A DNA stretch of 64,000 bases from Gemmatimonadota bacterium (GTDB lineage Bacteria; Gemmatimonadota; Gemmatimonadetes; Longimicrobiales; Gaopeijiaceae), in NCBI GenBank assembly GCA_028873815.1, contig JAPPNN010000072.1, forward strand, positions 1 through 64,000. Direction: 5' to 3'. The translations under genes and the position numbers were made by a program. Under the pieces are notes generated by a model. It was not told where the DNA came from. It worked only from the letters and a program-made list of their open reading frames with translations, and searched no databases. Positions 1 through 64,000 of this stretch are shown here, in pieces; position 1 is the first letter of the stretch, and every line of letters starts with the position of its first letter.

Positions 1-22
1 CTACTCAGTAGACCTTGGTGGA

Positions 23-1384
23 TTACACTGGAACATGTGTGCCGAGTTCGGCGGGAATCGGGCCAGCCAGCGCGTTGCGGCGGAGTGAGACGGTTTTCAG
101 CTTCGCCAGTTGTCCAAGTTGCGGCGGGATCGGACCCGACAGTTCGTTCACCGCCAGTTCCAGTGTTTCCATGCGGGCAAGTCGCCCGAGTTCGGCCGGA
201 ATCGAACCGGTCAACGAGTTGGCGGCCAGCCACAGCCTCTCCAAGCTGGCAAGAAGCCCCAGTTCCGGCGGAAGAGATCCCGAGAGCTGGTTGCCGGCGA
301 GGGCTAGGTTTTCGAGATTGGACAGAGCACCGATTTCCGCGGGGATCGGTCCGGACAGTTCGTTGCCGTCCATGCCGATGATCCTGATCCGGGCCAGTCG
401 TCCGAACTCCCTTGGCAGCGGCCCGGAGAGGTTGTTGAACGCCAACCACAGCACCTCAAGGTGCTCAAGTCCGCTAAGTTCCCAAGGAACAGGCCCGGAC
501 AGCCTGTTGCGGATCAGGTCCAATTCGACGACCCGTCCGCTGTCGTTGGCCTCGACGCCATGCCAATCCCCGAGTGGAGCGTCGGTCAGCCAGTTGTCGC
601 TATTGGCCCAGTTCGGCCCGCCCGTCTGCTCGTACAGGGCGACCAGCGCGTCACGGTCCAAGTTGTCCGACACCTTGACGGCAGTCTCCTGGGTGACCGA
701 CGAGCCCGAGGGATCGTGGGCGGTGAACGAGAGGATGGCGCGTCCCAGCGCATTGGCCGACACCGAAGCTACACTGCCGGCCAGCGAGACGGTCGCAACG
801 GTGCTGTCCGAACTCCCGGCAGCGAAAGCCAAGACTTCACCGTCAGGGTCGCCGAAATGGGCATCCAGGTCGATGGTGAACGACGCATCCGGGGCCGATG
901 CCAGCCGCATTACGGAGTCCCGCACCTCCGGTGGACGGTTGGGAACGGTGACCGCGAAGCCCTGAGAGGCCGACAAACCGCCCGGATCAGATGCGGTCAC
1001 CGAGATGGATGCGGAGCCTGGCGACCTGGCCGAAATCAGCGCCGCGCCGCGCGAAGCTGAAACCGTCACAGCTTCTGTGTCGGAACTCTCCGCGGAATAG
1101 CTGAGCGTATCCCCATCCGGGTCGGTGAAGAATGGCAACAACGGGATGACCACCGAGTCGCCAACGAATACTTCGAGGGGCCGGATGGTGTCCACGGCCA
1201 CCGGCGCGCTGTTATCGTCAATGGGTACTACCGGGTCGGTCGGTTGGACCGTCTCGTCGCCACATGCCAAAGCCCATATGCCAAGGAGCGCCGCCGCGAT
1301 TCGTGACGGGAAGGGCAGTTGGCCGGATGTGCTCGGTCGTTCGCTGTTCAAGTGCTTGTCCGGGGGTAAATGAGTGTTTTTCAT
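23..1384 (-). CDS. Leucine-rich-repeat lipoprotein with cadherin/Ig-like domains
   Basis: This 453-residue protein is probably exported and lipid-anchored. A hydrophobic stretch ends in ALAC, with Cys41 followed by GDE, which is an acceptable lipobox. Residues about 55-240 hold two cadherin-like beta domains, each with a PDGD/DPDG motif. A linker of the DRDALVALYEQTGGPNW type follows, and from about residue 285 there are roughly seven plant-type repeats of the form NxLSGxIPxELGxL. The track would allow a longer reading frame, but the ATG at 1384 is chosen because it directly precedes a basic and hydrophobic signal sequence. The protein stops cleanly at TAA after the last repeat, with no C-terminal cap, so it may be shortened relative to longer family members. 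LRR lipoproteins of this kind are thought to bind surfaces or other proteins; the ligand cannot be told from the sequence. Confidence 0.8.
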   Translation of the reverse strand: MKNTHLPPDKHLNSERPSTSGQLPFPSRIAAALLGIWALACGDETVQPTDPVVPIDDNSAPVAVDTIRPLEVFVGDSVVIPLLPFFTDPDGDTLSYSAESSDTEAVTVSASRGAALISARSPGSASISVTASDPGGLSASQGFAVTVPNRPPEVRDSVMRLASAPDASFTIDLDAHFGDPDGEVLAFAAGSSDSTVATVSLAGSVASVSANALGRAILSFTAHDPSGSSVTQETAVKVSDNLDRDALVALYEQTGGPNWANSDNWLTDAPLGDWHGVEANDSGRVVELDLIRNRLSGPVPWELSGLEHLEVLWLAFNNLSGPLPREFGRLARIRIIGMDGNELSGPIPAEIGALSNLENLALAGNQLSGSLPPELGLLASLERLWLAANSLTGSIPAELGRLARMETLELAVNELSGPIPPQLGQLAKLKTVSLRRNALAGPIPAELGTHVPV

Positions 1385-1983
1385 CTTCAGATTCGATGCC
1401 GTGGGCTTCGTGCCACCCGAACAAGGTCCGCCATACGGAGGTCTTCGGCAACCAAGACGGCGATCACGACCCGGCAGGCGGCACAAGAGGGGATGACCCG
1501 TTTCGTGTTGCCCAGACTGAGATCGTCGAGCGGTGCGGTGTTCGCCGCGACCGCCAACACCCGCCCCCGAGACATCTCGGCGTCTTATCCGAAGGTTTCG
1601 GACTCAGAAAGAGGCCCAGCGCCCTTCGACATCCTCAAGGAACAGCGGAATACCGCTACGCTAAGGTGTCGGCCGACACCCAAGGAAACTGGTGCTGCGC
1701 TCCGGCAAGTCGGCCCGCTGGGCGCCCGTACAACCAATCCAAATGGACGTGAGCGAGATCGGTGGCCAAGGCTTTCGGAGAAGAGGCGACCGGGACGAGA
1801 GTCCCGCCATTCAAACCCGTTTCTCCCGCTTTCGCGGCTCGGTCCAGCAAAGTCCCGTACATCGACAGGAAACGCAGATCGTGCAGCCCTGTATGACTTT
1901 AGATGATTACCTGCCGTGATTCAGACCACCTCCGTTTCGCCGGCCCGGCGCCTCGCCGCTCGGGCGGCCTTGTCTACGAACTG
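1385..1983. other. 600-base stretch without a convincing gene
   Basis: Only short reading frames occur here. Two on the minus strand have GC-rich third positions: 1387-1575 (62 codons, containing CAAC and ending two bases before the ATG of the LRR gene) and 1656-1862 (68 codons). Neither resembles a family I know, and neither has a clear ribosome binding site, so they are not called. The stretch contains a small hairpin (GCGG-AATA-CCGC, about 1645-1656), a perfect 16-base palindrome at 1665-1680, and one copy of a dispersed repeat at its right end. It may hold the promoter region of the LRR gene. Confidence 0.5.
1665..1680. repeat. 16-base perfect palindrome
   Basis: The sequence GGTGTCGGCCGACACC equals its own reverse complement. 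It lies about 280 bases upstream of the LRR lipoprotein start, next to a second small hairpin. It could be a binding site for a dimeric regulator or the stem of a transcript structure. No run of T follows, so a terminator is less likely. Confidence 0.5.
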
Positions 1984-1986
1984 CTA
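1939..1986 (-). repeat. Dispersed intergenic repeat, copy 1
   Basis: Read on the minus strand it begins with TAGCAGT, contains GCCGCCCGAGC and GGCGAG, and folds as GCCGC-CCGA-GCGGC. Its first three bases are the TAG stop codon of the glutamate dehydrogenase gene. Related copies lie at 10742-10790 and 11872-11928; copies 1 and 3 share 22 identical bases (1939-1960 and 11872-11893). Confidence 0.55.
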
Positions 1987-4900
1987 ACGCCCGGACGCCA
2001 GATAGCGGATCTGCTGGATCGCCACCGACAGCCCCGCCAGGCTGACCGGCTCCTCGGCCTCCACCTCTCCGAGGATCTCATGGAATCGGGTCAGCTGTGA
2101 CTCGTCTTCCTCGAAGCCGAGAGCCCCCGCGAGGGCTTCCTCTCCCGCAAGCGCGTTCTGGGTGAGGTTTCGCCGAATCGCGCCCAGGTCGTTGACCAGT
2201 CCCAGCGCCCAGCGCTGCTGCCATTTGCCGTCGCCGCTCACCCGCTCGATGCAGCCGGTCAGCCACGGAATCCGGAGTTCCTCGGTGACCCAGTAGTAGA
2301 CGCGCGCGGCGCTCACGGGATTGGTACCGGTCGTGCGCGCCACGTGAAGGATCTCGAGCAGGTGATCGAGGAAGCGCAGGGCGACCAGATTCCGGACAAA
2401 GGCCTCGTCCCCCGCCTGGGGCATCAGCGCGGCCACCCGCGCTTCGAAGTTCTCCCGGTCCTCTCCGGCCACGATCTCGTGGAACTGCCCGCGCAGAGCT
2501 TCGAGACCGTTCAGGCTTCCCTCGATGAGGGCGGTCGTCGACTCCTCCGGGTCGCAATTGGTCAGCACCCAGCGCGTCGTCCGTTCCAGCACCCGCGCCA
2601 GCCCCATCGTCCAGCGGTAGGTGACCGCGGCGGACACCCTTCCCTCGCGCGACCGTATGTCCGCCAGTAACGATTCGTGCCGGGTCAGCTTCGCGGCCAC
2701 CAGCCACGCCCGCGCGATCTCCGCGGCACCGCGGCCCGTCTCCCGCATCAGGCGGTCGATGAACACGGAGCCCATGAGGTCGACGAGGTCGTTGGTCAAC
2801 TGGCACGCCACGATCTCGCGCCGCAGACGGTGGTTGGCTGCGCGCTCCAGGCCCACCAGTTCCACGGCCTCGGAGGGGAAGTACCCGTGGAAGTAGTCGG
2901 AAGCCGACGGGTCGTCCGGGAGGTCCGAGGCGAGCAGCGCCGACTTGAGGTCGAGCTTGGCGTAGGCCAGCAGTACGGACAGCTCGGGCCGCGTGAGCGA
3001 CTGGTTCGCCTCCTGGCGCCCGGTGAGCTCGTCCCAGGAAGGCAGTCCCTCCGCGTCGCGGTCGAGGAGGCCGGTGCGGGCCAGGCGCCCCATCAGCGCC
3101 CAGTAGTGGTCCATGCCGCGGCGGGCGCGGTATTCGTCCAGCGACACCGCCTGACAGCCGGACTCGTTGTCCGCGAGCACCAGAGTGGCGACCATGTCCG
3201 TGAGGCGGTGCAGCAGCTCGTTGCGCTGCTCCCGCGTCACCAGGCCGGCACCCAGGGCCTCATTCAGGAGGATTTTCAGGTTGACCTCGCGGTCCGAGAG
3301 GTTCACCCCGCCCGAGTTGTCGAGCGCATCGGTGTTGATCCGTCCGCCGGCGAGCGCGTACTCGACCCGGGCGGCCTGCGTGAACCCCAGGTTCCCCCCC
3401 TCGCCCACCACCTTCGCCCGCAGATCGCCCACGTCGATGCGCACCGCGTCGTTGGACGCGTCCCCGGCGTCGGCGTGGCTCTCCGCGGTTGCCTTCACGT
3501 AGGTCCCGATGCCGCCATTCCACAGCAGGTCGACGGGAGCGGACAGCACCGCCCGGATCAGACTCTCGCCGTCCAGCGTCGCCACCTCCGGATCCAGGCC
3601 CAGCGCGGCGCGGACATCGTCGTTCAGATCGACCGACTTCACCCCGCGCGGGACGATCATCCCGCCGGGCGACAGCTTTTCGCGGTCGTAGTCGTCCCAC
3701 GAGGAACGACCCAGCCCAAAGAGCCGCTCACGCTCCCTGAAGGTGGCCTCCGGATCCGGGTTCGGATCGAGGAAGACGTGCCGATGGTCGAAGGCCGCCA
3801 CGAGGCGAATGGCCCGCGACAGGAGCATGCCGTTGCCGAACACGTCCCCGCTCATGTCGCCGATGCCCGCCACCGTGAAGGGGTCCTCCTGGATGTTCCT
3901 GCCCATCTCCCGGAAATGCCGCTTCACCGACTCCCACGCGCCGCCGGCCGTGATGCCCACCTTCTTGTGGTCGTACCCGTTGGAGCCGCCCGAGGCGAAG
4001 GCGTCGTCCAGCCAGAAACCGTACTCCGCCGCGACCCCGTTCGCCGTGTCCGAGAAGGGCGCCGTGCCCTTGTCCGCCGCGACGACGAGGTAGGGGTCGA
4101 AGCCGTCGTGCCGGATCACGCCCTCGGGTGGCGCGGACTCGCCGTTGAGGTTGTCCGTGATGTCCAGCAATCCGCGCATCAGGGTGCAGTACTGTTCGCG
4201 CGCCTCGTGCGCCATGGCGTCGCGGTCGGGCAGCGACCGCAGGCAGACGAAGCCGCCCTTCGACCCGCTGGGGACGATCACCGCGTTCTTGACCATCTGG
4301 GTCAGGACCAGCCCCAGCACCTCGGTGCGGAAATCGTCCGGCCGGTCCGAATGCCGTATGCCGCCCCGGGCAACCGATGCGCCGCGGAGGTGAATGCCCT
4401 CCATCCTCGACGACCTTACCCACACTTCGTACTTGAGCCGGCTCCTGACCACGCTCTCCAGAAGCCCGGAGTCGAACTTGAGCGAGATGTACGGGACTCC
4501 CCCCGACCGCACCGTCGGCGTCCGGCCACCGGTCCGATAGTAGTTCGTCCGCACGGTGGCCTCGATCACCTTCTGGAACGCCCTCAGAGCGCGGTCATGG
4601 GCAAGCGAGCTCACCCCGACCAGTTCCTCGGCGATGCGGCCGGCGAGGTCGGGGGCCCTGGGATGGCGGACCTCGCGCGCCCCGCGGCCGTCCGGGTCGC
4701 CAGCCCCGACACCGCGCGGGTCGAATCTCGCCTCGAAGAGCCGGAACAGGAGCAATCCGATGGCCGGGTGGCTGTCGAGCGCCGCGCGCAGCACCTGCCG
4801 GCTGGGAACCGCCCCGATCTGGAACGCGTAGTGCGCGTACGCCCGCAACACCTCGACCTCGCGCCAGGCCATACCGGTCGGCCGGATCAGACGGTTGAAG

Positions 4901-6876
4901 CCGTCATTCGTTGCCTCGCCGTTCCGGATCGCCAGGATCGCCTCGGACAGAACAGGCCCCCGGGCCTCGATGTCGATTCCGGTTCCGTCCGCGGTCTGCA
5001 CGTCGAAGCTGTAGATCGACGAGTCGGCATGACCGCCCCCCTCCCGCAGTTCGAACAGCGAGACGTTGATAATGCGCAGCCCGCAGTTCTCCAGGACCGG
5101 CATGAAATCGGACAGGATGATCTGGTGCTCGCGGATATAGATCTTGAGTTCGCATCCGTCGACCGTCTCCGCCTGCTCGAAGAACCGGACCGACTCCATG
5201 CGCCCGTCGACCTTCATGGCCTCGAGTTCGGCGATGTCCCTCACGGCCGCCGACGGCTCGGTCGCGGCACGGTACTCCGGCGCAAACGCACCGGCATAGT
5301 GACGCGCCATGCGACGCGCCTCGTCCGGCGGACGCTCCTCGCTCAACAGGTCCCCCACCTCGTCCAGCCACGACCTCGTCAGACTCGTGACGGTCGCCTT
5401 CAGATCGCGCCAGTCGATCTCCGCCAGCCGCTTCGCCGGACCGCCCAGGTAGAAGTGCAGGCGCGCCTGGTCCCCGGCGCTCAGCGCCAGGTGGTAGTTG
5501 AGGATCTCGACCTTGTAGCGCTTCGCCAGGGACGCTTCGAATTCCCGCCGGAATGCGCCAGAGAAGCGGGTGCGCGGCATGACGACCATGATCGACACGC
5601 CGCGGCCCAGCGCGTCGTGACGGACCGACACGAAAATCTCCGCGGTGTTGTACCGGGTCAGGATCGTGCGGATGTCCTTGGCGACCTCCTCCGCGGACGC
5701 GAGGAAGAGTTCCTCCTTGGGCAGCGATCCGAAGATCGTGATGATCTCCTTGTAGTCGTGCTGTCCCTCCGAAACCCCCGCCAGTTCCAGCACCTCCGCG
5801 AGCTTCTGCCGCAGGATCGGAATGTCCTGCGCGGGCTCGGAGTACGCCTGCGACGTGAAAAGCCCCAGGAAGCGGTGCTCGCCGGCGACCGACCCGTCGG
5901 CCCGCAGCTTCTTGACGCCGATGTAGTCCATCCGCGCACGACGGTGAACGGTCGACTCGGCGTTGGTCTTGCTGATGATCAGGAGCGGCCCGGACAGCGC
6001 CCGCTCGCGCATCTGATCGGACAGCGCGCTCATGGGCACGGGACGTGCGAATGCCGACGCCTGTTCTTCCTGCAGAATGCCCAGTCCCGACCCCACGTCG
6101 ACCATCACCGCGTCCTCGCCACCCGGTTCGCCCGGGCCGAAGGTGTACGACCGGTAGCCGAGAAAGACGAACCCCCCGTCCCGCAGCCACCTCAGGAACG
6201 CCTGGATCTCGCGGAACTCGTCCCGGCGGTCCCGCACGTCGCGCATCCGGAAACCCAGCTCGGAGACCACATCGGCGATCTTGTCCACCATGAGACCGAA
6301 GTCGTCCGTGGCCTTGACCACGTCTTCGAGCCGGCGGGCGGTCTCGGCGCGGAGAGACTCGCGAACCTCCTCGTCGGCGACCCGCGCCAGCTCGACGTAC
6401 ACGACCGACTCGGTGCCGGCGGCATCTCCCGGCGGGTCCAGGTCCGCAATCCACCCGTCCCCGTCCCTCTCCACGTTCATCAGCGGGTACACGAAGTGCG
6501 CGATCTGGAGGTCCTGCGCCGACAGGAACTCGCGGATCGTGTCCACAATGAACGGCCGCTCGGAGACGTTGGTCTGAATGATCGTAACCGGCGCCTGCCC
6601 GCCGGCCTCTTCCGGGTCCGGGTTCACGACCTCCACATCGACCCGGTCCGGACGGCTGCGATTCAGGAAGTCGAGCGACTCCACGCACATCCGGGCCAGA
6701 TCCGCCGGCCTCCGCTCCTCCAGGAGCTCCATCGTCGCCTTGCCGAGGAAGAACGGGACGAACTTGGCAAGGAGCCGGTAGCGGTCGTCCTCCACCGAGT
6801 CCTTCAGGAACTCGAGCACCGCCGCGATTGCATGGGCGCTGGCGGGTGACCCGGAGGGTTCGCCTGTCTGGATCAT
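1984..6876 (-). CDS. gdhB: NAD-specific glutamate dehydrogenase, large 180-kDa type
   Basis: The protein has 1630 residues, the usual size of the large bacterial NAD-GDH family (Bac_GDH). These enzymes oxidatively deaminate glutamate to 2-oxoglutarate and ammonia in the cytoplasm. The N-terminal part contains the ACT-like regulatory region, including the VSERPFIVDTIREFL motif near residue 105. The catalytic GDH fold lies in the C-terminal half: KGGFVCL near residue 875 carries the expected active-site lysine, and GDMSGDVFGNGM near residue 1010 belongs to the nucleotide-binding part. The ATG at 6876 starts a typical N-terminus and faces a divergent nuclease gene about 118 bases away. The enzyme fits a lifestyle of amino-acid catabolism and would feed the 2-oxoglutarate dehydrogenase encoded at 16914. 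Confidence 0.95.
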   Translation of the reverse strand: MIQTGEPSGSPASAHAIAAVLEFLKDSVEDDRYRLLAKFVPFFLGKATMELLEERRPADLARMCVESLDFLNRSRPDRVDVEVVNPDPEEAGGQAPVTIIQTNVSERPFIVDTIREFLSAQDLQIAHFVYPLMNVERDGDGWIADLDPPGDAAGTESVVYVELARVADEEVRESLRAETARRLEDVVKATDDFGLMVDKIADVVSELGFRMRDVRDRRDEFREIQAFLRWLRDGGFVFLGYRSYTFGPGEPGGEDAVMVDVGSGLGILQEEQASAFARPVPMSALSDQMRERALSGPLLIISKTNAESTVHRRARMDYIGVKKLRADGSVAGEHRFLGLFTSQAYSEPAQDIPILRQKLAEVLELAGVSEGQHDYKEIITIFGSLPKEELFLASAEEVAKDIRTILTRYNTAEIFVSVRHDALGRGVSIMVVMPRTRFSGAFRREFEASLAKRYKVEILNYHLALSAGDQARLHFYLGGPAKRLAEIDWRDLKATVTSLTRSWLDEVGDLLSEERPPDEARRMARHYAGAFAPEYRAATEPSAAVRDIAELEAMKVDGRMESVRFFEQAETVDGCELKIYIREHQIILSDFMPVLENCGLRIINVSLFELREGGGHADSSIYSFDVQTADGTGIDIEARGPVLSEAILAIRNGEATNDGFNRLIRPTGMAWREVEVLRAYAHYAFQIGAVPSRQVLRAALDSHPAIGLLLFRLFEARFDPRGVGAGDPDGRGAREVRHPRAPDLAGRIAEELVGVSSLAHDRALRAFQKVIEATVRTNYYRTGGRTPTVRSGGVPYISLKFDSGLLESVVRSRLKYEVWVRSSRMEGIHLRGASVARGGIRHSDRPDDFRTEVLGLVLTQMVKNAVIVPSGSKGGFVCLRSLPDRDAMAHEAREQYCTLMRGLLDITDNLNGESAPPEGVIRHDGFDPYLVVAADKGTAPFSDTANGVAAEYGFWLDDAFASGGSNGYDHKKVGITAGGAWESVKRHFREMGRNIQEDPFTVAGIGDMSGDVFGNGMLLSRAIRLVAAFDHRHVFLDPNPDPEATFRERERLFGLGRSSWDDYDREKLSPGGMIVPRGVKSVDLNDDVRAALGLDPEVATLDGESLIRAVLSAPVDLLWNGGIGTYVKATAESHADAGDASNDAVRIDVGDLRAKVVGEGGNLGFTQAARVEYALAGGRINTDALDNSGGVNLSDREVNLKILLNEALGAGLVTREQRNELLHRLTDMVATLVLADNESGCQAVSLDEYRARRGMDHYWALMGRLARTGLLDRDAEGLPSWDELTGRQEANQSLTRPELSVLLAYAKLDLKSALLASDLPDDPSASDYFHGYFPSEAVELVGLERAANHRLRREIVACQLTNDLVDLMGSVFIDRLMRETGRGAAEIARAWLVAAKLTRHESLLADIRSREGRVSAAVTYRWTMGLARVLERTTRWVLTNCDPEESTTALIEGSLNGLEALRGQFHEIVAGEDRENFEARVAALMPQAGDEAFVRNLVALRFLDHLLEILHVARTTGTNPVSAARVYYWVTEELRIPWLTGCIERVSGDGKWQQRWALGLVNDLGAIRRNLTQNALAGEEALAGALGFEEDESQLTRFHEILGEVEAEEPVSLAGLSVAIQQIRYLASGR

Positions 6877-6994
6877 TTGTCGGGATTCGGTCGGCGTGAA
6901 CAGTGGCGGGATTCATGGCAATCTCGGATAACCCGAGCGGTGCCGCCAGACGTTACCTTTGAACGGTCGGCTACCCGTACCCCGAGGCGGCGCA

Positions 6995-8257
6995 TTGCGT
7001 TTCATTCACATCGCCGATGTTCACCTCGACACCGCCTTCGCGGGCCGGTCGGAAGAAGTGCGAAGCCGGCTGCGCGAAGCCGCCCGCGAAGCGTTCGCTC
7101 GGTGTGTCGACACCGCCGTGTCCGAAGAGGTCCACGCGGTTCTCATCGCCGGCGACCTCTTCGACGGGGCGCGTCTGTCGTTCGGCAGCGAGGGCCTTCT
7201 GTTGCGGCAGCTCGCGGTTCTGGCCGAGGCCGGCATCCAGGTGGTCTACGCGACCGGGAACCACGATCCCGGAAGCGGGCCGAGCGTGCAGGATCTCGCC
7301 TGGCCGGACAACGTCACCGTCATGGCCGGCGGCGATCCGGCCACGGTGACCATCGTGAGCCGGCAGGGTCATCCGGTCGGAACCGTGACCGGCGCGGGGC
7401 ACGCGACCGCCCGCGAGACCGCCGACCTCGCCAGCGGTCTCCGCCCCCGCACCGCGACCCGCCTGCCGCGCGTGGCCCTGCTGCACACCCAGGTCACCTC
7501 GGCCAGCGGCAGCGAACTTCACCAGGCCTATGCGCCCTCCAGCCTGGAGGTCCTGCGCGGAGCGGGCTTCGACTACTGGGCGCTCGGACACGTCCACCAG
7601 CGTCAGGCGCTCTCGACCGACCCGCCCGTCCACTACCCCGGCAACCTCCAGGGGCGCAACCCTCGCGAGACGGGCCCCAAGGGCGGTCTGCTCGTCGACC
7701 TTCACGACGCCGCGCATCCGGTGGTCGAATTCCGGGAGTTCACGCCGGTCCGGTGGGAGAGGCTTGCCCTGGCGGGTCTGGAGAACGCGCGCACGATGGA
7801 GGCGCTCGTGGAACGGGTCGTCGATGCCTGGGACGAGGCCCGGTCGGCCGACCCGGGAAGCGACACGACGGAGTGGGTGGTTACCGTGGATCTGGCGGGC
7901 CCGTCCCCGGTGTGGCGCAAGCTGCGCGAACGCGAGGAGCTGGACGCGCTGGAACAGGAGTGCGCGGACTGCCTGGGCGCCCTATCGGTCCGGATCCGGG
8001 CCGGCGGCACGCACGCTAAGGTAAGGCTGGCGGACCATGTCGATCGCCAGGACGCGCTGGGTGCGTCGCTCCGCCTGTGCACGCGCGTCGCGGCGGGCGA
8101 CGACCGCCTTGGTCTTGAAGAAGCGGATTTCGCCGGGTTCGACCCCGAACGCCACGGGTCCCTCGAGGCGTACATTCGGCGTCTGCTCGACGGAGCGGAA
8201 GCCGAGATCATGGCCAGGATGCTCACCGGCGCAACCACCGATACGGGCTCGCCATGA
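6995..8257 (+). CDS. YhaO-type metallophosphoesterase (DNA repair exonuclease family)
   Basis: This 420-residue protein has all five motifs of the Mre11/SbcD-like phosphoesterase fold: ADVHLD near the N-terminus, AGDLFDGA, TGNHDPG, a lone His in ALLHTQ, and GHVHQRQ. All metal ligands are therefore present and nuclease activity is expected. The TTG at 6995 is preferred because it gives the family-typical start RFIHIADVHLD and has GAGG seven bases upstream; another TTG at 6959 is possible. The stop overlaps the ATG of the next gene by four bases (ATGA), so the two products are probably made together. The C-terminal part (about residue 250 onward) is a capping domain of the YhaO type. The role is inferred to be processing of DNA ends or unusual DNA structures. 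Confidence 0.88.
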   Translation: MRFIHIADVHLDTAFAGRSEEVRSRLREAAREAFARCVDTAVSEEVHAVLIAGDLFDGARLSFGSEGLLLRQLAVLAEAGIQVVYATGNHDPGSGPSVQDLAWPDNVTVMAGGDPATVTIVSRQGHPVGTVTGAGHATARETADLASGLRPRTATRLPRVALLHTQVTSASGSELHQAYAPSSLEVLRGAGFDYWALGHVHQRQALSTDPPVHYPGNLQGRNPRETGPKGGLLVDLHDAAHPVVEFREFTPVRWERLALAGLENARTMEALVERVVDAWDEARSADPGSDTTEWVVTVDLAGPSPVWRKLREREELDALEQECADCLGALSVRIRAGGTHAKVRLADHVDRQDALGASLRLCTRVAAGDDRLGLEEADFAGFDPERHGSLEAYIRRLLDGAEAEIMARMLTGATTDTGSP

Positions 8258-10746
8258 GATTCGATTCGATCGATGTCGCGCGCTACGGCTGCCTGACCAA
8301 CCTCTCGACAGGCGACGACCCGCTCCCGAACATCGTGGTCGTGCTCGGCCCCAACGAGAGCGGAAAGTCAACTTTATTTGACTTAATGTCAACTTTAGTT
8401 TACGGTTTTCGCCCAGCGACCCGCGCCAGGCACCCATTCACGCCCTGGGCAGGCGGAGATCCCGAGGGCCGCGCCCGGATCCGTCTCGACCAGAGTGCCG
8501 ATGCTCCCGTGATCGAGGTCCACCGGCGCCTGCGGTCGCAGGCGTGGGGCAGGCTGCACATCGGCGAGCGTGTGGACGACATCCGCAACCATCCCCTCCC
8601 CGCCGCCCATCACGTGACCCGCGTCGTGTTCCGCCAGGTATACGCACTGACCCTCGCCGAGCTTGCCGGCCTCGAGGGCGAGAGCTGGGACCTCGTGCAG
8701 GATCGGCTGGTGGGGGCGATGGCAGCGCCGGATCTGCACTCGGCACGCACCGTTGCGGCCGGCCTGGAAGACGAGGCGAAACGGCAGTGGCGGCCCGATC
8801 GGCGCGGCCGGCCCCGTGTGCGCGTGCTCGCGGCCGAATTGGCCGCCTTGAACGAGCGCAAGCGCGATGCTCTCTACCGGGACCGCGCAGTGCGGGAGAA
8901 GGTGGCGGAGCGGGCGGGCGCCGAGACCAGGCTCCAGGCGCTGCGCGAGAAGAGGTCCCGCGAGCGGGAGCGTCGCGGCGTAATCGACCACCGATTGAAC
9001 CGTCTGCTCCCCGTGCGGCGGGCGCTGGCGCGGATTGACGAGCTTCGCGCCAGGGCGGGAGCCGCGAGCGACCTGGAGGCGCTGCCGAACAGGCCGGCCG
9101 AACGACTGAGCGAACTGCGCGAGGAAGCGCGCGCCGCAGTGGAGCGGGTCGCCCTTCTCGAAGGGAGGCGGCAGGAAACGGTCGCGGCCGGGACTGAAGG
9201 CGAGCGCCTTCGCGCACGTTGGGAGGAGCACGCCGGGTCACTGTTCTCGGAGCTGCCGGGCGATGGTGCCCGTGAGGCGCTCGCCGCGGTTTCCACGGAG
9301 GAACTCCGCGGCCGGGTGCGGGCGTTCGAGGCTGCGCGCGAGGACCGCCGCGTGGCCGAGGAGGGTCTCCTGCGCGGCGCGGACGATCTGCCGGTGGCGC
9401 TCAAGCCCGCCAAGAGCCGGTTGGTGGCGGGAGTCGTCCTGCTGCTGGTCGGGGTTGCCATCGCGGCTCTCACGCTGCCGCAGGTCGGTGTGGAGCTTCC
9501 GCTGGGCAATGCCTTCGCGCTCCGCGTGGGCGCCGTCGCCGCGATCGGGGGGTTCCTCCTGACGATTCTGTGGTGGGATGCCGATCGGCGGGCGCGGCGG
9601 TACGGCAAGGCCACAGCCGACGCCCGGGGATACCGGTCCGGGCAAGTGACGCAGCTCCGCGAGGCCGAGGAAGCGGCGCGCGGCGAGGCCGTGAGCCTCG
9701 TCGCCGCTCTTCCCATCCGCGATACCCTTCTGGAGGCCCCGGACATGGAGCTTCCGGCCCGGATCGAACGCATGCTGGAGCTTCTGGCCACGCGGGACCA
9801 GCGCGCCACCGCCACGCGCCGCGACCTGGAGCGTGCAGAGGACGACCTGGCAGCCGCCCGGCGGGACCACGAGGCCGTGACCAGGCGCCTACGCGACCTG
9901 GAGACGAGGCTGGCCGACCTCGGCAACGGCGACGCCGAGCGCGGAGCCCGCGAGGCCGCTGCTCGGACGGAAGCGGCGCAGAGAGCCGATCAGATACGGG
10001 GCGAACTGGAGCGGGAGTGGCCCGAGCTGGACCGGGTCGAGGCCGAAATCCGCGAGGCGGACGCGGCCGGCACGGACTGGGCGTCCCTCGCCGAAGCGCT
10101 CCGTGACGCGTCCGGGCGGCACGATGCGCTCGCCGAGGAGGGCGAGGAGCTGAGCAGCACGATCACGAGACTCGACACCGAGATCCGCCACCTGCAGGAA
10201 GGGGACACTCCCGACCGGGTCGAGGGGCGCATCCAGGCGGTCAAGGAGCGGATCCGCGACGCGAAGGAGGCCCGGGACCGGTCGTTTCTGCTCGCGAGGA
10301 TCGTCCGCGAAGCCGATCGCCGCTTCCGGGACGAGCACCAGCCCGACCTGCTCCGCCGCGCCGCGGATCACCTCCGGCACATCACGGCCGGCCGCTACGA
10401 GCACATCGAAATGGGCGAGACGGGCGACGAATCCTTCTATCTGAGCGGCCCCGCCGCATCCACGCCGAGGAAGGTCGGCCAGGCGCTCTCGCAGGGAACC
10501 AGGGAGCAGGTGTACCTGGCCCTGCGCCTGGCCATCATCGATCACCTCGACGCCGGCGAGGAGCGCCTCCCGCTCTTCATGGACGAGACCCTGGTCAACT
10601 GGGACGCCTGGCGTCGCGACCGCGCCTTCGGGCTGCTGGAGCGGGTCGCGGAGAAGCGCCAGGTGTTCGTCTTCACCTGCCACCCCGCCATGGCCGCCGA
10701 ACTGGAGGACCGCGGCGGCCGGATCGTGGCGCTGGGGAACCGCTAG
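8254..10746 (+). CDS. YhaN-type Rad50-like ATPase with two membrane segments
   Basis: The protein has 830 residues. The N-terminal ATPase half has Walker A GPNESGKST at residues 32-40. Long coiled-coil arms follow (about 190-380 and 445-690). Between the arms lie two hydrophobic segments (about 389-408 and 422-441), as is known for YhaN proteins, so the coiled-coil apex is probably membrane-anchored. The C-terminal half has a signature region LSQGTREQVYLALR and a Walker B motif LPLFMDET. There is no CxxC zinc hook. The gene overlaps the phosphoesterase gene by four bases, and the products should form an Mre11-Rad50-like complex. A short AT-rich patch with rare Leu and Ser codons lies directly after the Walker A lysine (8367-8400). 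Confidence 0.88.
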   Translation: MRFDSIDVARYGCLTNLSTGDDPLPNIVVVLGPNESGKSTLFDLMSTLVYGFRPATRARHPFTPWAGGDPEGRARIRLDQSADAPVIEVHRRLRSQAWGRLHIGERVDDIRNHPLPAAHHVTRVVFRQVYALTLAELAGLEGESWDLVQDRLVGAMAAPDLHSARTVAAGLEDEAKRQWRPDRRGRPRVRVLAAELAALNERKRDALYRDRAVREKVAERAGAETRLQALREKRSRERERRGVIDHRLNRLLPVRRALARIDELRARAGAASDLEALPNRPAERLSELREEARAAVERVALLEGRRQETVAAGTEGERLRARWEEHAGSLFSELPGDGAREALAAVSTEELRGRVRAFEAAREDRRVAEEGLLRGADDLPVALKPAKSRLVAGVVLLLVGVAIAALTLPQVGVELPLGNAFALRVGAVAAIGGFLLTILWWDADRRARRYGKATADARGYRSGQVTQLREAEEAARGEAVSLVAALPIRDTLLEAPDMELPARIERMLELLATRDQRATATRRDLERAEDDLAAARRDHEAVTRRLRDLETRLADLGNGDAERGAREAAARTEAAQRADQIRGELEREWPELDRVEAEIREADAAGTDWASLAEALRDASGRHDALAEEGEELSSTITRLDTEIRHLQEGDTPDRVEGRIQAVKERIRDAKEARDRSFLLARIVREADRRFRDEHQPDLLRRAADHLRHITAGRYEHIEMGETGDESFYLSGPAASTPRKVGQALSQGTREQVYLALRLAIIDHLDAGEERLPLFMDETLVNWDAWRRDRAFGLLERVAEKRQVFVFTCHPAMAAELEDRGGRIVALGNR

Positions 10747-10790
10747 CAGTCCGTGGCTAAAGCCGCCCGAGCCCCGAGAGCGGCGAGTCA
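10742..10790 (+). repeat. Dispersed intergenic repeat, copy 2
   Basis: This copy begins with GCTAGCAGTCCGTGG and contains AAAGCCGCCCGAGC and AGCGGCGAG. The TAG within its first bases is the stop codon of the YhaN-like ATPase gene, the same arrangement seen for copy 1 at the end of the glutamate dehydrogenase gene. The internal GCCGC and GCGGC can pair, so the transcript may form a hairpin at the 3' end. Confidence 0.55.
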
Positions 10791-10816
10791 CCGAGCGGTC
10801 CGCGGGGCTGCCAGGC

Positions 10817-11560
10817 CTACCCGCGTCGGAGCCGCTCCCGCGCAAGCGTGAAGAACATCTTCGCGCCGACGCGCAGCGACATCCCCAAGCGGCCCGAGAT
10901 CTTGGAACGGCCCCGGACGCGCGGCAGGTGCGGCGCCTCAACCTCCACGATGGCGAGGCCCTTGCGCACCGCCCTCAGCTGCATCTGCAACGTCCAGCCC
11001 CAGTTGCGGTCGTCCATCGCCAAACGCCCCAGCGCGTCGAAGCGGATCGCCCGAAATGGCGGGAGATCCAGGAAACGGCGGCCGAAGAGCAGCCGCGCGG
11101 CGGCCAGCACGACGCGATTCCCCAGGCGGGCGTGGGTGTGGAGGTTGCCCGTGCCCCCGTCCCGCCCGACCCGTACTCCAAGCGCCAGATCGGCACCGTG
11201 CGCCACCGGATCCAGCACGAGCGAGAGCTGCTCCGCGCTTTCGGGGTGGTCCGCGTCGAGGAACACGAGCACCTCGGGCCGATCCTCAAGCGCCGACAGG
11301 CGAGCGATGCCCCTCAGGCACGCCGCGCCGTAGCCTCGCTCATCCTCCCGGACCACCACCGCCCCGGCGGCGCGTGCGACGGCCGCCGTGCCGTCGGTCG
11401 AGCCGTTGTCGGCCACGACCACGCACTGCAGGCGATCGATCGGCAGCACGCGCAGGACCGCGGGGAGCGCATCCTCCTCGTTGAGTGCCGGAATCAGCAC
11501 CGCCGTGCGGGAGAGTCGCTCGTCCGGAATTGAAGTCACCGCAGGAATAGAACGCGGCAT
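10817..11560 (-). CDS. Family 2 glycosyltransferase, dolichyl-phosphate-sugar synthase-like
   Basis: The 247-residue protein has a GT-A fold. The N-terminal motif VLIPALNEED binds the nucleotide sugar; ADNGSTDGT and the metal-binding FLDADHPE follow. There are no clear membrane spans, so it probably acts at the inner face of the membrane, transferring a sugar to a lipid carrier or a glycan. The ATG at 11560 is chosen; a longer frame starts at 11599 but adds only a low-complexity Arg/Pro stretch. It stands divergent from a polytopic glycosyltransferase that uses lipid-linked sugar, so it may make that donor. The sugar is not predictable. Confidence 0.85.
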   Translation of the reverse strand: MPRSIPAVTSIPDERLSRTAVLIPALNEEDALPAVLRVLPIDRLQCVVVADNGSTDGTAAVARAAGAVVVREDERGYGAACLRGIARLSALEDRPEVLVFLDADHPESAEQLSLVLDPVAHGADLALGVRVGRDGGTGNLHTHARLGNRVVLAAARLLFGRRFLDLPPFRAIRFDALGRLAMDDRNWGWTLQMQLRAVRKGLAIVEVEAPHLPRVRGRSKISGRLGMSLRVGAKMFFTLARERLRRG

Positions 11561-11611
11561 GCCGCTCCGGACCAGCGGGTGGCGGGGCCTTGGCCGCACG
11601 GTTGGCGACGC

Positions 11612-11680
11612 GACGTGCCCGGTCGGCGGGGCGCGGTGAGCCCGGTCGGCGTGGCGCGGCGTGCCCGGTCGGCGTGGCCT
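11612..11680. repeat. Three tandem 23-base repeats
   Basis: Three consecutive 23-base units share the core GCCCGGTCGGCGKGGC (11612-11634, 11635-11657, 11658-11680). They lie in the very GC-rich gap between two divergent glycosyltransferase genes. Their function is unknown; they could influence transcription of the pair or be slippage products. Confidence 0.6.
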
Positions 11681-11793
11681 GGCTCCGCCCCGTTGGCGCG
11701 GCGGGGCGCGCCGGAGTATGGTGCCGCATGGAATCGCCCATGCGCGCGCTGGCAGGAGCCCGCAGACAAAATCCCCCCGGCATTCAAGCGGCG

Positions 11794-13308
11794 ATGCATC
11801 CGCGCCGGACCGCTTCGCTCTGCGTTGCTCCTCGGGCCCGTAGCGCTGCTACTGGCCCGTCGTCGCGCCTTGCCGGCCCGGCGCCTCGCCGCTCTCGGTG
11901 CTCGGGCGGCTTTATCCACGGACTCCTCCTCTTCGGCGTCCTGGAAGTGGCGGCACTGGCTGCCTTCGGATGGCTGACCGGGGCCGCGCTGCCCCTGCCC
12001 CGCCTCCTCCTTCCCGCGGCCGCCTTTCTCTGTTACGGCGCGGCCGGGATCGCCGCGACGAAACGGCCGCTCTCCATCCCCCTCATCTGGGGTATCGGGA
12101 TACTTGCCCGGCTGGCTCTTCTGCCCCTGGCGCCGGAGCTGTCCGACGACATCTACCGCTACCTCTGGGACGGCCACGTGCTCGGAGAGGGCCTCAACCC
12201 CTACGGACACGCGCCCGCGGACGATGCGTACGAGTCGATCCGCACGCCGTGGCACGATCGTGTCAACCACCCCGAGGTCCCGACCATCTATCCGCCGCTG
12301 GCGCAGCTTCTGTTCGGGCTGGTTGGGGCGCTCGGCGGAACGATCCCGGTCGCCAAGCTGGTGTGGCTGTGCTTCGATCTCGGCTGCGGGCTGCTGCTGT
12401 ACCGGATCGCCTGCGCCACGGGCCGCAATCCGGGCGCCGTCCTGGTCTGGTACCTGTGGTCGCCGCTGCTGATCGTGGAGACGGCCTGGAGCGCGCACTT
12501 CGATGCGGTGGGGCTGTTCTTCCTGGCGGGTCTCATCTGGGTCGCCTCCGGTCGCAAGAATCGCCCGGGTAGCACGAGTCGCGGGCACCGCCCGAGCCGC
12601 CGGCGCACGCGTCACGTCCGGGCCGCCGCGCTCGGTTCTCTGCTCGCCCTTGCCGCCCTGACCAAGTTCGCTCCCGCCGCCGCCCTGCCGCCGCTTGTGC
12701 GCCGCCACGGCGCCGCCGCGGCCCTCGCCTTTGTCGCCGTGTGCACCGCCCTCTACCTGCCGTTCGCCGGCGTCGGTCTCGGGGCGCTCACCGAGGGACT
12801 GCGCACCTATGCCGAACACTGGACGGCCAACCAGGGCGCCTTCACGCTGATCGCGCGCCTGTTCCCCGATCCCGTGCAGGCCCGTACCGCGGCCACCGTT
12901 CCCGTGCTGGCGGTTGTCGTGTATGCGGCGTGGCGGCGCTTCCGCGTCGAGCGGGCCCTGCTGTGGATCATCGGGGCCGGGCTGCTGCTCTCGCCCACGT
13001 TACACCCCTGGTACGCGCTCTGGGTGCTCCCGATGGCTGCGCTGCGCGGCAATGCGCCGTTCCTGCTGCTGAGCGGCCTCGCGTTTCTCGGCTACTGGGG
13101 GCTCGCCGCGTACCAGCTGACCGGGGTCTGGCCCGAGCCTGTTTGGACCCGCGTGGTCATGTGGCTGCCGGTGTGGATCCTGTTGCTGGTGTCGGCCGGG
13201 GGCCTCGTCGGCGCCAGGGGTTCGCGAGACTCACGAATGCCGCGTCCGTCCGGCGTTCAGACCCAATGCCAGGTACCCCGAAGCGAAGAGCGCCACGAAG
13301 GGGAGTGA
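11794..13308 (+). CDS. Polytopic glycosyltransferase, GT87/mannosyltransferase-like
   Basis: Up to 504 residues with about nine or ten hydrophobic spans. The loop motif LSDDIYRYLWDGHV, then NPYGHAP and the downstream HPEVPTIYPPLAQ, are typical of integral-membrane glycosyltransferases that use polyprenyl-phosphate-linked mannose or a similar donor (GT-C fold). The Asp pair in SDDIYRY is the likely catalytic feature. The start is uncertain: ATGs at 11728 and 11794 precede a low-complexity stretch encoded by a dispersed repeat, and the conserved part begins only around 11905. The last 78 bases overlap the convergent GT2 gene. It probably adds sugars to a cell-envelope glycan or lipid on the outer face of the membrane. 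Confidence 0.75.
   Translation: MHPRRTASLCVAPRARSAATGPSSRLAGPAPRRSRCSGGFIHGLLLFGVLEVAALAAFGWLTGAALPLPRLLLPAAAFLCYGAAGIAATKRPLSIPLIWGIGILARLALLPLAPELSDDIYRYLWDGHVLGEGLNPYGHAPADDAYESIRTPWHDRVNHPEVPTIYPPLAQLLFGLVGALGGTIPVAKLVWLCFDLGCGLLLYRIACATGRNPGAVLVWYLWSPLLIVETAWSAHFDAVGLFFLAGLIWVASGRKNRPGSTSRGHRPSRRRTRHVRAAALGSLLALAALTKFAPAAALPPLVRRHGAAAALAFVAVCTALYLPFAGVGLGALTEGLRTYAEHWTANQGAFTLIARLFPDPVQARTAATVPVLAVVVYAAWRRFRVERALLWIIGAGLLLSPTLHPWYALWVLPMAALRGNAPFLLLSGLAFLGYWGLAAYQLTGVWPEPVWTRVVMWLPVWILLLVSAGGLVGARGSRDSRMPRPSGVQTQCQVPRSEERHEGE
11872..11928 (+). repeat. Dispersed intergenic repeat, copy 3
   Basis: This copy shares 22 identical bases with copy 1 (11872-11893) and continues with GCTCGGGCGGCTTTATCCACGG, nearly the reverse complement of copy 2. 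It lies across the putative 5' end of the polytopic glycosyltransferase gene, which makes the true start of that gene hard to place. Confidence 0.5.
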
Positions 13309-14718
13309 CGCCCAATACCCCTGCGTGATCGCGACGGTGCCCGACAGGACCATGAAAGACCCCGCAGCCACCGCCAGGGCGCGGCCGCGGAAGGCGCCCC
13401 GGGCCCGCTCGTAGCTGGAACGGCCCGCAGCGCCCGCCTTCGGCGTCCGTTCGAACGGGTCCCGGAACCGCCCCAGGCCACGCAGCACCGCTCGACTGAG
13501 GAGCACGGACATGCCGGCCCCGAGCGTCAGCGTGCCCGCCGCACCCCGGAACGCGCCCGCCCAGCGTCGCCCTCGCTTGCGGGCGGCAGTCAGATAGAAG
13601 AACAGGAACGGGCCCGTTGCCCCGGCGAACACGGCCAGGTCGACCCACCAGAAGCGGTCGACTCCCAGTGCGCTCCTGGCGATCGCCGAGGGGACGATGA
13701 GCAGTGCGAGGATGAAGGTGAGCGGGTGGGCCAGGTGGCCGCTCAGGTGCAGGAGCGCCTCGAGTTTGACGGCGGGGCGAAACCGGCCCCTGAGCAGTCC
13801 CGGAAGCACCTTGCGCGCCGTCTGGATTCCGCCCTGTGCCCAGCGCCGCTGTTGGACCAGAAGCGACGCCGGAGTGGCGGGAAGTTCGGCCGGCACGCCG
13901 ATGTCGTCGCGCAGCACAAACCGCCATCCCGCCATCTGGGCCCGATAGCTGATGTCGAGGTCCTCGGTAAGCGTGTCGTGCTGCCAGCCCCCCGCGTCCA
14001 GGAGCGCCTGCTTGCGCCACAGCCCCGCGGTGCCGTTGAAGTTGAAGAAGCGGCCGCCGAGGTAGCGTCCCCGCTGCTCCACCAGGAAGTGGCCGTCCAG
14101 AAGCAGGGCCTGGGCCCGGGTGAGCCACGAGTCCTGTTCGTTGATGTGGTCCCAGCGCGCCTGCACCAGGCCAACGCCGGGATCCTGCATGACGGGCAGC
14201 AACGACTCCAGCAGACACGGAGCGGGCACGAAATCGGCGTCCAGGATGAGGATGAAGTCCCCGGTAGCCTCGTCGAGGCCGGCCGCCAACGCGCCCGCCT
14301 TGTAGCCCGTGCGCACGGAACGGTGGAGGACGCTGACCTCGACGCCCCGGCGGCACCACTTCCGGGCGCACTGCTCCGCCAGCGCCGTGGTCTCGTCCGT
14401 GGAGTCGTCCAGTACCTGGATCTGCAGAAGCCCGGCCGGATGCCGCAGCCGGCAGGCCGCGTCGATCAGCCGCTCCACGACGTGTTTCTCGTTGAATACG
14501 GGCAGCTGGACGGTGACGCGGGCCGTCGACATTGGGAGCGGTGCCGCCGAAGAATACATATTTTGCGTAAAATACGTATTGTGCACACCGACCGCGTCCT
14601 CTCCGCGCCTTCTCCGCGACAGAACGAGAAGAACGAGGCGATGCGCGGCAAACGGGAGGAGGAGCGCCAGGACGCCTGCGTACAGCGACACCGCGACGAT
14701 ACTGAGCAGATCGATCAT
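13231..14718 (-). CDS. Cellulose-synthase-like family 2 glycosyltransferase
   Basis: The 495-residue protein has one N-terminal membrane span (about residues 5-32), a cytoplasmic GT-A domain and four or five C-terminal spans. Motifs in order are QLPVFNE, DDSTDET, a DAD metal site (LILDADF), TEDLD and QQRRW, the Q(Q/R)xRW signature of processive or ceramide-type GT2 enzymes. It is expected to transfer sugars from a nucleotide donor at the inner membrane. The start overlaps the stop of the upstream small Cys-protein gene by four bases (ATGA), which implies translational coupling. Its 3' end overlaps the convergent polytopic glycosyltransferase gene by 78 bases. The polysaccharide or glycolipid made is unknown. 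Confidence 0.88.
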   Translation of the reverse strand: MIDLLSIVAVSLYAGVLALLLPFAAHRLVLLVLSRRRRGEDAVGVHNTYFTQNMYSSAAPLPMSTARVTVQLPVFNEKHVVERLIDAACRLRHPAGLLQIQVLDDSTDETTALAEQCARKWCRRGVEVSVLHRSVRTGYKAGALAAGLDEATGDFILILDADFVPAPCLLESLLPVMQDPGVGLVQARWDHINEQDSWLTRAQALLLDGHFLVEQRGRYLGGRFFNFNGTAGLWRKQALLDAGGWQHDTLTEDLDISYRAQMAGWRFVLRDDIGVPAELPATPASLLVQQRRWAQGGIQTARKVLPGLLRGRFRPAVKLEALLHLSGHLAHPLTFILALLIVPSAIARSALGVDRFWWVDLAVFAGATGPFLFFYLTAARKRGRRWAGAFRGAAGTLTLGAGMSVLLSRAVLRGLGRFRDPFERTPKAGAAGRSSYERARGAFRGRALAVAAGSFMVLSGTVAITQGYWASLPFVALFASGYLALGLNAGRTRHS

Positions 14719-14915
14719 TCAGGCGGAGACGTGGGATTCGGGTCGAAGCCCCGGCACTGCAGTACCGGGAGTGGAGGGTACTTGCGGAAGGTAGGGTCGT
14801 GGCGGTGGCGGCCACAGAGGTAGAAGTGCGAGCCTCGCCGCGAGACCACCCGGCGCATCCAGGCGCAGCGGAGGCAGAGCCCGACGCGGGCCGGGTCAGC
14901 CGGTTCGGAGGTCAT
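14715..14915 (-). CDS. Small four-cysteine protein, putative zinc ribbon
   Basis: This 66-residue protein carries C14-x2-C17, C34 and C54, consistent with a zinc-binding knuckle. The core has SRRGSHFYLC and KYPPLPVLQC, a pattern I recognise from short uncharacterised proteins in other GC-rich bacteria. It overlaps the laccase-domain gene upstream by 20 bases and the GT2 gene downstream by four bases, so all three are probably translated from one message. The function is unknown; a metal-binding accessory role is only a guess. Confidence 0.75.
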   Translation of the reverse strand: MTSEPADPARVGLCLRCAWMRRVVSRRGSHFYLCGRHRHDPTFRKYPPLPVLQCRGFDPNPTSPPE

Positions 14916-15702
14916 CGGATTCCCGGATGCCGATGTAGCCCCGATGCCTGCCGCGGTCGCCGCCCCGATGCGAATAGTACCGGCCGTCTCCGCACAAAGT
15001 GCATTCGTCGCTGACCGTCACACACCTTTCCCGCACGCCGGCTGCGATGGCCCGGCACCGGATCACGGACCTCAGATCGATGGCGGCGGGAGCATGGGGC
15101 GCCACCTGGCCCAGAGCGTGGAAGACTTCCGGGCCGACCTCGTAGCAGCGGCCGCAGATGGCCGGACCAAGATGGACCAGGAGCTCCTCCGGGTCGCTCC
15201 CTAAGGCTCCGGACAGCGTCTCCAGCCCCGCTTCGACCACTCCCGCCGCAGTTCCCCGCCAGCCGGCGTGAAGGAGTGCGACGGTCCGCCGGGCGGGATC
15301 CACGATGAACACCGGTACGCAGTCGGCCAGGGTGACGGTCAGGAGCAGCCCGGAAGCATCGGTCGCATGGCCGTCACCCTCGCCGGTTACGCACACGCCA
15401 CGCGGCAGCCGACCATGTACCTGGATCGACCGTCCATGCACCTGCCGGCTCCTCACGACCGCGCGCCAACCGGAGGCCAGGGCCAGGTCGACGCCGTCGG
15501 GCTTTTCGCCCGGTGCCGAGGACCCGACCGCGGCCGCCCGCGAGTCTGCGGTGCGCGTCCGTCTGGTCGTCCCGGCGCGCAACCACGGGAAACGCCCCTC
15601 CCACGCCGCCACCGGGGTCGTACCGAACGATCGTGCTACCGTCACTTCCGGGATACCGCGGATCGGGCCTTGCCCGCCCGGCAGGAGGTCGTGGAGGCGC
15701 AT
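14896..15702 (-). CDS. pgeF: Laccase-domain protein, PgeF/YfiH family
   Basis: The protein of about 268 residues belongs to the YfiH/multicopper polyphenol oxidase family, known to remove wrongly incorporated L-Ser in peptidoglycan precursors and to act on purine nucleosides. Diagnostic motifs are RSRQVHG, TLADCVPVF, LLHAGWRGTA and GPAICGRCYEVG, which together supply the conserved His and two Cys metal ligands. The start is uncertain: the ATG at 15702 is used, an ATG at 15780 has a G-run upstream, and an internal GTG precedes TVARSF. It is the first gene of a unit with the small Cys protein and the GT2 enzyme, which would fit a cell-wall quality-control job. Confidence 0.85.
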   Translation of the reverse strand: MRLHDLLPGGQGPIRGIPEVTVARSFGTTPVAAWEGRFPWLRAGTTRRTRTADSRAAAVGSSAPGEKPDGVDLALASGWRAVVRSRQVHGRSIQVHGRLPRGVCVTGEGDGHATDASGLLLTVTLADCVPVFIVDPARRTVALLHAGWRGTAAGVVEAGLETLSGALGSDPEELLVHLGPAICGRCYEVGPEVFHALGQVAPHAPAAIDLRSVIRCRAIAAGVRERCVTVSDECTLCGDGRYYSHRGGDRGRHRGYIGIRESDDLRTG

Positions 15703-15910
15703 CTGTTCATGGACGTTGAACGTTACGAGATCGACCCGTCGGATTCCAGCCGTTTGACTCAAGTGCCAGCCGGTCGGCATAGTCCCCCGAATGGGGGATG
15801 ACGAGTCCCAGGTCACCCTCGCACATTTGCTTCTATCAGCGACACCGACGCGAGGAGGCGAAGAATGACGGCACGGCACCCCCCAAACCGGGACGAGGCG
15901 GCGACTCGCG

Positions 15911-16900
15911 GTGGCCGCGCTGGCCATGGCCTGTGCCTGCGGAGACTCGGCAACCGACCTGCCGCCGGACGGACCCGATCTGATCGTTTCGGTCCCCGAC
16001 GTTCCAGCCAGCGTGGCCTACGGCCGCACGTTCTCCATGGACGTCACGGTGCTGAACCGGGGAACGAGGACGGCGGGCCGGACGCAGGTGTTCTTCCTGC
16101 ACTCCGCCGATCAGACCATCACCACTGCGGATGCCGTCGTAGGCTCCGAGTTCACCGATACGCTCGCAGTTGATTGGGAACTCAGCGTGCGGATCCGCGT
16201 GGAGCCTCCGCGCGGCGAACTCGGCACGCTGTACTACGGGGCCTGTGTCGATCCGCTGCCCGACGAGATCGATACCGAAAACAACTGCTCCGTTGCGGCG
16301 GGAGTCGAGATCTTCCTGCCGCCCCCGCTTGGCGCCGTGGTCGACAGAACCCACGCGTCGCTGACCAGCAGGATCGTCAGCGGGGGAGGCCAGACGAGCT
16401 ACCAGGTCTACCGCAGACGCTCCGAAGCAGGGGATTTCAGTCGTGTAGGGGACGTTTCGGCGTCGGGCGAGGAGACGAGCTACACCGATACGGGGCTGGA
16501 GCCCAACACGGTGTACTACTACAAGGCGGTCGCCTGCAATGGTGCGATCTGCTCGGATGAGTCGAACGAGTGGGGTGGCCTTACCGAAGTCGTCGGGCCG
16601 GTCGACATCCCCGCGGCACCCGAAATACGGGGGGAGAAGGTCAACATCTCCTTCGGTACCGACAAGGCGCGTGTCCATTGGGACGCCGTGCCCTGGGCAA
16701 CGTACTACAGGGTGTACCAGGACAACGACCTGGATGCCGAGGTGTCCGCTCCCGCCCTGAGCTACTACGACAACCATCCGAACACGTCTCTGGGGGCGTA
16801 TCAGACCACCACGTACAAGGTACGGGCGTGCAACAAGGCCGGGTGCTCAGGGGACTCGGAGACTGTCGTCATCACCATTCCGCCACCGGGGAATAAATAG
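15911..16900 (+). CDS. CARDB/fibronectin-III lipoprotein, 5' end possibly frameshifted
   Basis: The open frame gives up to 329 residues. The start region encodes a lipoprotein signal (LAMAC or MACAC followed by GDS), then a CARDB-like beta domain (to about residue 130), then two FN3 domains with YQVYRRRS and TVYYYKAVACN motifs. An excellent ribosome binding site (AGGAGG, 15853-15858) stands before an ATG at 15865, but that ATG is in another frame. The two frames would join into one good signal peptide if a run of six C bases (15879-15884) were one base shorter. Either the GTG at 15911 is used, or there is a frameshift in the strain or the assembly. The protein is probably surface-exposed; its binding partner is unknown. 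Confidence 0.7.
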   Translation: MAALAMACACGDSATDLPPDGPDLIVSVPDVPASVAYGRTFSMDVTVLNRGTRTAGRTQVFFLHSADQTITTADAVVGSEFTDTLAVDWELSVRIRVEPPRGELGTLYYGACVDPLPDEIDTENNCSVAAGVEIFLPPPLGAVVDRTHASLTSRIVSGGGQTSYQVYRRRSEAGDFSRVGDVSASGEETSYTDTGLEPNTVYYYKAVACNGAICSDESNEWGGLTEVVGPVDIPAAPEIRGEKVNISFGTDKARVHWDAVPWATYYRVYQDNDLDAEVSAPALSYYDNHPNTSLGAYQTTTYKVRACNKAGCSGDSETVVITIPPPGNK

Positions 16901-16913
16901 CTACCTTTGTGGC

Positions 16914-19808
16914 ATGAGCAGCACCCATTTCGACGCCCAGAACGCGGCCTACGTCCAGGCGCTCTACGAAGACTTCACCCGGAACCCGGAAGCGGTGCAT
17001 CCGGAGTGGCGGAAGTTCTTCGAGCGCGGTCACAAGGCGCTCCTGGAGGACGGGCTCCTGACGGTGGAGGGCGACTCCAACGGGTCACCGGCAATTGCGG
17101 TCCGGGCCCCGGCGGACGCGCCCACCCGCGTGGAGCGGGCCGCGCCGTCAGCCCCATTGCCCGTGGCGGCGGTCGCCACACCCACCGCTCCCGAACCCGC
17201 GACCCCGGCCAGACCGGACGCGCACCTTCTGTCCCTGGTCGCACGGGCCGCGAATCTCTTGCAGGCGTTTCGCGAACACGGTCACCAGGCAGCGCGCATC
17301 GACCCGCTCGGGAGCGAACCGCCTGGCCATCCGCAACTCGATCCGGCCTACTTCGGCACCACCATGGAAGAGTTGGCCGAAATCCCCACTTCAGTGCTCC
17401 TCCACGACGGCGACGAAACGCCCCTCGCTTCTACCCTGGACCGTCTCAAGGCCACCTACAGCGGTGCTCTCGGCTACGAGTTCGAGCACCTCGAGGATCC
17501 GGGCAAGGTGGCCTGGCTGTGGGAGCAGGTGGAACGTGGAACGCACTTCGCCCGCTACACGGACGAGGATCGCCTGCGCACGCTGGACCGGCTCACCCAG
17601 GTGGAGGGGCTGGAGCAGTTCCTGCACCGCGCCTACCTCGGTCAGAAGCGCTTCTCGATCGAGGGCACCGACATGATCGTGCCCATGCTCGACGAGGCGA
17701 TCGAGATCGCGGCCGCCGATGGAGCGACAGAAGTCGTGGTCGGCATGGCCCACCGGGGCCGTCTCAACGTCCTCACCCACATCCTGGGCGTTTCGTACGA
17801 CGAGATTCTGGGCGAATTCGAGGGGCGGGCCACCCCCGGGAGCGCGCTGTGGGTCCCCGATCCCGGTACCGGCGACGTCAAGTATCATCACGGAGCCACG
17901 GCCGACTACACACTCCGCTCCGGCGACTCGATCCGGATCACCCTGGCGCCCAATCCCAGTCATCTCGAATACGTCAATCCGGTCATTCTGGGAATGGCGC
18001 GCACGCAGCAGCACCCCGACGACAACGGCGGCACCGACCGTGACACGTCCCGAGTCGTTCCGGTGCTCATCCACGGAGACGCAGCCTTCGCCGCCGAGGG
18101 CGTCGTGGCAGAGACCCTGAATCTGGCGCGGCTGCGCGGCTACGAAGTGGGCGGCAGCATCCACATCATCGCCAACAACCAGGTCGGCTTCACCACCAAC
18201 CCCAGCGACGGCCGCTCCACCCGCTACGCGAGCGATCTGGCCAAGGGCTACGACATCCCGGTCATTCACGCAAACGGTGACGCGCCCGAAGAGTGTCTCG
18301 CCGCTGTCCGTCTGGCCATGGCGTACCGCAAGAGATTCCACGACGACGCCCTGATCGACCTCGTGGGGTACCGCCGCCACGGCCACAACGAAGCCGACGA
18401 ACCGGGCTACACTCAGCCGACGCTGTACACCACGATCTCCGACCACGCCACTCCGCGCGAGCGCTGGGCGCAGTCCCTGATGGACAGGGGACTCGTGACC
18501 GGCGACGAGGTCGCCCAGGGGGCAAGGGCGCTGTCCGACGAGCTCCGCCAGGCCCAGGACCTGCGGCGGGAGACCCCGGACGAAGAGGTCATGCTTCCCT
18601 GGACGCATCCGGACTTCGAGGCGGTGATGCAGGACTTCGATCCCTACACGCCGGTGCCGTTCGAGAAGCTTGAAAAGATCAACGAAGCGCTCCTGACCGT
18701 TCCCGAGCGGTTCACCGTCCATCCGAAGCTCAAACGGCAACTTGATCGGCGCGGGAAGGGGTTCGGTCCCGACTTCGCGCTCGACTGGGCGCATGCGGAG
18801 GCGCTTGCCATCGGTTCGCTCCTGCAGGACGGCATCCCGGTGCGGCTCTCGGGTCAGGACTGCGAGCGCGGCACGTTCAGCCATCGGCATCTCGTCCTCA
18901 ATGACGCTGTAACCGGTGCGAGGCACATGCCGCTGGCCCAGGTGGCCGATACCCGGCTCGAGGTCTACAACTCGCCGCTCACCGAGGCGGCAGTGATCGG
19001 CTTCGAGTACGGCGTCGCCGTCGCCGCCGACCGTGACCTGGTGCTGTGGGAGGCCCAGTTCGGCGACTTCGTCAACGTGGCGCAGGTCATGATCGACCAG
19101 TTCCTCTCGGCGGGATGGTCCAAGTGGGGACAGCGTTCCCGCCTCACGCTGCTGCTGCCGCACGGCTACGAAGGCCAGGGGCCCGAGCACTCGAGCGCCC
19201 GGCTGGAGCGATTCCTCCAGCTCTGTGCCGAGGACAACATGCGCGTGGTCTACCCGACCACGCCCACCCAGTACTTCCACCTGATCCGCGTTCAGGCCTT
19301 CAGCGAACCGGAGCGGCCGCTCATCGTGATGTCGCCCAAGAGCCTTCTGCGCCACCCGATGGCGACCTCACCGGTCAGTGAGCTGGTGGAGGGCGGCTTC
19401 GAACGCGTGATCGACGACCCGGCGCTCCAGGACTGGGAGGACGCCGAGCGCGTTCGCCGCCTCATCCTGTGCAGTGGCAAGGTGTACTACGACCTGGCGG
19501 GGTCCGGTGCGCGCGCCGCCGCCGACACCACCGCCATTGCGCGGGTCGAAGCGCTCTACCCGTTCCCCGACGACGAAATCCGCGCCCTGGACGCACGCTA
19601 CCCCAACATCGAGAAGGTGGTCTGGGTCCAGGAAGAGCCCAGGAATATGGGTGCCTTGACCTACATGCTGCCCCGTCTGGCCGACGCGATGCCCGGTTCG
19701 GTCGAGATCGGGCACGTGTCCCGGCCCGAGCGCGCCAGTCCGGCGGAGGGAGACGCCGGCGAGCACCGGGCCGAACAGAAGCGCATCGTCGAGAGAGCGC
19801 TGGCCTGA
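16914..19808 (+). CDS. sucA: 2-oxoglutarate dehydrogenase E1 component
   Basis: The 964-residue protein is full length for the thiamine-diphosphate E1 subunit that decarboxylates 2-oxoglutarate in the TCA cycle. It begins with the subunit-binding motif AYVQALYEDFTRNP. It then shows GMAHRGRLN near residue 277, the TPP/Mg site HGDAAFAAEG (about 388) with NNQVGFTTNP (about 421), and RRHGHNEADEP (about 486). The C-terminal transketolase-like domain follows with GYEGQGPEHSSARLERFLQ. Neither E2 nor E3 is next to it, so they lie elsewhere. It starts 13 bases after the CARDB lipoprotein gene, without a clear ribosome binding site. Confidence 0.96.
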   Translation: MSSTHFDAQNAAYVQALYEDFTRNPEAVHPEWRKFFERGHKALLEDGLLTVEGDSNGSPAIAVRAPADAPTRVERAAPSAPLPVAAVATPTAPEPATPARPDAHLLSLVARAANLLQAFREHGHQAARIDPLGSEPPGHPQLDPAYFGTTMEELAEIPTSVLLHDGDETPLASTLDRLKATYSGALGYEFEHLEDPGKVAWLWEQVERGTHFARYTDEDRLRTLDRLTQVEGLEQFLHRAYLGQKRFSIEGTDMIVPMLDEAIEIAAADGATEVVVGMAHRGRLNVLTHILGVSYDEILGEFEGRATPGSALWVPDPGTGDVKYHHGATADYTLRSGDSIRITLAPNPSHLEYVNPVILGMARTQQHPDDNGGTDRDTSRVVPVLIHGDAAFAAEGVVAETLNLARLRGYEVGGSIHIIANNQVGFTTNPSDGRSTRYASDLAKGYDIPVIHANGDAPEECLAAVRLAMAYRKRFHDDALIDLVGYRRHGHNEADEPGYTQPTLYTTISDHATPRERWAQSLMDRGLVTGDEVAQGARALSDELRQAQDLRRETPDEEVMLPWTHPDFEAVMQDFDPYTPVPFEKLEKINEALLTVPERFTVHPKLKRQLDRRGKGFGPDFALDWAHAEALAIGSLLQDGIPVRLSGQDCERGTFSHRHLVLNDAVTGARHMPLAQVADTRLEVYNSPLTEAAVIGFEYGVAVAADRDLVLWEAQFGDFVNVAQVMIDQFLSAGWSKWGQRSRLTLLLPHGYEGQGPEHSSARLERFLQLCAEDNMRVVYPTTPTQYFHLIRVQAFSEPERPLIVMSPKSLLRHPMATSPVSELVEGGFERVIDDPALQDWEDAERVRRLILCSGKVYYDLAGSGARAAADTTAIARVEALYPFPDDEIRALDARYPNIEKVVWVQEEPRNMGALTYMLPRLADAMPGSVEIGHVSRPERASPAEGDAGEHRAEQKRIVERALA

Positions 19809-19820
19809 GATCCCGCGGCG

Positions 19821-21137
19821 TCAGCCTTTTTCGGGCACCGCGATCCCGTATTGCAGCAGCGTCGCCCTCAGTGTGGGGCGGCCGAGGCGCACCCGGCTGT
19901 CATCGAGCAGGAACGAGAAGACGTAGCCGGCGCCGAGCATCAGGATTCCGATCAGGAAGCAGTACATGACGGCCCGGTCAGGGTAGGTGTCCTTCAGGTA
20001 TCCCACGTACATGGGTCCGATGATCCCCGCCGCCGACCACGCAGTGAGCACCGTTCCGTAGATCTTCGACATGTTCCTGGAGCCGAAGACGTCGACGATG
20101 AACGACGGCATCGTCGCGAAACCGCCCCCGAAGCAGAGCAGCACGTAGCAGACGAGGACCGAGAAGATCCAGGGATTGGAATTGGTCATCAGGATGCCGA
20201 ACACCACCATCTGGCTGGAGAGCAGGATCCTGAACACCGCGACGCGGCCAAGGCGGTCGGACAGCAGTCCCCAGAAGATCCGACCCACCCCGTTGCACAG
20301 GGAGCTCACCGCAATAAGCGTGGCTCCGTATTCCGCAAGGGTCGCCGGATCGATCGATGGATCGGCCAGCCCCCAGACCTCCTGTAGCAGTTCGGACTGG
20401 AAGCTGATGACGGAAATGCCCGCAGCGATGTTGAAGAAGAACACGATCCACATGATCCCGAACTGCGTGGTGCGCAGGTACGGAGCCGCAGCCTCCACCT
20501 TCGGTGCCGGCGCCCTCGGAGAGGTCGGCCGCCTTTCGGCTGCGGACTCCGGCGGGTCGCTCAGCACCAGGCTGCTCGGAATCAGGATGCAGGCGAACAC
20601 GATTCCCAGCCACAGGAAGACGACCTGCAGATCCCCCTGTGCCTGGACGACCAGCAACGGGGCCAAACCCTTGCTCAGGAGGAACGCGCCGACACCAAAC
20701 CCCATCACCACGATGCCGGTGACCAGCCCCTTCCGGTCGGGGTACCACTTGGCTACCGTCGCCACCGGCGTAACGTATCCCATCCCGATCCCCGCCCCAC
20801 CGACCACGCCGTAGCCGAGGTAGAAGAGCCAGATCGAGTCCAGGGACAAGGCCAGGCTCGCGATCAGATAGCCGGCCGAAAAAAGGCAGCTGCCCATCAC
20901 GGCGAGGAACCGGGGTCCGACCTTCGGCAGTGCCTGCCCCGCAAGCGCCGCCGACACTCCCAGCGTAAAGATGGTGATGCTGAATGCGGCGGCCGTCTGG
21001 CTGAAGGTCCAGCCCACGTCCCGCACGAGCATCGTCTGGAAGAAGCTCCAGGCGTATACGGTCCCCAGGCAGACCTGCAACAGGGTGCAGAAGACGGCGA
21101 TGACGCTCCTGGGCACCCGCGTGGCTGGGCCAGGCAC
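19821..21137 (-). CDS. MFS transporter, oxalate/formate antiporter (OFA) family
   Basis: The carrier has about 438 residues and 12 predicted spans. The first span, with GTVYAWSFF, the MGYVTPVATVAKWYPDRKGL loop and the later GRIFWGLLSDRLGR motif are characteristic of the OxlT/OFA branch, which usually exchanges small carboxylates. The GTG at 21137 is preferred, since GGAGG lies about 11 bases upstream and the start follows the preceding stop by one base. An ATG at 21188 would overlap the HAMP gene by 50 bases and has no ribosome binding site. It is the third gene of a unit with a periplasmic binding protein and a HAMP protein, which hints that substrate sensing and uptake are linked. The substrate is not predictable. 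Confidence 0.85.
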   Translation of the reverse strand: MPGPATRVPRSVIAVFCTLLQVCLGTVYAWSFFQTMLVRDVGWTFSQTAAAFSITIFTLGVSAALAGQALPKVGPRFLAVMGSCLFSAGYLIASLALSLDSIWLFYLGYGVVGGAGIGMGYVTPVATVAKWYPDRKGLVTGIVVMGFGVGAFLLSKGLAPLLVVQAQGDLQVVFLWLGIVFACILIPSSLVLSDPPESAAERRPTSPRAPAPKVEAAAPYLRTTQFGIMWIVFFFNIAAGISVISFQSELLQEVWGLADPSIDPATLAEYGATLIAVSSLCNGVGRIFWGLLSDRLGRVAVFRILLSSQMVVFGILMTNSNPWIFSVLVCYVLLCFGGGFATMPSFIVDVFGSRNMSKIYGTVLTAWSAAGIIGPMYVGYLKDTYPDRAVMYCFLIGILMLGAGYVFSFLLDDSRVRLGRPTLRATLLQYGIAVPEKG

Positions 21138-21138
21138 G

Positions 21139-21915
21139 CTAGTCGCCGCCTCCGGCCGTCGTCCCCTCGTCCCTCGCAAGACCTGCATCGTCGGCGACGT
21201 ACCGCATCAGGCGGGCCATGTCACCGATCTCGTCGTCCCGGCCCAGAACATCGCCGTGCGTGCTCCTGGCACCCCCCCTCTCACGGGCCAGCGCCACCAC
21301 GTACTCCAGCAGTTCCGTCAATGGCCTGGACGCGAGGTTGACCAGCCAGATCGACGCAAGAACCCCGGTGACGAGGATGATGCAGAGGAGGTACACCTGC
21401 TGGCCCACCGCGCGCTGGATCTTGAGCCCCAGACGTTCCAGGTCCATGCCCACGTGAACCGTCCCGGCCACGCCCGAGAGAATCGGACTCCCCACCTCGA
21501 CGAAATCGCCCAACCCCGGCAGGCTGCGCTCGACAGGCTCGGTGGCCGACGGGTCGCTGGCCAGAATCTCCTCGGGAATGCCCGGAATGAAGGTGTGGGC
21601 CAGGAACTCCCCGGTGTCGCTGGTGATGTAGATGTAGCGGATGCTCTCGATCTGGACGAACTGGTCGATCAGCGACTGGAGCGTTGCGAGGTTGCGATTG
21701 AGCAGTATGTCCACGCTGGAGTCCGCGATGTTCTTCGCGATGCTCTCGCTGTTGCTCACGTATTCGTCCCGCAGCTCGCGGGAGACCGACGAGATCGACA
21801 GGATCGAGATCGCAAGCACTACGATCCCGAAGAGGGCAAAGAAGCCGAACCGCGTCTTCCGGAAGAGCTTTCGAACCCTGTGGACTTCTTCACCCTTCTG
21901 GATCATGGCTGTCAT
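21139..21915 (-). CDS. HAMP-domain membrane protein without output domain
   Basis: This 258-residue protein has a basic N-terminus, one span (about residues 22-43), a periplasmic sensory-type domain of about 130 residues, a second span (about 177-199) and a C-terminal HAMP domain with RPLTELLEYVV and DEIGDMARLM. It ends shortly after the HAMP, so there is no histidine kinase, methyl-accepting or cyclase module. The start overlaps the stop of the binding-protein gene (ATGA). It could pass a ligand signal from the binding protein to another protein, or regulate the downstream MFS carrier directly; both ideas are inference. Confidence 0.8.
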   Translation of the reverse strand: MTAMIQKGEEVHRVRKLFRKTRFGFFALFGIVVLAISILSISSVSRELRDEYVSNSESIAKNIADSSVDILLNRNLATLQSLIDQFVQIESIRYIYITSDTGEFLAHTFIPGIPEEILASDPSATEPVERSLPGLGDFVEVGSPILSGVAGTVHVGMDLERLGLKIQRAVGQQVYLLCIILVTGVLASIWLVNLASRPLTELLEYVVALARERGGARSTHGDVLGRDDEIGDMARLMRYVADDAGLARDEGTTAGGGD

Positions 21916-23219
21916 GAGACGGGGAACCTGCCCTCCCAGTCCTCGAGCGGAACGAAGCGCTCGCCCTCCGGGACCGTGTAGTAGATCATTTGCAGCCCCT
22001 GGCGGCGGTTGGGGCCGAAGCGCACCCGCTCACCGACCCCGAGGTCGTAATCTCGCACGGCGAAGACGGCCTCCTCGATTCCGGACCGTTGCGGGTTGTC
22101 GCCCATGCGCCGAATGATCTCGGTGATCAGCTTCGCGTTCACGAATCCCTCCAGGCTCACGAAGCTCTGCGGGAACGTGGTATACGGCTCGCCCGGCGTG
22201 ATCCGGTCCACGTTCGCCGGTGGTGGCGGATCGTAGCGGGCCATCAGTTCGTGGTACTCGCGGACGGCCGGGAGCGAGGTGTCTTCGTAGCTCGGAACCA
22301 CCTGCGAGTTGACGAGGAAGCGCGTGTGCGCGTCGGCATCCGCGCGCCCCTCGCGCATCAACGCAAGAAGATTCTCGCTGCCCACGAAGGACACGTTGGC
22401 TACCGGAATGTGGAGTCCCAGATCCTCGGCGTCGCGGGCAAAGGCCGCGCAGGCCTGGTAGGCGCCGATGCAGATCACGGCGTCCGGAGACCGCGCCTGC
22501 AGGATCTCCACCTGTCCCCGCATGCTCGCCCCGAACTGCGTGCCGCGCATGTAGGTCGCCTCGCCGGCCATGGTCTCGCCGTGCCGGGCCAGCGCCTCCC
22601 GCACCCCGGCCCACCCGCTGCGCCCGTATGCGTCGTTCTGGTAGAAGACGGCGACCCGGCGCCGGCCGATGCTCAGGAAGTTGTCGACCAGACCGGCCGT
22701 CTCCTGGCGGTAGGAGGCACGCAGGTTGAACGCGAACTCGCCATACGGGGGCTCGCGCTGGGGTTCGGCCCCGGTGAAGGGGAAGAAGAGGTAGACCTGC
22801 TGGTCGCGGAACTTCTTCAGCACGGGGAGCGCCCGTGTGACCGTCGGCGTGCCCACGTAGTTGAAGAGCAGGAAGACGGATTCGTCCTGGATGAGCTCAA
22901 TCGTGTTTGCGACGCACGGATCGGGCTGGTATCCGTCGTCGAGGAGCTTCATCACGATCCGCCGGCCGTTGACTCCGCCGTTCTCGTTGACGTGGTTGAA
23001 GTACGCCATGGAGCCACGGTAGAGCTCCGTGCCGAGCCCGCGGGAGGGGCCGGAAAACGCGGCGGACACACCCAGCACGATCTCGTCGTCCTGACGGGTC
23101 GCGCCCGCACGGTCACGCGGCCCCGGATGCGAATGGACGCCAGCCGCCCCGAGCCCTCCGGCCCACGGAGCCGCCACCAGCGCCCCGAGCCCCGAGCGTA
23201 CAAGTGACCTGCGGGTCAT
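21912..23219 (-). CDS. Periplasmic substrate-binding protein, type-1 (LivJ/urea-type) family
   Basis: The 435-residue protein starts with a twin-arginine-like signal (MTRRSLVRSGLGALVAAP); the ATG at 23219 is chosen over an ORF start at 23312 for this reason. The mature part has the Peripla_BP_6 fold, with VLGVSAAFSGPSRGLG, NENGGVNGRRI and RVAVFYQNDAYGRSG. Such proteins bind amino acids, amides or urea in the periplasm. No ABC permease or ATPase is nearby; instead a HAMP membrane protein and an MFS carrier follow in the same unit. This suggests a sensing role or a non-ABC transport partnership. Confidence 0.86.
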   Translation of the reverse strand: MTRRSLVRSGLGALVAAPWAGGLGAAGVHSHPGPRDRAGATRQDDEIVLGVSAAFSGPSRGLGTELYRGSMAYFNHVNENGGVNGRRIVMKLLDDGYQPDPCVANTIELIQDESVFLLFNYVGTPTVTRALPVLKKFRDQQVYLFFPFTGAEPQREPPYGEFAFNLRASYRQETAGLVDNFLSIGRRRVAVFYQNDAYGRSGWAGVREALARHGETMAGEATYMRGTQFGASMRGQVEILQARSPDAVICIGAYQACAAFARDAEDLGLHIPVANVSFVGSENLLALMREGRADADAHTRFLVNSQVVPSYEDTSLPAVREYHELMARYDPPPPANVDRITPGEPYTTFPQSFVSLEGFVNAKLITEIIRRMGDNPQRSGIEEAVFAVRDYDLGVGERVRFGPNRRQGLQMIYYTVPEGERFVPLEDWEGRFPVS

Positions 23220-23411
23220 TGTGCCCGGCTGTTTCTGTCGCACCTCCCCCTCTCCGCCGCCGCCAATGCGAGTCTTCAACTCAGAATCCTCTTTCCCCGA
23301 GAACAGGCTCATCTCGCAAATGGTTGCAGGCGCAACAAGACACCAGCGCCACAGGAACGTAAGCCATGAACCGCGCCCCGATCAACGAGTCCAGCCTTTA
23401 TCGCCATCAAA

Positions 23412-23430
23412 CCGGACCGGCTATGTCCGG
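23412..23430 (-). terminator. Candidate stem-loop after the M28 peptidase gene
   Basis: CCGGAC and GTCCGG pair around a seven-base loop, three bases after the stop of the M28 gene, followed in the direction of transcription by TTTGATGG. The stem is short and the T-run weak, so this is a possible rather than certain terminator. Confidence 0.35.
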
Positions 23431-23433
23431 CTC

Positions 23434-24822
23434 CTACCGCCGCGGAATCTGGCCCGTCGGGAAGGAGATGACGCTTTCGTTGCCGTCCCGCCCGACAGCC
23501 GCAACCCCGAACAGGTAGTTGTCGATCACGAGCCCCTCGAGCGTGTGGCTGGTGATGTCGCCGACCCAGCGGGAATGCTGCCACTGGGGAGCCGTGGTGT
23601 CGCGCCAGTACACCTTGTAGCCCGCCAGCCGGGGATCGTCGACGGCGTCCCACTGCAGGGTGGTGGAAGGCCGGACCGCGCCACCGATCCTCACCTCGCC
23701 GGGAGAAGGAGGGGCCCACGCCAGACGCGCCAGAACCGCCGCGTTGACCGCAGTCATGCGGGCGGCGTAGTCGAAGTCGACGCCCTCGATCACGTCGCCG
23801 TACTCGATGCCGTTCTCGGTGCGGATGTTCTGGTGCTGCCTCGTGTAGTTCTCGTGCGTTTCCATGATCCGCACAGCCGCGAATCCCTGGTCGTTGAAGG
23901 GGCGGTGGTGGCCGCCGCGCCCGAACCGGTCGAGGCGGTAGATCATGATCGGGTCCAGGTTGGCGATGTAGGCGTCCGCCGTGGCGGCAACGTAACGCGC
24001 CAGTTGCCGGGAGGGTCCGTCCACCTCTCCGCCGAAGACCCGGTAGCGCCGCCGCTCCGCTTCCGTGTCGGTCACCGGGGTGGGCTCGGAAAAGACCCGG
24101 AAGGTGTTGTTCTCGATCACGCCATCGACGCCTTCGATGTTGCCGATCATGTCGTTGTTGAGGACCCCGACTATGTCCCAGCCCTCCTCCCGCGCGACCG
24201 CCGCCATGTGCTGTCCTCCCCATAGGCCCTGCTCCTCGCCGGACAGTCCCGCCAGGATCACCGAGTTGCCGAACTCGTAGTCTGCGAGAAGCCTGGAGGC
24301 TTCGATCGCGCCCGCCATTCCGGATGCGTTGTCGTTGGCCCCGGGAGCGTCCGACACCCCATCCGAGCCGTTCGACGCCCGCGAGTCGATGTCTCCGGAC
24401 ATGATCACGTAGCGGTTCGGGTTCACGGTGCCGCGCTTGATGGCGAGCACGTTCACGACCCAGGTGTCCTGCGGGATGCGGGGACTGTCTTCCGACGTGA
24501 CGAGATTGCGCTGATACACGACCTCGTAGCACCCGCCGCACGCCTCGGAGATGCGCTCGAACTCGGCCTTGATCCAGCGGCGCGCGGCGCCGATCCCCCG
24601 CGTCGCGGATAGCGTGTCGGAGAACGTGTTGCGGGTGCCGAAGCCCGCGAGCGCGCGTATGTCCGCCTCGACGCGTTCGGCGGACGCCGCCTCCACGATG
24701 TCGTAGATGCGCGGGTCGACCTGAGGGGGCACCTGCGCGGTCAAAGCGGCCGGAGCAAGCGTCGCCAGGATCGCCAGCAGGCCGGTCCACACAAAGGAGC
24801 CCAGGCTCGTTCCGAAGTCCAT
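23434..24822 (-). CDS. M28-family zinc peptidase with C-terminal FN3 domain
   Basis: The 462-residue protein has a signal peptide cut near ALTAQ (residue 30), so it is exported. The M28 domain shows GANDNASG (Asp164), SGEEQG (Glu196/197), NNDMIG (Asp224) and a late His in GGHHRPFN (305/306). The first zinc ligand, normally His in HYDS, is Asp (Asp144 in GDIDSRAS); I recall this form from other members, so it may be a natural variant. Residues from about 365 form a fibronectin-III domain. The start at 24822 has GGGAGG nine bases upstream. It probably trims amino acids or small peptides outside the cytoplasm. Confidence 0.88.
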   Translation of the reverse strand: MDFGTSLGSFVWTGLLAILATLAPAALTAQVPPQVDPRIYDIVEAASAERVEADIRALAGFGTRNTFSDTLSATRGIGAARRWIKAEFERISEACGGCYEVVYQRNLVTSEDSPRIPQDTWVVNVLAIKRGTVNPNRYVIMSGDIDSRASNGSDGVSDAPGANDNASGMAGAIEASRLLADYEFGNSVILAGLSGEEQGLWGGQHMAAVAREEGWDIVGVLNNDMIGNIEGVDGVIENNTFRVFSEPTPVTDTEAERRRYRVFGGEVDGPSRQLARYVAATADAYIANLDPIMIYRLDRFGRGGHHRPFNDQGFAAVRIMETHENYTRQHQNIRTENGIEYGDVIEGVDFDYAARMTAVNAAVLARLAWAPPSPGEVRIGGAVRPSTTLQWDAVDDPRLAGYKVYWRDTTAPQWQHSRWVGDITSHTLEGLVIDNYLFGVAAVGRDGNESVISFPTGQIPRR

Positions 24823-24878
24823 TCTGCGAGCCTCCCGGTTTTGGAAGTGGATGAAATGCCGCTTGAACCGGGACGAAC

Positions 24879-25877
24879 CTAGCCCCCGCCCCGCCCCTCC
24901 GCACCCCACGCGAGCACGATCTTCCCGAAGTTCTCGTTGGCTTCCATGCGGCGGTGTGCGTCGGCCACGCGGGACGCGCAAAAGACCCGGTCCATCGCAG
25001 GCGCGAGTGTGCCGTCCGCGAAGCCGGGGAGCACCGACGCGGTGAAATCTCGGGCCAGGTCGGCCTTCTCCCCCACCCCCCTCGCCCGCAGGACCGTCCC
25101 GAAGAGGCGCGCACGCCGCGCCATCAGGGACCGCAGGTCGATCTTCGCACGGATGCCTCCCGGCACACCCACCACCACGTGCCGCCCTCCCATCGCGATC
25201 GCGGCCTGATTCCTCGCCAGATAGGGCGCCCCCACGAGATCCAGGATCACGTCGGCGCCCCTGCCGCCCGTCGCGGCCATCACGCCCTCGCCCCACGCGT
25301 CCCCCCCGTCCAGGCCCAGCCCCAGACCCAGCCCGGCGGCCCGCTCCAGCTTGGACGGCGTGCGCGAAGTCCCGATCGTGTGCGCCCCCGCCCGCCGCGC
25401 GAGCTGCACCGCCGCGGTCCCAACACCGCTTCCCACCGCGTGGACCAGCAGGGTCTCCCCCCGCTTCAGCCCGGCCTGCCGAAAGACCGCGTCCCAGGCG
25501 GTCATGTACACTTCGGGAATCGCCCCGGCCACGGTCATGTCCATCCCGGCAGGCACGCTCACGGCCACCCGCTCGTCCACCACGACGCGCTCGGCGTATC
25601 CGCCACCCGCGACGATGCCCATCACGCGGTCGCCCGGCACCCACCGCGTCACGGCGCCGCCCACCCCCTCCACCACCCCCGCGAACTCGAGCCCCGGCAC
25701 CTCCGACGCTCCCGGCGGGGGAGGATACAGCCCGCGTCGCTGGAGCAGATCCGCCCGGTTCACGCCCGACGCGCCCACCCTGACCAGCACTTCGCGGCTG
25801 GACGGCTCGGGGTCCGGCACCGATTCGAGGCGCAGGACGTCCGGCTCGCCGAATTCGGGGATGATGACGGCACGCAT
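24879..25877 (-). CDS. NADPH:quinone oxidoreductase, zinc-free MDR family
   Basis: The protein of 332 residues matches the QOR/PIG3-type medium-chain reductases, which reduce quinones or activated double bonds with NADPH. It has an N-terminal GroES-like domain with GVNRADLLQRRG and a Rossmann domain with the GSGVGTAAVQLA nucleotide site. The Cys/His zinc ligands of alcohol dehydrogenases are missing, as expected for this branch. The ATG at 25877 (MRAVIIPEFG) is typical; an upstream extension to 26033 is antisense to the exonuclease gene. It stands 55 bases from the divergent DnaQ-like gene. Confidence 0.9.
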   Translation of the reverse strand: MRAVIIPEFGEPDVLRLESVPDPEPSSREVLVRVGASGVNRADLLQRRGLYPPPPGASEVPGLEFAGVVEGVGGAVTRWVPGDRVMGIVAGGGYAERVVVDERVAVSVPAGMDMTVAGAIPEVYMTAWDAVFRQAGLKRGETLLVHAVGSGVGTAAVQLARRAGAHTIGTSRTPSKLERAAGLGLGLGLDGGDAWGEGVMAATGGRGADVILDLVGAPYLARNQAAIAMGGRHVVVGVPGGIRAKIDLRSLMARRARLFGTVLRARGVGEKADLARDFTASVLPGFADGTLAPAMDRVFCASRVADAHRRMEANENFGKIVLAWGAEGRGGG

Positions 25878-25932
25878 GGCGGGTAATGTAAACGCGTGTG
25901 CGCCCGACTCCGAGCGGTTAGAATAGTCCGCC

Positions 25933-26712
25933 ATGAAACTGCCATTCGACCTCGACCGCCCGGTCACCTTCTTTGACCTCGAAACCACGGGCCTGAGCCT
26001 GTCCCGCGACCGAATCGTCGAGCTGGCGATCATCAGGGTGTCCCCACAGGGCGACGTCTTCGAGAAGGTGCGCCGCTACAACCCCGAGATGCCGATCCCC
26101 CCCGAGGCCGCCGCCGTGCACGGCATCACCGACGACATCGTGGCCGACGAGCACCCCTTCCGCGCGACGGCCAAGTCCCTGGCTCGGCTGCTGGAGCCGT
26201 GCGACCTGGCGGGCTTCAACATCCGGCGCTTCGACCTGCCCATCCTGCTCGCCGAGTTTCGCCGGGCGGGGGTGACCTTCGAGGTCAGGGACCGGCGCCT
26301 GATCGACATGAAGATCATCTTCCACCGCGAGGAGCCGCGCGACCTGTCGGCGGCCGCGCGCTTCTACCTGGCGCGAGACCACGAGGACGCCCACACCGCG
26401 CTGGGCGACATCCGCACGACCGCGGCCGTGCTGACCGCGCAACTGCAGAGGTATAGCCACCTCCCGCGCAACATGGACGGGCTGCACGCGTACTGCGACG
26501 AGAGGGACCCCTTCCTCACCGAGTTCGACCGCTGGTTCTCCGACACCCCGGACGGCCTGAGGTTCAACCGGGGCAAGCACAAGGGCTCGCTTCTCGGCGA
26601 GGTCGCCCAGTCGGCCCCCGACTACCTGGAATGGATGATGGGCGCCGACGACATGCCGGCCGAGGTGCTGGAAGCGGTCGGACAGGCGCTCGCTAGGACC
26701 GACCGGCCATGA
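25933..26712 (+). CDS. DnaQ-like 3'-5' exonuclease
   Basis: This 259-residue protein has the DEDDh exonuclease fold. FFDLETTG supplies Asp15 and Glu17, the second motif supplies Asp101 (NIRRFDLP), and HEDAHTALGD supplies His154 and Asp159. All catalytic residues are present, so it should remove nucleotides from 3' ends. A C-terminal part with RFNRGKHKG and YLEWMM resembles the extra domain found on stand-alone ExoX-like or helicase-associated nucleases. It could be a proofreading subunit or a repair or RNase T-like enzyme; the separate gene and the C-terminal extension favour a repair role. Confidence 0.88.
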   Translation: MKLPFDLDRPVTFFDLETTGLSLSRDRIVELAIIRVSPQGDVFEKVRRYNPEMPIPPEAAAVHGITDDIVADEHPFRATAKSLARLLEPCDLAGFNIRRFDLPILLAEFRRAGVTFEVRDRRLIDMKIIFHREEPRDLSAAARFYLARDHEDAHTALGDIRTTAAVLTAQLQRYSHLPRNMDGLHAYCDERDPFLTEFDRWFSDTPDGLRFNRGKHKGSLLGEVAQSAPDYLEWMMGADDMPAEVLEAVGQALARTDRP

Positions 26713-26819
26713 CCGTCGGAGGTACGCCCCGCGCAGGTCCGCTGCACGCAGCCGGCACACGCCACACATCCGCACCCCCACAATCGAACCCCCCTCTTCC
26801 GCCAGGAGCAGGCCAGACA

Positions 26820-29774
26820 ATGACGCCGCTGAAACCGCCCACCCGCCGCCATACCCCGGCCCTGCTCGGTCTCGCCGGGTTGGCCCTGGCGACGCCCCTG
26901 ACGCCTCCCTTGGCATCGCCCCTGACCGCCCAGCAGGCGATCACTGAAGCCGAACTCGCCGCCTTCCAGCCACGGCACGTTGGGCCGGCGGTGACCGGGG
27001 GGCGCATTCACGACGTCGAGGCGCTTCCGCTCAACCCCTCCACCATCTACGTCGCAACCGCGTCGGGCGGGCTGTGGAAGAGCGTCAACCGGGGGATCAC
27101 CTGGACCAACCTGTGGGAGCACATGCCGGTCAGTACCTTCGGCGACCTGGCCATCGCGCCCTCCAACCCGGACATTCTCTACGCGGGGACGGGCGAGCAG
27201 CAGAACCGGCAGAGCACGTCGTGGGGCAACGGCGTCTACCGCTCCGACGACGCGGGCACCACCTGGCGTCACCTGGGCCTCGAAGACACGCACCACACGG
27301 GCCGTGTGCAGGTGCACCCCACCGATCCCGACATCGTGTACGTGGCCGCGCTCGGCAACCTGTGGCGCTCCACCCCCGACCGCGGCGTGTACCGCTCACG
27401 CGACGGCGGAGGCACGTGGGACAAGGTGCTGTACGTCGACGAGCACACCGGCGCGATCGACCTCGCGATGGACCCCTCCGACCCGAACGTGCTCTACGCG
27501 GCCATGTACCAGCGCCAGCGCCGCACGTGGGGCTTCAACGGCGGCGGCCCCGGGAGCGGCGTCTACAAGACCAGCGACGGCGGGGACAGCTGGCGCGAGC
27601 TCACCAACGGGCTGCCCGACGGCGACAAGGGCCGTATCGGGATCGCGGTCGCGCCCACCGATCCCCGAATACTTAACACTCTTGTTCAGCATTCCGCGGA
27701 GTCGGGGGGCTACCGCAGCGAGGACGGGGGCGAGAGCTGGGAGAAGGTGAGCGACCAGAACATTCGGCCGATGTACTACTCCCACGTCTTCATCGACCCC
27801 ACCAACGAGGACCGCGTCTACACGCTGGCGACATCCTCGCACCGCAGCGAGGACGGCGGACGCACCTTCGTCGAGATTGCCGAGCGCCCCACCTACGACG
27901 TGGGCGTGCACGCCGATCACCACACCATGTGGATCAATCCGGCCGACCCGGACCACTTCTACCTCGCGGGCGACGCCGGCCTGCACGAGACCTACGACCG
28001 CGGCGTCACCTTCCGCCGCATCAACAACCTCCCCATCGGGCAGTTCTACGGGATCACCGTGGACAACCGGGACCCGTACTGGATCTACGGCGGCATGCAG
28101 GACAACCACTCCTGGATGGGGCCGTCGGCGACGCGCTCGTGGGACGGGATCGTGGACGACGAGTGGCGGCAGAGCGGCTTCGGCGATGGGATGTACCAAC
28201 AGGCCGACCCGGACGGGCGCACCATCTACATCAACGCCCAGAACGGGGGCTGGACTCGTTTTGACAACAGGACGGGCGATATGATGAGCCTCAGGCTTTC
28301 CACACCGGAAGGCGAGGAGCCGTATCGCTGGGACTGGGTAAGCCCGAGTCTGATCTCCCGGCACGATCCAAACACGGTGTACCTTGGCGGCAACCGCCTG
28401 TTCATATCGCGGGACCGGGGCGACAGCTTCACCCGCACCGAGGACCTCACGCGGGGCCAGGACCGCGACGAGCTGGAGATCATGGGCGTGCTCGGCGCCG
28501 ACATCACGCTCTCGCGCAACGACGGCACCTCGTCGTACGGCGAGATCATCACGATCTCCGAGTCACCCCACGACCCGGCGGTGCTCTGGGTCGGCACCGA
28601 CGACGGCAACGTGCAGGTCTCCGTGGATGGTGCCCGCACCTGGAACGAGGTCTCCGGCAACGCGCCCGGCCTCCCGGACGGTACCTACGTCAGCCGCGTG
28701 CTCGCGTCCGGTCAGGCGCCCGGCACCGCGTACGCCACCTTCGACGCGCACCGCGACGGCGACTTCCGCCCGTTCGTGTACCGCACCGAGGACTACGGCG
28801 CGACCTGGACCCCGCTGCACGGCGGCCTGCCCTCCGAAGACGACGACTTCCCGGCGGGTTCGATCAACGTGATCGTCGAGCACCCCGACAACCCCGACGT
28901 GCTCTTCATCGGCACCGAGCATCACGTCTTCGCCAGCACCGACCGGGGCACCTCGTGGGCGCGCTGGCCCGGTCTGGCCACCACGGCCTACGACGACATG
29001 GTCGTCCACCCGCGCGAGAAGGATCTGGTGCTCGGCACGCACGGCCGCTCGATCATCATCATCGACGACGTGGGGCCGCTCGCCCGGTACGGCGCCACCG
29101 CCGCGGACGCGGTCGCGCTGTACGACACCGGGCCGGGCAGGATCATGAACTACTGGAAGGACACCTCCTATCGGGCCCAGGCCACCTTCATGGGCGAAAA
29201 CCCCGTGGACGGCACGCTGGTCACCTACCGTCTCGGACCGGGCTCGGGGCCGGCCCGGCTCACCGTGCGCAACGCGGCCGGCGATGTCGTCCGCAGCATG
29301 GCCGTGCCGTCCGGGCCGGGCCTGCATCGGGTCGACTGGGACCTGCGCCACGGCCTGCCGAGCGAAGGGGAAGACGCGGAGTGGTCCGCGCACGATCCCT
29401 CCGTGGTGCCGCGCCCGCTCGGCCAGCGCGGCCCGTTCGTCTCACCCGGCGTCTACACGGTGGAGATCTCGGCGCGAGGCGAGGTGCATTCCGGCAACGT
29501 GTCCGTCGGCGGCGACCCCGATCTGCCCCTTACCGTGGAGGACTACCGCGAGCGTGAAGCCTTCCTGCTCGAGATCCTGGAGCTGAGCGACCAGCTCGAA
29601 GACGCCGGGGACGCCGCTTCCGACCACCGCCGCGACCTCATGCAACTGTACGGGGCCATCAACGGCGGCGGCGTGCGCCAGGGCACCCTCCACCCCCCGA
29701 CAGCCACCCAACGCGAGCAGCTGGAGCGCATCAAGCGTGCGTTGCGGCGGCAGGGGCTGGTGGCCGACGCGTGA
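26820..29774 (+). CDS. Exported VPS10/sortilin-like BNR-repeat protein
   Basis: The 984-residue protein has a signal peptide (hydrophobic stretch about residues 13-35, ending LTAQQ). Two seven-bladed propeller-type regions follow, marked by repeated Asp-box motifs such as RSEDGGESW, KTSDGGDSW and STDRGTSW. Similar proteins are common in Gemmatimonadota and Bacteroidota and are annotated as glycosyl-hydrolase BNR or VPS10 proteins. The C-terminal 250 residues hold a beta domain with GLHRVDWDLRH and a final helical tail. The ATG at 26820 has an AGGAG about 11 bases upstream. It is likely a periplasmic or surface binding protein; enzymatic activity is not shown by any motif. Confidence 0.85.
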   Translation: MTPLKPPTRRHTPALLGLAGLALATPLTPPLASPLTAQQAITEAELAAFQPRHVGPAVTGGRIHDVEALPLNPSTIYVATASGGLWKSVNRGITWTNLWEHMPVSTFGDLAIAPSNPDILYAGTGEQQNRQSTSWGNGVYRSDDAGTTWRHLGLEDTHHTGRVQVHPTDPDIVYVAALGNLWRSTPDRGVYRSRDGGGTWDKVLYVDEHTGAIDLAMDPSDPNVLYAAMYQRQRRTWGFNGGGPGSGVYKTSDGGDSWRELTNGLPDGDKGRIGIAVAPTDPRILNTLVQHSAESGGYRSEDGGESWEKVSDQNIRPMYYSHVFIDPTNEDRVYTLATSSHRSEDGGRTFVEIAERPTYDVGVHADHHTMWINPADPDHFYLAGDAGLHETYDRGVTFRRINNLPIGQFYGITVDNRDPYWIYGGMQDNHSWMGPSATRSWDGIVDDEWRQSGFGDGMYQQADPDGRTIYINAQNGGWTRFDNRTGDMMSLRLSTPEGEEPYRWDWVSPSLISRHDPNTVYLGGNRLFISRDRGDSFTRTEDLTRGQDRDELEIMGVLGADITLSRNDGTSSYGEIITISESPHDPAVLWVGTDDGNVQVSVDGARTWNEVSGNAPGLPDGTYVSRVLASGQAPGTAYATFDAHRDGDFRPFVYRTEDYGATWTPLHGGLPSEDDDFPAGSINVIVEHPDNPDVLFIGTEHHVFASTDRGTSWARWPGLATTAYDDMVVHPREKDLVLGTHGRSIIIIDDVGPLARYGATAADAVALYDTGPGRIMNYWKDTSYRAQATFMGENPVDGTLVTYRLGPGSGPARLTVRNAAGDVVRSMAVPSGPGLHRVDWDLRHGLPSEGEDAEWSAHDPSVVPRPLGQRGPFVSPGVYTVEISARGEVHSGNVSVGGDPDLPLTVEDYREREAFLLEILELSDQLEDAGDAASDHRRDLMQLYGAINGGGVRQGTLHPPTATQREQLERIKRALRRQGLVADA

Positions 29775-30202
29775 CCGTTCTCCGGTTCGTCGTCCTCGTC
29801 GTCCTGCTCAACGTCGTCCGGTACCTCGTGGCGGGCGTCCTGGAGCAGGCGCTCGTTCTGCCGCAACTCTTCGGAGCCATGGCGGAGAGCCCGGAGTACT
29901 TCAGAACCGAATTCGCGACATGGGACTGGGTCACCTCCTACCTCTACAACTTCGTCATGTGGGGGGTCGCGGCGTGGGTCTTCCACCTGCTGCGGCCGGT
30001 CCTGAAGGGTGGAGACGTGGCCGCCAGCCTCAAGGTGTTCGGGCTCATGTGGCTGATGTTTGCCGCAGTCAGCGCCATCTACATGAACCACTACAGCCAC
30101 CCGCGGGACTTCTACCTCTGGAACATCCTGGACGCGGTGATCGCGTTCGCGACGGTGGCCGTGGCCAACGGGCTGCTCTACCGGCGCGTGATGGACCGCT
30201 AG
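29771..30202 (+). CDS. Small four-span membrane protein
   Basis: The 143-residue protein has four hydrophobic segments (about residues 3-25, 55-77, 88-108, 117-137) and no motif I recognise. A GTG start overlaps the stop of the VPS10-like gene by four bases, so it is probably co-translated and may help anchor or export that protein. Its stop codon shares the bases CTAG (30199-30202) with the stop of the convergent outer-membrane gene. Confidence 0.75.
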   Translation: MTVLRFVVLVVLLNVVRYLVAGVLEQALVLPQLFGAMAESPEYFRTEFATWDWVTSYLYNFVMWGVAAWVFHLLRPVLKGGDVAASLKVFGLMWLMFAAVSAIYMNHYSHPRDFYLWNILDAVIAFATVAVANGLLYRRVMDR

Positions 30203-31581
30203 CGGAACCACCACCATCCGCCGCCGCCTCCGCTGAAGCGGTTGTTGACGACGTTGTTGTAGATCGAGCCGAACTGGAACGAGAAGCCGAGCTGGAGGGA
30301 GTAGTTGAAGTCCTGGGAACGCTGCTGGAGGTTCAGGAGCGCTTCTGCGTCGGTCGCGCCCTCGGCCGACAGGTAGATCTGGTCGTTGACCCAGGAGATG
30401 TTGCCCTCGGCGTTGATGCTGACTCCCCGCGCGATGCGGAAATCGATGTCGCCCCCCAGCCTCACGTTGTAGAGGCCTATGTCGTGGAGGAAGTGGGACC
30501 CGGTCATGCTGATGGAAGCGTCGCCCCACTGCTGCCGCTGCGACAGCTCGAATTCGAGCGACTGCTCCCAGCGGGTCTCAGCCGTCTGCAGGAATTGCGT
30601 CTGCTCGATATAGCGCCGGTAGGCGGGCCCGATCTTGTAGAACAGCGTCAACGCCCGCCGAGTCGCCTCTTCGTAGGGGAAGAAGCTGTATTCGAGCGCC
30701 GGGGTCATCTCGGCGCGGAACGCCTGGTTGAAGCGCACGATGCGTCGCATCTCGCCCTGGACCCCGATCGACCAGTGTTCGGCGAGCGAATACGCGATGA
30801 GATGGCTGAACCCCCAGTCGGTCCTGGAATCGGTGAACGTCGACTCGTCGGCGAGGTCGATTTCGCGCTGGTTGTAGTTGACGTTCCCGCGGAAGTTCAT
30901 CTTCCACGTGGGCGTCACCCGCGAGGCGCTGAAGTTGCCGTCGATCCGCTGGGTGCGCCTCGTCTGCTCGCCGTTGAGTTCGGTGCGCCCCCCCAGCCGG
31001 AAGACCCAGAAGTCCCACGGATCGTCGACCTCCTCCTGGGCCACGACGCGTTCCTCCGGATCGGGTCCCTGTCCGTTCAGCAGCACGGTGCTCACTTCCT
31101 GGAAGGCGGAGATGTCGTCGAAAAACCCGTTGACCGTGGCGAAGTGCAGCAGCCCCACACCGATCGTGCGGGCGACCTCATCCAGGGTTTCGCGGTCCGT
31201 GTTGGTGGGCGGCGCCTGATACGACAGTTGACGCTCATACCCGAAGTCGCCCGAGCCGATGAAGTCCAGTCGGTAGTCGCGTCCACCCGCGCCCGTAGCC
31301 TGGCTGGTCATGATGACGTGGACATCCGAGTCGTCCGGGAGGCGCACCCAGTTCACCCACGGCAGTTCGGTCCGAAAGTAGTTCTGGTTGCAGTTGCGGC
31401 TCGCGCAGTCCAGGAAGACGCTGATCCACTCGCCGTTGGCCCCGACTCCCTGCTCGTTAGTCACCGGCTGCTGGCCGGTCGCGGAGCCCGCGAAAAGGGC
31501 CAGCGCGAGCAGCGACGCGAACAGCGCGCAGGAAGCCCGCGAACCCCGCAAGATACGCGGCGCTTCAATCCGGTTCAGCAC
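30199..31581 (-). CDS. Predicted outer-membrane beta-barrel protein
   Basis: The 460-residue protein starts with a signal peptide (cut near ATGQQ, about residue 37). The N-terminal third is mixed alpha/beta. From about residue 190 there are alternating short amphipathic strands rich in aromatic residues (for instance TPTWKMNFRGNVNYNQ and NYSLQLGFSFQF), typical of a transmembrane barrel. The C-terminus is Gly-rich and aromatic (GGGGGWWWFR). No enzyme motif was seen. It may be a porin-like or DUF481-type protein; the exact family is not certain. Confidence 0.65.
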   Translation of the reverse strand: MLNRIEAPRILRGSRASCALFASLLALALFAGSATGQQPVTNEQGVGANGEWISVFLDCASRNCNQNYFRTELPWVNWVRLPDDSDVHVIMTSQATGAGGRDYRLDFIGSGDFGYERQLSYQAPPTNTDRETLDEVARTIGVGLLHFATVNGFFDDISAFQEVSTVLLNGQGPDPEERVVAQEEVDDPWDFWVFRLGGRTELNGEQTRRTQRIDGNFSASRVTPTWKMNFRGNVNYNQREIDLADESTFTDSRTDWGFSHLIAYSLAEHWSIGVQGEMRRIVRFNQAFRAEMTPALEYSFFPYEEATRRALTLFYKIGPAYRRYIEQTQFLQTAETRWEQSLEFELSQRQQWGDASISMTGSHFLHDIGLYNVRLGGDIDFRIARGVSINAEGNISWVNDQIYLSAEGATDAEALLNLQQRSQDFNYSLQLGFSFQFGSIYNNVVNNRFSGGGGGWWWFR

Positions 31582-31609
31582 GCTGGATGCCGATCAGGCC
31601 CTGTCGGCA

Positions 31610-32005
31610 TCAGCCGCGCCACGTGGAGACGACGATCGCACCGGCGATATGGTTGGTGCCGAAACGCGTCGTGGCATCCGACGCACTCATGTAGCGGATC
31701 TCCTCCACCTCGTGCGGCGCCAGCCTCCTCAATTCTTCGATTTCCCCACGAAGCTGGCCGTCCACGTAGACCCGGGGAGTATGGCGTTGCTGGTTCCGAA
31801 GCGATGCTACGCTGCGCGGCAGCAGCCACCGGGGACGCAGTGCCCTGACCGCCTCGTAGGTGGTATTGTGCGGGACTGCCATCAGCTCTTCTGCGGTGAT
31901 CAGGTTTCTTGAACGGCCAGCACCGCTTGATTCTCCCGACGACGCGCATCCCGTCGACAGGAGCACCGCGGCTACAAGCAGGGGTGAATGGGCCCGCGTC
32001 AGCAT
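31610..32005 (-). CDS. Lipoprotein with TonB-receptor plug-like domain
   Basis: This short protein of 131 residues begins with a lipoprotein signal (LLSTGC at the lipobox, then ASSG). The ATG at 32005 has GGAGGT seven bases upstream and is preferred over the ORF start at 32143. The C-terminal half has TPRVYVDGQLRG, EVEEIRYMSASDA and GAIVVSTWRG, which resemble the plug subdomain of TonB-dependent receptors but without any barrel. Small lipoproteins of this type recur in Gemmatimonadota. It may compete with, or assist, large receptors; no function is established. Confidence 0.78.
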   Translation of the reverse strand: MLTRAHSPLLVAAVLLSTGCASSGESSGAGRSRNLITAEELMAVPHNTTYEAVRALRPRWLLPRSVASLRNQQRHTPRVYVDGQLRGEIEELRRLAPHEVEEIRYMSASDATTRFGTNHIAGAIVVSTWRG

Positions 32006-32142
32006 CGTGCACCTCCGGTCCTTCCTTCCGTCCCCGGCCGGCGATTGCGGAACACCGGCCGAATCCGTTTCTTCAAGTTGACACCCGCTGTCCCTGCAGT
32101 TGTTGACGGAACGAGTCCCCAAGGTAGAAGGAAGGGGCCGCA

Positions 32143-32583
32143 TTGAGAAAGCCCAACGCTGTACTGGCCGCCGTCGTCGCAGCCGCGTTCATGGTATCGG
32201 GTTGCATGTCCGTGCAGCGCGCGCCCGTCCCCGGACCCGAGGCGCGGGATGGTCTCGACATCCGAGGTGTGATTGTGGGCGAATGCCCGCCGGACGGGCC
32301 CGGGTGCGAAACGTTCGAGTATTCCGAGGTGCACGATGTGCGGTGGACGGAGACAAGCCTGGTGATCACTGGCGCCGTCCACGCGCCCGGGGAAGATGAT
32401 CACGGGCAGATCACAACGGTCACCTTCCCCCTGGCGGAGGTCAGCGAGGTGCTGGTCAGTGAGACGGCCGGAACCCGTAGCTCGATCATCGTCGCGGGCA
32501 TCCTCATGGGCGCTTCCGTTATCATCACTTTCCTGGTGACCGGCAAGTCGCAGGATGGTGTGCCGATCGGCTCGTCGGGCTGA
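32143..32583 (+). CDS. Small lipoprotein, unknown function
   Basis: The 146-residue protein has a signal of the lipoprotein type (FMVSGC, Cys21). The middle part contains a short beta-rich segment with DVRWTETSLVITG, and a hydrophobic segment near the C-terminus (about residues 110-130) may be a second membrane anchor. The start is TTG at 32143, with GGAAGG nearby. It does not match a family I know. It is divergent from the plug-like lipoprotein gene, about 137 bases away. Confidence 0.7.
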   Translation: MRKPNAVLAAVVAAAFMVSGCMSVQRAPVPGPEARDGLDIRGVIVGECPPDGPGCETFEYSEVHDVRWTETSLVITGAVHAPGEDDHGQITTVTFPLAEVSEVLVSETAGTRSSIIVAGILMGASVIITFLVTGKSQDGVPIGSSG

Positions 32584-32619
32584 CCCGAGGGACTATCGCA
32601 GCTGACCCGCGAACACAAA

Positions 32620-32653
32620 GCGCCCCCGCCGACCGACTGGCCGACGAGGGCGC
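32620..32653. terminator. Candidate bidirectional terminator
   Basis: GCGCCC (32620-32625) pairs with GGGCGC (32648-32653) between the convergent small lipoprotein and SusD genes. The flanking AAA on one side and TT on the other suit termination in both directions, though the loop is long. Confidence 0.45.
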
Positions 32654-32682
32654 CTTGCCCCTTCGCTACTTCCCCCGGCTCC

Positions 32683-34014
32683 TTATGTACACACGGAGGA
32701 GTTCTGAATCTCCGGGTTGAGGGTGCATTCGATCTCCGGAACCGGCATGCACGAAACTCGCGGTTCGGCGCCCGGGCCGATAAGCGTTCCACCCTGCAGG
32801 AACGGGTGCTGCCATCGGTCGAGGTCCCAGAGACGCCGACCTTCGATCCACAGCGTCAGGTAGCGTTCCCGGTCGAGGATGGACCAGGCGTCGTCCTGCG
32901 CGTTGGGGAACTCCAGCGCACCGGCCGCAGCCGGCTGCTCGATCGGCTCCGCTCCGTAGAACGCACGCACCTCGTTTACCTTGGCCGTGAAGGTCGCAAG
33001 GTCGCCACCAACCAACGCGGCCTCAGCCTCGATCAGCCGCATCTCCGTGCCGGTGACGATGGGGACGTCACTCCCGGATTCGTTGTACTTGTCCTGCCTG
33101 TAGTGCGCCGTCAGTCCGTCCGCGCCCTGGTGCGCGCCGCTGCCCTGGCCCGTGCAAACCCCAGTAGGCGTCACTCCCTTTGACGGGTCGTTGGGATCAT
33201 TCCACGAGCCGCAGATCGTGTACGGCGCCCGCGGGTCGCCGTCAAACACCCGTTGCGCCGGCGTTGCCCAGACACCCACCTCCGCACGTCCCCACGACTC
33301 GTTCCACACCCCGTTGCTGTTGGCGGTCAGATGGTAGATGGCGCTATGCACGAAGTTCGTGGGCACCATGGACGCCGACTGCACTGCCGCCGACCAGTTG
33401 CCCAGTCCCACGTTCGCCTGGGCGATGCCGCCATGCGCGGCAGTTACGTAGTCACTCGCACCGGCCGCCGTCCCTATGGAAACCGCCTGATTCAGTGCGA
33501 CGATGGCGCTGTCGAAAGCGGCCTCGCGCGGTTGCAGCGGGCCCTTGTCATAGACGAGGTCACAGAAGTTCTCGCCCAGCATCCGGTGAGCCAGCCCCAT
33601 CAGCAGGAAAACCCGCGCTGAACCGTCGAAGCTGTTCGCTTCCGCGCCAAGCACGTCCTGGAGCCGCTCCCAGGCGCCTCCCGCGGCCCAGGCTGCCTCG
33701 TGGGCCTGTTCCCAGTGCCCTTCCGAATTCTCGTTGTCGAAGACGCCCCTACGGTACTGTCCGGTCGAAAAGTAGCTTCCCGTACCAGACAGGTCGTCGG
33801 TAAGGCGAGCGATGTCGAAGGCGTAGAAGTCTCCGATGTCGTTGAACTCGGCCGAAACCCCGGAAACCAGGATCGGCATGAGTTCCCGCGTGGTGAGGTC
33901 CTCGTCCAGGATCCTGCCCGGGTTCAGAACCTCGAGCTCGCAACCCGCCAGGCCCACACCGCAAAGCACGACGGCGACGCCGCCGATTCCAGCCCTTCCC
34001 GTTCGTTTCATCAT
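32683..34014 (-). CDS. SusD/RagB-family outer-membrane lipoprotein (pair 1)
   Basis: The 443-residue protein is a surface lipoprotein that caps a SusC-type transporter and helps capture nutrients. The signal ends in the lipobox LAGC followed by ELEVLNPG. TPR-like helices in the middle carry the family pattern around AEALVGGDLATF and MRLIEAEAAL. The C-terminal part has ERYLTLWIEGRRLWDLDRW, a hallmark of SusD proteins. It starts 16 bases after the SusC gene, with an AGGGGAGG upstream, so the two form an operon that ends at the hairpin at 32620. The imported substrate is unknown. Confidence 0.93.
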   Translation of the reverse strand: MMKRTGRAGIGGVAVVLCGVGLAGCELEVLNPGRILDEDLTTRELMPILVSGVSAEFNDIGDFYAFDIARLTDDLSGTGSYFSTGQYRRGVFDNENSEGHWEQAHEAAWAAGGAWERLQDVLGAEANSFDGSARVFLLMGLAHRMLGENFCDLVYDKGPLQPREAAFDSAIVALNQAVSIGTAAGASDYVTAAHGGIAQANVGLGNWSAAVQSASMVPTNFVHSAIYHLTANSNGVWNESWGRAEVGVWATPAQRVFDGDPRAPYTICGSWNDPNDPSKGVTPTGVCTGQGSGAHQGADGLTAHYRQDKYNESGSDVPIVTGTEMRLIEAEAALVGGDLATFTAKVNEVRAFYGAEPIEQPAAAGALEFPNAQDDAWSILDRERYLTLWIEGRRLWDLDRWQHPFLQGGTLIGPGAEPRVSCMPVPEIECTLNPEIQNSSVCT

Positions 34015-34030
34015 CGTATCTGTCCTCCCC

Positions 34031-36961
34031 TCAGAAGTTCACGGAGAAGTTCAGGATGAAGATCCTCGGCGGCGCCATGTTGTAGTACTCGTTGGGCGTG
34101 GAGTCCCCGAACCCGTTGTCGTTCGCCTCGGGATCCAGACCGCGGTAGTTGGTCCAGGTCATCAGGTTCTTGCCGGCAACTCCGATCTGGGCGCTGCGCG
34201 CGCCCGGCACCATGCCGTCCGGCAGACGGTAGGTTAGCGAAGCCGAACGGATCTTGAAGAAGTCCGCCAGATCCGTCCACATGCCCTGATCCGAGTACGG
34301 GCCGATGCAACGGGCGATGTCCGAGGCGGGCAGGCCCATCTGCGCCACCCGCGAGGACCCCGACCCGCGGAGCGAATAGTACATGTCCTGGATCGCGGGA
34401 CATCCGTCGCCCGGCCACACCCTCCTGCGCACGTTCTGGTACGCGATCCCGATGGGTCTGACCATGCCGTACTGGCCTTCGCCGACCAGGTCGAGTGTCA
34501 GTGAGCGCCAGAGGGTCAGGCGGGTGTTGAGACCCACCGTCTCGGTGGGGAACAGGTTGCCAATGTTCCCCTTCTCGTAGTCGGGGAGCTCCCCGATCGC
34601 ATCGGGATTCGTAAGCGTGTCGTCCCAGCGTATCCATAGCGGAAAGCCCAACTGCCGGGAGGTTCCCAGGTCCTCCAGGGGACCGAGGTCGGTGATTTCG
34701 CTGTCGTTGGTGGTGAAGTTCACACCGATGTCCCACTCGATGTTGTCGGTCCGGACGGGCACGAAGTTGACCATGGTCTCGGTGCCCCAGTTCTGAACCT
34801 CGCCGAGGTTGCGCCAGGTGCATTCCTCAGTCCCGCCCGAAGGCGCCTCCTGCACGCAGATCAGCGCGTCGCGCGTTGTCTGGTCGAACGCCGTGAACTC
34901 GACGATCACGCGACCGTTCAGGAACGAGGCGTCCGCTCCGTACTCCAACTCCGTAGAGATTTCGGGCCCCAGGTCCGCGTTGCCGAGATTGGCGATGATG
35001 ACGGCGGGCACCTGCTCGTCGGCGGACGTTGCCTCATAGGTGCGTTTGGCGTCGAATGCACCGGGGGCTTTGCCGGACTGGCCCCATGCGGCCCGCAACT
35101 TGAAGGTTTCGGCCCAGTCGAAGGGGAAGAAATCCTCGTCCGAGATGGTGTAGGCAGCCTGAAGCTTGGGATAGGCGGCGAGACCGAAGCCCTCGCCGAA
35201 CGTGCTGAAGCCGTCCCACCGGATCCCACCGGTCAGGAAGAGCTTGTCGTTAAGCCCCAGGACCTCCTGCACGAAGAAACCGCCGCTTCGTTCGATAATT
35301 CGATTCTCGAAGACCCGCGGATTGTTGCCGTCGCCCAGAACCTGCTGACCCGGTCCGGCAAACAACTCGTCGAAGCCGTTCATCGTGTAGTTGAACTCTT
35401 CGTATACCTGGCCTCCCCACGAGAAGTCCGAAGTGATGTTGTCCAACGGACTGTAGGAGAAGGTACCGCTGTAGTCGAAGGTCAGATTGCGATCGAACTG
35501 CTGATCGATCTCCCGGTCGCCGGTCGCCTCCTCGTAGAAGCCCCAGCCCTTGAAGTCGATGAAGTCCGACGAGGTGTAGTCGAGTCCCACGTTCATCCGG
35601 TGCGAAAACATGCTGTTCGGTGCCCAACCAACCGACAGGCTGGTCACATACTGGTCGAGATGGGTCAGAATCTCGTTCTCCAGCACCAGCGAGTCGTCGT
35701 TGCCCGGAGTGTAGCCGCGGTCCCCGCGCAGCACGTTCAGGTAGAGACCCGATGCGTTGTTCCCGTTGGGGATCCAGGTGATGTTCCGGCGCGCATAGCT
35801 GCTGTTCAGCTGTACGTTGAACCCTTCGGCCGGCTGGAAGGTGATGTTGGCGCGAACGTTGTAGTTGTCGGCCCCCTGCGGATCCACCACGCCCTGCCGG
35901 TCACCGTACTGGCCCGAAACGAAGTAGGTCGCGGTCTGGCCGCCGCCCCGCACGCTCAGGTTGTACACCTGGTGGCGGGCGTTGCGAAACCAGCTCCCGC
36001 TTTCCGGACAGCCCGGCTCGTCGACCCCGATCTCACCAGTCTGGTGGTTGAGGATACTCGGATCACGGCATGTGTTGAGGAAGAGCCCTGACGGGTTCAC
36101 ATCAGCGCCGGGGCCCTGGTGAGGCATGACGCTGAGACCCTGCTCCACCGAGGCGGTCCACGCGGGCGCCCCGGCGACGCCGCGCTTGGTGAAGATCTGG
36201 ATCACGCCGCTCGAGGCCTCGGTGCCGTACAGGGTCGTCGCGGCAGGCCCCTTGATCACTTCCATGCGCTCGATGTCGGCAGGGTTGATCATGTCGAAGG
36301 CAGACGGGGTCTGAGCGCCCTCGTCGTCCGAGCCGATCGGGTTGTTCTCGAGACGGACCCCATCGACGTAGATGAGAGGGTTGTTGCCCTGCTGCAGCAG
36401 GGAGTTGTTGCCGCGCAGCCGGATCTGGCTGGCTGCGCCCACCTGCCCGCTGTGGTCGTTCACCTGGATGCCGGTGGTGCGTCCCTGCAACACGTCGCCG
36501 AAGTCGGTCACGGCCGTGTACTGGATGTCCTCGGCGACGACCTGGCTGATGCTGTTGCCGACCTCGCGTCGGCGGGCCTGGCCGGCCGTTCCGGTGACCA
36601 CCACCCCTTCGAGAGCAATGGCGTCCTGGCGGATGTTGAAGTCCGCCGTCGCCGCTCCTCCGGCGGGAACCGTCACCGTCAGTTCCATGCTGCCGTAGCC
36701 GATAAGATCGACTCGCACGGTCTGCTCGCCGGCGGGGACGTTCACGAGCAGGTAGCGACCCACGTTGTTGGTCAGCATCCCCAGCGTCGTTCCGGCGATG
36801 GAGATCTGGGCGCCCGCCAGCGGCGCCTGACTGACCGCGTCTCTGACGCTCCCCGTCACCGTTCCGTTCTGCGCGGCCAGTTGGGCGCTGCCGACGGTGA
36901 AGAAAAGCGCGGCTCCCAGCACGGCCATGTGCAAGGAGCCTTTCGGTGGAAGAAGCCGCAT
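34031..36961 (-). CDS. SusC/RagA-family TonB-dependent transporter (pair 1)
   Basis: The 976-residue outer-membrane receptor begins with a signal peptide (cut near LAAQ). A carboxypeptidase-regulatory-like domain follows (about residues 35-110), then the plug with GTAGQARRREVGNSISQ and the SusC-typical VIKGPAATTLYGTEASSGVI, then a 22-strand barrel ending in ILNFSVNF. The terminal Phe suits barrel assembly. The ATG at 36961 is chosen because AAGGAGGG lies just upstream; 36988 is the longer alternative. Together with the SusD gene downstream it forms a TonB-powered importer. The second pair at 40838-45172 is a clear paralogue. Confidence 0.94.
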   Translation of the reverse strand: MRLLPPKGSLHMAVLGAALFFTVGSAQLAAQNGTVTGSVRDAVSQAPLAGAQISIAGTTLGMLTNNVGRYLLVNVPAGEQTVRVDLIGYGSMELTVTVPAGGAATADFNIRQDAIALEGVVVTGTAGQARRREVGNSISQVVAEDIQYTAVTDFGDVLQGRTTGIQVNDHSGQVGAASQIRLRGNNSLLQQGNNPLIYVDGVRLENNPIGSDDEGAQTPSAFDMINPADIERMEVIKGPAATTLYGTEASSGVIQIFTKRGVAGAPAWTASVEQGLSVMPHQGPGADVNPSGLFLNTCRDPSILNHQTGEIGVDEPGCPESGSWFRNARHQVYNLSVRGGGQTATYFVSGQYGDRQGVVDPQGADNYNVRANITFQPAEGFNVQLNSSYARRNITWIPNGNNASGLYLNVLRGDRGYTPGNDDSLVLENEILTHLDQYVTSLSVGWAPNSMFSHRMNVGLDYTSSDFIDFKGWGFYEEATGDREIDQQFDRNLTFDYSGTFSYSPLDNITSDFSWGGQVYEEFNYTMNGFDELFAGPGQQVLGDGNNPRVFENRIIERSGGFFVQEVLGLNDKLFLTGGIRWDGFSTFGEGFGLAAYPKLQAAYTISDEDFFPFDWAETFKLRAAWGQSGKAPGAFDAKRTYEATSADEQVPAVIIANLGNADLGPEISTELEYGADASFLNGRVIVEFTAFDQTTRDALICVQEAPSGGTEECTWRNLGEVQNWGTETMVNFVPVRTDNIEWDIGVNFTTNDSEITDLGPLEDLGTSRQLGFPLWIRWDDTLTNPDAIGELPDYEKGNIGNLFPTETVGLNTRLTLWRSLTLDLVGEGQYGMVRPIGIAYQNVRRRVWPGDGCPAIQDMYYSLRGSGSSRVAQMGLPASDIARCIGPYSDQGMWTDLADFFKIRSASLTYRLPDGMVPGARSAQIGVAGKNLMTWTNYRGLDPEANDNGFGDSTPNEYYNMAPPRIFILNFSVNF

Positions 36962-37088
36962 GGGCCCTCCTTTCAGATACGGGGACATGCTGGTGGCGTG
37001 TCTCCCTGGAATACCTCATCTGCCATCATGGCGCGCGCTTCCGCCAAGCGCAAGCAGAATCGCGGCAGAGGGCTCGGCCGGCAGCCTT

Positions 37089-37838
37089 TTAGCGAGGCGA
37101 CCGCGGCGCCACCGAGCAATCCGTAAGCGTACTGCACGTCACCGCCAGGCGTGCCCTGTCCGCCTCGGGCACCAAAAGTATCGAGACCGCCGCGACCGCT
37201 TCCCGCACGTCGACCTCGCGCGGCGGGCGAAACGTGATGTGCACCCGCCAACCCCGTCGGCCACCCGCCTCGTAGTTCTCCAGTTCGGCGTCGCCGATCC
37301 ACGGCACGGCGAGCAGTTCGCGGCGGAGCACCGAGACATCGGCCTGGGTGCGCGGCCCTGTCCCGAGCCCCAGGGTCAGCGTCTCGTCCGAGAAAGGGTA
37401 GTTTTCCCGCCAGCGGTTCACGGCTTCGTTCACTTCGCGCCATCCCGCCCCCGATTCGAGCAGGTGCCGCGCGTAGTCGTGCAGGAGGAATTCGTTGTGC
37501 TTGACGTCGGCCCGCAGCGCGTCCTCGAAGTGCGTCACGAAGCCCGGCTGATCCCCCTGCACGATCGACTGCACGCCCTTGAGGAAATCCGTGTCCGGGT
37601 CTTCCGGATTGACTTCCGCGAGGACTTCGGTCATCTCGGCCCACTCCTCGCTGGCCCAGTCGACCGGATCGCCCGTGCGAGCCAGGTAGAGTTCGCGCAG
37701 CCCCACGACCGTCCCCACGCCGTAAATGACAAAGAGGATCCGGTAGCCCTGGAACACGGCGCGGGCACGTGCGAGGGCGGACGGCCGAGGGGTGGCGCCG
37801 CGCCGAGCTGCCGACCTGGCGGGTTTCCTCCTGGCCAT
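37089..37838 (-). CDS. Membrane-anchored protein of unknown function
   Basis: The 249-residue protein has a strongly basic N-terminus (MARRKPARSAARR), one span (about residues 31-49) and a soluble C-terminal part with helical repeats that may be TPR-like (about 65-150). A beta domain with RRGWRVHITFRPP closes it. It starts three bases after the stop of the His-rich polytopic gene and is surely co-transcribed with it. I do not recognise the family; the layout suggests a single-pass partner of that polytopic protein. Confidence 0.7.
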   Translation of the reverse strand: MARRKPARSAARRGATPRPSALARARAVFQGYRILFVIYGVGTVVGLRELYLARTGDPVDWASEEWAEMTEVLAEVNPEDPDTDFLKGVQSIVQGDQPGFVTHFEDALRADVKHNEFLLHDYARHLLESGAGWREVNEAVNRWRENYPFSDETLTLGLGTGPRTQADVSVLRRELLAVPWIGDAELENYEAGGRRGWRVHITFRPPREVDVREAVAAVSILLVPEADRARLAVTCSTLTDCSVAPRSPR

Positions 37839-37841
37839 TCG

Positions 37842-38924
37842 CTACAACCCTCCCTGCACCTGTTTGTCGCGGACCTTCCAGATGAAGGAATCGACATAGT
37901 AGTGCAGGAGCGCGTAAGCGTACAGCATCATCTGGGACCACAACTCGTAGCCTCCGGCGTAGTCGAGCGCCGGGATGTTGAACTGGGGAATCGCGGGGTA
38001 CGGCGCAAAGTTGACGACCCCGAAGCCGAACTCGTCCAGAGGACGGTTGATAAGCAGCTGGAATGCGACCGCGTAGGCGCCCCCCAGAATCAGAAACCAG
38101 CGCAGCCGGCCGCTTCCCGTCAGCCGGCTCCAGAATCCGGGCCGCGAGGCGCCCGTGGCCGCGGAACGGCTCATGTAGGAGTAGACCATCACCATGTACT
38201 GCACACCGTGCATGACCCGGTGCGCGACCGCGTAGAGCAGGATCGAGTTTGTGTGGAAGGCCACGAAGTACCACAGGAAATAGCTCGCGGCGATGAAGCC
38301 GTACTTGACGGGGTTGATCTGCGCTCCCGCCTCGACCGTCTTGCGCAGGTGCAGGAGATAGAGGATGACGTAGCCGAAGGTGACGATCCAGCTGAGCGTC
38401 AGCAGCGTCTCCACGAACCCCACGGAAAGCGGGATCTGCATGCGGTGGAGTTCACGGATCCACAGTCCCCGGAACATGGGCGCCTGCAGGAACATGTTCC
38501 CGTACAGGATCCAGTGGAGCGCGAGGTCGTACTTGCGGGTGCTCTCCAACCCCGTCCGCGCCTTGAAGTCGTAGACGCGGCTGAAGCCGTGCTGCTGCAT
38601 GATGCTGTGCTGGTGGTCCCACGCCGACACCAGCAGCAACAGTGTGATGGGGGCCCAGATCAGACCCGCCGCGGTCAGGGAGAAGATGGCGATCGGGCCC
38701 ACGATGAGTCGCGCCTTGAAGCGCTGCCACACGTCGGGCATGCCGTAGCTGCGCACCCAGGTGGCGTAGTGGTGGGGCGTAGTGATCCACAGGTTGATTG
38801 ACGCGACGGCGACGTACGGAAGCCACGCCTGAAACCCCAGAGCGAGCGCCACCGCCGCGAAGGGAAGCCCCAGGAACCACACCGAGTCGGCGCGGGGGCT
38901 CAGGATATAGCCCGTCCTGAACAT
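37842..38924 (-). CDS. His-rich polytopic membrane protein
   Basis: The 360-residue protein has about nine hydrophobic spans. Conserved-looking His clusters sit near span ends: TTPHHYATW, WDHQHSIMQQHG, AHRVMHGVQY and LLHYYVDSFIWKVRD. This pattern could bind a metal or haem, as in membrane di-iron enzymes, but no known enzyme signature is complete. The final HYYVDSFIWK motif recurs in uncharacterised bacterial membrane proteins as I recall. The ATG at 38924 is preferred over 38966. Together with the next gene it forms a two-gene unit. Confidence 0.7.
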   Translation of the reverse strand: MFRTGYILSPRADSVWFLGLPFAAVALALGFQAWLPYVAVASINLWITTPHHYATWVRSYGMPDVWQRFKARLIVGPIAIFSLTAAGLIWAPITLLLLVSAWDHQHSIMQQHGFSRVYDFKARTGLESTRKYDLALHWILYGNMFLQAPMFRGLWIRELHRMQIPLSVGFVETLLTLSWIVTFGYVILYLLHLRKTVEAGAQINPVKYGFIAASYFLWYFVAFHTNSILLYAVAHRVMHGVQYMVMVYSYMSRSAATGASRPGFWSRLTGSGRLRWFLILGGAYAVAFQLLINRPLDEFGFGVVNFAPYPAIPQFNIPALDYAGGYELWSQMMLYAYALLHYYVDSFIWKVRDKQVQGGL

Positions 38925-39006
38925 GCGTTGACGGTATGCGCGGAAGGGATGGGGAGCAATGAGCATTGCCGCGCATGGGCTTTGCGGGACTTATGCCCGC
39001 CAGGAC

Positions 39007-40164
39007 TCAGAGCGGCTGGATCTCAGCCAGGATATCCCGACCCGCCACCGCGCGGACTCCCTCCGCCATCGGGTAGGTGTCGCGTCCGACATGGACGATG
39101 TCGAGATCGGTCAGGCCGAGTACTTCCATGGCCGACCGCATCGACCTGGTGACCCTGGGAGCGTCGGTGCGCTTGAACTCGTAGCCGCGTCGCTGCCGTC
39201 CCCTGACGACAAGAAGGTCCAGCTCGGGCCCGCCGTGGACCGACCAGAAATGGCACTCCTCGGGACGAGCCTTGAGCTGCCGCACCACCTGATCCAGAGC
39301 GAAGCCCTCCCAGCTCGCGCCGACCTTCGGATGTCCTCGGAGGTCTTGCAGGGCTTCCAAACCCAGGAGCGCATGCAGCAATCCCGAGTCCGCAATGTAG
39401 ATCTTGCTGGACTTGACGATGCGCTTGCCCGGATTCTCTCTCCACGGACGCAGCTGACGTACGACATAGGCCCCGGTCATGATGTCCAGGTACCGGCGCA
39501 CCGTGGTGTGTGCGAGCCCGAAGGCACGCGCCAACTCCGATCCGTTCCAGGTCTGGCCGTGGTAGTGGGCCAGCATCGTCCAGAAGTCGTGCAACAGCCT
39601 GGACGGCAGGGTGATCCCGAGACCAGGCAGATCGCGTTCGACGAACGAGCGAATGAAATCGCGCCGCCACTCCAGGCTTGCCGCTTCGTCCGGAGCGAGC
39701 CAGGAGCGGGGGAAGCCCCCGCGAAGCCATAGCCCGTCCCAATTGTCGGCCCCTACTTCGGCCAGGTCGAAGCCTCCCAGTTCGTGATAGCCCAGGCGAC
39801 CGGCGAGGGACTCCGATCCCTGTCGCAACAACGCCGGCGACGCACTGCCGAGGACGAGGAACCGGGCCGGCAGCGGCGTACGGTCGGCAAGCACCCGCAG
39901 TACCGGAAAGAGGTCGGGCCGGTGTTGCACCTCGTCGATGACCACAAGACCCCGGAGGGGCTCGAGGGTGAGTGTCGGCTCATCGAGGCGTGCAAGGTCC
40001 CGCGGATCCTCCAGGTCGAAGTGAGCTGTGGCACCCATTTCGGTGGCCAAGGCCCGTGCGAGCGTAGTCTTTCCCACTTGTCGAGCGCCGAGGAGGGCGA
40101 CGACGGGGTTGTTGGCCAGCTTTCCGCGCAGTTCGGCCAAATGGGCGGGTCGAGATATCAACAT
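39007..40164 (-). CDS. AAA ATPase with DUF4143 domain
   Basis: The protein of 385 residues belongs to the ATPase/DUF4143 family often found in accessory gene pools. The N-terminal AAA part has Walker A GARQVGKTT (about residues 26-34) and Walker B LVVIDEVQ. A winged-helix-like middle part with GLAHTTVRRYLDIM follows. The C-terminal DUF4143 region has ELDLLVVRG and YEFK, a pattern like a PD-(D/E)xK nuclease core. The biological role of the family is not established. The gene has its own AT-rich upstream region with an inverted repeat, so it is probably regulated apart from its neighbours, perhaps by itself. Confidence 0.85.
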   Translation of the reverse strand: MLISRPAHLAELRGKLANNPVVALLGARQVGKTTLARALATEMGATAHFDLEDPRDLARLDEPTLTLEPLRGLVVIDEVQHRPDLFPVLRVLADRTPLPARFLVLGSASPALLRQGSESLAGRLGYHELGGFDLAEVGADNWDGLWLRGGFPRSWLAPDEAASLEWRRDFIRSFVERDLPGLGITLPSRLLHDFWTMLAHYHGQTWNGSELARAFGLAHTTVRRYLDIMTGAYVVRQLRPWRENPGKRIVKSSKIYIADSGLLHALLGLEALQDLRGHPKVGASWEGFALDQVVRQLKARPEECHFWSVHGGPELDLLVVRGRQRRGYEFKRTDAPRVTRSMRSAMEVLGLTDLDIVHVGRDTYPMAEGVRAVAGRDILAEIQPL

Positions 40165-40192
40165 ATGTGAAAAATGAGTATTGATTACTCAT
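40161..40192 (-). promoter_or_regulatory. AT-rich palindromes upstream of the AAA/DUF4143 gene
   Basis: A perfect inverted repeat ATGAGTA-TTGAT-TACTCAT (40174-40192) lies about 10 to 28 bases before the start codon. The palindrome ACATATGT (40161-40168) overlaps the start itself. The AT content stands out in this GC-rich window. An operator for a dimeric repressor is the simplest reading. Confidence 0.55.
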
Positions 40193-40373
40193 ATTTCAAG
40201 ATATTGATGGGTTGGGGAGCGGTCAACGCAGTCGCCTGCCAGCGCAGCTCATTGCCCACCCAGTGCGCCGCTCATTGCCCGCCGAACGGGGAAGCGGCAG
40301 ACTCCGGTGGACCCCGGCGAGCACTGCCGGCGGTGTCCCAGGCAAACCCGAACCAGGATTCCGGAGCCTCCCC

Positions 40374-40766
40374 ATGCTCTTCGCAGCTCACTCGGGCCTG
40401 CGCTACCTCGTGCTGGTGGCCGGCCTCTTCGTCGTGCTCTACGCGCTCGTCGGGTTCTTCGGAAAACGCGAGTACTCGACCGCGATGGCCAGACTGGCCA
40501 CGGTTTTCACCGGGCTGATGCACCTGCAGGTGCTGACGGGTGTGGCCACGCTCTTTTCGCGACCGTTCTACACGCAGATGATCGGCCACTTCTTCCTGAT
40601 GCTCCTCGCCGCGGCGGTGGCGCAGTTCACCACGAGCGTGACGAAGCGCCGCCCACCCGACCAGCGAAGCTACGGGCCTCACCTGGTGGGGGCATTGGCA
40701 GCGCTGGCGCTCGTCGCGGCCGGGACCATGGCGATCGGGCGCGGAGTACTCCAGAGCACCATGTAG
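40374..40766 (+). CDS. Four-span membrane protein, cytochrome-b-like
   Basis: The 130-residue protein has four spans, with His in AAHSGLRY, GLMHLQVL and IGHFF. Similar small proteins in Bacteroidota share HSGLRxLVL and HIQ motifs, so haem binding is possible but unproven. The ATG at 40374 has GGAG eight bases upstream and removes a low-complexity N-terminal extension. A strong hairpin follows its stop by one base. It may serve a respiratory or redox role in the inner membrane. Confidence 0.75.
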   Translation: MLFAAHSGLRYLVLVAGLFVVLYALVGFFGKREYSTAMARLATVFTGLMHLQVLTGVATLFSRPFYTQMIGHFFLMLLAAAVAQFTTSVTKRRPPDQRSYGPHLVGALAALALVAAGTMAIGRGVLQSTM

Positions 40767-40767
40767 A

Positions 40768-40797
40768 AGAGGGCCCCCCGCGAAGGAGGGGCCCTCT
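40768..40797. terminator. Strong rho-independent-type terminator, probably bidirectional
   Basis: AGAGGGCCCC and GGGGCCCTCT form a perfect ten-base-pair stem around a ten-base loop. It lies between the convergent four-span protein gene and the SusD-2 gene and can stop transcription from both sides. Confidence 0.8.
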
Positions 40798-40837
40798 CTG
40801 TCCGGCTCGGTGAGCTCGGTGGTCCCGGGCGTCAGCC

Positions 40838-42136
40838 TCAGCCCGTAGGCCCGTTGATGTTCGGGTTCGTGTCGACCTCACCGCGCGAGATGGGGTAGCA
40901 AAGGTCTTGCTGGACGAGGTGCGAGCCCTCGTTCTGACTCCCCGACGGCTGTTCCAGCGAATGTAGATCGCCGGGCGTGTTGTCGCGGTTCCAGCGGAAG
41001 AAGTCGCCGAGGCGGCGTCCTTCCAGCCAGAGCACCACACCGCGCTCGAACTTGAGCGCCGTCCACGCTTCGGCCGTGTTGGTCGCCATCGCCGGCTCCA
41101 CGCCCGCGGCCATGCGCAAGGCGTTGATCTTCCCCATGGCGCCTTGCCAGTCACCCCCCACCAGCATGGCCTCGGCTTCGATCAGCCGCATTTCGGTGCC
41201 CTTGGAGAGCGGGATATCCGACCCCGAGTCCGCGTACTTCGTCTGCGGCCACCAGGGCACCTGGCCACAGCACTGGACCGCCGCGTCGCCGGTCTCGTCG
41301 GTCACCCGGTACGGGACGCGCGGGTCGCCGTCCGGGTTGTTCTCGCTCATGCTGTAGTCCTCGTACTTCGTGTACCTCTGCGTATGAGCCTTGTAGGGCT
41401 CGGCCTGGCTCGCGAACTGGATCCGGTTGCGAGTCGCGTTGCCCTCGGTCGCGAAGTACGGCATGTCGAAGACGAAGTTGTCGGGCACGCCGGCCGCGTC
41501 GGCCATTGCGCCGGACCAATCGCCCGAGAAAGCCTTGACGGAAGCACGTGCGGCGACCGCCGCCATGGCCATGTCGCCCGACCCCAGCGAGACCGCCTGG
41601 TCGAAGCGGGCGATCGCGCGCTCATAATAGACGCTGCGCGCGCCGGCACCCTCGCCGTCGATCACCGACACGCAGAAGTTCTCGCCGAGGAGGCGGTAGG
41701 CGTAACCGGTCCACAGGTACGCCTCGGCCAGGGTCGCCTGGTTTTCGGCGCCCGTCTCCATGATCTTCGCGATCCCGTCGTCACCCCACCAGCGGGCGCG
41801 CTGGGAGAGGTTCCAGTGGGTTCCGATCGTCTCGTAGTCAAGTTCCCCGTTCTGCCACTCGACTGTGATCCCGAAGCTTCCCGTCGAGCCCGACGGATGG
41901 ATCTCGCGCGTGACCGCTGCCCCGGTGTAGCCGACATAGTTCTGTGCTTCGGCGGCGGCTCGGCCGATCCCGCTGACGATCGCTTCCTGGGCTTCGGTCT
42001 CGAAAAGGAAGACCTCCTGAACGCGTCCCGGGTTGACGACCGTGGTATCACAGGCCGCCAGCAACCCGAGCAACGCGGCGGAGAGGAGGGCACCCCGCCG
42101 CGTGACGTGCGATGTAACCATCGAAATAATCTTCAT
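40838..42136 (-). CDS. SusD/RagB-family outer-membrane lipoprotein (pair 2)
   Basis: The 432-residue protein has a lipoprotein signal (LGLLAAC, then DTTVVNPG). It shares with SusD-1 the MRLIEAEAMLVGGDWQGA stretch and the C-terminal ERGVVLWLEGRRLGDFFRW. It starts 15 bases after the SusC-2 stop with GGAGGGGAG upstream, so the two are one operon. It is expected to bind an oligosaccharide or peptide at the cell surface and hand it to SusC-2. Its sequence differs enough from SusD-1 to suggest another ligand. Confidence 0.93.
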   Translation of the reverse strand: MKIISMVTSHVTRRGALLSAALLGLLAACDTTVVNPGRVQEVFLFETEAQEAIVSGIGRAAAEAQNYVGYTGAAVTREIHPSGSTGSFGITVEWQNGELDYETIGTHWNLSQRARWWGDDGIAKIMETGAENQATLAEAYLWTGYAYRLLGENFCVSVIDGEGAGARSVYYERAIARFDQAVSLGSGDMAMAAVAARASVKAFSGDWSGAMADAAGVPDNFVFDMPYFATEGNATRNRIQFASQAEPYKAHTQRYTKYEDYSMSENNPDGDPRVPYRVTDETGDAAVQCCGQVPWWPQTKYADSGSDIPLSKGTEMRLIEAEAMLVGGDWQGAMGKINALRMAAGVEPAMATNTAEAWTALKFERGVVLWLEGRRLGDFFRWNRDNTPGDLHSLEQPSGSQNEGSHLVQQDLCYPISRGEVDTNPNINGPTG

Positions 42137-42151
42137 TCGTCTCTCCCCTCC

Positions 42152-45100
42152 CTAGAAGACGAGTTGCATTGAGAAGGTGTAGAACGCCGGCGGTGGGACG
42201 TGCTCAGTCATGCTGCGCACCCGGGTGTTGTAGCCGACGTTGCCGCCGACCTCGGGATCCAGCGTCCGCATGAGCGGATCCACCCACCGGAAGAAGTTCC
42301 GGCCCGACAGCGTCACCGTGGCGCGCGACGCACCGACCATGTTCGCCCACGCGTCGGGCAACGGCGCCTGCGCGCTGACCTCGCGGATCTTGAAGAAGTC
42401 CGCGGGCTGGACGGCAAAGTCCGACTGATAGAATTTCAGGTCGCAACGCGCCCGCTCCTCAGCGGTCAGAGCCGCGTACCCCTGCGTCTCCCAGGTGTTG
42501 TAGGCCTCGAAACATCCGGCCCACCGCACCGACCGGCGGGTCGCCGCCGCCTGCGGGCCGTTCGTCATGAACGCTCCGCCCTGGTACTCGCCCCGGGCGG
42601 TCAGCACGATTCCCGCGGGAAGCCCGAAGGTCATGCCGAAGCCCGCGATCGTCGTCGCCTGGTTGGGCCCGTGGACGCACTGTTCATCGGTGCGGTCCAG
42701 GATGATCGGGTCCGCGCGTTCGTCCGGATTGGCCACGCAGTCGGACCGGATGACAGGCGCGGGGTAGCCTTCCGCCACCCAGCCGAAACCGCCGATCGAG
42801 AACTCGGGCACATCGCCGAGCGAAGTGACTTCGGAGTCGGTCAGCGAAAGCGAGCCGTTGATGTCCCAGGTCCAGGTGTCGTTCCGGATGATGCTGTAGT
42901 TCAAGCCGAGCTCGTAACCGTTGTTGACAAGCTCACCGACGTTGGCAAGCTGGGAACTCGTAAAGCCCAGCGACGGAATCTGGCGCACGCTGAAGAGCGC
43001 GTCCGAAGTCGTCTGCCCGAAGTAGGTGAAGTCGAGAGCGAGCCTGTCGTCCATGAACGAACCTTCGAAGCCCAGTTCCAGCTCGGAAGTGGTCTCGGGG
43101 CCGATCGTAGCGTTGCCCACGTTGCTGGGCAGGAATGCCGGCACCCCGCCCCAACCGGCGGCGGCAAAGGTTCGGACGGCGTCGAAGGCACCGGGCGCGC
43201 GACCCGCCTGACCCCAGGCAGCCCGCAGCTTCATGCTGCCCCAGCCTTCGTCCCAGAAGTCCTCGTCGGAGATGACGTAGGAGCCGGAGACCTTGGGGTA
43301 GGCCTGGAGTCCGAAGTCCGCACCGAAGGCCGAGTTGCCGTCAACCCGGAGACCGACCGTGATGAAGTACTTGTTGGAGATGTCGAAGACGTTCTGCGCA
43401 AACAGGCCGGCGTTCACGATCCGCGTGCGGTCCTCGAAACCGAGCGTGTTCCCGGCGTTGTCCACGTCCGGGTCACCGGGACCGGGGAAGTTGTCCCCGT
43501 AGGCGGTGGTCCGCTCGCTCCGTGTGGTCACGCTCTGTCCGCCGAAGGACAGGGCCGAGCGAATTCCCATGGGAAGACTGAAGTCCAGGGACCCGACGTA
43601 GTCCACGGTGAGCGTATTGAACTCGTAGCGGCTGGTGGCCAGAATCCCGGTGGGCGCCCGGATGAAGCCGAAGGGCCGCAGGTTGCGGTTGTCCTGCTGG
43701 GCCAGGTCGTATCCGATGCTGAAGCGGTTGCTGAAGTTCGCCAGCGGCGAATACGTCGCCGTCAGTCCCGTGATCAGGTGATCGATCTGCGTGGTGATCT
43801 CCTGGTTCAGGAAGGGGTTGATGGCGTTGAAGGACTCGTCGTTGAGGTAGTTGCGGTCGCGCCGGAAGGTGTTGAGTGTCATCCCGTGCGCGTTGTTCCC
43901 GCCCGCCGTGTGCTCCAGCTGGTCGTTGGTGTACGACGTGTTCCACTGCAACTGCAGCGACTCCATCGGATTGAACGTGAAGTTGCCCCGAAGAATGACC
44001 TTCTTCTCGTTGTCGTTGGGCAGGACGCCGTCGTCGTTCTCGTAGGAGGCCGACACGAAGTACCTCACGTTCTCGGCGCCTCCACCGACGTTCAGCGCGT
44101 ACTTCTGCTGGTGCGCGCCCATGTCGCTGAAGAGGCCGCTGTCGCACGGCTGGTCCTGAACGACGATCGGATCGTCGCACATCGGCTTGTGGCCGCGCAG
44201 CCAGGGGTTGATGAAGAGGAAGTCCGACCGGCCGCCCGAGAGCGAGGTCGGGTTTTCCGACGGCGGCCGCAGCGAGGGATCGGGGCCGAAGGTCAGGTTG
44301 CGGGACAGGCCCTGCTCCAGCTGGCCCGTCCAGGTTGCGTCGCCGACGCTTCCGCGCTTGGTGAAGATCTGGATTACCCCGGCCGAGGCCTCGGTGCCGT
44401 ACAGCGTCGTCGCGGCCGCGCCCTTGATCACCTCCACGCGCTCAATGTCCTGCGGGTTGATGCTGTTGAGCGGACTGGAGACGTCGTTGTTGCTGCGGCC
44501 GGAGTACCCGATCGGCGGCACGTTCTTGGCGAAGCCCTCGCTTCGGACCCGTACCCCGTCGATGTAGATGAGGGGCTGGTTGGACTGGGTCATCGAGACG
44601 TTGCCGCGCAGGCGGATCATGGCGCCGCCGCCTGAGCTGGCCGAACTCTGCGTGATCGACATGCCCGGGACGCGGGCCTGAAGCAGCGCGTCGACGTTGA
44701 CCGGGGGCCCGACGACCTCCTGTTCCACGTCGAGTTGCGAGATCGAGTTGCCGACCTCGCGGCGGCGCGCGGCCCCGGCGGTGCCGGTCACCACGATCTC
44801 GTCCAGGCCCAGCGCCTGGGACGCGATGGCGAAGTCATGCTGCGTCGTCGCCCCCGCGTTGATCGTGATGGTCGCTTCCGCCGACGCGTACCCGATGCGC
44901 TCGGCACGGATCGTGTACTCGCCCGCCGGCACGTTGAGGATGACGAAGCGGCCGTTGTCACGGGAGAGCGTTCCCAGTCCGGTGCCATCCAGGTACACCT
45001 GGACGGACCCCACCGGCCGGCCGCTCGTCTCGTCGGTGACCGTACCCGTAACCGCCCCGTCCTGCGCTTGCGCGGCAGCCGGGACGGCGAGCGCGGCCGC

Positions 45101-45172
45101 GAGGATGACGACCCCCACCGCGCCCACTCCACCCGCGAACGAACGGAGTGCATCGAACAATCGGTTTGTCAT
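42152..45172 (-). CDS. SusC/RagA-family TonB-dependent transporter (pair 2)
   Basis: The 1006-residue receptor has a signal peptide (about residues 1-38, ending AAQAQ), a carboxypeptidase-regulatory domain with GYASAEATITI, a plug with GTAGAARRREVGNSISQ and VIKGAAATTLYGTEASAGVI, and a barrel that ends in YTFSMQLVF. The ATG at 45172 has AAGGAG eight bases upstream; the frame start at 45244 is less likely. The plug is nearly identical to that of SusC-1, while the barrel differs, as expected for duplicated receptors with new ligands. It leads the operon with SusD-2. Confidence 0.94.
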   Translation of the reverse strand: MTNRLFDALRSFAGGVGAVGVVILAAALAVPAAAQAQDGAVTGTVTDETSGRPVGSVQVYLDGTGLGTLSRDNGRFVILNVPAGEYTIRAERIGYASAEATITINAGATTQHDFAIASQALGLDEIVVTGTAGAARRREVGNSISQLDVEQEVVGPPVNVDALLQARVPGMSITQSSASSGGGAMIRLRGNVSMTQSNQPLIYIDGVRVRSEGFAKNVPPIGYSGRSNNDVSSPLNSINPQDIERVEVIKGAAATTLYGTEASAGVIQIFTKRGSVGDATWTGQLEQGLSRNLTFGPDPSLRPPSENPTSLSGGRSDFLFINPWLRGHKPMCDDPIVVQDQPCDSGLFSDMGAHQQKYALNVGGGAENVRYFVSASYENDDGVLPNDNEKKVILRGNFTFNPMESLQLQWNTSYTNDQLEHTAGGNNAHGMTLNTFRRDRNYLNDESFNAINPFLNQEITTQIDHLITGLTATYSPLANFSNRFSIGYDLAQQDNRNLRPFGFIRAPTGILATSRYEFNTLTVDYVGSLDFSLPMGIRSALSFGGQSVTTRSERTTAYGDNFPGPGDPDVDNAGNTLGFEDRTRIVNAGLFAQNVFDISNKYFITVGLRVDGNSAFGADFGLQAYPKVSGSYVISDEDFWDEGWGSMKLRAAWGQAGRAPGAFDAVRTFAAAGWGGVPAFLPSNVGNATIGPETTSELELGFEGSFMDDRLALDFTYFGQTTSDALFSVRQIPSLGFTSSQLANVGELVNNGYELGLNYSIIRNDTWTWDINGSLSLTDSEVTSLGDVPEFSIGGFGWVAEGYPAPVIRSDCVANPDERADPIILDRTDEQCVHGPNQATTIAGFGMTFGLPAGIVLTARGEYQGGAFMTNGPQAAATRRSVRWAGCFEAYNTWETQGYAALTAEERARCDLKFYQSDFAVQPADFFKIREVSAQAPLPDAWANMVGASRATVTLSGRNFFRWVDPLMRTLDPEVGGNVGYNTRVRSMTEHVPPPAFYTFSMQLVF

Positions 45173-45354
45173 GCTTCTACTCCTTGCCAAACCTGTTAGC
45201 AGCCGGCCCGGTACCGGGGCGCTCCCGGCCCGCCCGTCCCGCATACTACCAACACCTGCGGAACGATCCGGCTGGCAATGAAAATACTACTGTCGATTTG
45301 TGCCACGCCAATGGCGCGACGCCGATTGGCCGGAAGCACGGGCCGCCGACGCGA

Positions 45355-45750
45355 TCAGCGGCCTTGAACATTGATCAAAACTTCCGCGCTCGCCACCCCC
45401 TCCACAGCGTCCTCCACCCGTGCCGTGACCGTGAACAAGCCCGGCATCTCGTAGGCGTGCTGCATCGATCCGCTTGCGGTCTGGGCGCCCACGGTCGCCA
45501 GGGAGTCCGTCGCGCCGTCTCCCCATGTGAAGATGATGCCGGTCAGGCTGCGACCGCTGACGTTGTAGAGCACGGACAGCTGGTCGCCGACCAGTCCCGT
45601 TTCGGGCCCGATCAATTCCACGGACAAGGGAGTGCCGATTTCGTCGTCGGTGATGCAGCCGGCCGCGATGGCGAACAGGCAAGCCAGAAGGGCCAGGCGC
45701 GCACGGCGCGAGGCCGGTGCGGCGGGCGCTGACGGGCTATTGCGGGTCAT
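45355..45750 (-). CDS. Small PKD-domain lipoprotein
   Basis: The 131-residue protein has a signal ending in IAAGC (Cys about 29) and then one PKD-like beta domain: TGIIFTWGDGATDS and QHAYEMPGLFTVT are the diagnostic motifs. The ATG at 45750 follows the stop of the upstream lipoprotein gene by five bases. It belongs to a three-gene unit with the octahaem cytochrome and may bind that protein or a surface polymer. Confidence 0.82.
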   Translation of the reverse strand: MTRNSPSAPAAPASRRARLALLACLFAIAAGCITDDEIGTPLSVELIGPETGLVGDQLSVLYNVSGRSLTGIIFTWGDGATDSLATVGAQTASGSMQHAYEMPGLFTVTARVEDAVEGVASAEVLINVQGR

Positions 45751-45755
45751 GATCG

Positions 45756-46277
45756 CTAGAACGATATGCGGATGACCACCGCAATGTCCTCTTCGGGCGG
45801 TATGGGCGGGCGCGCTTCGCCCCTGCGCGAACCCCGGAACTGGTCCCATGCGATCGCCCCCACCGCAGCGCCGAGAATTCCGGCGAGCGCGTAGGTCCTG
45901 CCGCGGGAGAGGGAGCGGATCTCCAGGTCTGCGACGCCCTGCGCGGGAATCCTCAGCCGCTGACTGTACGAGTCGACCCGAATGCCCTCGGCCACCGTGA
46001 CGAGGGGAACCTCCAGCAGAAGGGCGCCGGCGCCCGCCTCGATGACGGTTCCCTCCATGACCCGGTCGCCGCCGAGCAGGTACTCGTCGAACTCCTCGTA
46101 CTGGGCTTGGGTCAGCAGGGTGCGCACGCGGTCGCCGGTGGTGACGTCGGCCATGGTAACCGGGGAATAGGTGTGGCAAGCGCTGGCCAGGAGGGCAGCC
46201 AACAGGGGCACAACCGCGCTGGTGAGGCGGTGCTGTGCGGCGGCGGCGAACGAGGGCTGGTCCTGTTTTCCGGTCAT
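45756..46277 (-). CDS. Lipoprotein of unknown function
   Basis: The 173-residue protein has a lipoprotein signal (LLASAC, Cys34), a soluble part with a mixed alpha/beta pattern (about residues 45-125) and a hydrophobic glycine-rich segment near residue 132-145 that may be a membrane hairpin. No family was recognised. It lies five bases after the cytochrome gene and is followed after five bases by the PKD lipoprotein gene, so the three are co-transcribed. Confidence 0.7.
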   Translation of the reverse strand: MTGKQDQPSFAAAAQHRLTSAVVPLLAALLASACHTYSPVTMADVTTGDRVRTLLTQAQYEEFDEYLLGGDRVMEGTVIEAGAGALLLEVPLVTVAEGIRVDSYSQRLRIPAQGVADLEIRSLSRGRTYALAGILGAAVGAIAWDQFRGSRRGEARPPIPPEEDIAVVIRISF

Positions 46278-46282
46278 GACGG

Positions 46283-48607
46283 TTAATAACGTAACACGGC
46301 CTCGACCTGGCGAATCACGTCCTGGATTTCGGCGTCATCGGGGGCAAACTCGAGCGCGTCGTATAGCGACGGAAGGGCCTCCGCCACGCGGCCGATGTTG
46401 GCCAGGGACACGCCCAGGTAGAAGTGGGCGCGGGCGAGTCCAGCGTCGTTGCGGACGGCCGCGCGATAGGCGGCGATCGCACCCTCGAAGTCGCCGCGCC
46501 GGAACCGCGTGTTGCCCAGGTTGAGGTGTGCCAGGGCCTCGGTGGGCCGGACCCGGACGGCCTCCTCGTACATGGCCGCCGCATCGTCCTCGCGCCCAAG
46601 CGTCTCGAGGGCGAGCCCCACGTTCACGAGCGCGACGGGGTCTCCGGGTCCATGGCGCAGCGCCTCCAGGTACACCTGTACGGCCTGCGCCATGTCTCCC
46701 GCTGCCGCGAGCCCCGCTCCGAGCACGACCAGCACATCGGGCGCCGTGGGGCGCACCTCCTGCGCGCGCCGGAGAAACGGCAGCGCCACCGCGGGGCCCT
46801 CCACCCTCTCCACCGCAGCGGCCCACTGCGTGTGCGCCGCCGCCCACCGCGCCCGGAGCGCCTCCTCGTCCGGGGCCCCGCGCGTCACGGCGTCCAGGAG
46901 CGCGCGCACGTCGGGGTCATCGCCCCGGGTCGCGTGCAGGGCGGCCGCGGCCGCTGCGCGCACGTCCTCGTCGTAGTCGCGGGCCAGGGTGGCCAGGGCG
47001 CGCCCCGGGGTGTCATCGAGGCCGCCCGTGCTGCGATCGGCCGCCGCGTCCGGTCCCCGCACCCAGGCGTCCACGGCCATCAGCTTGGCGATGCCGTGCC
47101 GCGGTCCCCGCGCGGCGGCCGCGGCCACGGCGCCGTCGAGGTCGCCGGGTGAGGCGGCAGGCGCGGTCGCCGCCACCAGGGCCGCCACCTCCGGGCGGTG
47201 CGGCGCAATCTCGCCCCACCACGCGGCGGCCTGGGCGGCCAGCTCGGCGGGCGACCTGTCGCTGTGACACCCCGCGCACGCCGATTGCAGCCCGGCCTCC
47301 TCGTCGAAGCCCGGGCGCGGAATCGAGATCGTATGGTCTGCTCTTGCATACGGTACGGCCGGTGAAAGTTCAGGATGCTGTACGTAGGGCATGTGGCACG
47401 ACGTGCAGGCCGCCCCTGGAGAGCTGGCGGGATGAAAGGTGTGCGCCTCGGGATCCGCGACCTTGCTGGCGTGGCAGGCCGTGCACTGGCGATCGTCGAA
47501 TCGGCCCTCGAGCGCATTGCCGAAGACATCGCGGTAGCCCTGACCGTGCGGGTCGTGGCAGTCGACGCAGGTCATCGAGCCGAAGAGGTAGCACGCGCTG
47601 GAGCGATGGGTCTGCTGGTAGCCGAAGGTGGCGATCCGGCCATCGGGCAGGTAGGGCGAGTCCCCGATGAGGGGGAGGCCGAGACTGTACTGCTGTGGAT
47701 CGTCGCCCGGACCGACGCTCGAATCGTCCCCGAGCGCGCGCTTGAGGGCGTGGCATTCGAAGCACACGCGCAGCGAAGCGTCCACATCCAGCGTGGCGAG
47801 CGAGGCGGGGAGCGCTTCGGCGTCGGCCGCCGGAGCTCCTGGGAGCGGCTGCCGCGCTCGCGACGGGTTGGCGGCCGCCGCACGTGCCTCCTCCACGTGC
47901 GCGAGGGCCGGGCCGTGACACGATTCGCAGTTGACCGCGAGCGACGTCGCCTGCGTCTCGTACCGCGCCAGGTCGGCCCTGTACCGGACCTCGACCTGGC
48001 TGCCGTGACAGTTCTGGCAATTCGCGAACCGACGGGTGGTCCCCAGGATTCGCACGGGCGGCCAATCGCCGCACTCGGTGAGGCGCATGGCTTCGGTTAT
48101 GGGAAGCCACCCGGCATCGGCCCGCAGCCGCGCCCGATCCGCGCCCGGGACCCAGAATCCACCGACGAACGCGGTGTTGCAGAACCACGCGTCGCCGTCC
48201 TCCGAGTAGTCGAAGGGCAGAAACCGCTCGGTGCCGTCGGGAAACAGGGAAGCGAAGCCCTGCGTCCCGCCTCCAACCATGTGTCCACGCCCGACCACCC
48301 CCGTCACCTCAAGCTCCATCGGCGGCCGCCCGCTGCGCTCGACGACGAATACGTACCGTCCGTCGTCGCGAACCACCGGGGACACGACCGCATCGGCAAA
48401 GCGAATCGCCGGTCCGTCGAAGGGGGCGATGACGGTGGCCGGGCCGGGCGGTCCGCCGGCCGTTCCGTGAGTGGACCGCGCCCATGCGTCGTACTGCTCC
48501 TGGTGACACGTACGGCAGGCGTCGGAACCCGCGATGCCCGGAGGGGTCTGAGGCGTGGCGCCGACCGCGAGGATCAATCCAGCCGCGGCAAGCCTGGCCG
48601 TGTTCAT
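46283..48607 (-). CDS. Octahaem c-type cytochrome with C-terminal TPR repeats
   Basis: The 774-residue exported protein carries eight CxxCH haem motifs in its first 450 residues: CRTCH, CQNCH, CESCH, CFECH, CVDCH, CTACH, CTSCH and CAGCH. A paired-CxxCH cytochrome domain is therefore certain. After an Ala-rich helical linker with HEAT-like repeats (about 450-580) come at least four TPR units, with LAHLNLGNTRFRRGDFEGAI as the clearest. The ATG at 48607 starts the signal peptide and has GGAG upstream. It probably moves electrons in the periplasm, with the TPR arm docking partners. The substrate, if any, is unknown. Confidence 0.88.
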   Translation of the reverse strand: MNTARLAAAGLILAVGATPQTPPGIAGSDACRTCHQEQYDAWARSTHGTAGGPPGPATVIAPFDGPAIRFADAVVSPVVRDDGRYVFVVERSGRPPMELEVTGVVGRGHMVGGGTQGFASLFPDGTERFLPFDYSEDGDAWFCNTAFVGGFWVPGADRARLRADAGWLPITEAMRLTECGDWPPVRILGTTRRFANCQNCHGSQVEVRYRADLARYETQATSLAVNCESCHGPALAHVEEARAAAANPSRARQPLPGAPAADAEALPASLATLDVDASLRVCFECHALKRALGDDSSVGPGDDPQQYSLGLPLIGDSPYLPDGRIATFGYQQTHRSSACYLFGSMTCVDCHDPHGQGYRDVFGNALEGRFDDRQCTACHASKVADPEAHTFHPASSPGAACTSCHMPYVQHPELSPAVPYARADHTISIPRPGFDEEAGLQSACAGCHSDRSPAELAAQAAAWWGEIAPHRPEVAALVAATAPAASPGDLDGAVAAAAARGPRHGIAKLMAVDAWVRGPDAAADRSTGGLDDTPGRALATLARDYDEDVRAAAAAALHATRGDDPDVRALLDAVTRGAPDEEALRARWAAAHTQWAAAVERVEGPAVALPFLRRAQEVRPTAPDVLVVLGAGLAAAGDMAQAVQVYLEALRHGPGDPVALVNVGLALETLGREDDAAAMYEEAVRVRPTEALAHLNLGNTRFRRGDFEGAIAAYRAAVRNDAGLARAHFYLGVSLANIGRVAEALPSLYDALEFAPDDAEIQDVIRQVEAVLRY

Positions 48608-48712
48608 GGCTCCGGACCTCTCCAGTTGACGTTGCCGGATCTGATCGGCGAGAATCCCCTCCGCCAATCGTTATACGTGACCACGGCGCCCGTTTCAAAC
48701 GCGATACCACCC

Positions 48713-49894
48713 ATGACACCAGATTCGAACCCCGAAAACCCTGGCGACCTGGCCTTCGTGATGGGCGGCGGGGGAGCCAGGGCCGCCTACCAGGCCGGTG
48801 TCGTCAAGTACCTCTCCCTGCGCTTCCCGGAACTCAGGGTGCCGATTCTGACCGGGGTCAGTGCCGGAGCCATCAACGCGGCCCACCTGGCGGCTCACCA
48901 CGGCACGTTTGCGCAGTGCGCCGAGGAGCTCACCCACCTCTGGTCGAACCTCGGCGTGGACAAGGTCTTCAGAACCGATCTCAGGTCCCTGCGCAGCCAC
49001 GTGATGCGCTGGGGCCGCCAGCTTCTGTCCGGTGGCGTCGGAGGGGAACCCAGGGTGCGCGGCCTCCTGGACACGCAGCCGTTGCGCGAGTACCTGACCG
49101 ACACGATGCACGCGATCGACGGGGAACTGACGGGCATCCGCTACAACCTGAAGACGGGCCGACTGAAGGCGGCGGCTCTCAGCACGACCAACTACTCAAC
49201 CGGCCAGTCCATTCTGTGGGTCCAGGGTGAAGGGGTGCGCGAATGGGAGCGCCCCAACCGCCGTTCCCGAATCACCACGTTGACGGTGGACCACGTAATG
49301 GCCTCCTCGGCGCTTCCCATCGTGTTCCCCGCAGTCCGGATCGGCCAGTACTGGTACGGCGACGGCGGTATCCGGCTTGCCGCACCGCTTTCTCCGGCGC
49401 TTCATCTGGGTGCGAAGCGGATCCTCGCCATCAGCACCCGGCGCGCACGCACGTTCGACGAGGCGGACGAACCGACGGTCAGCGGCTACCCCCCGCCGGT
49501 CCAGGTCGCGGGAACGCTCCTGAACTCCGTATTCCTGGACCTCCTCGACGAGGACGGCCTGCGCCTGGACCGCTTCAACCAGCTTCTGAGCCGGCTGGAA
49601 CCGGAGTCCCGAATGGGAATGCGGATCGTGCGGCGGGTGACGATCCGGCCCTCGGTGGACCTGGGGAAGCTGGCCAACAAGTACGAGCCGCAGCTGCCCC
49701 GCGCGTTCCGGTTCATGACCCGGGGACTTGGTACCAGGGACACCAAAGCCCCAGACTTCCTCAGTCTGATCATGTTCCAGCCGGACTACCTGGCCGAGCT
49801 GATCCGCGTCGGAGAGGCCGACGCCGCGGCGCGCGAGGCCGAACTGGTGGCCCTGCTGGAACCCGGCCGCGAGGTGCATCATGACAAGCGGTAA
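48713..49894 (+). CDS. Patatin-like phospholipase
   Basis: The 393-residue protein has the patatin hydrolase signature: an oxyanion hole GGGGARAAY (from residue 18), the nucleophile elbow GVSAGA (Ser50) and the catalytic Asp in GDGG (about residue 217). These enzymes cleave acyl chains from phospholipids. No signal peptide is visible, so it should act on the cytoplasmic side. The gene overlaps the acyl-CoA dehydrogenase gene by 14 bases, which fits a pathway in which released fatty acids are then oxidised. The ATG at 48713 begins the conserved part; the longer frame is antisense to the cytochrome gene. Confidence 0.9.
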   Translation: MTPDSNPENPGDLAFVMGGGGARAAYQAGVVKYLSLRFPELRVPILTGVSAGAINAAHLAAHHGTFAQCAEELTHLWSNLGVDKVFRTDLRSLRSHVMRWGRQLLSGGVGGEPRVRGLLDTQPLREYLTDTMHAIDGELTGIRYNLKTGRLKAAALSTTNYSTGQSILWVQGEGVREWERPNRRSRITTLTVDHVMASSALPIVFPAVRIGQYWYGDGGIRLAAPLSPALHLGAKRILAISTRRARTFDEADEPTVSGYPPPVQVAGTLLNSVFLDLLDEDGLRLDRFNQLLSRLEPESRMGMRIVRRVTIRPSVDLGKLANKYEPQLPRAFRFMTRGLGTRDTKAPDFLSLIMFQPDYLAELIRVGEADAAAREAELVALLEPGREVHHDKR

Positions 49895-51833
49895 GGAAGG
49901 CGCCCGGGAGCTCAGCAACGCACAGGAATCCCGCGATGTTGCCGAGAGCGCTCGTGAATCCGGATGGGAGAAGCGAAGCTTCATGCGGGAGCTGTTCGGA
50001 GGCCGGCTTTCGCTGGACCTCGTCCATCCGCACCCCGTCCAGGACCCCGAAGAGGCCGCGCGGGCAGCCCCGTTTCTTGAGCGGATACGGCGCTTCACTG
50101 AGGAACACGTAGACGGCGACGCCTTCGACCGAGAGGGTTGGGTCCCGGACGCGGTGCTCAAGGGCCTGGCCGACCTGGGCGCGTTCGGGATCAAGGTTCC
50201 CCGCGAATACGGCGGTCTGGGACTGTCCCAGACCTCCTACAACCGGGCGCTGGCCATCGTGTCCAGCCGCTGCGCCTCCACGGCCGCGCTCCTCTCCGCG
50301 CATCAGTCCATTGGTGTCCCCACGCCCCTGGTTCTCTTTGGCACCGAGCAGCAGAAGCGGGAATACCTGCCCAGGGCCGCGGGTGGCGAGCTCTCGGCTT
50401 TCGCGCTGACCGAAGCCATGGTCGGCTCGGACCCGGCCAACATGTCCACGTTCGCGGAACCCTCCGAAGACGGCTCCCACTACATCCTCAACGGCGAGAA
50501 ACTCTGGACGACCAACGGTCCCCGCGCCGATCTGCTCGTCGTCATGGCACGCACGCCACCGCGACCGGGAGTCAAGGGGAAACGCCCGATCAGCGCGTTC
50601 ATCGTCGAGACGGCGTGGCCCGGGGTGGAAGTCGGCCCGATCTGCCGGTTCATGGGGCTGAAGGGGATTTCCAACGGGGTGCTCCGTTTTCGGGACGTCA
50701 AGGTTCCCCGCGAGAACCTGCTTTGGGGCGAGGGCCTGGGACTGAAGCTCGCGCTGATCACGCTGAACACCGGCAGGCTGGCGTTGCCGGCCTTTTGCAC
50801 GGCCGCGGGCAAGTGCGTCCTGGCCGCGTGCCGGAAGTGGGCGGTGGAGCGCGTGCAATGGGGTGCGCCCATCGGGAAGCACGATGCCGTCGCCCAGAAG
50901 CTGGGAAGGATCGCCGCGGAGACCTACGCCATGGAGGCGGTCGTGGAGCTGGCGGCGGCCATGTCCGGCCTAGGGACCCTCGACATGCGGCTGGAAGCGG
51001 CGATGGCCAAGCTGTGGCACAGCGAGAAGGCGTGGCGCGTCATCGACGACGCCTTGCAGATTCGCGGCGGCCGCGGCTACGAGTCCGCCGATTCGCTGCG
51101 GCAGCGCGGGGAGGACCCGATTCCGGTCGAGCGCGCCATGCGGGATGCGCGGATCAACCTCATCTTCGAGGGATCGAGCGAGATCATGCGCCTCTTCATC
51201 GCCCGCGAAGCCGTGGATTACCATCTGTCCGTCGCGGGAGCCGTAATCGACCCGCGGGTACCGGCCGGCAAACGCGCCGCGGCGTTCCTGAAGGCCGCGG
51301 CACACTACGCCGTTTGGTACCCGGGGCGCTGGCTGGGATGGGGGCGTTGGCCGCGCTACAGTGCCTTCGGAAGCCTGGCCGGGCACATGCGCTACGTCGA
51401 CCGGAAGTCCCGGAAGCTCGCGCGCACCCTCTTCCACGCGATCATACGGCATGGACCCGGACTGGAACGGCGTCAGGCCGTCCTCGGACGTCTCGTGGAC
51501 AACGGCGGCGACCTGCTGGCCATGATCGCGTGCTGTGTACGCGCCATGAAGCTCGTGAAGGAGAACCCGACCGACCGGACGCCGTTCGAGTTGGCCGACG
51601 CCGCGTGCAGGCTTGCCCGCCGCCGGATCGACGCCCGGTTCAGAGCCGTCTTCCGGAACGACGACACCAGCATCTACAAGGTGGCGCGAGGAGCCATGGC
51701 GGACCGCTACGAATGGCTGGAGGCGGGTGTGATCCTGACACCGCCAGCCGACCGCGACGGACCAGCACCGGACGCGGAGGGCGTCTCCGGCGAGGCTGGC
51801 CGTCCCCAGCCGACGAGCGCAGTGCCGGCCTGA
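49881..51833 (+). CDS. Long acyl-CoA dehydrogenase (VLCAD/ACAD9-like)
   Basis: The flavoenzyme has 650 residues, longer than the usual 380. It has the full acyl-CoA dehydrogenase core: LTEAMVGSDPANM for FAD binding, LWTTNGPRAD, and the C-terminal LQIRGGRGY and FEGSSEIMRLFI. Beyond residue 450 an extra helical domain resembles that of very-long-chain enzymes, which bind the membrane. It should carry out the first step of beta-oxidation of long fatty acids. It overlaps the patatin gene upstream and the haem A synthase gene downstream by one base (TGATG). Confidence 0.92.
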   Translation: MTSGKEGARELSNAQESRDVAESARESGWEKRSFMRELFGGRLSLDLVHPHPVQDPEEAARAAPFLERIRRFTEEHVDGDAFDREGWVPDAVLKGLADLGAFGIKVPREYGGLGLSQTSYNRALAIVSSRCASTAALLSAHQSIGVPTPLVLFGTEQQKREYLPRAAGGELSAFALTEAMVGSDPANMSTFAEPSEDGSHYILNGEKLWTTNGPRADLLVVMARTPPRPGVKGKRPISAFIVETAWPGVEVGPICRFMGLKGISNGVLRFRDVKVPRENLLWGEGLGLKLALITLNTGRLALPAFCTAAGKCVLAACRKWAVERVQWGAPIGKHDAVAQKLGRIAAETYAMEAVVELAAAMSGLGTLDMRLEAAMAKLWHSEKAWRVIDDALQIRGGRGYESADSLRQRGEDPIPVERAMRDARINLIFEGSSEIMRLFIAREAVDYHLSVAGAVIDPRVPAGKRAAAFLKAAAHYAVWYPGRWLGWGRWPRYSAFGSLAGHMRYVDRKSRKLARTLFHAIIRHGPGLERRQAVLGRLVDNGGDLLAMIACCVRAMKLVKENPTDRTPFELADAACRLARRRIDARFRAVFRNDDTSIYKVARGAMADRYEWLEAGVILTPPADRDGPAPDAEGVSGEAGRPQPTSAVPA

Positions 51834-52717
51834 TGGCCCGACTGTTCCTGTTGCTGGTTCTCGTCTGGACCCTGGCCCTGGTCCTGCTCGGGAGCATCGT
51901 GCACGCGACGGAATCCAGTCTCGCGTGCCCCGACTGGCCCACCTGTTTCGGCACAATGATGCCGGAAATGATTGGCGGCGTGTTCTGGGAGCACCTGCAC
52001 CGTCTCTGGGCCGGCGCGCTGCTGCTGCTTTTCCCTGTTGCCGTGGTGCTCACGCGGCGCTGCCACCCCGAGCGGAAGGCACTCTTCCGCGTTGGCCTTG
52101 CAGGCATTGCACTGCTCTTCTTTCAAGCCTTGCTGGGTGGCCTCACGGTCATCTACAGGCTGCCCGACGCGATTTCCACGTCCCATCTGGCGATGGCGCT
52201 CGTCTTCCTGGCGATCGTGACGGTGATGCTGGTGCGAACCGCGCCCGGGGCCACGGAGCGCGGCGCGGTCCCGGATTCCGACCGACGCATGGTGTGGAAG
52301 CTCGGGTGCTGGATCACGGGCCTCGTGTTCCTGCAGTCGCTGGTGGGGGCGGTGGTTCGCCACACCGACGCCGGGATGGCGTGTCCCGACGTGCCCCTGT
52401 GCCTGGGGCGGGTGATACCGCCGCTGGAGTATCCGGCCGTGCAGCTGCACTTCGCACACCGGGTCCTGGGGGTGGGGCTGGCGATCGCGGTGGTGATGTT
52501 CGCGCGGACGATTCTGACGCGCAGCCGGGATGCCTTGTCGAGACGACTGGCGGCGGCGGCCGCGGTCGGGGTCGTGGCACAGGTGCTGCTGGGCTTTGCG
52601 TCGGTGGCGTTCCGGCTCGGCGTACCGTGGGTTTCAGCGCACAGCGTGCTCGCCGCGACCCTCCTGACGCTGGGCGTGGCGATGGCGGCGCACAACCGGG
52701 AGCGGGCGCCGGAATGA
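51833..52717 (+). CDS. ctaA: Haem A synthase, COX15/CtaA family
   Basis: The integral-membrane protein of 294 residues has eight predicted spans. It has the two Cys pairs typical of the bacterial form (CPDWPTC and CPDVPLC) and the four conserved His, in EHLHRLW, STSHLAM, HFAHRVL and SAHSVLA. It converts haem O to haem A for cytochrome c oxidase. The start is ATG at 51833 within TGATG. The next gene, a DUF420 protein also linked to oxidase assembly, overlaps it by four bases. Confidence 0.93.
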   Translation: MARLFLLLVLVWTLALVLLGSIVHATESSLACPDWPTCFGTMMPEMIGGVFWEHLHRLWAGALLLLFPVAVVLTRRCHPERKALFRVGLAGIALLFFQALLGGLTVIYRLPDAISTSHLAMALVFLAIVTVMLVRTAPGATERGAVPDSDRRMVWKLGCWITGLVFLQSLVGAVVRHTDAGMACPDVPLCLGRVIPPLEYPAVQLHFAHRVLGVGLAIAVVMFARTILTRSRDALSRRLAAAAAVGVVAQVLLGFASVAFRLGVPWVSAHSVLAATLLTLGVAMAAHNRERAPE

Positions 52718-53145
52718 ACATCCAGGCCATAGGGGACGGCCTGGCCCACGTCAACGCCGGTCTCAACCTGACGAGCGCGACGCTGCTCGTCGCCGGTCTG
52801 ATCTACATTCGCCGCAAGGAAACCCGCTTGCACCGCCGATGCATGCTGGGAGCGGTGGCTGCGTCGGCCCTGTTCCTCGTCTCCTACGTCCTGCGCGCCG
52901 CGCTTACGGGAACCCACAGCTTCCCGGGCCCGGATTCGGTGCGCCGCTTCTACCTGGTCATCCTCTTCAGCCACATGATTCTGGCGGTGGTCGTTTTGCC
53001 ACTGGTCATCCGCCTTCTGTACCTCGCCGGACACCGCCGATTCAAGGCGCACCGGCGCCTGGCCCGCTGGACCTACCCGGCGTGGCTCTACACGTCGGTC
53101 ACCGGCCTGTTCGTGTACTTCATGCTCTACCACGCATACGCGTAG
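52714..53145 (+). CDS. DUF420-family membrane protein
   Basis: The 143-residue protein has four spans and conserved His residues in TRLHRRCML, LFSHMILA, HRRFKAHRRLARW and LYHAYA. This fits the DUF420/CtaM-like family associated with haem-copper oxidase assembly. The ATG overlaps the stop of the haem A synthase gene (ATGA), which supports a shared task. It ends the four-gene unit. Confidence 0.88.
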   Translation: MNIQAIGDGLAHVNAGLNLTSATLLVAGLIYIRRKETRLHRRCMLGAVAASALFLVSYVLRAALTGTHSFPGPDSVRRFYLVILFSHMILAVVVLPLVIRLLYLAGHRRFKAHRRLARWTYPAWLYTSVTGLFVYFMLYHAYA

Positions 53146-53148
53146 CTG

Positions 53149-53760
53149 CTAGTCCGTCAGCGCCCATCGGCAGCACCGGTCGCCCCGGGTCTCGCAACTG
53201 CTCTTGGTAACCTCCAGATCGTCTCCCACGCCTCGGGCGAGCGCACGCTGACAGAATCCCGTCAGTATCTGACACGCGGTGCCGCTGGAATCGAGTTGCA
53301 CCAGCGGCGAGGCCGACACCTCCAGCGTGAACGGGCCGGATACGAAGCCGCCGAGACGGCGGCCAAAGAGTTTCGGGAACGCTCGAACCACTGAGCGCTT
53401 GACACGGAACAGCCGCAGGCGGCGCGGAAGGAGCCGGCCGCGCGCAGTCCCCACCGAATCCGCAAGATGGCTTCCCATCTCCAGGAACACCTTGACAGCA
53501 TCGGTCCGCTTGTTGACCAGACGCAGGAACTCGGCGAGTTCGTCGAGGGTCAGCTTCCTCCCCTCCCGAACGTATTCCTCGTGAAGCCGGATCTGCCGTT
53601 CGATGACCGTGCTCAGGCCAAGCCGGCGCGGCATGGTGCGAGAAAACACCTCGTCGTCGATCCACTCGGAGGGACGGTCCACCGAACGGATCGCTTCGAG
53701 CAGCGCGAGCGCCACTTTCGCGGCGATCGACGGCTTTTCGACTTTTGTCAAACGGTCCAT
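53149..53760 (-). CDS. V4R-like cysteine-rich domain protein
   Basis: The 203-residue protein is helical in its first 90 residues; the C-terminal part carries CQILTGFC (Cys163, Cys170), SSCETRGDRCC (Cys189, 196, 197) and a final RWALTD. The spacing resembles the V4R domain or the related DUF2378 family, which may bind small molecules or haem and often serve as sensors. The ATG at 53760 is chosen; 53799 is possible. It is divergent from the E1-alpha gene, 155 bases away, and could regulate that gene, but this is inference. Confidence 0.6.
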   Translation of the reverse strand: MDRLTKVEKPSIAAKVALALLEAIRSVDRPSEWIDDEVFSRTMPRRLGLSTVIERQIRLHEEYVREGRKLTLDELAEFLRLVNKRTDAVKVFLEMGSHLADSVGTARGRLLPRRLRLFRVKRSVVRAFPKLFGRRLGGFVSGPFTLEVSASPLVQLDSSGTACQILTGFCQRALARGVGDDLEVTKSSCETRGDRCCRWALTD

Positions 53761-53915
53761 CCTGTTGCGTGCCAGACGAGTGGCCGCCGTTGCGGCCATC
53801 GTTCGAATTTCGTCACAGAGCGGAGCACTGGCAAACCGCCGGGTTTGCCGATCAGGAGCCCGTACTCCTAGCTTCCGCGCCGGATCGACTCAACAACAGG
53901 ACACGTGGACCACTC

Positions 53916-55034
53916 TTGAAGCGATACGCCGCCTTCGACCCCCCGGAATACCGGAACTGGGCCCCGGACGCCGCATTGACGCGCGAATACCGCCGCCGCA
54001 TTGAGAAGGATCCCCATAGAGCGGCCGCGGTCGCGGCCCTGGAGACCTCCGCGCTTCTGGATCTGTATCGCGACCTGCTCGTGACGCGACTGCAGGACAT
54101 CGGACTCAAGCGCTGGGTGCGCCAGGGCGTGATCAGCAAGGCATGGCTGGGCGTGGGCGAGGAAGCGGTCACGGTCGGGTGCGTCGCGGCGCTGGACCGT
54201 AATCGCGACGTGGTCATCCCGATGATTCGCAACGCGGGAGCCGGGCACATGATGGGCCTGCCGCTCCATCACGGCTTCACCAGCTACCTGGCTACCGCGG
54301 ACAGCCCCAGTGGCGGAAGGGACTTTCACTACGGCGATATCGACAGGGGCGTGATCCAGCCCGTCAGCCACATGGGCACCAGCGTTCCCGTCGCGACCGG
54401 CGCCGCGCTCGCCTTCAGGAATCGGGGCGAGCCGCGCGTCGCGCTCACATGGACTGGAGACGGGGCGACGCGTACCGCTGCCTGCCACGAGGGGCTGGTC
54501 GTGGCCGCCCGCCTCAATGTGCCCGCAATCGTGGTGATCCAGAACAACCAGGTGGCTCTGGGAACCCGCCTGGACCAGCACGGGGCCGGTCGCCTGGAGC
54601 ACATTCCGCGCGCACACGGAATCCCCGCGCTCCACTGTGACGGGAACAACGTGCTGGACGTGTACGCCGCCACCGCGCTTGCACGTGAATCGTGCGTCAG
54701 GGGCAAGGGACCCGTGGTGCTCATCGCCGAGACCTTCCGCATGGGGGGCCACGCGACCCACGACGAGCGCGAAGCACGGGAGACTTTTTCGGCCGAGCTG
54801 TTCGAGCACTGGGGTCGACGCGACCCCGTCGGATTGTACGAGGCCTACCTGCTCGAAGAGGGGGTGTCGAGCGAGACCCTCGGCGAGGTGGAGGCCGGCG
54901 CCACCGCAGCCGTCGAAGCCGCTGCGGAGCGGGCGCTGAAGTCGCGCGCGGAGTTGCCGGAACCGCGACACGCGCTCCTCGAGGGGGTGTCGCAGGGCGG
55001 CGTATTGCACGGACTCGCCGACAGGCTGGATTGA
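53916..55034 (+). CDS. Thiamine-dependent dehydrogenase E1 alpha subunit
   Basis: The protein has about 372 residues, the usual length for the alpha subunit of pyruvate, branched-chain 2-oxo acid or acetoin dehydrogenases. The thiamine-diphosphate site is GDGATRTAACHEGL with IVVIQNNQ, and the regulatory-loop-like FRMGGHATHDE follows. The start is unsure: TTG at 53916 is chosen from family length, and the open frame continues upstream to 53745. No beta subunit, E2 or E3 lies next to it, so a distant partner or a fused form elsewhere must exist. The substrate cannot be decided; branched-chain 2-oxo acids are most likely. Confidence 0.82.
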   Translation: MKRYAAFDPPEYRNWAPDAALTREYRRRIEKDPHRAAAVAALETSALLDLYRDLLVTRLQDIGLKRWVRQGVISKAWLGVGEEAVTVGCVAALDRNRDVVIPMIRNAGAGHMMGLPLHHGFTSYLATADSPSGGRDFHYGDIDRGVIQPVSHMGTSVPVATGAALAFRNRGEPRVALTWTGDGATRTAACHEGLVVAARLNVPAIVVIQNNQVALGTRLDQHGAGRLEHIPRAHGIPALHCDGNNVLDVYAATALARESCVRGKGPVVLIAETFRMGGHATHDEREARETFSAELFEHWGRRDPVGLYEAYLLEEGVSSETLGEVEAGATAAVEAAAERALKSRAELPEPRHALLEGVSQGGVLHGLADRLD

Positions 55035-55073
55035 ATGGCCGCCGCACCCCGGACAGCGTGCTACATTTGAACC

Positions 55074-55724
55074 ATGTTTGAGAATCTTCGCCGGGCCTTC
55101 AGGGAGGCCGTCGACAATTTCAACCGCGAGCTGGAACGGGACGCCGTGCCGGAGGCGGTGGACGGGCTCATTCGCGGAATGCAGAAGGAGGCCGTCGCAA
55201 CCAGGGCGGGGCTTGAAGGACTCAAGGAACAGCTGGCAAGGGCGCGCAAGCGGGCTGAAGCGGAGGCCCGGGAGGCCGAGGTTTGCCGGCGGCGCGAAGA
55301 ACTCGCCCGCAAGATCGGTGACAGCGCCACGGCGGATGTCGCAGCGGAGTTTGCCGAAAAGCACGCCGCCCGGCAACGCGTGTTGAGCGACAAGGCGACG
55401 GCCATCGAGGCCGAGATCCGCCTTGGCGAAACCGAGTACGCCGACATGCTGGCCCAGATCAAGAAGGCACGGGCCGACCGGAGCACCCTGGCGGCCCAGG
55501 CGGGCAGGACAAAGGCGCGCGACTCGGTTCGCGGCGCGGACGACCTGTTCGGCGAACTGGACCGCATGGCGGAGAAGATTGGTGACACCGAGGCCGGCGC
55601 CGAGGCCGGCAGCTCGCTCTTCGACGACGCGGGCGAGTTTGACGAGGAACTGGAGCGGTCGCGCAGGGAGGAAGCGATCGACTCGCGTCTGGACGAGTTG
55701 AAGCGCCGCATGGGAAGGAAGTAG
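55074..55724 (+). CDS. PspA/Vipp1-like coiled-coil protein
   Basis: The 216-residue protein is almost wholly helical, with a long charged coiled coil (about residues 35-140) and an amphipathic N-terminus (MFENLRRAFREAVDNF). This is the layout of PspA/IM30 proteins, which coat and stabilise the inner membrane under stress, although sequence identity looks low. The C-terminal 60 residues are acidic. It is followed after ten bases by a GlsB-type membrane protein, so a membrane-stress role is likely. Confidence 0.7.
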   Translation: MFENLRRAFREAVDNFNRELERDAVPEAVDGLIRGMQKEAVATRAGLEGLKEQLARARKRAEAEAREAEVCRRREELARKIGDSATADVAAEFAEKHAARQRVLSDKATAIEAEIRLGETEYADMLAQIKKARADRSTLAAQAGRTKARDSVRGADDLFGELDRMAEKIGDTEAGAEAGSSLFDDAGEFDEELERSRREEAIDSRLDELKRRMGRK

Positions 55725-55733
55725 ATTGGGGCC

Positions 55734-56012
55734 ATGGAAAACTGGATCGGTGTAGGCATCTGGATCGTGATGGGCGCGGTCGTCGGGCTCGCCATGAAGC
55801 TGGTGGTAAGGCGTCCCGATACGACGCCGGGACACACGCGCCTCCTCTGCCTGCTTGGCGCCTTCGCCGCAGTGATCGGCGGCATGCTGGGCGTGGGCAT
55901 CTTCGAGTTCGACGACCCCGTTGCGCTCAGCATCGGCGGAATGGCCGGCGCAGTCGGCTTCGCCGCGCTGATGACCTGGGTCTACCGATGGGGGATCAAG
56001 GGCCTCACCTGA
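55734..56012 (+). CDS. GlsB/YeaQ-like small membrane protein
   Basis: The 92-residue protein has three hydrophobic segments (about residues 3-22, 34-56, 63-85), with a Gly-rich final hairpin (SIGGMAGAVGFAALM). It resembles the Transgly_assoc (GlsB/YeaQ/YmgE) family of stress-related membrane proteins. It directly follows the PspA-like gene, and the dipeptidase gene begins 16 bases after it. Confidence 0.7.
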   Translation: MENWIGVGIWIVMGAVVGLAMKLVVRRPDTTPGHTRLLCLLGAFAAVIGGMLGVGIFEFDDPVALSIGGMAGAVGFAALMTWVYRWGIKGLT

Positions 56013-56028
56013 GTAGCGGAGGCGACCC

Positions 56029-57408
56029 TTGTCCGGCGCGATCAGCGACCCCATCGACTTCGCCACGCGGGAACGCGTGAGGTTCTACCGCGAACTCGAC
56101 GAGTTCCTGCGCATCCCGTCCGTTTCGGCAAAATCGGAGCACGACGCCGACACGGGCCGTGCAGCCGACTGGGTGCGGGAGCGGCTGGTACGCGCGGGAC
56201 TGGACGCCGAGGTGATCGCGACCCCGGGTCACCCGGTGGTCGTCGGAGAGTGGCGGGGCGCCGGCCCACGGGCCCCGACGGTCCTCATCTACGGCCACTA
56301 CGATGTGCAGCCTGTGGAGCCGTTGGAGTTGTGGGACACGCCACCCTTCGAACCGAACATCCGCGACGGGCGTATCTACGCACGTGGTTCGGCGGACGAC
56401 AAGGGGCAGCTTTTCCTGCACATCAAGGCGCTGGAAGCGCACCTCGCCACCCGGGGCCGGTTGCCGGTAAATGTCGTCGTATTGGCCGAGGGGGAAGAAG
56501 AGGTCGGCTCGCCCAACCTCGTTCCGTTCGTCAGGGAACACCGCGATCGCCTCGCGGCCGACACCGTCGTCATCTCCGATTCGGCCATGTTCGCCCCCGG
56601 GATTCCCTCCCTCCTCTTCTCCCTCCGGGGACTGGCCTACTTCGAGATCCACGCCACGGGACCCGCCTCGGACCTGCACTCGGGCGCCTACGGGGGAGCC
56701 GTGGTCAACCCGGCCAATGCGTTGGCCCGGATCATCGGCGAACTGCACGATGAAACCGGACGGATCACCATTCCCGGGTTCTACGACGACGTGCGCACCC
56801 CACCGCAGGATACCCTGGACGGGATCCGCGGCCTCCCGTTCGACGCCGACGGCTACGCCCGCGAGGTCGGTACGATACCCGCCGGCGGGGAGCACGCCTA
56901 CTCACCTCTCGAGCGCCTCTGGATCCGGCCGTCCTGCGACGTCAATGGCATGTGGTCGGGATACACGGGCGAGGGTGCGAAGACCGTTCTGCCGGCACAC
57001 GCAACCGCGAAGGTCAGCTTCCGGCTGGTCCCCGATCAGTCTCCCGACCGGGTCAAGGTGCTGCTGGAGGAACACCTCGCGCGCATGGCGCCCCCCGGCG
57101 TGAAGATCAAGGTCGTCGAACTGCACGGCGGACGGCCGTGGCTGGCCCAGCCGGAGGGGCCGCTGTTCGCCGCGGCGGCCAACGCGCTGGAGCGCTCCTT
57201 CGGCGCCCGTCCCGTGCTCACGGGCGAGGGCGGCAGCATCCCCATCGTCGTGGAACTCGAGGAAATCCTGGGCGCCAACTCCCTGCTCCTCGGATTCGCG
57301 CTCCCGGGTGCGAATATGCACGCCCCGAACGAGTGGTTCGCGACGGACTGCTTCGAAAAGGGGATCGACACGTTGATCCACCTCTACGACGAACTGGCAC
57401 AGCCCTAG
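56029..57408 (+). CDS. M20-family dipeptidase
   Basis: The metallopeptidase has 459 residues, as usual for the CNDP/PepV-like group. Zinc and catalytic motifs are intact: GHYDVQP, the bridging Asp in SADDKG, GEEEVGSP, a later SDSAMF and the closing His in GANMHAPNEW. The dimerisation domain lies between about residues 200 and 320. The start is TTG at 56029 with GGAGG seven bases upstream. It should split dipeptides in the cytoplasm, complementing the exported M28 peptidase and glutamate dehydrogenase in peptide use. Confidence 0.92.
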   Translation: MSGAISDPIDFATRERVRFYRELDEFLRIPSVSAKSEHDADTGRAADWVRERLVRAGLDAEVIATPGHPVVVGEWRGAGPRAPTVLIYGHYDVQPVEPLELWDTPPFEPNIRDGRIYARGSADDKGQLFLHIKALEAHLATRGRLPVNVVVLAEGEEEVGSPNLVPFVREHRDRLAADTVVISDSAMFAPGIPSLLFSLRGLAYFEIHATGPASDLHSGAYGGAVVNPANALARIIGELHDETGRITIPGFYDDVRTPPQDTLDGIRGLPFDADGYAREVGTIPAGGEHAYSPLERLWIRPSCDVNGMWSGYTGEGAKTVLPAHATAKVSFRLVPDQSPDRVKVLLEEHLARMAPPGVKIKVVELHGGRPWLAQPEGPLFAAAANALERSFGARPVLTGEGGSIPIVVELEEILGANSLLLGFALPGANMHAPNEWFATDCFEKGIDTLIHLYDELAQP

Positions 57409-57436
57409 CAGATCGAGCGAGTGCGGGTCTGCGCCA

Positions 57437-57451
57437 CCACCCTGAAGGTGG
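57437..57451. terminator. Weak hairpin between convergent genes
   Basis: CCACC and GGTGG pair around a five-base loop between the M20 and anthranilate synthase genes. It lacks a T-run, so it is only a possible terminator. Confidence 0.25.
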
Positions 57452-57457
57452 ACCGGA

Positions 57458-58957
57458 TCAGGACCCCGAGACCATCGCGGCCGCACGCAGCAGCGCCCGC
57501 GCCTTGTTGAGCGTTTCCTCGAACTCCGACCTGGGATCGGAGTCGGCCACGATCCCCGCCCCGGCCTGCACGGACGCTTCTCCGTTCCGCACGAGCATGG
57601 TCCGAATTGCGATGGCCGTGTCCATCTGAGCACCTCCCCACCCGATGTGCCCGACCGCACCGGCATAGAGGCCCCGCGCCGTGGGCTCCAGTTCGTCGAT
57701 GATCTCCATGGCTCGGATCTTCGGCGCGCCGGACACCGTTCCCGCCGGGAAGCACGCGCTCAGGACGTCCAGGGCGGTCAGGCCGGAGCGTACCCGTCCC
57801 TCGACCTGGCTGCAGAGGTGCATGACATGGGAGTACCGCTCCACCTGCATGAGTTCCGGAACGGTCACGGTGCCGTACTCCGACACGCGCCCCACGTCGT
57901 TCCTGCCCAGATCGACCAGCATCCTGTGTTCGGCAAGCTCCTTCTCGTCCGCGGCCAGTTCTTGCGCCAGTGCCCGATCCTCGGCGGGCGTTCGTCCTCG
58001 CCTGCGGGTCCCGGCGATGGGCCGCACGGTCACCACCCCGTCCTCCAGACGCACCAGGACCTCGGGAGACGAACCCACGATATGGAAGCCGTCGAGATCC
58101 AGGAAATACAGATAGGGTGAGGGATTGACCGTGCGCAGCGCCCGGTAGAGCTCGAAGGGCGAGCGTTCGAACCGCGTCGTAAGGCGCTGGCTGAGTACGA
58201 CCTGGAATGCGTCGCCCGCCACGATGTAGTCCTTGATCCGGCGGACCCCGTCCATGAACGCGGATCGCTCGAAGTTGCTTGTGAAGGTGGTCTGGCCACC
58301 GCTTCCCGCCAGCGCCAGGTCGAGAGGCGCGGGACCGCTGCCAGTGCGCAATCGCCGGATCGTATCCTCCAGGCGGGCGACCGCTGCCCGGTACCTCCGC
58401 TCGACCGAGTCAGGGTCCTCCTCGTCCCGCGTCTCGACGGTGGTGATCACCTTGGCGCGGCCGTACAGGTTGTCCACCGCGACGACGACGTCCGAGAACA
58501 TCACCACGGCCGTCGGCAGACGCTGATCGTCCGGCGGGATCGGCCCCAGGCGCTCGATGCGCCGCACCAGGTCGTAGCCGAAATAGCCGACCGCGCCCCC
58601 CCAGAAGCGCGGCAATCGTGGATCCGGACAGGCCCGGGCCGCCGCGAGGCGCCCATGCAGGTCTGCAAGAGGATCGTCCGTGCGGTGCCCAACCCAGCCC
58701 GAATCGGCATTCCAGACCGAGACCCGGTCCCCCACCAACATCCACACCTGCCGCGGGCGACTGCCCAGAAAGCTGTAGCGCGCCCACTGCTCGCCCCCCA
58801 CGACCGATTCCAGGAGGAAGCCGAACCCCCCATCCCGCAGCTTGTGATAGGCGGTAACGGCCGTGTCGGAGTCGAAGAGGAATTCGGACCAGACAGGAAT
58901 GCGGGAACCGGGCGCGGCCAGCGCGCGGAAGGATTCGAAGGAGGGTTCAACGTTCAA
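57458..58957 (-). CDS. trpE: Anthranilate synthase component I
   Basis: The 499-residue enzyme makes anthranilate from chorismate with glutamine-derived ammonia, the first step of tryptophan synthesis. The C-terminal chorismate-binding domain is complete, with IVAGDAFQVVLSQR, PIAGTRRRG, DLGRNDVGRVS and FPAGTVSGAPKIRAMEI. An N-terminal domain has the sequence LLESVVGGEQWARYSF that helps form the tryptophan feedback site. No TrpG or other trp gene is next to it. Its start faces the DUF2723 gene, about 80 bases away. No attenuator was seen upstream. Confidence 0.94.
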   Translation of the reverse strand: MNVEPSFESFRALAAPGSRIPVWSEFLFDSDTAVTAYHKLRDGGFGFLLESVVGGEQWARYSFLGSRPRQVWMLVGDRVSVWNADSGWVGHRTDDPLADLHGRLAAARACPDPRLPRFWGGAVGYFGYDLVRRIERLGPIPPDDQRLPTAVVMFSDVVVAVDNLYGRAKVITTVETRDEEDPDSVERRYRAAVARLEDTIRRLRTGSGPAPLDLALAGSGGQTTFTSNFERSAFMDGVRRIKDYIVAGDAFQVVLSQRLTTRFERSPFELYRALRTVNPSPYLYFLDLDGFHIVGSSPEVLVRLEDGVVTVRPIAGTRRRGRTPAEDRALAQELAADEKELAEHRMLVDLGRNDVGRVSEYGTVTVPELMQVERYSHVMHLCSQVEGRVRSGLTALDVLSACFPAGTVSGAPKIRAMEIIDELEPTARGLYAGAVGHIGWGGAQMDTAIAIRTMLVRNGEASVQAGAGIVADSDPRSEFEETLNKARALLRAAAMVSGS

Positions 58958-59038
58958 TGATCGCAGGACCGCGATGGGATGATTCAGACCGCAGACGTTT
59001 GACTATCTTCAAGGAATGTAAGCGAAGGAGACACCGTG

Positions 59039-61420
59039 ATGCGTCTGATGGATACAACCTCCGGAGTGGCCACCCGAAGCCGCCCCCCGTATCTCTGGGC
59101 CGCGGCGGCGGCCACGAGTGTGGGACTGCTGTACGCCCTGACCCTGGCCCCCACCACGGCGTTCTGGGACACCAGCGAGTACATCGCGACCGCTCACATT
59201 CTCGGAATACCCCATCCGCCCGGAAACCCGCTGTTCGTGGTCCTGGCGCGGACCTGGGAGATCATTCTCAGCCCGCTGGGGCTTTCCACCGCCGTAAGCA
59301 TCAACCTCTTCTCCGCGCTGATGGGCGCGCTTTCCCACGGACTGTGGTTCCTGGTCGTGCACCACGTCCTCCGCCATTTCTCGGACAGCCGGCACTTCCG
59401 GCTCGTCGGGGCCGCGGCGGCGGTCCTGGTGAGTGCGACGGCCTTCACCGTCTGGAACCAGTCCAACGTCAACGAAAAGGTCTACACCGTCTCGCTGTTC
59501 ACGATCGCGCTCCTTTCCTGGCTTGCGTTCCGCTGGAGAGAACGCATCGGCCAACCGGGAAACGACAACATCCTCCTGCTGATCGTCTTCCTCCTTGCGC
59601 TCTCCGTGGGCAATCACCTGATGGCCTTTCTGGCGGCACCGGCGCTGGTGGTCTTTGTGCTCGCGGTCCGCCCCCGGGTTTTCGCCAAGGCGTGGCTGTA
59701 TCCGGTCGGGATCGCAGCAGTCGTGGCCGGCCTCAGCATTCACCTGTTCCTTCCCGTGCGTTCGGGGCTCGGCCCCGTGATCAACGAAGCGGAGCCGACC
59801 TGCGAGGGCGTCGGCGAGGCACTGGGAAGCATCGTCACGTACGGGGTCGCCGGGTGCGAGGACCTCTCCGAGGCGCTCCAGCGGGAGCAGTACGACAAGC
59901 CTCCCCTGCTCCCCCGCCAGGCGCATCTCACGTCGCAGGTACAGAACTGGCTGCAGTACTTCGACTGGCAGTGGGCCCGTGGCCTTTCCCCCAACGACGT
60001 GCTCTTCGGCAACAGCAGGCTTGCGTTGACGGCACTGTTCATCGGACTCGGGGTGTTCGGTCTGGCCGAGCACTACCGGCGCGACCGCGCCAGCTGGCTG
60101 TACCTGATCTCGCTCTTCGGAGTGCTCTCGGCCGGACTCGTCTTCTATTTGAACTTCAAGTACGGGTACTCGATGCCCAATCTGGACGGCGACGACCTCC
60201 AGCGGGCGATGGACCGGATCGGCGCCCTCACGCCGGATCAGGTAAAGGAGGTGCGTGAGCGGGACTACTTCTTTGTCGTCGGCTTCTCGGTGTGGGGTCT
60301 TGTCGCAGGCATCGGCATCGCTGCCCTGTGGGACCGCCTGACGCGCAAGTCGGGCCGACCCGCGGGGTACACGGCGCCGGTGCTCGCACTGGCGGCGATC
60401 CCCCTTGCGCTGAACTTCGGCTGGGCAAGCCGCGACGGAGACTATGCCGCACGCGACTGGGCCTACAACCTCCTCATGAGCGTCGAGCCCTACGCGCTCC
60501 TCTTCACGAACGGCGACAACGACACCTTTCCGCTCTGGTATCTGCAAGAGGTGGAGGGCATCAGACGCGACGTTACCGTGGCGGTCACCTCCTACCTGAA
60601 CACCGACTGGTATGTGAAGCAGTTGCGCAGCCTGACCCGCCCCTGCACGCCGGAACAGGATCCCGACGCCGATCCCACCCGCATCCTGTGCCAGCGCCCG
60701 TACACCGCGGAGAACACGGGCGCCATGTACACCCACGATCCGGCCGAGGCCGAGGCAGCCGGCAAGGTGCCCATTTTCGTGGACGAGCCGATACGTGCAC
60801 CGACGCGCCCGATCTTTCGCGAAGATCTGGACGACGCCACCATCGATCAGGTGGTGCGCAGCTACGTTCCGATCGACGAGCCCCGCGACGTGAACCTGGG
60901 CGCCGTAACCGCAAGGATGGCGGCGGGACAGTACCTCTACCCCTGGCACCAGTTCGCGCTTGCGGCGATCGCGAATTCGCTCGGGGACCGGCCCGTCTAC
61001 TTCGCCTCGAGCGGCAGCGCCGCCCAGACATTCGGTCTGCGCCCACAGGTCATCCGGCAGGGCCTGGCCTTCCGCCTGTGGCCCGGGGACCCCATGGAGC
61101 TGTCATCGCGGGGGGTCGTGGCCAGCCTGGGCACCTCGCCCTACGCGGGCGTAATCGGGCCGTGGGTGGACATTCCGCGCACGCGTTTGCTGGCCGACAG
61201 CGTGTTCGTTCATCGATCCGGGATTCCCGACGACTGGGACTACTGGCCGGACCGTTCGACGCGGGGAATCCCCAACTACTACGCCTGGGTCTACCGCGCG
61301 CTCCGCCAGGACGCCGTCACCCGCAACGATACGGGTGACATGGCGGAACTGCAGGACCGCGTGGAGGCGTGGACGCGCCTGGGCGCCGTTCCGGTTCCGA
61401 CGGGGGAGGTCCAGCGCTAG
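59039..61420 (+). CDS. DUF2723 polytopic membrane protein, likely glycosyltransferase
   Basis: The 793-residue protein has about ten spans, then a large C-terminal domain outside the membrane. The first loop motif FWDTSEYIATAHILGIPHPP is diagnostic for DUF2723, whose vertebrate homologue TMEM260 is a protein O-mannosyltransferase. The acidic pair near the membrane (Asp/Glu in DTSEY) is the expected catalytic feature. The ATG at 59039 has AAGGAG eight bases upstream; an overlapping GTG at 59036 is possible. It may glycosylate exported proteins or envelope lipids. Confidence 0.85.
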   Translation: MRLMDTTSGVATRSRPPYLWAAAAATSVGLLYALTLAPTTAFWDTSEYIATAHILGIPHPPGNPLFVVLARTWEIILSPLGLSTAVSINLFSALMGALSHGLWFLVVHHVLRHFSDSRHFRLVGAAAAVLVSATAFTVWNQSNVNEKVYTVSLFTIALLSWLAFRWRERIGQPGNDNILLLIVFLLALSVGNHLMAFLAAPALVVFVLAVRPRVFAKAWLYPVGIAAVVAGLSIHLFLPVRSGLGPVINEAEPTCEGVGEALGSIVTYGVAGCEDLSEALQREQYDKPPLLPRQAHLTSQVQNWLQYFDWQWARGLSPNDVLFGNSRLALTALFIGLGVFGLAEHYRRDRASWLYLISLFGVLSAGLVFYLNFKYGYSMPNLDGDDLQRAMDRIGALTPDQVKEVRERDYFFVVGFSVWGLVAGIGIAALWDRLTRKSGRPAGYTAPVLALAAIPLALNFGWASRDGDYAARDWAYNLLMSVEPYALLFTNGDNDTFPLWYLQEVEGIRRDVTVAVTSYLNTDWYVKQLRSLTRPCTPEQDPDADPTRILCQRPYTAENTGAMYTHDPAEAEAAGKVPIFVDEPIRAPTRPIFREDLDDATIDQVVRSYVPIDEPRDVNLGAVTARMAAGQYLYPWHQFALAAIANSLGDRPVYFASSGSAAQTFGLRPQVIRQGLAFRLWPGDPMELSSRGVVASLGTSPYAGVIGPWVDIPRTRLLADSVFVHRSGIPDDWDYWPDRSTRGIPNYYAWVYRALRQDAVTRNDTGDMAELQDRVEAWTRLGAVPVPTGEVQR

Positions 61421-61444
61421 GCTGGCCGCGGACCGCCACCCAGG

Positions 61445-62914
61445 CTAGTCGACCTGCAGCCAGATCGTGCCCAGGCCCGACCGGTCGCGGCGCAGGCGGC
61501 GCCCCTCGGGCACGTCCTCGACCCTGTAGAGCAAGTCGAAGCACTCGGGGAACGCCGAAGCAACCCCGTGCGTGGTCCTGACCAGGAGCAGGGGGATGCG
61601 CCGCGACAGGCGTACCAGTTCCACCAGCGCCCGATGGACATCCTCCCGCCCGAGGCGGTTGAGGCCGGCGGGAAGGACCACCGATTGCAGCGGTACGCCG
61701 GCGTCCACCGCCAACTCCGCCAACGCGATCCTGACCGCCAGCTCCAGCACCGCGAATTCCTTCCCGCCCCGGCGTCCCCCGTCGGCCCAGTCGGCGAAAA
61801 GCGCCGGGAAGACCCCGGCCAGGCGCCCTCCGGTCAATGACAGAACCCTGGCGTGGACAAGCGAGCGGACGCGTTCACGCGCGGCGCGAACGAGTTCGGC
61901 ACGCACCTCTTCCATCTCGACGCTCCCTCGGCGCCTCCCCAGGCGGGCTTCCAGGGCCGCCAACTCGTCCACACGACCGATCGCGGCCTCGAGCTCCAAT
62001 CCCCGGATTTTCCGGCGCTCCAGTTCCTCGGACAGCTCGTTGACTGCGCTGTCCAGCTCCATCGCTCTGGTCTCGATCGCCTTGAGATCGTCGGGCTTGC
62101 GTTCGAGCTGATCCCTGCGCCTCCGCCACCAGCGCCCGTCCTGCACCACGGCTTCCCATTCCTCGCGGCGGGCATTCCGCACGGCCTGGGCGCGGTCCTG
62201 CAGCGGCTGGCCACAGCTGCGGCACGCGGCCTCGTCTCCTTCCTCGTCGAGGCGCTTGAGGCGGTCCCGCAGCTCGCGTTCGCGATCCCGATACAGCAAC
62301 AGCCGCGTCTCGGCGTCCTGGCGCTCGCGCACCCACGCCATCATTCCCGCTTCCACGTCTCCATGCACCTCCGCCGCCTCCCCACGCGCTTCCCGCAGCT
62401 TCGCCTCCAGCGCTTCCAGACCTTCACCGGACCGGCTCAGACGCTCCACGTCCTCCTTCCCCTCGAGGATCATGCGACGCACGAACCCATCCACCGACCC
62501 GTCGCGCACGGAACCACCGTCTCCTTCCGGCGCAAGCAGGCGCCCCAACTCACGCACCCTGCGGGTCGTCTCGGGGCCCTGGCAAAGCGTGGCCGCAGCC
62601 GACAGCCACGTTGTCACGGGTCCACCACCGAACCACACGGCTGCATACTCCTCCCGGGATAGCACGTGCGCGGTCAGTGTCGGCGCGAGCACTTCCTCGA
62701 AGGCCCGGCCGCCCACCCCCATCGTGCCATCGCCCGTTCGTACGAGGACCCTGGGCCCGCCAGGCCGACCCGGCCTCGTGAAGCCCTCGCGCAGCGAAGA
62801 CATGAACTCCCCCCAGAGCGGACCGCCATCGGCGACGAAGGCAACCAGACCCCGCCCGTCCTGAAGGTCGAGCACGGGTCCGCGCAGACCCGCCTGAAGC
62901 ACATCGATCTTCAT
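61445..62914 (-). CDS. SbcC/Rad50-like protein with zinc hook but degenerate ATPase
   Basis: The 489-residue protein has the layout of a shortened Rad50. An N-terminal lobe (1-150) precedes a coiled coil (about 153-330) with a hook C231-R-S-C234 followed by GQPL. A C-terminal lobe follows, with LTGGRLAGVFP (360-370). The ATPase motifs are broken: the Walker A position near residues 25-40 reads VADGGPLWGEFMSS, without Gly-Lys-Ser/Thr. The signature region reads RGGKE (382-386), and Walker B reads SVVLPAGLN (411-419), with Pro-Ala where Asp-Glu should be. Only a THG His-switch (449) remains. It overlaps the phosphoesterase gene by four bases. ATP hydrolysis is unlikely; a structural role is inferred. 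Confidence 0.75.
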   Translation of the reverse strand: MKIDVLQAGLRGPVLDLQDGRGLVAFVADGGPLWGEFMSSLREGFTRPGRPGGPRVLVRTGDGTMGVGGRAFEEVLAPTLTAHVLSREEYAAVWFGGGPVTTWLSAAATLCQGPETTRRVRELGRLLAPEGDGGSVRDGSVDGFVRRMILEGKEDVERLSRSGEGLEALEAKLREARGEAAEVHGDVEAGMMAWVRERQDAETRLLLYRDRERELRDRLKRLDEEGDEAACRSCGQPLQDRAQAVRNARREEWEAVVQDGRWWRRRRDQLERKPDDLKAIETRAMELDSAVNELSEELERRKIRGLELEAAIGRVDELAALEARLGRRRGSVEMEEVRAELVRAARERVRSLVHARVLSLTGGRLAGVFPALFADWADGGRRGGKEFAVLELAVRIALAELAVDAGVPLQSVVLPAGLNRLGREDVHRALVELVRLSRRIPLLLVRTTHGVASAFPECFDLLYRVEDVPEGRRLRRDRSGLGTIWLQVD

Positions 62915-63999
62915 GTCTGTGCCCCCTCTGCCACCGGGATCGCACCCGGCGCGGAAGCCACGAGCCCGGGCACCCCGGCACCGGAGGCTCCGCGACCGCG
63001 ACGGGCGCCCTTGCCACCCCTCCCGTGCGAGGCCCCCTGTCCAGGCAGCGCGTCAATCCTCAGCTCGGCCACCCGGCGCCGTACCCGCGCCAGGACCTCA
63101 CGATCGAGCACGGCGAGGTCGTCGGCTGAAAGTCCCCTCACCGGAATCCGCAACAGCTTTCCGTCGATTCCCCCGGGGACCCCGGCCAACGCCTCGCTCA
63201 GGCGCCGCGTCACGGTCGCAGTCCCGCCACCCGTGGCCTCGACGGGCGCCAGGCTCACGGCGGCCCGCGCCTCCACGGGCCAGAAGGTCACCTCGTGGCC
63301 CGATCCGCGACCACGACCGGATTGCGCCTTGTCCACCCCGAGCCGTGCGGTGACAAACCCCTTGGCTGTCGCGGCCTCGGCCCAGGGATCGGCACCTACA
63401 CGCTCGAGAGAGCCGGCGTAGCAGGCGCGCTCGGTGACGGGGGTGTAGGTGTGGTCGGATCCCAGCGCGACGTAGTCCCATCCGTCCAGCGGTATCCGCA
63501 CGGCGTGCGACCGTCCCGACGCCAGCGCGGCATGCATGACGAGCACGTTCCACGTGGCATCCGGGTCCGGTGACAAATCGACGGCGCGAGACCCCATCAC
63601 CGCACGGTGCGGCACCAGAGTGACACTGACCGAGCCGTCGCGCAGGCTGAGCCGACGGACGCTGTTGGACGCCACCTCGACCGCCTCCAGGGCGCCGACC
63701 ACCGTGAGCGGCCCGTCCCGGTCGGCGTCCAGCGGCGTGTCCCGCGCCCCGGCCGCCACCGCCACCACCACCCCGGGGAGCCTCTCGCGCAGCGTGCGGA
63801 CCGCGCGTCCGAAGGCCGCGATGGGCGTGGCGGTCACGTCGGGGTGGTCGAAGACGTCGCCCGACACGACCACCAGCTCCACCCCGATCTCCGCGATTCG
63901 AACCAGGGCCGTCTCGAAGATCCGCAGAACGTCCCGGGCCCGTCCCGCCCCGGCACCGCCGTACCCCAGGTGCAGGTCCGAGATGTGCGCCAGCTTCAC
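62911..63999 (-). CDS. SbcD/Mre11-like phosphoesterase with lost active-site residues
   Basis: The 362-residue protein begins at a GTG (63999) in the SbcD-typical form KLAHISDLHLG. Motif I (Asp8, His10) and motif II (SGDVFDH, Asp48) are intact. Motif III reads GARD (84-87) instead of GNHD, which loses a metal ligand and the catalytic His. Motif IV His156 is kept. Motif V reads GSDH (180-183) instead of GHxH. Nuclease activity is therefore doubtful. The last 50 residues are Gly/Arg-rich (GRGGKGARRGRG) and may bind nucleic acid. The gene overlaps its SbcC-like partner by four bases (ATGA), so both products are probably made in equal amounts. The start lies at the window edge, so upstream context is missing. 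Confidence 0.78.
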   Translation of the reverse strand: MKLAHISDLHLGYGGAGAGRARDVLRIFETALVRIAEIGVELVVVSGDVFDHPDVTATPIAAFGRAVRTLRERLPGVVVAVAAGARDTPLDADRDGPLTVVGALEAVEVASNSVRRLSLRDGSVSVTLVPHRAVMGSRAVDLSPDPDATWNVLVMHAALASGRSHAVRIPLDGWDYVALGSDHTYTPVTERACYAGSLERVGADPWAEAATAKGFVTARLGVDKAQSGRGRGSGHEVTFWPVEARAAVSLAPVEATGGGTATVTRRLSEALAGVPGGIDGKLLRIPVRGLSADDLAVLDREVLARVRRRVAELRIDALPGQGASHGRGGKGARRGRGASGAGVPGLVASAPGAIPVAEGAQT

Positions 64000-64000
64000 G

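Follow-up and report, generated by a model that had tools for sequence, protein, structure and literature searches.

A second Mre11-Rad50-like gene pair of Gemmatimonadota that lacks its catalytic motifs in one family and has probably become a structural complex

To our knowledge, any structural duties of Mre11-Rad50, those apart from cutting and ATP hydrolysis, have been argued mainly from engineered mutants. According to the excerpted text of PMC6969161, the Rad50 hook is a module for constitutive dimerisation, and an SMC hinge can take its place. Fusions of Mre11 and Rad50 with largely intact motifs are already known from the excerpted text of PMC3175470, where both Walker motifs (A and B) and the majority of the nuclease residues are reported for Mimivirus R555, one of these fusion proteins (MRFP); the string 'gemmatimon' was not found in that text. 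Among the matches listed from the open-access literature (titles and abstract starts), none described catalytically dead Mre11-Rad50 pairs or the Gemmatimonadota system.

Here we describe a gene pair at the end of a 64,000-nucleotide stretch (the window) of contig JAPPNN010000072.1 from the Gemmatimonadota assembly GCA_028873815.1. A first-pass annotation had proposed an ATGA-coupled pair resembling SbcD and SbcC, and both open reading frames and their overlap were found:

62911..63999, minus strand: D, pseudo-Mre11/SbcD, 362 amino acids, GTG start
61445..62914, minus strand: C, pseudo-Rad50/SbcC, 489 amino acids, ATG start
62911..62914, minus strand: ATGA overlap of the D stop with the C start

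The start of D also overlaps the stop of the upstream gene (GTGA), most of which lies past the window edge, the contig continuing beyond the window end on the upstream side of D. This upstream gene (locus L062, 8997-10346, minus strand) is of membrane type and gave no Pfam match; one homologue has a weak, below-cut-off spermidine-synthase match. Its homologues, found upstream of D in 48 loci, lie near D in the window's family (f1) and farther away in the motif-intact loci and in L104.

The profile searches proposed in the first-pass annotation bore out the kinship of D, which matches the Mre11 and SbcD models (E 1.9e-8 and 2.4e-7, far under the curated cut-offs) and passes the Pfam Metallophos cut-off, but did so only in part for C, which has no Pfam match and reaches SMC/Rad50 models through its coiled coil only. 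The kinship of C to Rad50/SbcC thus rests on its relatives and its fold. Structure prediction gave D an Mre11 nuclease and capping-domain fold, and C an ABC-type head fold assembled from both chain ends, with a CxxC hook between long predicted helices, the coiled-coil arms; the outcome that was to count against the proposal, a prediction with no Mre11 or Rad50 fold, was not obtained. Chance similarity was ruled out by the profile matches and the relatives.

The nuclease motifs of D read SDLH, GDVFD, GARD, MHA and GSDH, with Asp8, His10, Asp48, His156 and His183 occupying the Asp/His ligand positions of Mre11. The replacements of GNHD and GHxH are those given in the first-pass annotation, and the two-metal site formed with these catalytic motifs is missing from D:

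63970..63978, minus strand: D residues D8-L9-H10, metal-A ligands retained
63739..63750, minus strand: D residues 84-87, GARD replacing GNHD (Ala in place of Asn, Arg in place of the catalytic His)
63451..63462, minus strand: D residues 180-183, GSDH replacing GHxH (first His gone, last His retained)

For comparison with relatives, 129 D rows were reduced to 108 by merging 20 near-identical ones and dropping L168 as short; of these, 84 are decayed, 16 are intact and 8 belong to the outgroup (L113 being outgroup; rows L088 and L089 are from one genome). All nine nuclease residues are present in 16/16 intact rows. In the decayed rows Asn84 and the catalytic His85 are never retained, position 85 being Arg in 82 and Ser in 2; the first His of GHxH is kept in 7 and His173 in 52, while retention is high for Asp8 (83 rows), His10 (82), the GD aspartate (81) and the last His (79). 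A lone mutant or sequencing error was ruled out, the changes being clade-wide. Metal sites A and B are distinguished, and Asp8, His10, Asp49, Asn84 and His85 numbered, as we take them to be in P. furiosus Mre11; under this usual assignment, site A appears to be kept, and site B and the catalytic His appear to be lost. H85S occurs in a PDB title, and the excerpted text of PMC3175470 gives His173, His206 and His208 as residues of the P. furiosus protein.

Because one full metal site is retained in most members, metal-dependent chemistry of another kind is possible in D. The pair could then be a re-purposed enzyme in which D, with one metal in site A, carries out some other metal-dependent reaction and C serves as its zinc-joined carrier. 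Consistent with this, 79/84 decayed rows combine Asp8 and His10 with both the GD aspartate and the last His, set against 0 for Asn and the catalytic His and 7 for the first GHxH His, and the title of PDB entry 4fbk refers to a single manganese in each active site of Mre11. However, the usual catalytic His is missing in 84/84, and L083, L129, L157 and L161 also lose part of site A, with L129/L157 still giving a dN/dS of 0.10 for D and 0.16 for C, and we consider this reading unlikely. In the structural complex that we prefer, the retained metal-A site and the Arg would probably stabilise the fold of D or hold one metal without hydrolysis. The most decayed member, L083, has lost most of metal site A in D, and its partner retains the hook as CPTC.

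The C-terminal tail of D, helix-like in intact copies, is low-complexity or 4-6 residues long in the rows seen from the window's genus. A strict helix-like tail pattern is present in 8/16 intact D rows versus 0/37 split decayed rows; a general loss of this tail in decayed copies was nevertheless rejected, many split decayed rows from elsewhere in f1, outside the window's genus, having helix-like tails of 35-55 residues.

C consists of ABC-type head halves without ATP motifs, a shortened coiled coil and the hook:

62804..62830, minus strand: C residues 29-37, Walker A position without a P-loop
62039..62374, minus strand: C residues 181-292, hook segment (gap-free alignment in 26 rows)
62213..62224, minus strand: C residues 231-234, hook CRSC

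The Walker A Lys and the Walker B Asp are gone, as had been proposed, but the loss is wider than that: the whole P-loop, the signature, Walker B and the H-loop have all been replaced, and all four are present in intact relatives as GPNG(A/S)GKST, SGGEED, LDEV(F/L)GSLD and TH, respectively. The CxxC hook was correctly placed at C 231-234. LTGGR, also noted in the first-pass annotation, is not the ABC signature; it aligns with LTDGR of intact relatives, upstream of the signature SGGEED that C has lost. The hook CxxC is found in 79/79 decayed rows that have the segment, the other 4 of the 83 rows being without C or the segment. The distance between the Walker A position and the hook is 375 residues in 13/13 intact rows versus a median of 166 (74-232) in 67 decayed rows, and the four residues after a conserved WW by the hook include on average 3.35 basic ones in 79 decayed rows versus 1.57 in 14 intact rows (the final C counts leave L104 out).

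Over 16 decayed pairs trimmed to their frames, dN/dS was 0.04-0.26 for D (median 0.14) and 0.05-0.46 for C (median 0.22), next to 0.06-0.26 for neighbouring genes and 0.11 for both D and C of one intact pair. Relaxed selection, another outcome named beforehand as counting against the proposal, is therefore not seen, the values lying far below 1; together with the long open frames, they uphold the earlier view that decay in both partners does not mark a dying gene. A decaying pseudogene pair would account for the lost catalytic motifs, the strong divergence of the heads over long distances and the absence of the pair from some genomes, but not for dN/dS below 0.5 in 32/32 decayed comparisons, nor for CxxC in 79/79 rows, Arg in 82/84 and long open frames, and we regard it as very improbable. 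By all sequence signs, the pair is instead a selected, non-catalytic derivative of Mre11-Rad50.

Within C, the window's copy and three near relatives gave regional dN/dS values of 0.06-0.11 for the N- and C-lobes, 0.04-0.13 for the hook and 0.08-0.79 for the arms; these come from a first run that took in residues upstream of the starts, and its higher whole-gene values were not used. Among 81 decayed rows, mean pairwise identity is 0.27 for the N-lobe, 0.56 for the hook and 0.33 for the C-lobe, compared with 0.73, 0.55 and 0.81 among 16 intact rows; here the order of the regions counts and not the level of identity, because the decayed set covers more lineages. Judged by this order, constraint is inverted over long distances, and within the decayed proteins it is the hook that is conserved best.

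Among 59 genomes of the window's own genus, family and order (its own included), D was matched in 44, a few of these being weak matches to ordinary SbcD, and C in 43. These relatives split sharply: f1 is decayed, and the sister families f2 and f3 contribute the 16 intact D rows, with all ATP motifs kept in those of their C rows that reach the motifs, L104 included. In L104 (G054, f3), which lies outside the decayed clade, D is changed (GDRD, GHHP) beside a motif-intact C; to judge from its motifs, L104 represents a separate loss that is restricted to the nuclease partner.

A hook scan of GTDB genomes returned 97 relatives, of which 80 were retained, 79 titled Gemmatimonadota or a subgroup and one Gammaproteobacteria. 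The latter, L184 (Gammaproteobacteria bacterium Ww582, with a fused pair), is likely to be a mislabelled or mixed bin, since L151 (Gemmatimonadetes Ww584) comes from the same sample series. A D frame is present in 77 of the 80 loci (it is absent from L151, L158 and L163); 75 of these are decayed and two, L193 and L194, intact, in a scan whose patterns came mostly from decayed hooks and which favours decayed copies. By D, the nearest relative among the retained records is L118 (Gemmatimonadetes bacterium SB0672_bin_21; 94% identical), the sequence of which is that of L079 from G019.

As a counter-check on this bias, 20 loci were hand-picked from phylum-wide hook matches (240/298 sampled genomes have the hook), 19 from outside f1 (f4, f5, f6 and f9, f6 being one genome) and one from f1. 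Outside f1, GNHD is kept in 17/17 D frames, two of which have Glu or Asp as the first GHxH His and two of which are cut before the first motif, and all motifs are present in 18/19 C frames, the remaining one being cut short; the single f1 locus is decayed. On this sampling, decay so far appears confined to f1. One f9 genome (G217) has two hook loci, L201 and L202, with no Mre11-like frame found beside either within the 8-kb stretches.

When the catalytic columns were left out of the tree, 83 of the decayed rows fell on one side of a branch with an SH-aLRT of 99 (a quick search, in which two outgroup rows were misplaced and long branches met). The case in which homologues are intact and the window's copy alone is mutated, which would have told against the proposal, is thus not what we find: 84 D rows are decayed, all but one of them on that side. 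A second quick search, with other families added, the worst long branches omitted and 40 decayed rows used, placed 40/40 of these on one side with support of 94 and, rooted on canonical SbcD, put the decayed clade next to the intact rows and not within them, the root branch being long. Taken at face value, this position suits an old paralogue that is not orthologous to the intact pair and decayed long ago. Against it, gene order is common to intact and decayed loci, 59/61 family carriers have a single hook match, and the long branch makes the root unsure; an old paralogue therefore seems quite improbable to us. The common order, shared by the decayed L062 and L063 and the intact L093, runs sigma factor, RsgA, membrane gene, D, C and anthranilate-synthase gene, the intervening genes being TMEM260-like in L062 and L063 and two small or lipoprotein-like ones in L093. 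Because of this shared order decay in place is favoured, though the tree by itself does not settle the matter. D and C form one uninterrupted frame in 45/80 scanned loci and 46/83 merged rows, where an internal start could still be present, and the tree requires at least eight changes between fused and split forms. Together with the ATGA overlap, these are indirect signs that D and C may act as one complex.

On another contig (C25), the window's genome encodes an SbcCD with intact motifs, and the window itself contains a further pair:

6959-10746, plus strand: second phosphoesterase-ATPase pair, coupled; 432-amino-acid metallophosphoesterase and 830-amino-acid AAA_27-type ATPase

This second pair has intact GNHD, GHVH and P-loop (GPNESGKST) and no CxxC. 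Among 78 family genomes the hook is present in 61; in two of these, G222 and G144, there is a further weak match. SbcD exceeds the curated cut-off in 14 of the 78, including eight of the 61 hook carriers, an absence that is soft because only 8/14 control genomes reach this cut-off. The SbcC model matches 72/78 genomes, none over its cut-off and many through short P-loop matches in SMC-sized frames; the SbcC of the window's own genome finds a match in 16/78. A regulator or decoy that acts on active SbcCD through mixed hook dimers would suit the intact SbcCD of the window's genome and the hook as best kept part. It fits poorly with the few carriers that have SbcD over the cut-off, with the 16/78 count for SbcC and with the lack of CxxC in the window's other pair, and we give it only a slim chance. 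On these counts, it is unlikely that every carrier depends on SbcCD.

Collectively, these results lead us to consider it probable that, in one family, a second Mre11-Rad50 system of Gemmatimonadota lost the motifs for both nuclease and ATPase activity and turned into a structural complex. In sequence, predicted structure and dN/dS, both folds appear to persist with the catalytic motifs gone, the arms shorter and the hook CxxC invariant. The ancestral system would have been a second Mre11-Rad50 of the kind that is common in Gemmatimonadota and motif-intact in other families, and both motif sets would have been lost in f1. As in Rad50, a single zinc at the hook would join two C chains, and coupled translation or direct fusion would supply each chain with a D head. 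The resulting dimer, permanently linked without need of ATP, would serve as a scaffold or tether and might do so on DNA. That D and C bind zinc, form a complex and tether DNA is what we infer; a structural role of the hook fits the constitutive dimerisation reported in the excerpted text of PMC6969161. More tentatively, the zinc hook itself may be the selected function, a dedicated bridge or ring, ATP-independent and non-cutting, by which two heads are permanently linked and DNA or another nucleoid partner is tethered; most hook-carrying lineages have no SbcD over the curated cut-off. If true, this would be a natural separation-of-function Mre11-Rad50, kept in about 80 species. A natural clade without either catalytic motif set, in which the hook is best conserved, makes the question of structural duties directly testable; for comparison, there are intact relatives that share the hook and some of the gene neighbours. 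Homology-based SbcC/SbcD annotation can mislead about activity.

Several known systems share features with D and C. The pair at 6959-10746 resembles YhaO/YhaN, and D and C likewise combine a metallophosphoesterase with an SMC-like ATPase-type partner, but that pair is motif-intact and without CxxC. Lamassu LmuB weakly matches the coiled coil of C (E 7.8e-5), and LmuB chains are among the structural matches, although the profile match is restricted to the coiled-coil part. As in the MRFP of PMC3175470 (excerpted text), both parts lie in one chain in many of the related loci; unlike an MRFP, which has working Mre11 and Rad50 motifs in one chain, the window's pair is split, and the motifs are lost in D and C, fused relatives included. 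The likeness to Mre11-Rad50/SbcCD covers paired genes, an Mre11 fold, a Rad50-like head fold and a coiled coil with a CxxC hook, whereas D and C differ in being without GNHD, mostly without a full GHxH and without Walker A, signature, Walker B and H-loop, in the shorter arms of C and, in the window's genus, in a D tail that is low-complexity or reduced to a few residues.
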